Part shown: positions 1 through 32,454 of the stretch, one piece after another
Layout: every line of letters begins with the position of its first letter
Position numbering within the stretch: the stretch's first letter is position 1
DNA from: an uncultured Oscillospiraceae bacterium
GTDB taxonomy: Bacteria; Bacillota; Clostridia; Oscillospirales; Oscillospiraceae
NCBI GenBank assembly: GCA_947628185.1
Contig: CANQYW010000021.1
Span: 1 to 32,454 of the forward strand
Direction of reading: 5' to 3'
Length of the DNA stretch: 32,454 nucleotides
Position numbers and translations under genes: made by a program
The notes under the pieces: generated by a model
What the model was told of the DNA's origin: nothing
The model's database searches: none
What the model saw: the letters and a program-made list of their open reading frames with translations, nothing else

Positions 1-880
1 CCGCCGTTATGAGCGCCGCCTGGGACCCCCGGTGGAAACCCGTCACCCGGTGGGACCAGTACTTATCCGAGTGGCCCATGGTGCACTCCCCGGACACGGC
101 TATGGACTCCCCGGGCACGCCCGCCCGCATGAGGAGGGCCCTGTTGGCCCCCTTTAGGTCCACCATGAAATGGCCCGGGTTCGCCGAGGGGCCCACGAAC
201 CCCGCGGCCTCCTCCCCCAGCGCCCCGCGAAGGGCCTCTGGGACCTCCGGGCCCGTCTCAAAGCGTCCCCAGGACACCGCGGGGCCGATGGCCGCCCGTA
301 TGTCCCCGGGACGTGTACCGAACTCCCGGCACATGGCCCGGACGCCCTCCCCGGCTATGTCCTGGACCGTCCCCCGCCAGCCGGCGTGGAGGGCACCCAC
401 GGCGCCCGTCACCGGGTCCTCCAGCAGTATGGGCACGCAGTCGGCTATGAATATCATGAGCGTCAGCCCCGGCTCCGCCGTCACCAGCCCGTCCGCCTCA
501 GGCGGCTCCGGGCCGTAGGGCTCCCGGGACTCCCCGGGCTCCGGCACCCGGACGGTCCTGCTGTGGACCTGGCGGGAGTAGACTATCCGCCCGATGCCCA
601 GGGCTCCCCTGAGACGCCGGAAATTTTCGATGACGTCGCCGGGCTCGTCCCCCAGCCGCTGCCCCAGGTTCATGGTGGCGTACTCGCCCCGGCTCACGCC
701 CCCGAACCTGGTGGTGAAGGCGTGGGTGGAGGATATGTTGGGCGCCGCCATAAAGCGCACGCCCCCCACATCGAGCTCCGTGAACTCCGTGTCCCACCCG
801 GCAAATTCCATCTCCACAGGTTCCGCACTCATATCCGCACCCACACCTGGATCTCTATCAGAATTCATGTTCAAACTCAT
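1..880 (-). CDS. pgeF: Purine nucleoside phosphorylase / laccase-domain protein, YfiH (PgeF) family, 3' end cut by window
   Basis: The reverse strand is open from 880 to the window edge (about 293 codons, no stop), so only the last few residues are missing. The three metal ligands of the YfiH/YlmD family are all visible: the His of QVH, the Cys of ADCVPI and the His of HAGWRG. The C-terminal SHR and RGSQAALI segments also fit. Proteins of this family are Cu/Zn-dependent purine nucleoside phosphorylases/deaminases. In E. coli PgeF is also linked to cell-wall fidelity. The gene begins 9 nt after the secA stop and is probably co-transcribed with secA. The start is uncertain: in-frame ATGs lie at 880, 868 and 832, none with a strong ribosome binding site. 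The family usually starts close to the 832 position, so 880 is simply the longest choice. Confidence 0.88.
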   Translation of the reverse strand, partial: MSLNMNSDRDPGVGADMSAEPVEMEFAGWDTEFTELDVGGVRFMAAPNISSTHAFTTRFGGVSRGEYATMNLGQRLGDEPGDVIENFRRLRGALGIGRIVYSRQVHSRTVRVPEPGESREPYGPEPPEADGLVTAEPGLTLMIFIADCVPILLEDPVTGAVGALHAGWRGTVQDIAGEGVRAMCREFGTRPGDIRAAIGPAVSWGRFETGPEVPEALRGALGEEAAGFVGPSANPGHFMVDLKGANRALLMRAGVPGESIAVSGECTMGHSDKYWSHRVTGFHRGSQAALITA

Positions 881-888
881 ATCAGAAC

Positions 889-3693
<2,805 letters not shown>

Positions 3694-3727
3694 GGTCTCA
3701 ATCCTTCCGTATTTTAGCTAACAGTTC

Positions 3728-3736
3728 ATTATAACA
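3728..3736 (-). promoter_or_regulatory. Extended -10 promoter of secA
   Basis: Reading the minus strand, TGTTATAAT gives a perfect TATAAT with the TGN extension (hexamer at 3733-3728). There is no good -35; a run of T lies at the right distance. It sits 35 nt upstream of the secA ATG. Confidence 0.65.
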
Positions 3737-3760
3737 TAATCGGCGCTGTAAAAAAAGAAG

Positions 3761-3800
3761 AAATGTGAATTCATCCGTTATTAACAAATCATTCACATTT
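3761..3800. promoter_or_regulatory. Concentric palindromes between secA and the FKBP lipoprotein gene (candidate operator)
   Basis: The arms AAATGTGAAT (3761-3770) and ATTCACATTT (3791-3800) are perfect inverted repeats of 10 bp. At their exact centre lies a second palindrome, GTTATTAAC (3777-3785). The right arm covers the expected -35 of a plus-strand promoter whose -10 is TATAAT at 3818-3823. The left arm lies just upstream of the secA promoter. The placement suggests one regulator binding between two divergent envelope genes; the protein is unknown. Confidence 0.5.
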
Positions 3801-3817
3801 TCCCGGGCCTTATACAG

Positions 3818-3823
3818 TATAAT
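3818..3823 (+). promoter_or_regulatory. -10 hexamer for the FKBP lipoprotein gene
   Basis: A perfect TATAAT lies 33 nt before the start codon. There is no recognisable -35 at 16-18 bp; that position is occupied by the right arm of the inverted repeat (3791-3800), which would suit an activator-dependent promoter. Confidence 0.4.
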
Positions 3824-3856
3824 CCCATTATCTTTTACTTTGGAAGTGAACTCAAG

Positions 3857-5008
3857 ATGAAATTGAAGAAACTCATTATGCTCATCACGTGCCTGGCGCT
3901 GCTGCTCTCCCTCGCGGCCTGCTCCGGGGACAACGGGGACCAGCCGGACGGCTCCCCGGACGAGGGCGAGAACACCAACGACCCGGCGGAGGACAACAAC
4001 GACGCGCCGGGGGACGACGGCGACGGGGACGACGCCGCCGCGAGCTACAGCGACGGCTTTGACGACCGGGGCTTTTTCACCGGCGTGAAGGCGGGGGATA
4101 TCGTGAAACTGCCGGAGTACAAGGGCCTCGACCCCGTGACCGAGCCCAAGGCCGAGACGGTGGAGTCCCTGCGCAATAGCCTCCTTGCCAACTACACCGA
4201 GTACGAGCACCTGACCGAGGGGACCATCGCGGACGGCGACACGGTGAACATCGACTACGTGGGCTCCATAGACGGTGTGGAATTCCAGGGCGGCAGCACC
4301 CAGGGCAACGGCACCACCGTCACAATCGGCGTGACGAGCTACATCGACGACTTCCTTGAGCAGCTCATCGGCCACGCGCCTGGTGAGAACTTCGACATCG
4401 AGGTCACCTTCCCCGACCCCTACGAGAGCAACCCGGACCTTGCGGGGAAGGACGCCGTATTCAACGTCACCATAAACTACATCCAGGGCGACGCCATCGA
4501 GCGGGACATAGACGAGGAGATCGCCAAGGACCAGGGTTTTGACACGGTGGAGGAGTGCCTTGAGTACATCGACAAAGTGGCCCTCCGGCAGGACGTCACC
4601 ACCGCGGCCTCGGCGCTCTTGGGCGGCGCCACCTGCGAGGAGATACCCGAGTCCGTGATTGAGACCATCAAGAACCTCACCTACCTCAACATCCAGGCCA
4701 GCGCCTCCCGTTACGGCATGACAGCCGAGACGCTCCTCCAGATGTCCGGTTTTACGAGTATTGAGGACTATTTCCAGCGCTACGAGGAGGACATTCGCTC
4801 TCAGGCGGTGCTGTACCTCGCGGCGCAGGCCATAGCCGAGGCGGAGGGGCTGGAGGTCACGGCCCAGGATATCGCCCGCACCGGCTCTGAGTCCGCCGTG
4901 GCGGCCTGCGGCGAGCCCTATGTGCACTTCCAGCTTTTGAACGTCCTCATACTGCCGGAGTTCCTCTACTCCGTCACCCTGGCGGAGCTGGAGACGGTCA
5001 CAGAGTGA
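3857..5008 (+). CDS. Secreted trigger-factor-like FKBP peptidyl-prolyl isomerase lipoprotein
   Basis: 383 residues. A lipoprotein signal (basic MKLKK, hydrophobic stretch, lipobox LAAC with Cys22) is followed by a very acidic Asp/Asn/Gly linker (about residues 24-65). An FKBP domain of the trigger-factor type follows at about 125-215 (GDTVNIDYVGSIDG, FQGG, LIGHAPGE, VTFPDPY). The helical C-terminal part resembles the trigger-factor chaperone arm; no ribosome-binding N-domain is seen. The likely role is a membrane-anchored prolyl isomerase/foldase for proteins leaving SecYEG, analogous to PrsA, which fits its position divergent from secA. The start has GGAAGTGA 9 nt upstream. A hairpin just after the gene (5042-5084) could end its transcript. 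The domain assignment is solid; the substrate range is inferred. Confidence 0.85.
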   Translation: MKLKKLIMLITCLALLLSLAACSGDNGDQPDGSPDEGENTNDPAEDNNDAPGDDGDGDDAAASYSDGFDDRGFFTGVKAGDIVKLPEYKGLDPVTEPKAETVESLRNSLLANYTEYEHLTEGTIADGDTVNIDYVGSIDGVEFQGGSTQGNGTTVTIGVTSYIDDFLEQLIGHAPGENFDIEVTFPDPYESNPDLAGKDAVFNVTINYIQGDAIERDIDEEIAKDQGFDTVEECLEYIDKVALRQDVTTAASALLGGATCEEIPESVIETIKNLTYLNIQASASRYGMTAETLLQMSGFTSIEDYFQRYEEDIRSQAVLYLAAQAIAEAEGLEVTAQDIARTGSESAVAACGEPYVHFQLLNVLILPEFLYSVTLAELETVTE

Positions 5009-5041
5009 TTGATAAGGCCCTAACGCAAAATAAAACATGAT

Positions 5042-5092
5042 ATTTCCGGGGAAGTTTAGAAAATCTCTTGACTTTCCCGGAAATTTGTGTAT
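5042..5092 (+). terminator. Hairpin after the FKBP lipoprotein gene, overlapping the rpsF promoter
   Basis: Arms 5042-5055 (ATTTCCGGGGAAGT) and 5071-5084 (ACTTTCCCGGAAAT) pair over 14 bp with one G-U wobble and a 15-nt loop, followed by TTTGTGTAT. It lies 33 nt after the lipoprotein stop. The right arm covers part of the -35 of the rpsF promoter, so the same DNA could serve as terminator or operator. Confidence 0.5.
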
Positions 5093-5095
5093 AAT
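5068..5095 (+). promoter_or_regulatory. rpsF-ssb-rpsR operon promoter
   Basis: -35 TTGACT at 5068-5073 and a perfect -10 TATAAT at 5090-5095, spacer 16 bp, with expected transcription start near 5102. The hexamers and 5' flank (CTCTTGACTTTC) are almost the same as in the tetR promoter at 29768. Confidence 0.85.
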
Positions 5096-5101
5096 TTAGT
5101 A

Positions 5102-5174
5102 GCTTGCCTCCGGGAGAGCCGGGGGCGCGTGTGTTATTTTCCAACCTTGCCTTCATTGATCTTGCGATGAAGGC
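5102..5174 (+). promoter_or_regulatory. Structured leader of the rpsF operon (candidate S6:S18 autoregulatory element)
   Basis: Two hairpins fill the ~100-nt leader: GCCTCCGG (5106-5113) with CCGGGGGC (5119-5126), 8 bp with one wobble, and GCCTTCAT (5149-5156) with ATGAAGGC (5167-5174), 8 bp perfect. In several bacteria the S6:S18 complex is known to bind a leader RNA carrying a conserved CCG and repress its own operon. CCG is present in the first stem and rpsR is in this operon, so the same control is plausible but not proven. Confidence 0.45.
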
Positions 5175-5201
5175 CATAAGTCCAAAAGGAGGTGCAAAGA
5201 A

Positions 5202-5498
5202 ATGGCAAAGTCCACAGAAAACTATGAGCTCCTGTACATCATCGACCCGGACCTCAACGAGGAGGAGACCGCCGCCATCGTGGCCAAGTTCAAGGCCCTG
5301 GTGGAGGAGAACGGCACTCTGACGGAGATCGACGAGTGGGGCAAGAGGAAACTGGCTTATCTCATCAACGATAAGCCCGAGGGTTACTATGTGCTGGTGA
5401 AGTTCACCGCCGCCCCGGCCTTCCCCGCAGAGCTCTACCGCGTGCTGGGCATTACCGAGGGCGTCATGCGGGCGCTCGTCACCGTGGCCGCTGAGTAA
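5202..5498 (+). CDS. rpsF: 30S ribosomal protein S6
   Basis: 98 residues, normal for bS6. It binds 16S rRNA in the platform of the small subunit as a heterodimer with S18. The family core is clear: the YELLYIIDPDL beta strand, the WGKRKLAY segment and the conserved GYYVLVKF strand. The start ATG follows AAAGGAGGTG. It is the first gene of the rpsF-ssb-rpsR operon; the next start is 12 nt after its stop. Confidence 0.97.
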   Translation: MAKSTENYELLYIIDPDLNEEETAAIVAKFKALVEENGTLTEIDEWGKRKLAYLINDKPEGYYVLVKFTAAPAFPAELYRVLGITEGVMRALVTVAAE

Positions 5499-5510
5499 GG
5501 AGGGCCGCAA

Positions 5511-6092
5511 ATGCTCAATCACATCGTACTCATGGGCCGCCTCACCCGCGACCCGGAGCTCCGCAGGACACAGTCCGGCGTGGCGGTGGCGTCCTTCTCC
5601 CTGGCGGTGGACCGGGACTACGGCAAGACCGAGACCGGGGACCGTCAGACAGACTTCATCGACATCGTGGCCTGGCGCAACACGGCGGAGTTCGTCTCCA
5701 AATATTTCACCAAGGGCCGTATGGCTGTCGTATCCGGCAGGCTCCAACTGCGGGACTGGCAGGACAAGGACGGCAACAAGCGCCGCACCGCCGAGGTGGT
5801 GGCGGATAACGTCTACTTCGGCGACTCCCGCCGGGACTCCGAGGGCTATCAGCCCCAGTCCGGCGGTTACCAGGGACAGTCCGGGGGCTATCAGCCCCAG
5901 GGCGGGTACTCCGGCGGCGGTCAGGCCGGCGGCTACATGGGCCAGGGCGGCTACCAGACAGGTTACCCCTTCCCCGGCGGATACCAGGCCAGGAACGGCG
6001 GCGCCCAGCCCCAGGGCGGCGGGTACCCCCAACAGGCCACAGGCTCCGACTTCGCGGACCTCTCAGATGACGACGGGGACCTCCCCTTCTGA
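5511..6092 (+). CDS. ssb: Single-stranded DNA-binding protein
   Basis: 193 residues. The N-terminal OB fold (about 1-108) starts MLNHIVLMGRLTRDPELR and contains FIDIVAWRNTAEFV and VVSGRLQLRDW. A flexible Gly/Gln/Tyr-rich linker (about 112-175, repeated GGYQ units) follows. The acidic tip ends DDDGDLPF, the docking site for replication and repair partners. This is the main SSB of the cell, coating single-stranded DNA in replication, recombination and repair. It sits between rpsF and rpsR as in most Firmicutes. The ribosome binding site is AAGGAGGG. Confidence 0.97.
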   Translation: MLNHIVLMGRLTRDPELRRTQSGVAVASFSLAVDRDYGKTETGDRQTDFIDIVAWRNTAEFVSKYFTKGRMAVVSGRLQLRDWQDKDGNKRRTAEVVADNVYFGDSRRDSEGYQPQSGGYQGQSGGYQPQGGYSGGGQAGGYMGQGGYQTGYPFPGGYQARNGGAQPQGGGYPQQATGSDFADLSDDDGDLPF

Positions 6093-6170
6093 GGCCGCGG
6101 CTCACAACAAGACATTTTCGCTTGAATACCTTATAATTTCACCACTAATTATAAGAAGGAGGTTTTAGAC

Positions 6171-6425
6171 ATGACAAACGAGAGAGAGTCCCGTCCCGCT
6201 CGTCCCACCCAGGTCCGCAAGCGCCGCAAGGTCTGCCAGTTCTGCGTGGACAAGTGCCAGCATATCGACTACAAGGACACCGCGAAGCTCCGCAAGTATC
6301 TCTCCGAGCGCAGCAAGATACTCCCCCGCCGCGCCACCGGCACCTGCGCCATGCATCAGCGTCAGCTCACCGCTGCCATAAAGCAGGCCCGTCAGATAGC
6401 TCTCCTGCCCTACATCACCGAGTGA
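6171..6425 (+). CDS. rpsR: 30S ribosomal protein S18, zinc-binding (C+) form
   Basis: 84 residues. The core [22 protein letters not shown] is typical of bS18. A zinc site is present: CQFC near residue 22 plus a further Cys and His in TCAMHQ, i.e. the C+ form whose synthesis depends on zinc supply in bacteria that also carry a C- copy. The start follows AAGAAGGAGG. It is the last gene of the operon; a hairpin terminator follows at 6478-6523. Confidence 0.97.
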
Positions 6426-6477
6426 TCCAGGGGACGAGAATATAGAAACACGAGAGAATAAAATGCCAACATAAACC

Positions 6478-6523
6478 GCAAGGGGCGGGCCGGTGAGGCT
6501 CGCCTTTCGCGTTTCTAATTTCT
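6478..6523 (+). terminator. Terminator of the rpsF-ssb-rpsR operon
   Basis: Arms 6478-6491 and 6497-6510 pair over 14 positions (several G-U, one mismatch) around a 5-nt loop, followed by a T-rich stretch GTTTCTAATTTCT. It lies 52 nt after the rpsR stop. Confidence 0.7.
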
Positions 6524-6586
6524 AAAATAGGGGGTGATATCCTGGGCGCCGGAGACATACCAAAATTCATCCCCCGGGGCCGGGAC

Positions 6587-6874
6587 GTGCCGCCGGGGGC
6601 GGAGTTCGCCGTTATCATGACGGACTCCTCCATGGAGCCCTGCATCAAAAGGGGCGAGACGGTCTACTGCGGCCGGGCCCGGAGCCTCGACGTGGGTGAC
6701 GTGGGGCTATTTTTACTGCGGGGCCGCATGGTCTGCCGCCAGTACGTGGAGGACAGCGAGGGGTACATATACCTCCTGACGCCCGGCGGCAGGGGCGAGG
6801 ACTTCACCGTCCCCCCTGGTGAGGACGTGACCCTCATAGCGAAAGTGTTGCTAAGTGAGACCCCGCCAATATAA
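6587..6874 (+). CDS. Small S24/LexA-fold protein, probably not an active peptidase
   Basis: 95 residues from the GTG at 6587. The S24 (LexA/UmuD/signal-peptidase-like) core is visible: DSSMEPCIKRGETVYC (the GDSMEP serine region), LDVGDVGLFLLRG and MVCRQY. The catalytic Ser is in place, but the partner Lys normally in the (V/I)K(R/F) motif reads Arg or Cys here, so proteolysis is doubtful. There is no DNA-binding domain. The frame stays open upstream to a stop at 6494, and an AGGGGGTGAT sequence stands 5-6 nt before a CTG at 6542, which would add about 15 residues containing IPKFIPRG, a normal S24 lead-in. The true start may therefore be that CTG. It stands alone between two terminators. The role is unknown. 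Confidence 0.72.
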   Translation: MPPGAEFAVIMTDSSMEPCIKRGETVYCGRARSLDVGDVGLFLLRGRMVCRQYVEDSEGYIYLLTPGGRGEDFTVPPGEDVTLIAKVLLSETPPI

Positions 6875-6881
6875 CGCGCGA

Positions 6882-6917
6882 CCGGAGGCCGTTTTTTCGG
6901 CCTCCGGCAGTTTTTTT
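6882..6917 (+). terminator. Rho-independent terminator of the S24-like gene
   Basis: Perfect 10-bp stem CCGGAGGCCG (6882-6891) / CGGCCTCCGG (6898-6907) with loop TTTTTT, and a run of seven T at 6911-6917. It abuts the end of the convergent lepA and, lacking a T run on the other strand, works best for plus-strand transcripts. Confidence 0.92.
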
Positions 6918-8721
6918 ACTCGTCTAATTTGAGGACGGCCATGAATGCCTCCGTGGGGATCTGGACTGTCCCCAATTGGCGCATCTTCTTTTTGCCCTCC
7001 TTTTGTTTCTCAAGGAGTTTCTTCTTCCGGGTTATATCGCCGCCGTAGCACTTGGCCAGGACGTCCTTCCTCAGGGCCTTCACCGTCTCCCGGGCGATTA
7101 TCTTGCCGCCGATGGCGGCCTGCACCGGCACCTCAAAGAGCTGGCGGGGGATGTTCTCCTTTAGCTTCTCGCAGAGTTTACGAGCCCGGGGGTACGCCTT
7201 CTCCCGGTGGGCGATGAAACTGAGGGCGTCCACCTGGTCGCCGTTTAAGAGCATGTCCACCTTCACAAGGTCCGAGGGGCGGTACTCCAAGAACTCGTAG
7301 TCGAGGGACGCATAGCCCTTTGTGCGGGCCTTCAGGGTGTCAAAGAAGTCGTAGATTATCTCCCCCAGGGGCATGTTGTAGCGCAGCTCCACCAGGTTCG
7401 TGTCGAGGTACTGCATGTCCCTATACTCCCCACGGCGCTCCTGGCACATGGGCATTATATTCCCCACGTACTCCGGCGGGGTGATTATGGAGGCCGCGAC
7501 GTATGGCTCCTTCGTCTCCGCGATTCCGGCGGGGTCGGGGTAGTTGTGGGGGTTATCCACCATTATGACGGACCCGTCCGTCTTCGTCACCTCGTATATC
7601 ACGGAGGGGAGTGTGGTTATGAGGTCCAGGTTAAACTCCCTCTCCAGCCGCTCCTGGATTATCTCCATGTGGAGCATCCCCAGGAACCCGCAGCGGAACC
7701 CAAAGCCCAGGGCGGCGCTTGTCTCCGGCTCGAAGGAGAGGGAGGCGTCGTTGAGCTGGAGTTTCTCAAGGGCATCCCGGAGGTCCGGGAACTTGGATCC
7801 GTCCTCGGTGTAGATGCCGCAGTAGACCATCTGTCTCGCGGGGCGGTACCCCGGCAGGGGCTCCGGCGCCGGCGCCGCGGCCTGGGTGACGGTGTCCCCC
7901 ACGCCGGTGTCCTGGACGTTCTTTATTGAGGCCGTGAAGTACCCAACCTCCCCGGCGTATAGTCCGGGCTCCGGCCTATAGCTCTTTGGCAGCAGGTGGC
8001 CGCACTCCACCACCTCGTACTCCGCGCCGGAGGCCATCATCCTTATCCTGTCCCCGGGGTGGAGCTCGCCGTCCACCACCCGGACGTACACCACAACGCC
8101 CCGGTAGGAGTCGTACTGGGAGTCGAAAATGAGCGCCCGCAGCGGTGCCTCCGGGTCGCCGGAGGGGGCGGGGATACGGTCCTCTATGGCCTCCACCACC
8201 GCCTCGATGTTTATCCCCGCCTTGGCGGAGATCTCCGGGGCGTCCTGGGCCTCGAGGCCGATGATGTTCTCTATCTCGTCCTTCACCCGCTTGGGGTCCG
8301 CCGCCGGAAGGTCGATCTTGTTTATGACCGGCACGATCTCCAGGTCGTGGTCGAGGGCCAGATAGGTGTTCGCCAGCGTCTGGGCCTCCACCCCCTGGGC
8401 GGCGTCCACAACTAATACCGCCCCCTCGCAGGCCGCCAGGGACCGGGACACCTCGTACCCGAAGTCCACGTGGCCCGGGGTGTCGATGAGGTTCAGGATG
8501 TACTCCCGGCCGTCGGGGGCCGTGTGGTTTAGCCGTATGGCCCGGGCCTTTATAGTTATGCCGTGCTCCCGCTCCAGGTCCATGTTGTCGAGGATCTGCT
8601 CCTGCATCTCCCGGGAGGGCACCGCCCCGCACAGCTCAATGAGCCTGTCTGAGAGGGTGGACTTTCCGTGGTCTATGTGGGCGATTATTGAGAAGTTGCG
8701 TATGTTGCTCTGGTCCCGCAT
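6916..8721 (-). CDS. lepA: Elongation factor 4 (LepA) GTPase
   Basis: 601 residues, the usual EF4 length. G motifs are in order: AHIDHGKST (G1), DTPGHVDF (G3), NKIDLP (G4) and SAK (G5). EF-G-like domains and the LepA-specific C-terminal domain ([35 protein letters not shown]) follow. EF4 is a ribosome-associated GTPase that acts on stalled or mis-translocated ribosomes and in small-subunit assembly. The start [15 protein letters not shown] is canonical. It lies 4 nt after the small XRE gene, so it is probably translated from the same mRNA. Confidence 0.98.
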
Positions 8722-8725
8722 GGGC

Positions 8726-9013
8726 TCACTTTCTCCTTTCCACCAGCCGGTCGGCCTCCGCCGAGAGCTCTCTTAGGCGCTCCGCTATGCGGACAAGGTC
8801 CTCCCCGCCGTCAAACTGCCGGCCCAGCATGTAGTCCGCCGGCACGCCGTAGTAGTCGCAGGCCCGGATGAGGAAGTCGAGCCTCGGCTCCCGGAGGCCG
8901 TTCTCGTAGTGGGAGAGCAGCGCCTGGGAGATGCCCAGCTCCGCGGCGGCCTGGCGCTGGCTCATGCCCCGCTCTATCCGGAGTTTCATCATCATCTTGG
9001 GAAATTCGCTCAC
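8726..9013 (-). CDS. Small XRE-family helix-turn-helix regulator
   Basis: 95 residues from a GTG at 9013 preceded by GAGAGGAG. A longer open frame extends upstream but overlaps the dCMP deaminase and lacks family similarity. The Cro/C1 HTH covers about residues 5-60: [18 protein letters not shown], then [15 protein letters not shown] as recognition helix and turn, then [18 protein letters not shown] short helical tail rich in Arg/Glu (about 70-95) may serve for dimerisation. It lies 14 nt after the dCMP deaminase stop and 4 nt before lepA. Its targets are unknown. Confidence 0.88.
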
Positions 9014-9027
9014 CGTCCGCGCTCCTC

Positions 9028-9510
9028 TCAGGGCTTGAGGTCTATCGACTCGTCGTTGAAGACCCAGTCGCGGACGTCTATCGTCTCGTATTTGTCCGCC
9101 GCCACCCGGCAGACAACTTTCCGTATGCCGGCGTTTATTATGAACCTCCGGCACATGGAGCAGGGGCTGGTGTCCGAGAGGAGTTCCCCGGTCTTGGCGT
9201 TCCGCCCCGCCAGGTACAACGTCGCCCCCAGTGAGTCCCGGCGGGCCGCGGAGATTATGGCGTTCTGCTCCGCGTGGACGCTGCGGCAGAGCTCGTAGCG
9301 CTCCCCGGAGGGGATGTTGAGCTCATCCCGGAGACAGTGCCCCAGGTCCGCGCAATTCTTGCGGCCCCGGGGGGCCCCGTTGTAGCCGGTGGAGATTATC
9401 TCGTCGTCCCGGACGATTATGGCGCCGTAGTGGCGCCGGAGGCACGTGGAGCGCTCCGCCACGGTCTCCGCTATGTCGAGGTAGTAGTTGGCCTTATCGG
9501 TCCTTTCCAT
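9028..9510 (-). CDS. Deoxycytidylate (dCMP) deaminase, ComEB-like
   Basis: 160 residues. Zinc-dependent cytidine/deoxycytidylate deaminase fold: HAEQNAI (zinc His and catalytic Glu) and PCSMC (two zinc Cys). The N-terminal RSTCLRRHYGAIIVRDDEIISTGYNGAP and the inserted Cys/His-containing loop (about 52-75) are as in ComEB/dCMP deaminases. It converts dCMP to dUMP for thymidylate synthesis. The start ATG has GGGAGG upstream. It is co-directional with uvrA upstream (60 nt gap, only a weak GGCCG/CGGCC hairpin) and the XRE gene downstream, so the four genes may form one unit. Confidence 0.93.
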   Translation of the reverse strand: MERTDKANYYLDIAETVAERSTCLRRHYGAIIVRDDEIISTGYNGAPRGRKNCADLGHCLRDELNIPSGERYELCRSVHAEQNAIISAARRDSLGATLYLAGRNAKTGELLSDTSPCSMCRRFIINAGIRKVVCRVAADKYETIDVRDWVFNDESIDLKP

Positions 9511-9570
9511 TTTTGGTACCTCCCGTATGTTCTTATTTTAGGCCGTTTAAGACGGCCGGTCATTAAAACT

Positions 9571-12423
9571 CTAAATCCTCTGTCCCGGGTGACGCTCATA
9601 GTACTCCTTGAGGACCTGGCCGGTGTAACTTCTGGGGCACCTGGCGCACTCCTCCGGCGTGCCGGTGAAGACGACGCGGCCCCCCTTGTCGCCCCCCTCG
9701 GGTCCTAAGTCTATTATGTGGTCCGCCACTTTTATGACGTCCAGGTTGTGCTCTATGACCACGACGGTGTTGCCGGCGTCGGTGAGCCGGTCGAGCACGG
9801 AGATGAGCTTCCGCACGTCGTCGGTGTGGAGGCCGGTGGTGGGCTCGTCCAGCACGTATATGGTGCTGCCGGTGTCCCGGCGGCTCAGCTCCGTGGCCAG
9901 TTTCACCCGCTGGGCCTCGCCGCCGGAGAGGGTGGTGCTGGGCTGGCCCAGTTTCACATACCCCAGGCCCACGTCCTGGAGGGTCCTGAGTTTCCCGGCT
10001 ATCTTGGGACTGTTCTCAAAGAACTCCGCCGCCTCGTCCACCGTCATCTCCAGGACCTCGTGGATGTTCTTGTCCTTGTAGCGGACCTCCAGCGTCTCCC
10101 GGTTGTAGCGGCGGCCCTTGCAGACCTCGCAGGAGACGTAGATGTCCGGCAGGAAGTGCATCTCTATCTTTATGAGCCCGTCGCCCTGACATGCCTCGCA
10201 CCGGCCCCCCTTCACGTTGAAGGAGAACCTCCCCGCGCCGTAGCCCCGGGCCTTGGCGTCCGGGGTGGAGGCGAAGAGCGCCCGGATGTCCGCGAAGACG
10301 CCGGTGTATGTGGCGGGGTTGGAGCGGGGCGTCCTGCCTATGGGGGACTGGTCGATGTCGATTATCTTATCCAGGTTCTCAAGTCCCGAGACGCCGGAGT
10401 GCTTGCCGGGGCGTATCCTGGCCCGGTTGAGCTCCGCCGCCAGCGTCTTATATAGTACCTCCGTCACGAGGCTCGACTTCCCGGAGCCGGAGACGCCGGT
10501 GACGCAGGTCCACATCCCCAGGGGGATGTCCACGTCTATGTTTTTGAGGTTATTCTCCGCGGCGCCCTTTATCCTGAGTGTCTTGCCGTTCCCGGGCCGG
10601 TGTTTCTTGGGGATGGGTATGAATTTCCTCCCAGAGAGGTAGTCCCCGGTGATGGTGCCCGGGGCGGTGAGGATGTCCCTGGGTGGACCGGAGAACACCA
10701 CGTTCCCCCCCTGGACCCCGGCGCCGGGGCCGATGTCCACTATGTGGTCGGCGGCAAGCATGGTGTCCTCGTCGTGCTCCACAACGATTAGCGTGTTGCC
10801 CAGGTCCCGGAGCCGCTGGAGCGTGGCGATGAGCTTCGCGTTGTCCCGCTGGTGGAGGCCGATGGAGGGCTCGTCCAGGATGTATAAAACCCCCATGAGG
10901 GCGGAGCCTATCTGGGTGGCGAGGCGTATCCTCTGGCTCTCCCCGCCGGAGAGCGTCCCGGCGGAGCGGGACATGGTGAGATATTCAAGGCCCACGTTCT
11001 CCAAAAATCCCATCCGGGAACGTATCTCCTTTAGTATGACGTCCGCTATCATGTGCTCCTTCTCGGTGAGGCCGCTCTGGAGCTCGTCAATGAACTTCAG
11101 CGCCTGGGTCACGGAGAGGTCGCAGAACTCGGAGATGTTCCTCCCCCCGACGGTGACGGCCAGCACCTCGGGCCGGAGCCTCCTGCCGTGACAGGCGGGG
11201 CAGTCGTGGTCGGACATGTACTGCTCCAGGTCCCAGCGGGCGTAGATGGAGCTTGTCTCCCGGTAGCGGCGCTCGAGATTTGAGATTATCCCCTCAAAGG
11301 GCCGGGTCATGGTGCCGCTGCCCCGGTCGGTGCTGTAGGTTAGCGTCAGGGGCTCGCCCTTGGTGCCGTATAGGAGGACGTCGATGACCTCCGGCGGCAG
11401 GTCCCTGAGGGGGGTGGAGAGGTTGAACTTATATCTCTTAGCCAGGGCCTCATAGTACATCATGGCGATGGAGTCCCCCTTGCCGTTGCCCCAGCCGCTG
11501 GCCTGGATGCCCCCGTCAAGTATTGAGAGGCTCATGTTGGGCATTATTATCGCGGGGTCCACCTGGCGCTGGACGCCCAGCCCCGAGCACTCGGGACAGG
11601 CCCCCACCGGGGCGTTAAAGGAGAAGGCCCTGGGGGAGAGCTCCTCTATGGATATGCCGCAGTCCTCGCAGGCGTAATTTGTGGAGAATGTGACGTCCCG
11701 CCCCTCCTCCGGGAGGTTCACTATGACGAGGCCGCCGCCTAAATTCACCGCCGTCTCTATGGAGTCCGCGAGACGCCTCTCGGCGCCGGGCCGCACAACG
11801 AGGCGGTCTATAACCACCTCTATGGTGTGTTTCTTCGTCTTTGCAAGTTTCACGTCCTCGGTGATGTCCAGGATCTGGCCGTCGATCCTGGCCCGGACGT
11901 AGCCGTCCCGCCGGGCGTCCTCCAGCACCTTGGCGTGCTCGCCCTTCCGGCCCCGTATCACCGGGGCCATGAGCTGGAGTTTCGTGCCCTCCGGCATGGC
12001 CATCACCTGGTCCACCATCTGGTCCACCGTCTGCTGGCGTATCTCCTTGCCGCACCTGGGGCAGTGGGGCACGCCGATGTTGGCGTACAGGAGCCGGAGG
12101 TAGTCGTATATCTCCGTGACGGTCCCCACGGTGGAACGGGGGTTGTTGCTGGTGGTCTTCTGATCTATGGATATGGCCGGGGATAGCCCCTCTATGCTGT
12201 CCACATCCGGTTTCTCCTTCTGCCCCAGGAACTGCCTGGCGTAGGAGGACAGGCTCTCCACATACCTCCGCTGGCCCTCGGCGTATATGGTGTCAAAGGC
12301 CAGAGAGGACTTCCCGCTGCCGGAGAGGCCCGTCACCACCACCAGGGCGTCCCGGGGGAGCTCTATGTCTATATTTTTAAGGTTGTTCTCCCGCGCCCCT
12401 GTGACGCGGATGGTCTCGCGCAT
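9571..12423 (-). CDS. uvrA: Excinuclease ABC subunit A
   Basis: 950 residues from ATG 12423 ([21 protein letters not shown] upstream). The frame continues 23 codons further, but those residues are not UvrA-like. It has two ABC ATPase halves, each with a Walker A ([24 protein letters not shown]), a signature ([16 protein letters not shown]) and a Walker B ([20 protein letters not shown]). Zinc modules CPRCGKE, CEDCG...CPECSGLG and CEACQGDG...[10 protein letters not shown] are intact. UvrA is the damage sensor of nucleotide excision repair and loads UvrB. It is divergent from the HtrA gene. No LexA/DinR-type operator was recognised in its upstream region. Confidence 0.98.
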
Positions 12424-12442
12424 AAAATCAGCCTCGCAGTGT

Positions 12443-12470
12443 ATTATAATTATCGTAACCTCTATTTTAA
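12443..12470 (-). promoter_or_regulatory. Possible uvrA promoter
   Basis: On the minus strand a perfect -10 TATAAT (12448-12443) lies 16 bp from TTAAAA (12470-12465), four of six matches to the -35 consensus. The -10 is only 20 nt from the ATG, leaving a short leader with CGAGG as the ribosome binding site. Confidence 0.5.
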
Positions 12471-12559
12471 CATATCCCCGCCGCGCTTTCAATTATTTAT
12501 TCTTACGCCGGAGTTTTTCCCGCCGCCTTAATTATTTTTGTTATCAGTTTATTCATTCT

Positions 12560-12588
12560 TTGGACACAAAAAGAGATTAATATATTTA
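12560..12588 (+). promoter_or_regulatory. Possible promoter of the HtrA gene
   Basis: -35 TTGGAC (12560-12565), 17-bp spacer, -10 TATTTA (12583-12588), inside an AT-rich island between divergent uvrA and htrA. Both hexamers match four of six consensus positions. Confidence 0.45.
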
Positions 12589-12616
12589 TTGATTCGTAAT
12601 AATGGGAGAGATCAGC

Positions 12617-14224
12617 ATGAGCTTTGACGACTACGAGAATAACCCCCAGGGCCGGGATGAGCCCGCCTCCCCCGCGCCGGAGTCCTTGAGCGGCGCCCCG
12701 GAGGGGCCCGAGACCCCGCAGGAGGCCCAGGACCCCCAAGATGTCCAAGATGTCAAAGATGTCCATGAGGCCCAAGACACCGGCGAGGCCGCCCCTGAGG
12801 AGAGCCGGGAGCCCCGCCCCAGGCGTCAGCCGGTACAGCCCTACGGCTACGACGAGGACGACCGGCGCGCCATGTGGTCAGAGCCCGTATATGAGAGCGC
12901 CACTGCCGACACCTCCGACGCTTACAGCCCAGGCCGCCACAGCTACACGGCGGGCCCCCAGGAGCCCCCGGCCAAGAGCGGCCATGGGTTCCTAAGGGCC
13001 CTGTGCCTGGTGCTCGTCTGCGCGCTGGTCTCCGGCGGCGTGGCCTACGCCGTGGCGGGTTACAGGCTCGGCAACCTCCCGGAGGGCGCCGCGGGCAACA
13101 CCGTTATACTCGGCAGCCCCGTCTCCTCCGTCCCCGCCCCCTCCGGCGACAGCGACGTCGCCTACACCGGCCAGGAGCTCACCAGCAACGAGATCTACAG
13201 GCTCGCCCAGAAACAGGTGGTGGGCGTCAACACCAACGTCTCCGTGAACGTCTTCGGCCAGACCTCCACCAGGGCCGTCTCCGGCTCCGGGTTCATCATC
13301 TCCCCGGACGGCTACATCCTGACGAACTACCACGTCATCTCCTACGCCGTGGTCTACGGCGGTGAGCTCACCGTGCTCATGAACGACGGCGCCCGCTACC
13401 CCGCCGTGGTGAAGGGATACGTGGAGGGCAACGACGTGGCCGTAATAAAGGTGGACGTCTCTGACCTCACCCCCGTGACATTGGGCAACTCCGACGGCAC
13501 CCAGGTGGGTGACGACGTCTACGCCGTGGGCAACCCCTTAGGGGAGCTCGCCTACACCATGACCCCCGGCATGGTCTGCGGCCTCGACAGGGTAATAACG
13601 ACCACCGACGAGATATCCGGCACCTCCACCTCCATAAACATGTTCCAGATAAGCGCCGCGGTGAACGCCGGCAACTCCGGCGGCCCGGTCTACAACTCCC
13701 GGGGCGAGGTCATAGGCGTCGTCACCGCCAAATACGCCGACGAGGGCGTGGAGGGCCTGGGTTTCGCCATCCCCATAAACGACGCCATCACCATCGCCAA
13801 GCAGCTCATCGAGCGCGGCTACGTGGCCAGCGCCGGCCTTGGGATAATGGGCCGGAACGTCAGCGTGTTCTACAAGGACTTCGCCATGGAGTACTATAAC
13901 ATCCCCTACGGCGTACATGTGGAGAGCGTAAACGAGGGCTCCGCCGCCGAGGCCGCCGGGATACTCCCCGGGGACATCATAACGGCCCTGGGGGAGCGGT
14001 CCGTTGCCAGCATGGACGAACTTCAGATGGCCCTGCGCCGCTACAGCCCCGGCGACACCGAGACCATCACCGTCTACCGCCTGGGGAGCACCCTCAGCGA
14101 GGGGCAGTACCTGGACCTCACCATCACCTTCGAGGAGCTGGTCCAGGAGCCAGCCGACACCTCCACCCAACAGCAGCAGACGCCCCAGTTCCCCGACAGT
14201 TGGCGGGACTTCTTCGGAGACTAA
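12617..14224 (+). CDS. htrA: Membrane-anchored HtrA/DegP-type serine protease with PDZ domain
   Basis: 535 residues from ATG 12617, preceded by GGGAG at 8 nt; the in-frame ATG at 12602 has no ribosome binding site. Order of parts: acidic, Pro-rich cytoplasmic N-terminus (1-122) with a short degenerate DVQDVKDVH-type repeat, one membrane helix (about 125-147), a trypsin-like protease domain (about 190-400) with triad His239 (NYHVI), Asp273 (NDVAVIKV) and Ser354 (GNSGGPV), then one PDZ domain (about 420-510) and a Gln/Pro tail. It degrades or holds misfolded proteins outside the membrane during envelope stress. It is monocistronic, divergent from uvrA, with a multi-hairpin region downstream. 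Confidence 0.94.
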   Translation: MSFDDYENNPQGRDEPASPAPESLSGAPEGPETPQEAQDPQDVQDVKDVHEAQDTGEAAPEESREPRPRRQPVQPYGYDEDDRRAMWSEPVYESATADTSDAYSPGRHSYTAGPQEPPAKSGHGFLRALCLVLVCALVSGGVAYAVAGYRLGNLPEGAAGNTVILGSPVSSVPAPSGDSDVAYTGQELTSNEIYRLAQKQVVGVNTNVSVNVFGQTSTRAVSGSGFIISPDGYILTNYHVISYAVVYGGELTVLMNDGARYPAVVKGYVEGNDVAVIKVDVSDLTPVTLGNSDGTQVGDDVYAVGNPLGELAYTMTPGMVCGLDRVITTTDEISGTSTSINMFQISAAVNAGNSGGPVYNSRGEVIGVVTAKYADEGVEGLGFAIPINDAITIAKQLIERGYVASAGLGIMGRNVSVFYKDFAMEYYNIPYGVHVESVNEGSAAEAAGILPGDIITALGERSVASMDELQMALRRYSPGDTETITVYRLGSTLSEGQYLDLTITFEELVQEPADTSTQQQQTPQFPDSWRDFFGD

Positions 14225-14226
14225 AC

Positions 14227-14258
14227 TGTCGGCAAAGGCCCTTGGCCTTTGCCCGACA
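14227..14258 (+). terminator. Hairpin 1 after htrA
   Basis: TGTCGG-CAAAGGC pairs with GCCTTTGCCCGACA with a single bulged C, starting 3 nt after the htrA stop. No T run follows, so termination here alone is unlikely. It is the first of four consecutive hairpins. Confidence 0.55.
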
Positions 14259-14271
14259 ATAGGATGCGTGC

Positions 14272-14315
14272 GGTGGACCTGTTCTGAATTCTGCGGAATT
14301 CAGAACAGGTCCACC
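14272..14315. repeat. Perfect 20-bp inverted repeat (hairpin 2)
   Basis: Arms 14272-14291 and 14296-14315 are perfectly complementary over 20 bp, separated only by TGCG; each arm contains GAATTC. It is far longer than a normal terminator stem and has no T run. It could be a mobile palindromic unit or a strong bidirectional transcription block between the convergent htrA and pmbA genes. Confidence 0.8.
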
Positions 14316-14319
14316 TGCT

Positions 14320-14373
14320 GCCGCCCGAGCGCGTCCCTTCGGGGCACACTCGGGCGGCATTTTGTATTTTTTC
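14320..14373 (+). terminator. Hairpin 3 after htrA, terminator with T-rich tail
   Basis: GCCGCCCGAG (14320-14329) pairs perfectly with CTCGGGCGGC (14349-14358). An inner CCC-TTCG-GGG stem sits within it, and ATTTTGTATTTTTTCC follows. This is the best intrinsic terminator for htrA in the region. Confidence 0.75.
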
Positions 14374-14399
14374 CAAGGCGCATGTCCTTGGAAAAAATA
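14365..14399. repeat. Perfect 14-bp inverted repeat (hairpin 4) next to the pmbA end
   Basis: TATTTTTTCCAAGG (14365-14378) and CCTTGGAAAAAATA (14386-14399) pair perfectly around a 7-nt loop. The left arm shares the T-rich tail of hairpin 3, so hairpin 4 could form only when the terminator tail is transcribed through. On the minus strand it is the first hairpin after pmbA. Confidence 0.7.
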
Positions 14400-14439
14400 T
14401 TGATTTTGAGTTATTTGACGAACTGAGTTATATTTCCGT

Positions 14440-15714
14440 TCACTCACCGGCCACGGCGACGTCGGGCAGCGACACCGCCAGCGGTCCCTCGTACTCGGCG
14501 GAGCGGTAGAGCTCCTTTGAGAACTCCATCCCCTTCTGGGCCTCCAATATGCTGCCGTTCACCGAGCCGCCTGTCACCGGCACGGTCCTCTCCCCGTCAA
14601 AGAGGTACCCCAGGCGTATCTCGCCCCCGAAGTGGCCGGAGAAGGTGTCCATCTGGAAGTCCGAGAACGCCACGACATGGAGGTGCGGCGCGGACTTCAT
14701 CTCCTCCAGGCTCTTCCTCCCGGCGGGTACCCGCAGGCACTTATATGACCCGGTGGGCTCCACGCCCATGTAGTAGGAGAATCTGGCCCCGCCGTGGAGC
14801 GTCTTGAGCACGCCATCCTCTATGAGTGTCCTGTCCCTCAGGGGGATGCCCTCGCCGTCGTAGGGCTCCGTGGCGGCCAGCTCCAGCGTCAGCCTCTCGC
14901 CGGAGACGTCCCCGCCCTGGATGTCGTCGCCGGGGGCGAAGTCGGAGAATCCCTGGTAGACCATGGCGGCGCCGGACCGGCCCAGATAGAAACTCAAAAG
15001 CTCCCGCACCTGGGGCCCGGAGAGGATGAGGGTGTACTTCCCGGCTTTGGGGGCCCGCTGTGCCTGGGCCCTGTCACGGGTCACCCGCAGGGACTCCTCC
15101 ACGTCCTCTATCAACGCTTTCGTGTCGGGCCGGGAGTAGCTGAAGGTGTGGTGGGTCTCCACGTCCCGGGGCTCCAGGCACTGTATCACGTACTCGCCGG
15201 ATATGTCGTAGACCTCCCAGCTCACATCCACGCCCCGGGAGTTCACCACCCGGCGGTGGCTGAGCGTCACGAAGAACTCGGCGGAGTTCACGAACGCCTC
15301 GCCGCCCCTGTCCGGGGCGAAGAGAGCCTTGACCATGGCGTCGAGGTCCCCCTCCAGGCCGCCCTCGCCGGGGCGGTACTGGGCGGGCTTGAACTCCTCC
15401 CGTCTGCCGGCCGCCAGCTCGTAGTACTGGTTCCCCGCCAGCGACGCCGCGAAGGCCCCGGCCCTCAGGGCCTCCCGCAGCTCCTCCTCCGTCATGCTCT
15501 CATAGACCGGGAGCGTGGAGGAGCCGAGACGCCGCCCGGCCTCCGTCTGGGTCTCTCGGTAGACCGTCACGGTGTAGTCCCTGAGGGACGTGCTGCGCGC
15601 AAGGTCCAGCTCCTTCTTTACGAAGAACGCCTCCCGGCTCTCCTTGTCCGTCTCGCTTATGGAATAAATGTCTATGTTCTCCGCCGCCAGGGCGGCCTTC
15701 AACCTTTCTATCAT
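14440..15714 (-). CDS. pmbA: PmbA/TldE-family metallopeptidase partner subunit
   Basis: 424 residues from ATG 15714 (MIERLKAAL), preceded by AGGAGG at 6 nt; a TTG five codons upstream overlaps the tldD stop and is less likely. The TldD/PmbA fold is recognisable from SSTLPVYESMTEEEL, VVNSRGVDVSWE and the C-terminal sheet (FSYYMGVEPTGSYKCLRV, GGSVNGSILE). No HExxxH is present, as expected for the TldE half of the heterodimer, which complements the TldD zinc site. The E. coli TldD/TldE pair degrades unfolded peptides, matures microcin B17 and is linked to CcdA antitoxin turnover. It is 11 nt downstream of tldD, one operon. Confidence 0.9.
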   Translation of the reverse strand: MIERLKAALAAENIDIYSISETDKESREAFFVKKELDLARSTSLRDYTVTVYRETQTEAGRRLGSSTLPVYESMTEEELREALRAGAFAASLAGNQYYELAAGRREEFKPAQYRPGEGGLEGDLDAMVKALFAPDRGGEAFVNSAEFFVTLSHRRVVNSRGVDVSWEVYDISGEYVIQCLEPRDVETHHTFSYSRPDTKALIEDVEESLRVTRDRAQAQRAPKAGKYTLILSGPQVRELLSFYLGRSGAAMVYQGFSDFAPGDDIQGGDVSGERLTLELAATEPYDGEGIPLRDRTLIEDGVLKTLHGGARFSYYMGVEPTGSYKCLRVPAGRKSLEEMKSAPHLHVVAFSDFQMDTFSGHFGGEIRLGYLFDGERTVPVTGGSVNGSILEAQKGMEFSKELYRSAEYEGPLAVSLPDVAVAGE

Positions 15715-15725
15715 GTCGCTCCTCC

Positions 15726-17147
15726 TCAACCTAAACGGATCCTCGCCTTTATGTAGGGGCCGCCGTCAGAGACCTTGACCCACTCCTTGTAACCCTTGCC
15801 GCACATGCCGGAGCCGTGGAGCATGGCGCTGTCGCTCATCATGGTGATGGACTTCAAGAGATCCGGCACGTAGCCCGTCAGCACCACCGGGGAGAATATG
15901 CGCCCAGTGAACTTGCCGTCCTTTATCTCCCGGGCGTAGTTCACCATGCACTGGATGCCCCAGTTCTTGGGGTCCTCCATGCCGCTGGAGGGCTCCTCAA
16001 GAAGTAATCCGTCCTTCACGGAGGCTATCATGTCCTCCAGGGTGTCGGTGCCCGCTTCGAACCAGGTGTTCGTCATGCGGGTGTATGCCTTGCGCCTGAA
16101 ACTCTCCCGGCGGCCGTTGCCGGTGGGCTCCGTGCCCAGGGACTTGGCGGACTGGTAGTCGCTTATCCCCCGTTTCAGCACGCCCTTCTCGATGATCACC
16201 GTGTCGTGGGCCAGTGTGCCCTCGTCGTCAAAGAAGTAACTGCCCGTCTCCGGGACCTTGGCGGCGCCGTCGTGCATCGTCACGAGGGGCGAGGCCACGT
16301 ACTCACCCACGTACTTCTGGGCGAGGGCCCGGTTTTTCACGAACATATCCATCTCCACACCGTGGCCGAAGGCCTCGTGGACTATCATGCCCGTGACGTC
16401 CGGCGTGCAGACGCATTCGTACTCACCCGGCGTCAGGGGCTCGCTGGCGGTGAGCTCCAACGCCACCTTCGCCACGCGCTCCACGTCCCCGTCCATGCCG
16501 CCCAGCACCTCCGCGCCGCCGAGGTTCGAGTAGGAGACGAAACTCGCCATTATCTCCTGTCCCCTGGGGGCCGCCGCCATGACGCTGCCCGTCATCCACA
16601 TGACGTTCTGCTCCAGCTCCCGCCCCGGGGCGAGGAAGAGCTTGGAGGTCCTGTTCCAGGTGGCGTTGACGCGGCAGTCTATGAGCCCCTCCGCCGCCTT
16701 GAACCCCCGGTCGCGGATGGCCTGGAGCCTTGCGAGGATGCTCTCGTCCCCCAGCTCCGCCGGGTCGATCTCAAAGTCCGTGCTGGCCTTGAACTTCAGC
16801 GGCTCCGCCTCGGGGATCTCGTACTCCCGGTACCCCGTGCCCTCCGGCCCCCGGACCGCCGCGCCCCGGACTACGGCCTCCACCACCCGGGGCAGATCCT
16901 CCTCCGTCAGCTCGTTGAAGGAGTGCTCCGACCAACGGCCCTCGTTGAAGACCTTCACCACGAACCCCCTGTCGGAGAAACGCCCGCCGCCGTTTATGCT
17001 CCGCAGCCGGCGGCTCACGGAGTAGGAGCGCTCGGTGCCGTCCTGGGCGAGGATGGAGGCGTAGGGGAACCGATCCGTCAGCTCCTCCAGCAGCCGCCCC
17101 AGCAGCGGCCTCACCCGCTTTAGATATTCACTGTCCTTTACTTTCAT
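15726..17147 (-). CDS. tldD: Metalloprotease TldD
   Basis: 473 residues. The zinc motif HEAFGH (His257, Glu258, His262) is intact within VTGMIVHEAFGHGVEMD. Downstream DEGTLAHDTVIIEKGVLK and the Cys/Gly-rich C-terminal segment SGMCGKGYKEWVKVSDGGP carry the remaining conserved parts of the family. TldD/TldE form a cytosolic peptidase chamber that accepts only unstructured peptides. The start ATG follows AAAGGAG at 6 nt. It is transcribed from its own promoter at 17216-17244 together with pmbA. Confidence 0.95.
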   Translation of the reverse strand: MKVKDSEYLKRVRPLLGRLLEELTDRFPYASILAQDGTERSYSVSRRLRSINGGGRFSDRGFVVKVFNEGRWSEHSFNELTEEDLPRVVEAVVRGAAVRGPEGTGYREYEIPEAEPLKFKASTDFEIDPAELGDESILARLQAIRDRGFKAAEGLIDCRVNATWNRTSKLFLAPGRELEQNVMWMTGSVMAAAPRGQEIMASFVSYSNLGGAEVLGGMDGDVERVAKVALELTASEPLTPGEYECVCTPDVTGMIVHEAFGHGVEMDMFVKNRALAQKYVGEYVASPLVTMHDGAAKVPETGSYFFDDEGTLAHDTVIIEKGVLKRGISDYQSAKSLGTEPTGNGRRESFRRKAYTRMTNTWFEAGTDTLEDMIASVKDGLLLEEPSSGMEDPKNWGIQCMVNYAREIKDGKFTGRIFSPVVLTGYVPDLLKSITMMSDSAMLHGSGMCGKGYKEWVKVSDGGPYIKARIRLG

Positions 17148-17215
17148 GTAAAACTCCTTTAATGTTAAATAGTTTCCTTCTCAAACTCATAAATCGCGCA
17201 CAAACTACCGATGAT

Positions 17216-17244
17216 ATCATAACAAAATTTGGAGAGGCCGTCAA
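17216..17244 (-). promoter_or_regulatory. Promoter of the tldD-pmbA operon
   Basis: Minus strand: -35 TTGACG (17244-17239), 17-bp spacer, -10 TATGAT (17221-17216). The leader is about 60 nt. It separates tldD from the tandem RNA region upstream. Confidence 0.75.
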
Positions 17245-17248
17245 GTGG

Positions 17249-17290
17249 CTTATAAACAGGCTGAAGGGCCTTATAAACAGGCTGAAGGGC
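17249..17290. repeat. 21-bp tandem direct repeat (two copies)
   Basis: The unit CTTATAAACAGGCTGAAGGGC occurs at 17249-17269 and 17270-17290 without any difference. The GAAGGGC of either copy can pair with the GCCCTTC at 17302-17308, so the repeat duplicates one arm of the hairpin next to it. Confidence 0.8.
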
Positions 17291-17309
17291 CGCGATTCGC
17301 GGCCCTTCA
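17283..17309 (-). terminator. 12-bp perfect hairpin at the end of the tandem RNA region
   Basis: TGAAGGGCCGCG (17283-17294) and CGCGGCCCTTCA (17298-17309) pair perfectly around 3 nt. On the minus strand it lies 10 nt after RNA unit A. It is followed by GCCTGTTTATAAG, only a weak T stretch, so it may be a terminator or a 3' end-protecting stem. Confidence 0.5.
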
Positions 17310-17318
17310 CAGTAGTTC

Positions 17319-17417
17319 GGTGCTTTGGCAGGCGTGGCGTTCCCCTGCATCTCTCGGGTCTCCCCTGTCAGTACCATCGGCGTGTGGCTGCCACGAAATC
17401 GACCACCTCAAAGCACC
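17319..17417 (-). ncRNA. Tandem structured RNA, unit A (unknown family)
   Basis: Read on the minus strand, the unit closes with a 9-bp stem (17417-17409 with 17327-17319). Inside are P2 GTGGT/GCCAC (17406-17402 with 17388-17384), a GGG-GAGA-CCC hairpin with a GNRA loop (17365-17356) and P3 GCAGG/CCTGC (17348-17344 with 17332-17328). The P2 loop CGTGGC (17395-17390) can pair with GCCACG in the P3 loop (17338-17333), a 6-bp kissing interaction. Unit B repeats this layout with compensatory changes. The GNRA loops exist only on the minus strand, which fixes the sense. No open frame of note, no gene fused downstream and no promoter directly in front were found. Function unknown. Confidence 0.7.
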
Positions 17418-17432
17418 TACCTATCCTATGCT

Positions 17433-17534
17433 TTTGGGCTTTGGCAGGCGTACCAGTCTCCTGCGTCTCTCGGGTTGCCCCTGTCATGCCATCGGCGTGT
17501 GGTCGGTACGAAATCTACCACCTCAAAGCCCAAA
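17433..17534 (-). ncRNA. Tandem structured RNA, unit B (unknown family)
   Basis: This is the second copy, about 82% identical to unit A (17 differences over ~97 positions) and offset by 116 nt. The outer stem is 11 bp (17534-17524 with 17443-17433). P2 is GTGGT/ACCAC (17521-17517 with 17503-17499), the GNRA hairpin is GGG-GCAA-CCC (17481-17472) and P3 is GCAGG/CCTGC (17464-17460 with 17448-17444). The kissing pair is CGTACC (17510-17505) with GGTACG (17454-17449). Relative to unit A, two kissing pairs and one outer-stem pair changed on both sides with pairing kept. It begins 7 nt past the T run of the tRNA-Val terminator, so read-through from the tRNA promoter is the simplest transcription route. 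Confidence 0.7.
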
Positions 17535-17540
17535 CTTGGA

Positions 17541-17575
17541 AAAAGCAAACCCCCGGGGCCGTCGCGGCTCCGGGG
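17541..17575 (-). terminator. Terminator of tRNA-Val
   Basis: On the minus strand CCCCGG-A-GCCG / CGGC-C-CCGGGG (17575-17551) forms a stem with one mismatch, followed by GTTTGCTTTTT (to 17541). Confidence 0.8.
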
Positions 17576-17581
17576 ATCCCT

Positions 17582-17658
17582 TGGTGGACGATACAGGACT
17601 CGAACCTGTGACCCTCCGCACGTCAAGCGGATGCTCATACCAGCTGAGCTAATCGTCC
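17582..17658 (-). tRNA. tRNA-Val (anticodon GAC)
   Basis: 77 nt including an encoded CCA. Acceptor GGACGAT pairs with ATCGTCC, the D arm is GCTC...GAGC, the anticodon stem TCCGC/GCGGA encloses TTGACGT with anticodon GAC, and the T arm ACAGG-TTCGAGT-CCTGT is complete. It reads Val GTC/GTT codons. It is driven by a near-consensus promoter at 17671-17699. Confidence 0.96.
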
Positions 17659-17670
17659 GTCAGCTCGTTC

Positions 17671-17699
17671 ATTTTAGCGCAATCGGGGCGGGTTGTCAA
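17671..17699 (-). promoter_or_regulatory. Promoter of tRNA-Val
   Basis: Minus strand: perfect -35 TTGACA (17699-17694), 17-bp spacer, -10 TAAAAT (17676-17671), 12 nt before the tRNA. Confidence 0.9.
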
Positions 17700-17749
17700 C
17701 ACTTTTTTTGCCGGGCCAAAAAGAAATATTCAAAAGTCAAAAATAATGC

Positions 17750-17778
17750 TTGCAATTTTAACGCCGGGGTGATATTAT
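17750..17778 (+). promoter_or_regulatory. Promoter of tRNA-Arg
   Basis: -35 TTGCAA (17750-17755), 17-bp spacer, -10 TATTAT (17773-17778), 20 nt before the tRNA. It is divergent from the tRNA-Val promoter. Confidence 0.75.
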
Positions 17779-17798
17779 TAATGGGCTCTCAGATAGAT

Positions 17799-17875
17799 GC
17801 GCCTGTAGCTCAGCTGGATAGAGTGCGCGGCTACGAACCGCGAGACCGGGGGTTCGAGTCCCTCCAGGCGTGCCA
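17799..17875 (+). tRNA. tRNA-Arg (anticodon ACG)
   Basis: 77 nt including an encoded CCA. Acceptor GCGCCTG pairs with CAGGCGT (first pair G-U). The anticodon stem CGCGG/CCGCG encloses CTACGAA with anticodon ACG (inosine at the wobble position expected). The T arm GGGGG-TTCGAGT-CCCTC is complete. It reads CGT/CGC/CGA arginine codons. Confidence 0.96.
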
Positions 17876-17877
17876 CA

Positions 17878-17909
17878 CACCCCAGACTTCGTGTCTGGGG
17901 TGCTTTTTG
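17878..17909 (+). terminator. Terminator of tRNA-Arg
   Basis: CACCCCAGAC (17878-17887) and GTCTGGGGTG (17893-17902) pair perfectly over 10 bp, followed by CTTTTTG. Confidence 0.92.
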
Positions 17910-17922
17910 TCCATACGCGCTT

Positions 17923-17954
17923 TTTCGCGGAGGGGGTAGGGCCCCTCCGCGAAA
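17923..17954. terminator. Hairpin between tRNA-Arg and pyk ends
   Basis: TTTCGCGGAGGGG (17923-17935) and CCCCTCCGCGAAA (17942-17954) form a perfect 13-bp stem with a 6-nt loop between the convergent tRNA-Arg and pyk. The plus side has a T-rich tail (ATTTTGCCTTTTG); the minus side, where pyk ends 25 nt before, does not. It is probably shared. Confidence 0.65.
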
Positions 17955-17978
17955 TTTTGCCTTTTGTGCGTTATACTT

Positions 17979-19391
17979 TTATATGTTCTCCACCTTAATA
18001 AGATTGGTGTTGCCGCTCTTGCCGGTGGAGGCGCCGCCGGTTATGACTATGCGGTCGCCGGGTTTGAGCTTGAACTGCTCCTTCGCCAGCCTCGTGGCCA
18101 TGTAGAAGAGGACGTCCGTGGAGTTATACTCCTCGCTGAGGGCCGGAGCCACGCCCCAGGAGAGCGCCAGCTTGCGCCAGCTCTTCTCGTCCGTGGTGAC
18201 GCCCAGGATGTCCACCGGGCAGCGGAAACGGGACACCATCCGCACCGTGCCGCCGGAGAGGGAGCAGACGGCTATTACCTTCGCGTCCACGTCTATTGCC
18301 ATGCCGCAGGTGGCGTGGGAGATGGCGTCCACGGTGTTGGCGATGTTGAACTGGAAGTTCCTGAACTGCTCGCCGAAGTCCTGGCCCCGCTCGGCCTCCA
18401 TGGCTATCTTGGACATGGTCTTCACCGCCAGCACCGGGTGGCGGCCGGAGGCCGTCTCGCCGGAGAGCATGATAGCGCTGGTGCCGTCGTAGACGGCGTT
18501 GGCCACGTCCGATATCTCCGCGCGGGTGGGCCTGGGGTTCACTATCATGGACTCCAGCATCTCCGTGGCGGTTATGACCATCTTGCCCAAGAGGCGGCAC
18601 TGGGTGATGAGGTGTTTTTGTATGCCGGGGAGCTCCTCGAAGGGGATCTCCACGCCCATGTCGCCGCGGCCTATCATGACGCCGGCGCACTCCTCGCAGA
18701 TCTCCTTTATATTCTCAACGCCGGCACGGTTCTCGATCTTGGCTATGAGGTCGATGTCGTGGACGTTGTACCCCGCCAGGAACTCCTTCACGTCACGGAT
18801 GTTCTGTGCCTCTGAGACGAAGGAGCAGGCTATGAAGTCCACGTCGTTCTTCGCGCCGAATAGTATGTCCGACTTGTCCTGCTCGCTGAGATAGACCTGC
18901 TTTAGCACCTTGCCGGGGAAACTCATGCTCTTGCGATCGGAGAGCTCGCCGCCGTCGATGACGACGCACACCACGTCCTTCTCCGTGACCTCCCGGACCT
19001 CGAAGGTCATGAGGCCGTTATTCAGGAGTATCCTGTCCCCGGGATGCATCTCCTCCGCCATGCCCTTGTAGGAGACGGAGACGCGGGTCTCGTCGCCCAC
19101 TATCTCCTCGGTGGTGAAGGTGAAGGTGTCCCCCTCCTTCAGCGTGACTTTGCCCTTCTCAAAGGTCCTGATGCGGTACTCCGGGCCCTTGGTGTCCAGC
19201 ATTATGGCTATGGGCATGTTGAGTTTCTCCCGGACGGACTTTATGAGGTCGATGGTCTTCTGGTGGCTCTCATGGGTGCCGTGGGAGAAGTTGAGCCGCG
19301 CCACGTTCATGCCGGCAAGGCACATCTGGGTGAGCGTCTCCTCGTTGGAGCATGCGGGGCCTATGGTGCAGACGATTTTGGTTTTCCTCAT
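17979..19391 (-). CDS. pyk: Pyruvate kinase
   Basis: 470 residues, the short form without the PEP-utilising domain that Bacilli carry at the C-terminus. It starts RKTKIVCTIGPACS. The barrel carries MLDTKGPEYR, the catalytic-Lys region LIAKIENRAGVENI, the metal/phosphate segment GRGDMGVEIPFEELPGIQK and the substrate loop TATEMLESM...PTRAEISDVANAVYDG. The C-terminal allosteric domain ends SGNTNLIKVENI. It makes ATP and pyruvate from phosphoenolpyruvate in glycolysis. The start has GAGGAGG at 8 nt. It has its own strong promoter and appears monocistronic. Confidence 0.97.
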   Translation of the reverse strand: MRKTKIVCTIGPACSNEETLTQMCLAGMNVARLNFSHGTHESHQKTIDLIKSVREKLNMPIAIMLDTKGPEYRIRTFEKGKVTLKEGDTFTFTTEEIVGDETRVSVSYKGMAEEMHPGDRILLNNGLMTFEVREVTEKDVVCVVIDGGELSDRKSMSFPGKVLKQVYLSEQDKSDILFGAKNDVDFIACSFVSEAQNIRDVKEFLAGYNVHDIDLIAKIENRAGVENIKEICEECAGVMIGRGDMGVEIPFEELPGIQKHLITQCRLLGKMVITATEMLESMIVNPRPTRAEISDVANAVYDGTSAIMLSGETASGRHPVLAVKTMSKIAMEAERGQDFGEQFRNFQFNIANTVDAISHATCGMAIDVDAKVIAVCSLSGGTVRMVSRFRCPVDILGVTTDEKSWRKLALSWGVAPALSEEYNSTDVLFYMATRLAKEQFKLKPGDRIVITGGASTGKSGNTNLIKVENI

Positions 19392-19431
19392 GTGGTGATC
19401 CTCCTCGTTTTTTCATTTGTTGAATATATCC

Positions 19432-19460
19432 ATTTTAGAGTCAAATTGCACCATAGTCAA
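19432..19460 (-). promoter_or_regulatory. Promoter of pyk
   Basis: Minus strand: -35 TTGACT (19460-19455), 17-bp spacer, -10 TAAAAT (19437-19432), 41 nt upstream of the start codon. Confidence 0.8.
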
Positions 19461-19483
19461 GAGGAAATTCCACAAATTTTCTG

Positions 19484-20110
19484 TTATTTTGGAGATTCCT
19501 CCGGTTCCGGGCCCAGGACCTCCGCCGTGACGGCGGAAATCTCGTAGGCGGTCTTCTCCACGGGGGTCTCGCCTTCCATTTTTATGTAACCGCGGCTCTG
19601 CAGACGGCCCGTGATGGCCACCGCCGTGCCCACGCCCCACCGGGCCGCCCGGCGGGCAACAGCCCCCCAGGCGATGCAGGGGAGGTAGTCCGCCCGGCCG
19701 TATCCCCGGTTCACCGCCAGCATGAGGTCGCAGATCTCCCGGCCCATGGGCGTGCGGCGTATCTTGGGCTCCTTGCAGAGGGACCCCATGAGCTCCACGG
19801 AGTTCTCAAACCCCGCCTCAGTGGGTTCAAGGCCCCGGGCCAGGACCGTTATGACGAGTTTCGGCCCCTGGGGGCCCCGGTTATTGTAGGTCCGCACCTC
19901 CCCCGTCACCAGTAGGCGCGGGAAGTCCCCGGTGGCCACCTCGGCCCGGCGCTCCTCCGGCACCAGTATGTTCAGGACATCCACCGCGCCCGAGAGGCGC
20001 CTCACCGCCAGGGGGAATTTATAGTAGGCGCCGTAAGCGCCGCTGTGGGAGAACTCCGGCTCCCCCGCCACCTCCCCGCACAGGCGCACGATGTCGTTTG
20101 CTCTGTCCAA
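19484..20110 (-). CDS. SSB paralogue with two tandem OB folds
   Basis: 208 residues from a TTG at 20110 with AGGAG 8 nt upstream. The chain contains two SSB/PriB-like OB domains: about 6-92 (NDIVRLCGEVAGEPEFSHS, VTGEVRTYNNRG, LVITVLARGLEP) and about 101-198 (NSVELMGSLCKEPKIRRTP, ICDLMLAVNRGY, LPCIAWGAVARRAARW, AITGRLQSRGYIK). The second copy is the better match to canonical SSB. There is no glycine-rich linker and no DDDLPF-type tip, so it should not recruit the usual SSB partners. It is separate from the true ssb at 5511. Its role is unknown; binding of single-stranded DNA is inferred. Its end lies 24 nt upstream of the pyk promoter, so pyk may also be read from here. Confidence 0.8.
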   Translation of the reverse strand: MDRANDIVRLCGEVAGEPEFSHSGAYGAYYKFPLAVRRLSGAVDVLNILVPEERRAEVATGDFPRLLVTGEVRTYNNRGPQGPKLVITVLARGLEPTEAGFENSVELMGSLCKEPKIRRTPMGREICDLMLAVNRGYGRADYLPCIAWGAVARRAARWGVGTAVAITGRLQSRGYIKMEGETPVEKTAYEISAVTAEVLGPEPEESPK

Positions 20111-20254
20111 ATGCTCAACTCCTCGCTTATGTTTTCCCTGGAGTATATGCTCGGGCCCATCATCTTATACTAAAATTAATAAATCCTTACTTTTTTCCGC
20201 CGCCGGGATGTGGTATAGTGTCAATGTCAAAAAGAAAGCGAGTGGGAGACTGAA

Positions 20255-21082
20255 ATGATCAAAGAGAAGACGCCCTCCAAGAGGGGTTCGTTCTTTATAT
20301 ATGTCCTCATCGGCGCGGTGATCGGCCTGGGGGGCATCCTGCCGGGCGTCTCCGGCGGGGTGCTGGCGGTGAGCCTGGGGCTCTATGAGCCGATCCTGGA
20401 CGCCGTGTCCAGCATCTTCAAAACGCCCCGGAAGAGCATCATATTCCTGCTGCCCATAGCCATCGGCTCGGTTTTTGGGTTCCTCATCGGGGCCTACGCC
20501 ATAAGCGGGGTGCTCAAACGCCACAACACGCTGGTGACGTTCCTCTTTCTGGGCCTCGTGGCCGGGGGCCTGCCCTCCTACGTGAAGGAGGCCAACGACC
20601 GGGGCTTTAAAAAGCGCTACCTATTGGCGACCCTCGCCGGGGCGCTCCTGGCCTCCTCACTGCTCCTATTGGAGCGGGAGGCCGCCGTCGCGGACTTAGA
20701 GCGCCTCACGCCCATTGAGGCCGCCATATCCGGGGCCGTGGTCTCCGCCGGCGCCGTGCTGCCGGGGGTCTCCACCGCCTTCATCCTCATGTACCTGGGC
20801 TGGTACAAGGCCATGATGGCGGCCTTCTCCACCGTGGACATCCCCACCCTCATCTTCATCGGCGCGGGGGCCGCCGGGTGTTTCGTCTCCACCGTCAAGC
20901 TGGCCCGTTGGCTCTTCGACCGCTACCACGGCTGGGCCTACTACTGCGTGCTGGGGTTCGTGCTTATTTCGGCGTGCCTCATCTTCCCGGGGTTCGGCAC
21001 CACACCGGAGCACATCTTGGGTGCCCTGGCCGCCGTAGGCGGTTTCCTGGGGGCGTACTTCCTTGGCAAAATAAACCTTTAA
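20255..21082 (+). CDS. popT: DUF368 membrane protein, polyprenyl-phosphate transporter PopT
   Basis: 275 residues, polytopic, with about eight or more hydrophobic segments. The DUF368 hallmark appears twice as an internal repeat: GGILPGVSGGVLAVSLG (about 26-42) and GAVLPGVSTAFILMYLG (about 166-182). DUF368 proteins were shown to be undecaprenyl-phosphate translocases, returning the lipid carrier to the cytoplasmic face for peptidoglycan and teichoic acid synthesis. The start ATG follows GGGAG at 6 nt. It is monocistronic, with a strong terminator at 21104-21135. Confidence 0.9.
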   Translation: MIKEKTPSKRGSFFIYVLIGAVIGLGGILPGVSGGVLAVSLGLYEPILDAVSSIFKTPRKSIIFLLPIAIGSVFGFLIGAYAISGVLKRHNTLVTFLFLGLVAGGLPSYVKEANDRGFKKRYLLATLAGALLASSLLLLEREAAVADLERLTPIEAAISGAVVSAGAVLPGVSTAFILMYLGWYKAMMAAFSTVDIPTLIFIGAGAAGCFVSTVKLARWLFDRYHGWAYYCVLGFVLISACLIFPGFGTTPEHILGALAAVGGFLGAYFLGKINL

Positions 21083-21103
21083 ATATATTCCTCACTTTTC
21101 CAC

Positions 21104-21135
21104 CTCCCGCCGGCAATTTCCGGCGGGAGTTTTTC
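21104..21135 (+). terminator. Terminator of popT
   Basis: Perfect 10-bp stem CTCCCGCCGG (21104-21113) / CCGGCGGGAG (21120-21129), loop CAATTT, then TTTTTCG. Confidence 0.93.
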
Positions 21136-21137
21136 GT

Positions 21138-21177
21138 TTAACATAGATTTAACATTACCGCGGTTTATTTTTTAACG
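21138..21177 (+). promoter_or_regulatory. PHO-box-like direct repeats upstream of the response regulator gene
   Basis: TTAACA occurs at 21138-21143 and 21149-21154, separated by 5 bp (11-bp period), and TTAACG at 21172-21177. This is the Bacillus PhoP pattern of TT(A/C/T)A(C/T)A repeats spaced 5 bp. The last repeat overlaps the expected -35 of a promoter with -10 TATGAT (21193-21198). Autoactivation of the downstream phosphate two-component operon is the simple reading. Confidence 0.6.
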
Positions 21178-21192
21178 AAAAGATTATAGTAT

Positions 21193-21198
21193 TATGAT
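21193..21198 (+). promoter_or_regulatory. -10 hexamer of the phosphate operon
   Basis: TATGAT matches five of six consensus bases, lies 30 nt before the regulator start and is preceded by the PHO-box repeats instead of a good -35. Confidence 0.45.
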
Positions 21199-21228
21199 AG
21201 GTATGTGTGTGCTGTGGAGGAGGACGCC

Positions 21229-21906
21229 ATGATATATCTCCTGGAGGACGACGGCAGCATAAGAAATTTTGTGGAATACGCCCTCAACGGCTCGGGGCTC
21301 GAGACCCGGGGGTTCGGGACCCCAGGGGAGTTCTGGCAGGCGCTGGGGCAGGCGCTGCCCTCGCTCATACTGCTGGACATCATGCTCCCCGAGGAGGACG
21401 GATTAGAGATACTGCGTAAGCTCCGCTCCCGCCGGGAGACGGAGCGTCTGCCGGTCATACTCCTCACCGCCCGGGGTACGGAGTACGACAAGGTACTGGG
21501 GCTGGACTCCGGCGCGGACGACTACATAGCGAAACCCTTCGGGATACTGGAGCTCATCTCCCGGGTGAAGGCTCTGCTGCGGCGGGCGGGACCCGGGGAC
21601 CAGCCGGAGGAATACATCCTCGGCGGTCTGCGGCTCATACCGGACTCCAGGCGCGTGGTGGCCGAGGGCGCCGAGGTGGCGCTGACATACAAGGAGTTCG
21701 AGCTCCTATCGCTCATGATGTCCCACCCTGGGACGGTATTCACCCGGGACGCCATACTGAGGAGCATCTGGGACATGGAGTTTGACGGCGAAAATAGGAC
21801 GGTGGACGTACACATACGGACACTTCGCTCGAAACTGGGCCGCTGCGGGGGGCTCATCAGGACCGTCCGCGGGATAGGCTACAAGATGGACGAGAAGTCC
21901 GATTAA
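21229..21906 (+). CDS. OmpR/PhoB-family response regulator (phosphate)
   Basis: 225 residues from ATG 21229 (GGAGGAGG upstream); a GTG eight codons earlier is less likely. The receiver domain (1-115) has the acidic pocket EDD, phospho-acceptor Asp50 (LILLDIMLP), Thr80 and Lys102 (AKPF). The winged-helix output domain (about 125-222) includes LTYKEFELLSLM and VDVHIRTLRSKLG...IRTVRGIGYKM. Its partners are the kinase 22 nt downstream and the Na+/phosphate cotransporter after it, and a PHO box stands in front. By context it is the PhoB/PhoP-type regulator of phosphate starvation; the receptor assignment is inference. Confidence 0.9.
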   Translation: MIYLLEDDGSIRNFVEYALNGSGLETRGFGTPGEFWQALGQALPSLILLDIMLPEEDGLEILRKLRSRRETERLPVILLTARGTEYDKVLGLDSGADDYIAKPFGILELISRVKALLRRAGPGDQPEEYILGGLRLIPDSRRVVAEGAEVALTYKEFELLSLMMSHPGTVFTRDAILRSIWDMEFDGENRTVDVHIRTLRSKLGRCGGLIRTVRGIGYKMDEKSD

Positions 21907-21928
21907 ATAAAAAAAGAGGGGGCAGAAG

Positions 21929-23185
21929 ATGAAGAGACGGATATTTTGGAGCGTCCTTATAGCGGCGCTGCCGGGCTGCGGCATAGCCCTGGGGGCGTAT
22001 CTGGGGCTCCCGGACCTGGCGCTATTAGCGCTCGGGGCGGTGCTCCTGGCGGCGGCGGTGGTGTTCGCGAGCGCGGTCTCCCGGGCGATAGTGAGGCCGC
22101 TGCAGGACCTCGACCTTGAGAACCCGGAGAGCGTTGGCAATTACCCGGAGCTCTCGCCCCTGGCGGGGCGCCTCACCCGGCAGCGCCAGCTCATAGAGCA
22201 GCAGATGGTGGACCTGCGGCAGGGGCAACAGGAACTCAGAGCGATAACAGACAACATGGCCGAGGGCGTGGCGCTGGTGGACGGCGCTCTCAACATCATA
22301 TCCTGCAACTCCAGCGCCGCGAACCTCTTGGAGGAGGGGGGACGGCTCTCGCCTCCCTACCACCCGGCGGCCAAACGCGCCCTGGCGGGGGAGCGCTGTG
22401 AGGAGATCATCCCGGACTCCGGCAGGGTCTACCAGGTGATGGCGAACCCCGTGGCCCCCGGCGGGGGCGTGGCCGGGGCGGTACTGGTGAGTCTCGACAT
22501 AACAGAGAAGGCCCAGCGGGAGGCCATGCGCCACGACTTCTCCTCCAACGTGTCCCACGAGCTGAAGACGCCCCTCACCTCCATCTACGGCATATCCGAG
22601 CTCATGGTGAACGGCATGGTGAAACCGGAGGACATGGCGGGGTTTGCCAAGAGCATCCACGACGAGTCCGGGCGGCTCATAACGCTCATAAACGACATAA
22701 TAAAGCTCTCCCAGCTTGACGACAACTCCTTCGACATGGAGCGGCACGACGTGGACCTGCGGGATATCGCAAAGTCCGTCATAGACCGCCTGGCCCCCCA
22801 GGCAAAGGAGCGGGGCATAACGGTGAGCCTCACCGGCTCCGGGGCGGTGGTCTACGGGATACCCTCCATAATAGACGAGATGGTCTTCAACATCTGCGAC
22901 AACGCCATAAAGTACAACGTGGAGGGCGGGCACGTCCGGGTGAGCGTGGCGGTCCTGGCGGGCCGTCAGGTGATATCCGTGGCGGACACCGGCATCGGCA
23001 TCCCGCCGGAGCACATAGACAGAGTCTTCGAGCGGTTCTACCGGGTGGACAAAAGCCACTCCAAGAGCATCGGCGGCACGGGCCTGGGGCTGTCCATCGT
23101 GAAACACGGCGCGGCCTTCCACAACGCGGAGGTGACCATAAACAGCCGCGTGGGCCGGGGGACCACTGTGACCATCACATTCTGA
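21929..23185 (+). CDS. PhoR-like sensor histidine kinase
   Basis: 418 residues. Two close membrane helices (about 5-27 and 30-51) leave only a few residues outside, so there is no extracytoplasmic sensor domain. A linker, a PAS-like domain (about 103-193, ITDNMAEGVALVDGALNIISCN) and the kinase core follow: H box SSNVSHELKTPLTSI with His210, N box VFNICDNAIKYN, G1 VADTGIGIPPEH, F box RFYRVDKSHS and G2 GGTGLGLSIVKH. It phosphorylates the upstream regulator. PhoR kinases of Proteobacteria sense through PhoU at the PAS domain; the PhoU-like tail of the next gene product could play that part here. Same operon, 22 nt and 15 nt gaps. Confidence 0.9.
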   Translation: MKRRIFWSVLIAALPGCGIALGAYLGLPDLALLALGAVLLAAAVVFASAVSRAIVRPLQDLDLENPESVGNYPELSPLAGRLTRQRQLIEQQMVDLRQGQQELRAITDNMAEGVALVDGALNIISCNSSAANLLEEGGRLSPPYHPAAKRALAGERCEEIIPDSGRVYQVMANPVAPGGGVAGAVLVSLDITEKAQREAMRHDFSSNVSHELKTPLTSIYGISELMVNGMVKPEDMAGFAKSIHDESGRLITLINDIIKLSQLDDNSFDMERHDVDLRDIAKSVIDRLAPQAKERGITVSLTGSGAVVYGIPSIIDEMVFNICDNAIKYNVEGGHVRVSVAVLAGRQVISVADTGIGIPPEHIDRVFERFYRVDKSHSKSIGGTGLGLSIVKHGAAFHNAEVTINSRVGRGTTVTITF

Positions 23186-23200
23186 GTTGGGGAGAGAGAT

Positions 23201-24970
23201 ATGGACGGTTTCGATATCTTTGACATCATAACCCTCTTCGGGGGTCTGGCGCTGTTCCTCTTCGGGATGAACCTCATGAGTTCCGCCCTTGAGAAACGCG
23301 CCGGGGGAAGGCTAAAATCCCTGCTGGGGAACATAACCTCAAATCCCATAAAGGGCTTTCTGCTGGGCGTGGGCGTCACGGCGCTCCTCCAGTCCTCCTC
23401 CGCCACCACGGTGATGGTGGTGGGCTTTGTGAACTCCGGGCTCATGACCCTCACCCAGTCCGTGGGGATAATAGTGGGCGCGAACCTGGGGGCCTCCATA
23501 ACGCCCTGGCTCCTGGGCCTCTCGGGGGTCAGCGGCGGCGGCGGGATACTCCAGTTCTTCCAGATGTCCACCATAACGCCGCTCATGGCCCTGGTGGGGG
23601 CGTTCCTCTACATCTTCCAGAAGAACGCCAAGCGCCGGGACTCCGGCATGATCCTCTTGGGGTTCTCCGTCCTCATGTACGGCATGGAGTCCATGAGCGG
23701 CGCGGTGTCCGGCCTCCGGGACGCGCCCTGGTTCTCCCAGATAATATCCGTGCTCTCCAACCCCGTGGTGGGCGTGCTGGCGGGGACATTCATAACGGCT
23801 GTCATCCAGTCCTCCTCCGCCTCCATCGGCATCCTGCAGACCCTTGCCACCACCGGCAACATCTCCTACAGCGTGGCGGTGCCGGTGATTATGGGTCAGA
23901 ACATCGGCACCTGCATCAGCGCCCTGCTCTCCTGCATCGGCGCCTCAAAGAACGCCAAGCGGGCCGCGCTGATCCACCTCTCCTTCAACGTCATATCCAC
24001 CATCGTGTGCCTGCCGATATACTACCTCGTCTACAGTCTCGCCGGGTTCACCTTCGGCGGCCTGCCCGCCGCCCCAATGTCCATAGCCATGGTGAACACG
24101 GCCTACAAGATAGTCTCCATCATCCTGCTCCTGCCGGTGCTGAGATTCCTGGAGCCCCTGTCCCGGCTCCTCATCCGGGACTCCGCCAAGGAGGCCGGGG
24201 AGGTGCAGCTGCTGGACGAGCGCCTTCTTAAATCCCCCTCCGTGGCCGTGGCCCGGTGCAAATCCGTGACGGTCGCCATGGCGGAGCTGGCGGTGAAGTC
24301 CCTCTTTGACGCCTTCCGGGAGCTGGAGCGCTACGACGCGAAGCTCGCCTCCTCCATCCGCGAGGCGGAGAGCAAGGTGGACTACTACGAGGACAAGCTG
24401 GGTACGTACCTCGTTAAGCTCTCCGCCCAGAACCTTTCCAGTGCCGACAACGCGCAGGCCTCAAAACTCCTGCACATGATAAGCGACTACGAGCGCATAT
24501 CCGACCACGCCGTCAACATCCTGGGCTCCGCCGAGGAGATAGACGAGAAGAAGCTCTCCTTCTCCACCGACGCCCAGAGGGAGATAAACACCATGGTCAG
24601 CGCCGTCAAGGAGATAATGACCCTGGCCCTCAAGGCGTTCCGGGACGACGACCTCAACTCCGCCGTCATGGTGGAGCCCCTGGAGCAGGTGGTGGACAAT
24701 CTAAAGGACAAGATACGTATGCACCACGTCTCCCGCCTCCAGACAGGTGAGTGCACCATTGAGCTGGGGTTCATCCTCACGGACCTCCTGACGGACCTGG
24801 AGCGGGTCTCCGACCACTGCTCCAACATCGCGGGGTACCTTTTGGAGATGAGCCGCGACGACATGGACATGGGCGTCCACGAGTTCCTGCACAACGTCCG
24901 CTCCGGTGACGCCACCGAGTTCCACGACTACTACGACTACTTCAAAGTTAAGTATAGAATGCCCGGATGA
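23201..24970 (+). CDS. Na+/phosphate cotransporter (NptA type) with C-terminal PhoU domain
   Basis: 589 residues. The two inverted NaPi-II repeats carry the QSSS signatures LLQSSSATTVMVVGF (Gln64) and IQSSSASIGILQTL (Gln203) within about eight membrane helices (10-330). The C-terminal third (about 355-570) is helical, with two PhoU-like acidic metal-binding motifs (MISDYERISDHAVNI, LTDLERVSDHCSNI). It takes up inorganic phosphate with sodium. The PhoU domain probably gates transport and/or signals to the kinase encoded just upstream. The start is 15 nt after the kinase stop (GGGGAGAG). Confidence 0.93.
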   Translation: MDGFDIFDIITLFGGLALFLFGMNLMSSALEKRAGGRLKSLLGNITSNPIKGFLLGVGVTALLQSSSATTVMVVGFVNSGLMTLTQSVGIIVGANLGASITPWLLGLSGVSGGGGILQFFQMSTITPLMALVGAFLYIFQKNAKRRDSGMILLGFSVLMYGMESMSGAVSGLRDAPWFSQIISVLSNPVVGVLAGTFITAVIQSSSASIGILQTLATTGNISYSVAVPVIMGQNIGTCISALLSCIGASKNAKRAALIHLSFNVISTIVCLPIYYLVYSLAGFTFGGLPAAPMSIAMVNTAYKIVSIILLLPVLRFLEPLSRLLIRDSAKEAGEVQLLDERLLKSPSVAVARCKSVTVAMAELAVKSLFDAFRELERYDAKLASSIREAESKVDYYEDKLGTYLVKLSAQNLSSADNAQASKLLHMISDYERISDHAVNILGSAEEIDEKKLSFSTDAQREINTMVSAVKEIMTLALKAFRDDDLNSAVMVEPLEQVVDNLKDKIRMHHVSRLQTGECTIELGFILTDLLTDLERVSDHCSNIAGYLLEMSRDDMDMGVHEFLHNVRSGDATEFHDYYDYFKVKYRMPG

Positions 24971-25021
24971 GCCGTAAAAGCTAAAATTTTGACTATCTAC
25001 CGTGGAAATGCAAAATAAATA

Positions 25022-25050
25022 TTGACTAATCCCCGAAAATAATATAGAAT
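25022..25050 (+). promoter_or_regulatory. Promoter of the rpmH cluster
   Basis: -35 TTGACT (25022-25027), 17-bp spacer, -10 TAGAAT (25045-25050). The ~90-nt leader contains TCGGG-GAGA-CCCGA (25094-25107), a GNRA-capped hairpin, and the ribosome binding site GGAGGTG. Confidence 0.75.
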
Positions 25051-25147
25051 AAAATCCCTGTGTGGCTTTCGCCGCCGTGTATTCGCTACTGCCTCGGGGA
25101 GACCCGATGTCGAGTATATAACTATTTCTAATTTGGAGGTGCAACAC

Positions 25148-25282
25148 ATGAAGAGGACCTATCAGCCCAAGAAACTCCAGCGCTCCAAGGAGCACGGTTT
25201 CCGCAAGAGAATGGCTACCGCCAACGGCCGCAAGGTACTTGCCCGCCGCCGCGCCAAGGGCCGCGCAAGACTCACCCACTGA
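25148..25282 (+). CDS. rpmH: 50S ribosomal protein L34
   Basis: 44 residues, full length for bL34: [18 protein letters not shown] at the start, then [21 protein letters not shown] and a short LTH end. It is a basic peptide buried in 23S rRNA of the large subunit. The start ATG is preceded by GGAGGTG. It leads the rpmH-rnpA-yidD-yidC-jag cluster that in most bacteria lies at the replication origin next to dnaA; dnaA is not present on this side. Confidence 0.98.
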
Positions 25283-25443
25283 GCGGTGGGAGCTGACGTC
25301 CGGGGGGCCGCAGGCGAGCCCCGGAGAGCGCGTGACCCCGCGCGCCTGCATCCCGGTCCATAGGGTCCGGGTCCTGACCAGATAGGAAGTTCGTTTAAGG
25401 GCGGGGAGACCCGCCCTTGCAGAGCGTACAGGGAGTGTGTCCG
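25283..25443 (+). promoter_or_regulatory. Structured rpmH-rnpA intergenic RNA segment
   Basis: About 160 nt lie between rpmH and rnpA, which are normally almost adjacent. Stems: GCAGGCG/CGCCTGC (25310-25316 with 25343-25349) enclosing CGCG/CGCG; CCCGG/CCGGG (25352-25356 with 25367-25371); and a perfect 9-bp AAGGGCGGG/CCCGCCCTT (25397-25405 with 25410-25418) capped by the GNRA loop GAGA. There is no T run, no promoter and no open frame. It may set rnpA translation relative to rpmH, be an RNA processing site or carry a small RNA. Confidence 0.45.
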
Positions 25444-25794
25444 TTGGAATTCTCCACCACCCTAAAGGAAAATTATGAGTTCCGCCGCCTGTACGCCCGG
25501 GGGAAGTCCGCGGTGTCGCCGCGGCTCGTGCTGTATGTACGGCGCAGAAAGGCCCCCTTCAACCGCGTGGGCATAACGGTGAGCGCGAAGCTGGCAAAGG
25601 CCGTCCACCGGAACCGGGTGAGGCGGCGTCTCCGGGAGATTTACCGCCTCAACGAGTCCTCCCTCCTGCGGGGGTGCGACATGGTGATAGTCGTCCGGGG
25701 CCGGGGCGTGGACGCCCCCTACGCCGCGCTGGAGGCGGACTTTTTGGAGCTCGCCGGGAAACTCGGCGTCCTCAATGGGGAGGCGAGGCCGTGA
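25444..25794 (+). CDS. rnpA: Ribonuclease P protein component
   Basis: 116 residues from a TTG at 25444 ([20 protein letters not shown]), with AGGGAG 8 nt upstream; a TTG further up adds residues that do not fit the family. The RNR motif [20 protein letters not shown], the basic core that binds RNase P RNA and the pre-tRNA leader, is intact. It processes the 5' ends of tRNAs. The stop overlaps the yidD start by 4 nt (GTGA), indicating translational coupling. Confidence 0.95.
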
Positions 25795-26036
25795 AGGACT
25801 CCCCAAAAAAGGGTTCCATACCGAAAAGGGCGCTCATCTGGCTCATAAAGTTCTACCGCAGGGAGATATCCCCCTGCACCGCCCCCAGCTGCCGTTTCAT
25901 CCCCACCTGCTCCCAGTACGCGCTGGAGGCCGTGGAAAAATACGGCGCCCTGAAGGGCGGTTGGCTGGCGCTCAAGCGCATACTGCGCTGCAACCCCTTC
26001 AACCGGCACTACGACCCCTACGACCCCGTACCATGA
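25791..26036 (+). CDS. yidD: Membrane protein insertion efficiency factor YidD
   Basis: 81 residues from a GTG overlapping the rnpA stop. The family core is complete: [34 protein letters not shown] and [14 protein letters not shown], with the four conserved Cys and the H.DP end (HYDPYDPVP). It is a small amphipathic membrane-associated protein that helps YidC insert proteins. yidC starts 24 nt further on. Confidence 0.95.
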
Positions 26037-26060
26037 TGCAATCAAGATCGGAGTAGACAG

Positions 26061-27365
26061 ATGGATACTATAGCAAGACCTTTCGGAATATTGCTGCTGT
26101 TCCTTTATAACATCACTCACAACTATCTGCTGGCCATAATCATATTCACCATCCTCGTGAAACTCATGCTCATGCCCTTCCAGATGAAGAGCAAGAAGGG
26201 CATGATGCGTCAGCAGATGCTCCAGCCGCAGCTCCAGGAACTGCAAAAGAAACACGCCGGCAACCAGCAGAAACTCAGCGAGGAGATGCAGAAACTCTAC
26301 CGCGAGGCCGGCGTCAGCCCCATGTCCGGGTGCCTCTGGGCGATGCTGCCCCTGCCGATAATGATAGCCCTCTACCAGGCCATCCGCAAACCCCTGACGG
26401 TCATGATGGGCGTGGGCCGGGACCTCATATCCGAGGGCGGCGCCATATACACAAAACTCTCAGAGCTGGGGTACACCGGGAACCTTTCCCAGCTCATGAA
26501 CGACCAGATCGCCGCCACGAAATTCATCCACGACCACTTTGAGAGCTTTGAGGGCATCCCCAGGCTCCAGCGGATGAGTTTTGACGTCTTCGGTCTCGAC
26601 CTCAGCGCCATACCGGACTTCCGGATCTGGCAATTTAATTTCTCCGACTCCAAGGTCTGGGTGCCCCAGGTGCTGCTCTTCCTCATCCCGGTGCTGGCGG
26701 CGTTCTTCATGTGGCTCTCCACCAAGGTGTCCACCATCATGCAGAAGAACCTCCCCGGCTCCGACCCCGAGCAGGCGGAGAAGGTCAATAACAGCCCCAT
26801 GATGCTCATCCTGGGGCCCGGAATGAGCCTCTGGTTCGCCTTCATACTCCCCGCCGCCATGGGCGTCTACTGGATAGTCAACACCATCGTCAGCTCCCTC
26901 TCGGATATCTTCCTCACGAAGCTCTATGAGAAGACGATGCTCGCGGACTTCGCCGAGCAGGAGGCCCGCCGCAAGGCCCGGGAGGCCGAGATGGAGGCCA
27001 AGCGCCAGGAGGCGGAGCGCCGGAGGGCCGAGAACGCCGAGCTCCAGACGGACAACACCTCAAAACGCAAACAGCAGCAGAAGAAGAAACAGGAACAGGC
27101 CAAGCGCGACCTGGAGTGGCGCAGGGCCCACGGCGAGATACCCGAGCCCGAGTACGAGCCCTCCCGGGTGGGCAACAGGCGCTACGCCCGCGGGCGCAGC
27201 TACGACCCGGACAGGTTCGCCTTCAACGGCATAGCCGGGGCCGTCAGCGATACATCAAAGATCGATGAGGACATCGCCGGCATCGAGGACAAGTTAGAAC
27301 GCGCCGCCCAGGAAGGCAGCGCCGGTGTGGACGAGCCCGCCGGTGACGGCGGCAGCGAAGAATGA
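26061..27365 (+). CDS. yidC: Membrane protein insertase YidC/Oxa1
   Basis: 434 residues, without the large periplasmic domain of Gram-negative YidC and without a lipobox. The membrane helices carry the Oxa1 core: NYLLAIIIFTILVKLMLMPF (first helix with the groove), the cytoplasmic helical hairpin MRQQMLQPQLQELQKKHAGNQQKLSEEMQKLY, LPLPIMIALYQAIRKP, then a helix near 210-230 and the last pair around 258-285. A long charged, Gln/Arg/Glu-rich coiled coil and tail (about 295-434) follows, longer than usual and able to contact ribosomes. It inserts and folds membrane proteins alone or with SecYEG. GGAG is 7 nt upstream of the start. Confidence 0.95.
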   Translation: MDTIARPFGILLLFLYNITHNYLLAIIIFTILVKLMLMPFQMKSKKGMMRQQMLQPQLQELQKKHAGNQQKLSEEMQKLYREAGVSPMSGCLWAMLPLPIMIALYQAIRKPLTVMMGVGRDLISEGGAIYTKLSELGYTGNLSQLMNDQIAATKFIHDHFESFEGIPRLQRMSFDVFGLDLSAIPDFRIWQFNFSDSKVWVPQVLLFLIPVLAAFFMWLSTKVSTIMQKNLPGSDPEQAEKVNNSPMMLILGPGMSLWFAFILPAAMGVYWIVNTIVSSLSDIFLTKLYEKTMLADFAEQEARRKAREAEMEAKRQEAERRRAENAELQTDNTSKRKQQQKKKQEQAKRDLEWRRAHGEIPEPEYEPSRVGNRRYARGRSYDPDRFAFNGIAGAVSDTSKIDEDIAGIEDKLERAAQEGSAGVDEPAGDGGSEE

Positions 27366-27380
27366 TTGGGAGAATTCTAA

Positions 27381-28193
27381 ATGATTAAATCTATTGAGAC
27401 AACCGGCCGCACCGAGGAGGACGCCATCGCCGCCGCCCTCCGGGAGTTGGGCAAGTCCAGGGAGGACGTGTCCGTGGAGGTGCTGGAGCGGGCCAAGTCC
27501 GGATTTCTGGGCATAGGCAGCAGCCCCGCCAAGGTGCGCGTCAGCTATGAGGAGAAGGATTCCTGCGTTCAGCGCCTGGAGGATTTCCTCCGGGGACTCT
27601 TGGAGCGCATGGAGGTGGAGGCGGAAGTCTCCGCCACATACAGCGAGGAGGAGAAACTCATCTCCGTGGAGCTCTCCGGCGACGACGCGGCCTCCATCAT
27701 AGGCCGCCGGGGCGAGACCCTGGACGCCATACAGCACCTCTCGAATTTTGTCATAAATAACGGCTCCGAGGAGCGGGTGCGGGTGAACGTGGACGCGGAG
27801 AACTACCGGGCCCGTCGGGCCGAGACACTCAGCGCCCTGGCCCAGAAGACCGCCGGCAAGGTGGTGCGCTACCGCCGGAACATGACCCTGGAGCCCATGA
27901 ACGCCTACGAGCGCCACGTCATCCACGCGGCCCTCCAGGATTACCCCGGCGTCACCACCTACTCCACCGGCACGGAGCCCAACCGCCGCGTGGTGGTGGC
28001 CTACGATAACGCCGCCGCTGGCGGCGAGACCCCGCCGCCCCCGCGTGAGGAACGGCGCGGCCAGGAGCGCGGCAGCCGTGCCCCCAGGGACGACAGGCGT
28101 CCGCCCCGCCGCAGCAGCTCGTATCAGCGCCCCGCCCCCGCCGAGGCCCCCCAGAAACCGCCGGTGGACAAGACCATCCGGGAATGGCACTAA
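27381..28193 (+). CDS. jag: RNA-binding protein Jag/KhpB (EloR)
   Basis: 270 residues. Jag_N domain (about 1-52, ending ERAKSGFLGIGSSPAKVRV), a KH domain (about 55-140, with SIIGRRGETLDAIQHLSNF) and an R3H domain (about 145-210, with NAYERHVIHAALQDY). The remaining 60 residues are Arg/Pro-rich and disordered. In Streptococcus, KhpB/EloR regulates cell elongation through RNA binding and is a target of the StkP kinase. It lies 15 nt after yidC, the conserved partner order. Confidence 0.93.
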   Translation: MIKSIETTGRTEEDAIAAALRELGKSREDVSVEVLERAKSGFLGIGSSPAKVRVSYEEKDSCVQRLEDFLRGLLERMEVEAEVSATYSEEEKLISVELSGDDAASIIGRRGETLDAIQHLSNFVINNGSEERVRVNVDAENYRARRAETLSALAQKTAGKVVRYRRNMTLEPMNAYERHVIHAALQDYPGVTTYSTGTEPNRRVVVAYDNAAAGGETPPPPREERRGQERGSRAPRDDRRPPRRSSSYQRPAPAEAPQKPPVDKTIREWH

Positions 28194-28198
28194 AACTT

Positions 28199-28250
28199 AT
28201 TTTAGTTTATCTGTTATTTTCACAATAATTAAACTAAAATCAAACTAAAG
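28199..28250 (+). promoter_or_regulatory. AT-rich repeat element in front of acpP (candidate operator or RNA switch)
   Basis: ATTTTAGTTTA (28199-28209) and TAAACTAAAAT (28230-28240) are perfect 11-bp inverted repeats. A third copy, AAACTAAA (28242-28249), runs into the ribosome binding site AAAGGAGG. The first arm can pair with the second (site free) or the third (site covered). It could equally be a protein-binding site. Confidence 0.45.
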
Positions 28251-28263
28251 GAGGAGCATTATC

Positions 28264-28491
28264 ATGTTCGATAAGATCCGCGACATTCTCTCCAGCCTGC
28301 TGGATGTGGACCCCGACGTCATAACCCCCGAGACCGACATCAAGGCCGACCTCAACGCCGACTCCCTGGATATCATCGAGATAATCAGCGAGCTCGAGGG
28401 CGAGTTCGGCATCATGATCCCCCAGGACCATCTGGAGAACGTCTCCACCGTGGCCCAGGTGTGCGACCTGGTGGAGGAGCTGCAGAAGTAA
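28264..28491 (+). CDS. acpP: Acyl carrier protein
   Basis: 75 residues, standard length. Four-helix carrier with the phosphopantetheine attachment motif [14 protein letters not shown] (Ser of DSL). It carries growing acyl chains in fatty acid synthesis. The ribosome binding site AAAGGAGGAG is strong. It stands alone after jag with a terminator behind it, not in a fab operon. The AT-rich repeats in front may control it. Confidence 0.96.
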
Positions 28492-28518
28492 GAGCCGCAG
28501 CAGCCAAAATGACCCCCG

Positions 28519-28562
28519 GAAGGGAGAGGCTTTATAAAAAAGTCCTCTCCCTTCTGCTTTTA
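28519..28562 (+). terminator. Terminator of acpP
   Basis: GAAGGGAGAGG (28519-28529) and CCTCTCCCTTC (28544-28554) pair over 11 bp, followed by TGCTTTTA. From 28563 to 28691 I see no further feature apart from the ribosome binding site of the next gene. Confidence 0.85.
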
Positions 28563-28691
28563 TATCAGCCGCAACCGCCGGTTGACAAATCTCCAGCCGC
28601 CGTTTGGTGGAACGCAACCGGGAAAGACGCTATTATCATCTCACCGGCAGGCGGATATGACGCCGGAAAATCTATGCGGAGGGAAGAAAAA

Positions 28692-29675
28692 ATGATTTTA
28701 GCGGACAAGATAGCAAATTTACGAAAGCGGAACGGCTGGTCTCAGGAGGAGCTGGCGGAGAAGATGCAGGTGTCCCGGCAGGCGGTCTCCAAATGGGAGG
28801 GGGCCCAGACCGTGCCGGACCTTGAGAAGATATTGGCGCTGAGCCGGCTCTTCGGCGTCACCACCGATTACCTCCTGAAGGACGAGCTGGAGGAGGAGGA
28901 ATTTACGGACGAGCCGGACCGTGCGCCGGTGAGGCGCGTCTCCCTCGCCCTGGCGAACGAATTTCTTGAGTGGCGGCGCGTGGCCGCCAAGCGCATCGCT
29001 CTCGCGACGCTCCTGTGCGTCGTGGCCGTGATCCCGCTGCTCCTACTGGGCGCCGCTACGGAGCTGCCGGGGAGTCCCGTCCCAGAAAGTCTTGCTGCGG
29101 GAGTGGGGCTTGTGGTCCTGCTGCTCCTGGTGGCCGCCGCCGTGGCGATATTCGTCTCCTGCGGCTTTCGGAACGCCCCCTTCGAGTTTATTGACAAGGA
29201 GCCCTTCGAGACGGAGTACGGCGTGGAGGGCATGGTGAGGGAGCGGCAGAGCGCCTACCGGCCCGCCTACGCAAAGTGTAATATCGCCGCCGCCTCGCTC
29301 TGTGTCCTCTCCCCCGTGCCGCTCTTTGCGGGCATCGTCACGGAAAAAGCGTTTCTCATAGTGGCCATGCTGTCCATCACGATACTATTGGCGGGGCTCG
29401 GCGCGGCCCTCTTTACCCTCGCCGGTGTGCGCTGGGCAAGTATGCTAAAGCTCCTGCGGGAGGGCGATTACGCGCCCCGGGACCGGAGAAAGTCCCGCGT
29501 CAAGGAGACGGTCTCCTCGGCCTACTGGCTGACCGCCACAGCCATCTATCTCGGATGGAGCTTCTTGACGAATGACTGGGAGACCACCTGGGTCCTCTGG
29601 CCCGTCGCCGGTGTCCTCTTCGCCGTCGTCATGTGCCTCTGCAATCTCTACCTAAACCGGGATGAGGAGAAATGA
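28692..29675 (+). CDS. XRE-family regulator with six-helix membrane domain
   Basis: 327 residues from ATG 28692 (GGAGGG at 8 nt); the frame is open further upstream through the acpP terminator, which cannot be coding. The N-terminal Cro/C1 HTH (about 5-60) is [23 protein letters not shown] then [22 protein letters not shown]. An acidic linker (about 65-80) follows. The rest has six hydrophobic segments in three pairs (around 98-119, 130-155, 197-217, 222-248, 276-293, 300-322). It is a membrane-tethered transcription factor of a type common in gut Clostridia; ligand and targets are unknown. No obvious operon partner. Confidence 0.87.
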
Positions 29676-29717
29676 GCGTGGGATAAACTGCGGTCTATGG
29701 AGGATGGTTCGTCGACA

Positions 29718-29762
29718 AGAGAGCCGGGGATTTGTGAATGACCTCACACCCCCCGGCTCTCT
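29718..29762 (+). terminator. Long hairpin between the XRE membrane regulator and tetR
   Basis: AGAGAGCCGGGG (29718-29729) pairs perfectly with CCCCGGCTCTCT (29751-29762), with an inner TGTGA/TCACA stem. There is no T run; it ends 5 nt before the tetR -35. Probably a factor-assisted terminator. Confidence 0.55.
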
Positions 29763-29767
29763 CCCTC

Positions 29768-29795
29768 TTGACTTTCGGGGAAAAGCGTGTATAAT
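29768..29795 (+). promoter_or_regulatory. Promoter of the tetR-ABC operon
   Basis: -35 TTGACT (29768-29773), 16-bp spacer, -10 TATAAT (29790-29795). It is nearly the same sequence as the rpsF promoter. No clear palindromic TetR operator overlaps it. Confidence 0.85.
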
Positions 29796-29848
29796 AGGTA
29801 ACATAGGTTGTGTAACGATTGATGCTTTAAGTTGGGAGGGCGTTGTCT

Positions 29849-30412
29849 ATGCCGCCGAGATTCAAATTCACCCGGGAGGAGATCACCCGCGCCGCGCTGG
29901 ACCTCACCCGCAAGGCCGGGCCCGATGGGCTCACGGCCCGGGCGCTGGCGGAGGCGCTGGGCTCCTCGGTCAAGCCCATCTTCGGGCTCTTTAAAAACAT
30001 GGAGGAGGTGCAGGGGGCCGTGCTCTCCGCCGCGCAGGACCTGTACCAAAGCTATCTTGCCAAAGAAATGGCGGCTGGTAAGTATCCACCATACAAGGCC
30101 AGCGGCATGGGCTATATCCGTTTTGCCAGAGAGGAAAAAGAGCTCTTTAAACTGCTCTTCATGTGTGACCGCAAGGGGGAGCCGCCGGAGCCGGGCCGTG
30201 AGATGGATGTGATCATCCCCCTCATCATGAAAAGCACGGGACTCTCCCGGGAAAAAGCGGAGCGGTTCCATCTGGAAATGTGGATATTCGTGCATGGCGT
30301 CGCCTCTATGATCGCCACATCCTACCTCGACTGGGAGGTGGAGACCGTCAGCGGCGTGCTGACCGACGCCTACATGGGTCTGAAAGCGCGTTTCTGCGCA
30401 GCGGAGGAATAA
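29849..30412 (+). CDS. TetR/AcrR-family transcriptional regulator
   Basis: 187 residues from ATG 29849 (GGGAGG at 9 nt; a TTG two codons up is possible). The N-terminal TetR HTH (about 6-50) is FTREEITRAALDLTRKAGPDGLTARALAEALGSSVKPIFGLF. The C-terminal ligand domain contains MWIFVHGVASMIAT, the W..HG pattern of one TetR C-terminal family. Its position ahead of an ABC exporter (5 nt to the ATPase gene) suggests it represses that operon and responds to its substrate. GC content drops inside the gene compared with the core genes. Confidence 0.9.
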   Translation: MPPRFKFTREEITRAALDLTRKAGPDGLTARALAEALGSSVKPIFGLFKNMEEVQGAVLSAAQDLYQSYLAKEMAAGKYPPYKASGMGYIRFAREEKELFKLLFMCDRKGEPPEPGREMDVIIPLIMKSTGLSREKAERFHLEMWIFVHGVASMIATSYLDWEVETVSGVLTDAYMGLKARFCAAEE

Positions 30413-30416
30413 GAGC

Positions 30417-31145
30417 ATGGACGCCATTAAAACGATTGATCTTACAAAAAGATACAAAGATTTGACCGCTGTGGATGGGCTGAACCTCACCGTCCGGCAG
30501 GGCGAGTTGCTGAGTCTGCTGGGCGTCAACGGCGCGGGCAAGACCACCACCATCAAGATGCTGACGGGCCTCACCCGCCCCACCTCCGGCGACGCATATC
30601 TCCTCGGGAAAAGCATTTTGACGGACAGCGCGGCGGTAAAGAACATGATCGCGGTATCGCCCCAGGAGACGGCGGTGGCGCCCAACCTGACGGTCTGGGA
30701 GAACCTGGAGCTTATGGCAGGGGTCCATGGGTTTACAAAGTCCGAGGCCGGAGACAGGGCCGCGGAGCTGGGCGGCCGTTTCAGTCTTAGCGAGGTCGCG
30801 AACAAGAGGGCCGGGAAGCTCTCCGGCGGGTGGCAGCGGCGGCTCAGCATCGCCATGGCGCTCATAAGCGATCCGCAGATTTTATTTCTCGACGAGCCCA
30901 CCCTGGGGCTGGACGTGCTGGCGCGTGGCGAACTCTGGGACATGATCCGCGCCCTCAAGGGGAGAATGACCGTCATCCTCACGACCCACTACATGGAGGA
31001 GGCCGAGGCGCTCTCCGACCGGGTGGCGATAATGAAAAGCGGACGGCTCCTGCTCACGGGGACGCCTGCGGAAATCAAGCGACACGCGGGTACAGACAAA
31101 TTCGACGAGGCATTCGTGCGCGTCGTAAAGGAGGCGGCCCAATGA
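30417..31145 (+). CDS. ABC transporter ATP-binding protein (ABC-2 exporter)
   Basis: 242 residues. Walker A GVNGAGKTTTIKML, Q loop VSPQETAV, signature LSGGWQRRLSIAMAL, Walker B ILFLDEPTLGLD and the H-loop TTHYMEEAEAL are all intact. It is of the CcmA/DrrA type that powers export of drugs, lipids or peptides. Its stop overlaps the next start by 4 nt (ATGA), so ATPase and permease are translated together. Confidence 0.95.
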   Translation: MDAIKTIDLTKRYKDLTAVDGLNLTVRQGELLSLLGVNGAGKTTTIKMLTGLTRPTSGDAYLLGKSILTDSAAVKNMIAVSPQETAVAPNLTVWENLELMAGVHGFTKSEAGDRAAELGGRFSLSEVANKRAGKLSGGWQRRLSIAMALISDPQILFLDEPTLGLDVLARGELWDMIRALKGRMTVILTTHYMEEAEALSDRVAIMKSGRLLLTGTPAEIKRHAGTDKFDEAFVRVVKEAAQ

Positions 31146-31873
31146 AAGTATTTGCTTTTTCCAAGCGGAACGATTTAGAGATCTTGCGCGACCCGCTGAA
31201 CCTCTTTTTCGGGGTGGGTTTTCCCATCGTTCTGCTGCTCCTTTTGACCGTCATACAGAGAAATATCCCGGTGGCGCTGTTTGAGATAGAGCATCTGGCG
31301 CCGGGGATCGTCGTATTCGGGCTCTCGTTTATGACGCTCTTCTCCGCTACGCTTATCGCAAAGGACAGGGGCAGTTCCTTCCTGCAAAGGCTGTACACCA
31401 CGCCCCTGACGGCGGGGGATTTCATTCTGGGATACCTCCTGCCGATCATGCCTATCTCCGCCGCGCAGTCGGCCATCTGCTTTGCGGTTGCCGTGCTTTT
31501 AGGGCTCAATGTGACAGTTCATATTTTGACTTCGGTTTTGCTCACCATCCCCGTCGCGCTGCTCTTTGTGTCGCTGGGGCTCCTCTGCGGCAGCATTTTC
31601 ACGGATAAACAGGTGGGCGGCATCTGCGGGGCCTTGCTCACGAACCTGACGGCGTGGCTCTCCGGCATCTGGTTTGACCTGGAGCTGGTGGGCGGCGCGT
31701 TCCAAAAGATTGCAAATTTTCTGCCCTTCCTCCACGCCGTGGAGATGGAGCGGGCGGCCCTCCGCGGCGATTACGCCGGTGTGTTCCCACACATCTGGTG
31801 GGTAATAGGCTACGCCGCCGCCGTGACGGCCATCGCGGTATTTGCCTTTTTGCGGCAGATGAGGAGGCAGTGA
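31142..31873 (+). CDS. ABC-2 type transporter permease
   Basis: 243 residues with six predicted membrane helices (around 21-41, 54-72, 102-125, 132-155, 165-188, 216-238). The ABC-2 family pattern is visible in FSATLIAKDRGSSFLQRLYTTPL, the coupling region before the third helix. The start ATG is preceded by AAAGGAGG inside the ATPase gene. It pairs with the upstream ATPase as a homodimeric or heterodimeric exporter, probably for an antimicrobial or toxic compound sensed by the TetR protein. The substrate cannot be read from sequence. Confidence 0.92.
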   Translation: MKVFAFSKRNDLEILRDPLNLFFGVGFPIVLLLLLTVIQRNIPVALFEIEHLAPGIVVFGLSFMTLFSATLIAKDRGSSFLQRLYTTPLTAGDFILGYLLPIMPISAAQSAICFAVAVLLGLNVTVHILTSVLLTIPVALLFVSLGLLCGSIFTDKQVGGICGALLTNLTAWLSGIWFDLELVGGAFQKIANFLPFLHAVEMERAALRGDYAGVFPHIWWVIGYAAAVTAIAVFAFLRQMRRQ

Positions 31874-31918
31874 GGGAACAATCGGAGCGGCAAATCGAAA
31901 TTTGGGAGAACAACACGC

Positions 31919-32454
31919 ATGATAAAACTTCGATATGGGAATACAAATACATTTCTGCTGTGTGGGAACGCTGCCAATTTACTAATTGATACAGATTACG
32001 CCGGAACACTTCCGGCATTTTACAAAGAGATCAAAAAGCATGGCATAAATGTTCGGGATATAACGTATGTGATGGCTACGCATTATCACCCAGATCATAT
32101 TGGCCTTATTAGTGAGCTGATGGAACACGGTGTAAAACTGCTGTTGATTGATACGCAAACTGGGTATGTTCATTTTTCTGATGAAATCTTCAGCCGGGAA
32201 AAACAGATAAAATATATTCCGATAGATGAAAGCCTCGCCACAGTTATAAGCTGCGCTGAAAGCCGTTCGTTTCTTATCTCAATGGGAATTAAAGGAGAAA
32301 TCATCAGCACGCCAAGCCATAGCGAGGACAGCGTTTCTGTAATTTTGGACGATGGGAATTGTATTGTTGGCGATTTGGAGCCTATCGACTTTTTGGGCGC
32401 TTATGAAGATAATCCAAGGCTTGAAAATGACTGGAGCCGCGTTATGAGCTATAA
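31919..32454 (+). CDS. Metallo-beta-lactamase-fold hydrolase, 3' end cut by window
   Basis: It is open from ATG 31919 (GGGAGA upstream) to the window edge, about 178 residues. MBL fold: GNTNTFLL and NLLIDTDYAG at the start, the metal motif THYHPDHIG (about 54-62), then STPSHSEDSVSVIL with the third metal His and CIVGDLEP with the bridging Asp. Family members hydrolyse thioesters, lactones, phosphodiesters or nucleic acids; the substrate is unknown. The codon use is AT-rich (AAA, ATT, GAT, TAT), in sharp contrast to the rest of the window, which points to recent transfer. Confidence 0.85.
   Translation, partial: MIKLRYGNTNTFLLCGNAANLLIDTDYAGTLPAFYKEIKKHGINVRDITYVMATHYHPDHIGLISELMEHGVKLLLIDTQTGYVHFSDEIFSREKQIKYIPIDESLATVISCAESRSFLISMGIKGEIISTPSHSEDSVSVILDDGNCIVGDLEPIDFLGAYEDNPRLENDWSRVMSY

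Follow-up and report, generated by a model that had tools for sequence, protein, structure and literature searches.

The window, the whole stretch of 32,454 nucleotides analysed from an uncultured Oscillospiraceae bacterium, carries two complete RNA units of about 96 nt each, arranged in tandem on the minus strand. The pair is flanked by tRNA-Val and a TldD-like gene, amid core genes such as those for pyruvate kinase, UvrA and SecA (Table 1). A sequence-only reading of this DNA had placed a tRNA-Val terminator before the pair and a separate promoter before tldD; a terminator-like hairpin is indeed present, a weak one, and a separate promoter-like site precedes the tldD-like gene downstream of the pair. 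The promoter scan of the RNA copies found no promoter of its own before either unit. Between the 12-bp hairpin behind the pair and the tldD-like gene lie two adjacent 21-nt direct repeats, 90% alike (17243-17284).

Table 1 Features of the RNA pair and its surroundings in the window.
Feature	Position	Strand	Basis or remark
Skipping-rope RNA, promoter-proximal copy	17436..17531	-	RF02924, 46.8 bits (cut-off 36.7)
Kissing strands, promoter-proximal copy	CGUACC 17510-17505, GGUACG 17454-17449	-	pairs counted in alignment
Skipping-rope RNA, distal copy	17320..17416	-	RF02924, 46.0 bits (cut-off 36.7)
Kissing strands, distal copy	CGUGGC 17395-17390, GCCACG 17338-17333	-	pairs counted in alignment
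tRNA-Val (GAC), directly upstream of the pair	17582..17658	-	ARAGORN, RF00005
tRNA-Val promoter-like site TTGACA-17-TAAAAT	17671..17699	-	11/12 matches; sole one found upstream of the pair
Weak terminator-like hairpin separating tRNA-Val from the pair	17548..17560	-	5-bp stem, T-rich tail
12-bp hairpin after the pair, possible terminator	17283..17309	-	poor T tail; fails stricter terminator rule
434-nt interval from tldD-like gene to tRNA-Val, holding the pair	17148..17581		interval comparison, same-genus genomes

Both copies match the skipping-rope family (RF02924) over the whole model and above the Rfam gathering score. The helices common to the two are P1 (8 bp in the family model; 9 and 11 bp when lengthened by eye), P2, a GGG-GNRA-CCC hairpin with the loops GAGA and GCAA, and a last 5-bp hairpin, which the sequence-only reading called P3 and which is P4 here. 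The kissing helix joins the P2 loop to the loop of the last hairpin. Identity between the copies reaches 84% and 88% in two ungapped blocks. All 8 P1 pairs are kept in both, together with full kissing helices that differ from each other. The tandem minus-strand units, their positions, the common fold and the GNRA hairpins agree with the earlier reading. It had also called the RNA unrecognised; since a confident Rfam match is what it had itself named as removing novelty, the RNA is not new, and its pseudoknot is already published.

Covariation was assessed in 34 hand-picked homologues of the long type, 33 of them from the 98 skipping-rope hits described below and one at locus G078. In this set the structure, pseudoknot included, is 98.5% paired, against 28-44% in controls in which the partners are shifted by 1-3 columns, and 18 of 27 pairs show changes on both sides. 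The kissing helix is 96.6% paired and varies on both sides in four of its six pairs. The claims of a 6-bp loop-loop pairing with compensatory changes and of selection on RNA structure are borne out by these homologues, which covary in the predicted helices, and the shared structure of the window pair is more than chance repetition. The folding-energy z values of the two copies (-2.16 and -0.91), from an energy model that omits the pseudoknot, are unremarkable when taken alone.

In the flanks of the 98 skipping-rope hits (relatives and class; 97 without L077, which at 25.4 bits lies below the Rfam cut-off and is likely a chance hit), one neighbour recurs, a same-strand gene of about 125-140 aa. 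It is sometimes the last ~125 aa of a longer gene and often ends 30 nt before the RNA. All ten neighbour proteins chosen for comparison match Pfam PBECR2 or PBECR3 above the curated cut-off. An IS200-type transposase, an idea drawn from length alone, was dropped after these matches. Within the BECR endoRNase fold, PBECR forms a phage clade whose active site has a His and a Thr/Ser; it also occurs fused to MuF and portal domains, and the passages that describe it name no RNA partner (PMC5512222). Of 41 seed proteins, 38 retain the His, and the Ser/Thr, judged by eye, is present in 13 of 13 neighbour proteins. Pfam family and kept residues together point to a putative toxic RNase. The domain corresponds to phrog_29609, where its function is given as unknown. 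PADLOC returned 0 matches for three neighbour proteins, and a sequence search of solved structures (PDB) gave chance-level matches only for the PBECR protein. A ligand-binding role, which the sequence-only reading had entertained, finds no support in a family that recurs behind PBECR nuclease genes; a riboswitch or metabolic-gene leader is likewise unsupported, the recurrent neighbour being the upstream PBECR gene. This partner was invisible to that reading because it is absent from the window.

The RNA-nuclease linkage is reciprocal. Searching 391 class genomes with both Pfam models yields 63 distinct loci in 50 genomes. Among the 55 PBECR2/3 loci in frames of up to 540 aa, 44 have a same-strand skipping-rope RNA within 250 nt, and the copy at G078, missed by that 250-nt search, raises the class total to 45 of 55. 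Above the Pfam cut-offs, the RNA lies behind 44 of 48 loci in short frames; in frames of more than 540 aa it is found at 0 of 8. From the RNA side, a PBECR match sits just upstream of 45 of the 76 skipping-rope copies in these genomes. The four above-cut-off short-frame loci where a recognised RNA is missing are G147, G324, G434:C206 and G215. Scanning the first three with cmscan gave no skipping-rope; the PBECR3 matches of G147 and G324 are strong, and G324 shows a decayed skipping-rope by eye.

Other samples show the same arrangement. In the 80 relatives, where PF18810 only was searched and not PF18812, the RNA is present at 9 of 9 PBECR2 loci. In 319 phylum genomes all 14 scorable PBECR3 loci with short frames have it, in convergent orientation at two, and 0 of 5 PBECR loci with long frames do. 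This count excludes G770:113520, whose frame reaches the contig end, treats a G763 gene that is broken into two pieces as a single locus, and includes G679:C8 and G492 under the Pfam cut-off (the RNA of G492 falls 0.2 bits under the Rfam cut-off) as well as G105 and G166, which also belong to the class sample. A protein-only search in named genomes, in which 80 of 125 protein relatives were kept, places the RNA behind the protein match in 80 of 80 loci, 32-67 nt away; the weakest RNA model scores are 24.5, 27.1 and 30.0 bits, at least 12 of these loci seem to repeat loci of the genome sample, and some are inside the alignment behind model R1. On viral contigs, the DNA continues behind the gene for 29 of 30 PBECR relatives, and each of these 29 has the RNA above the Rfam cut-off, 5-51 nt behind the stop in 28. 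In L306 it lies 2,268 nt behind the stop, past a stretch with a 627-aa ORF taken by eye for a transposase. Four viral-contig PBECR frames of 549-876 aa have the RNA. Phage records gave seven matches, five of which were examined; the RNA is present in all four with DNA behind the gene (three Streptococcus suis phages and a faecal phage contig), the fifth record ending at the gene.

In the Streptococcus suis phages (L217, L218 and L219) the PBECR gene stands near the end of the phage, between the lysin gene and the skipping-rope RNA; two of the three records annotate it as 'spbA protein'. At L231, L254, L255, L270, L276 and L226, more than one skipping-rope RNA surrounds a single PBECR gene, before and behind it, as if modules or antidotes accumulate. 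On viral contig L311 a GP20-b RNA (RF03003, 4748-4808) stands shortly behind the skipping-rope.

The skipping-rope RNA has the signals of a gene of its own. A promoter with at most one mismatch precedes 34 of the 54 linked copies (0.12 expected from shuffles); three of the 54, one in G010 and two in G354, come second or third after a nuclease that already has a copy. The same holds for 10 of 38 toxin-less copies (0.09 expected). The -10 box most often ends 17 nt before the RNA, and terminators follow 72 of 97 copies (7.9 expected). In G731 the RNA and the PBECR3 gene are on opposite strands and converge; TTGACA and TATAAT boxes precede the RNA, and a second convergent pair of this kind occurs in the same genome.

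The RNA also occurs alone. No PBECR is present within 900 nt upstream of 38 of the 97 copies, and only pieces of one at 5. In G019, a stretch with 75% identity to the G005 module starts at the skipping-rope -35 box and contains the RNA; the PBECR gene of G005 lies outside it, and the homology resumes 2.8 kb further on in G005. Because the homology spans the -35 box and the RNA and not the nuclease gene, G019 holds a promoter-RNA unit free of its nuclease. Toxin-less copies in two different genomes (L117 and L143) follow a similar small protein of 91-92 aa, and two from one bacterial family (L104 and L125) share the same 192-aa frame upstream.

The two kissing strands match in 79 of the 80 protein-found loci; with the last arms swapped, 32.4 match on average and at most 42. 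PBECR and RNA distances correlate with an r of 0.81, which 0 of 2000 permutations equals and which linkage alone could yield. Within genomes, 0 of 14 same-genome pairs among the 35 long-type copies have a common kissing loop, where 2.9 are expected (P 0.029). This is a weak but suggestive indication that the kissing loops of a genome form a non-redundant set. Among short-type copies, a kissing loop is repeated in two genomes, G350 and G354.

The window pair is likely an insertion in the window's lineage, because the interval from the tldD-like gene to the tRNA measures 434 nt here against 74-112 nt in the 4 of 17 other same-genus tRNA-Val loci where the two adjoin, and because none of those 17 loci gives a good match to model R1 (L353 scores 19.6 bits). 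Among the 18 tRNA-Val loci compared, the window's included, the pair is found in one lineage only. A likely sort of source is the module of G010, of the same genus, in which PBECR2 is followed by two skipping-rope RNAs, each with its own promoter and carrying the same two kissing loops as the window pair. As a DNA query, the pair matched no phage record and one plasmid at chance level. The window's genome, 83.28% complete, has no PBECR2/3 match and four skipping-rope copies with four different kissing loops. The two further copies (L001 1501-1587 on G000:C3 and L002 88-182 on G000:C25) also have no upstream PBECR gene and represent two further kissing-loop types. Since no promoter other than that of tRNA-Val was found upstream, and none belonging to the copies themselves, read-through from it followed by processing is the likeliest route of expression. 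The sequence-only reading had offered processing out of the tRNA-Val transcript, which is possibly right; its view of a structure-selected, trans-acting RNA of minus sense stands, the trans action as a probability. The term unrecognised is wrong, and ligand binding is unsupported.

In the literature searched, the skipping-rope pseudoknot is named in the Rfam 14 paper, in the legend to Figure 3A (PMC7779021), and the RNA is counted among the non-coding RNAs of phage fragments in a 2021 paper (PMC8501573). Where two other papers mention it, it is used merely as training data or listed as an sRNA (PMC11507696, PMC7682815). No function of the family and no link to PBECR was found in that literature, which covers few subscription papers, and an earlier report is possible. 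The RNA family and its pseudoknot are already known; the partnership with PBECR and the orphan array are new as far as the search reached. The window copies resemble other members in the whole-model match and the kissing pseudoknot and differ in being tandem, devoid of promoters of their own and apart from any nuclease gene.

The most probable explanation, held with good though incomplete confidence, is that the skipping-rope RNA is the antidote of the PBECR2 and PBECR3 nucleases and that the window pair is an orphan array of it. Behind the nuclease gene, a structured RNA would be transcribed on its own and would neutralise the enzyme, most likely through binding, as RNA antitoxins do in systems of the type III kind. 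Type III toxin-antitoxin systems (ToxIN, CptIN, TenpIN and AbiF/RCd22) likewise set a predicted RNase or toxin beside a structured pseudoknot RNA and are phage-linked, and AbiF/RCd22 is an RNA antitoxin discovered from an Rfam motif (PMC12373285). The likeness in toxin linkage holds for the skipping-rope family and is absent at the window locus. The nuclease differs, being PBECR rather than ToxN or AbiF. So does the order: a type III operon has the RNA array first, then an attenuating terminator and the toxin (PMC12373285), whereas here the nuclease gene comes first, with an own-promoter RNA behind it or convergent to it, and the RNA unit, of about 80-100 nt, is mostly single.

For the window pair itself, inserted behind tRNA-Val and probably read through from the tRNA promoter, the choice between standing immunity against incoming PBECR effectors and a remnant is near even. 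That the pair is decaying, with the RNA an antidote elsewhere and these two copies unexpressed or unneeded, is a serious contender placed somewhat under an even chance. It agrees with the missing promoters, the poor terminator, the lack of a PBECR2/3 match in the genome and the confinement to one lineage; intact P1 stems, full and different kissing helices and the retention of four RNAs with four different kissing loops argue against it.

Three further readings concern the family as a whole. The PBECR protein could require the RNA as a cofactor, guide or substrate, and linkage by itself cannot separate help from inhibition. This is improbable, because a cofactor would vanish together with its enzyme, whereas the RNA alone is common (38/97) and the nuclease alone in short frames, above cut-off, is rare (4/48). 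Still less probable is a type I-like regulation by antisense pairing to the nuclease mRNA, which the adjacency of the genes and the convergent G731 copies would suit. What is conserved is structure, including the kissing helix, and on the toxin mRNA a cognate RNA has no pairing advantage over a foreign one (mean rank 0.49 for the 5' region and 0.51 for the gene), which makes the protein the likelier target. The last reading makes the RNA a part of the nuclease mRNA, as a 3' untranslated or stability element. It is suggested by the mostly same-strand position shortly behind the protein match and is already largely refuted by the promoter between gene and RNA, the convergent copies and the many copies with no gene, which leave it scarcely credible.

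The antidote reading takes a particular form in the many phages whose nuclease is fused to the C-terminal end of a MuF-type head protein. Phage_Mu_F proteins end in a PBECR2 domain in L135, L139 and L096, as does a minor capsid protein in L137. Upstream of MuF-PBECR2, L135 and L139 have an SPP1-type portal gene; in L135 the skipping-rope RNA is followed by a scaffold gene. Of 29 viral contigs, 18 have frames of the size of such fusions (439-557 aa). Toxin-bearing MuF proteins have been described as a family of polymorphic toxins of phages, and small proteins have been proposed as their immunity factors (PMC5576092). The arrangement here is like that of the MuF polymorphic toxins of temperate phages, with MuF-PBECR2 beside portal and scaffold genes and a small element directly behind, and differs in that the element is an RNA instead of a small protein. 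In such phages the skipping-rope RNA would be the immunity factor for a particle-delivered effector.

A resemblance to tRNA suggests how the RNA might act. In the Rfam structure lines, skipping-rope runs as P1 of 8 bp, 2 nt, P2 of 5 bp, 1 nt, P3, 4 nt, a last arm of 5 bp and 0 nt to P1; tRNA runs as 7 bp, 2 nt, 4 bp, 1 nt, 5 bp, 4-5 nt, 5 bp and 0 nt. The two share the order of arms, the junction lengths (2, 1, 4 and 0 nt), a 5-bp last arm abutting P1 and a contact between D-like and T-like loops, formed in skipping-rope by the kissing loops. They differ in the irregular third arm and a kissing helix of up to 6 bp. In a rough parse, successful for 85 of 92 sequences, the last arm has 5 bp in 73 and no spacer to P1 in 79, and a 2-nt spacer follows an 8-bp P1 in only 56. 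Homology to tRNA is rejected in favour of analogy: the tRNA model gives no match in 17300-17550 at E up to 10, and ARAGORN calls only the two real tRNAs in the window.

Colicins D and E5 are examples of BECR enzymes that cut tRNA or rRNA. It is because the BECR enzymes include cutters of tRNA and rRNA (PMC5512222) that a decoy is attractive. By its branching plan and elbow contact, skipping-rope might be a tRNA-shaped decoy that traps BECR nucleases, carried by temperate phages as RNA immunity for a MuF-delivered nuclease; hosts might then collect toxin-less copies with different kissing loops, such as the window pair, as a repertoire against incoming phage effectors. This extension is doubtful: the tRNA-like plan was noticed after the fact and has no chance estimate, and the decoy is what we infer from it.

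The antidote reading gives a testable function to an Rfam family that has none in the literature searched, and proposes an antidote for a family of predicted phage nucleases that is widespread. If it is right, an RNA can confer immunity to a polymorphic toxin delivered by the particle, which for MuF toxins is otherwise ascribed to small proteins (PMC5576092). Strings of esaG copies are known as orphan immunity genes (PMC9484751, PMC12247911). Like these, the toxin-less skipping-rope copies are non-identical copies of a putative immunity factor; they differ in being RNA instead of protein and in that their protection is putative. If the reading holds, they would be the RNA counterpart of orphan immunity genes, and skipping-rope matches would flag conflict between phage and host.
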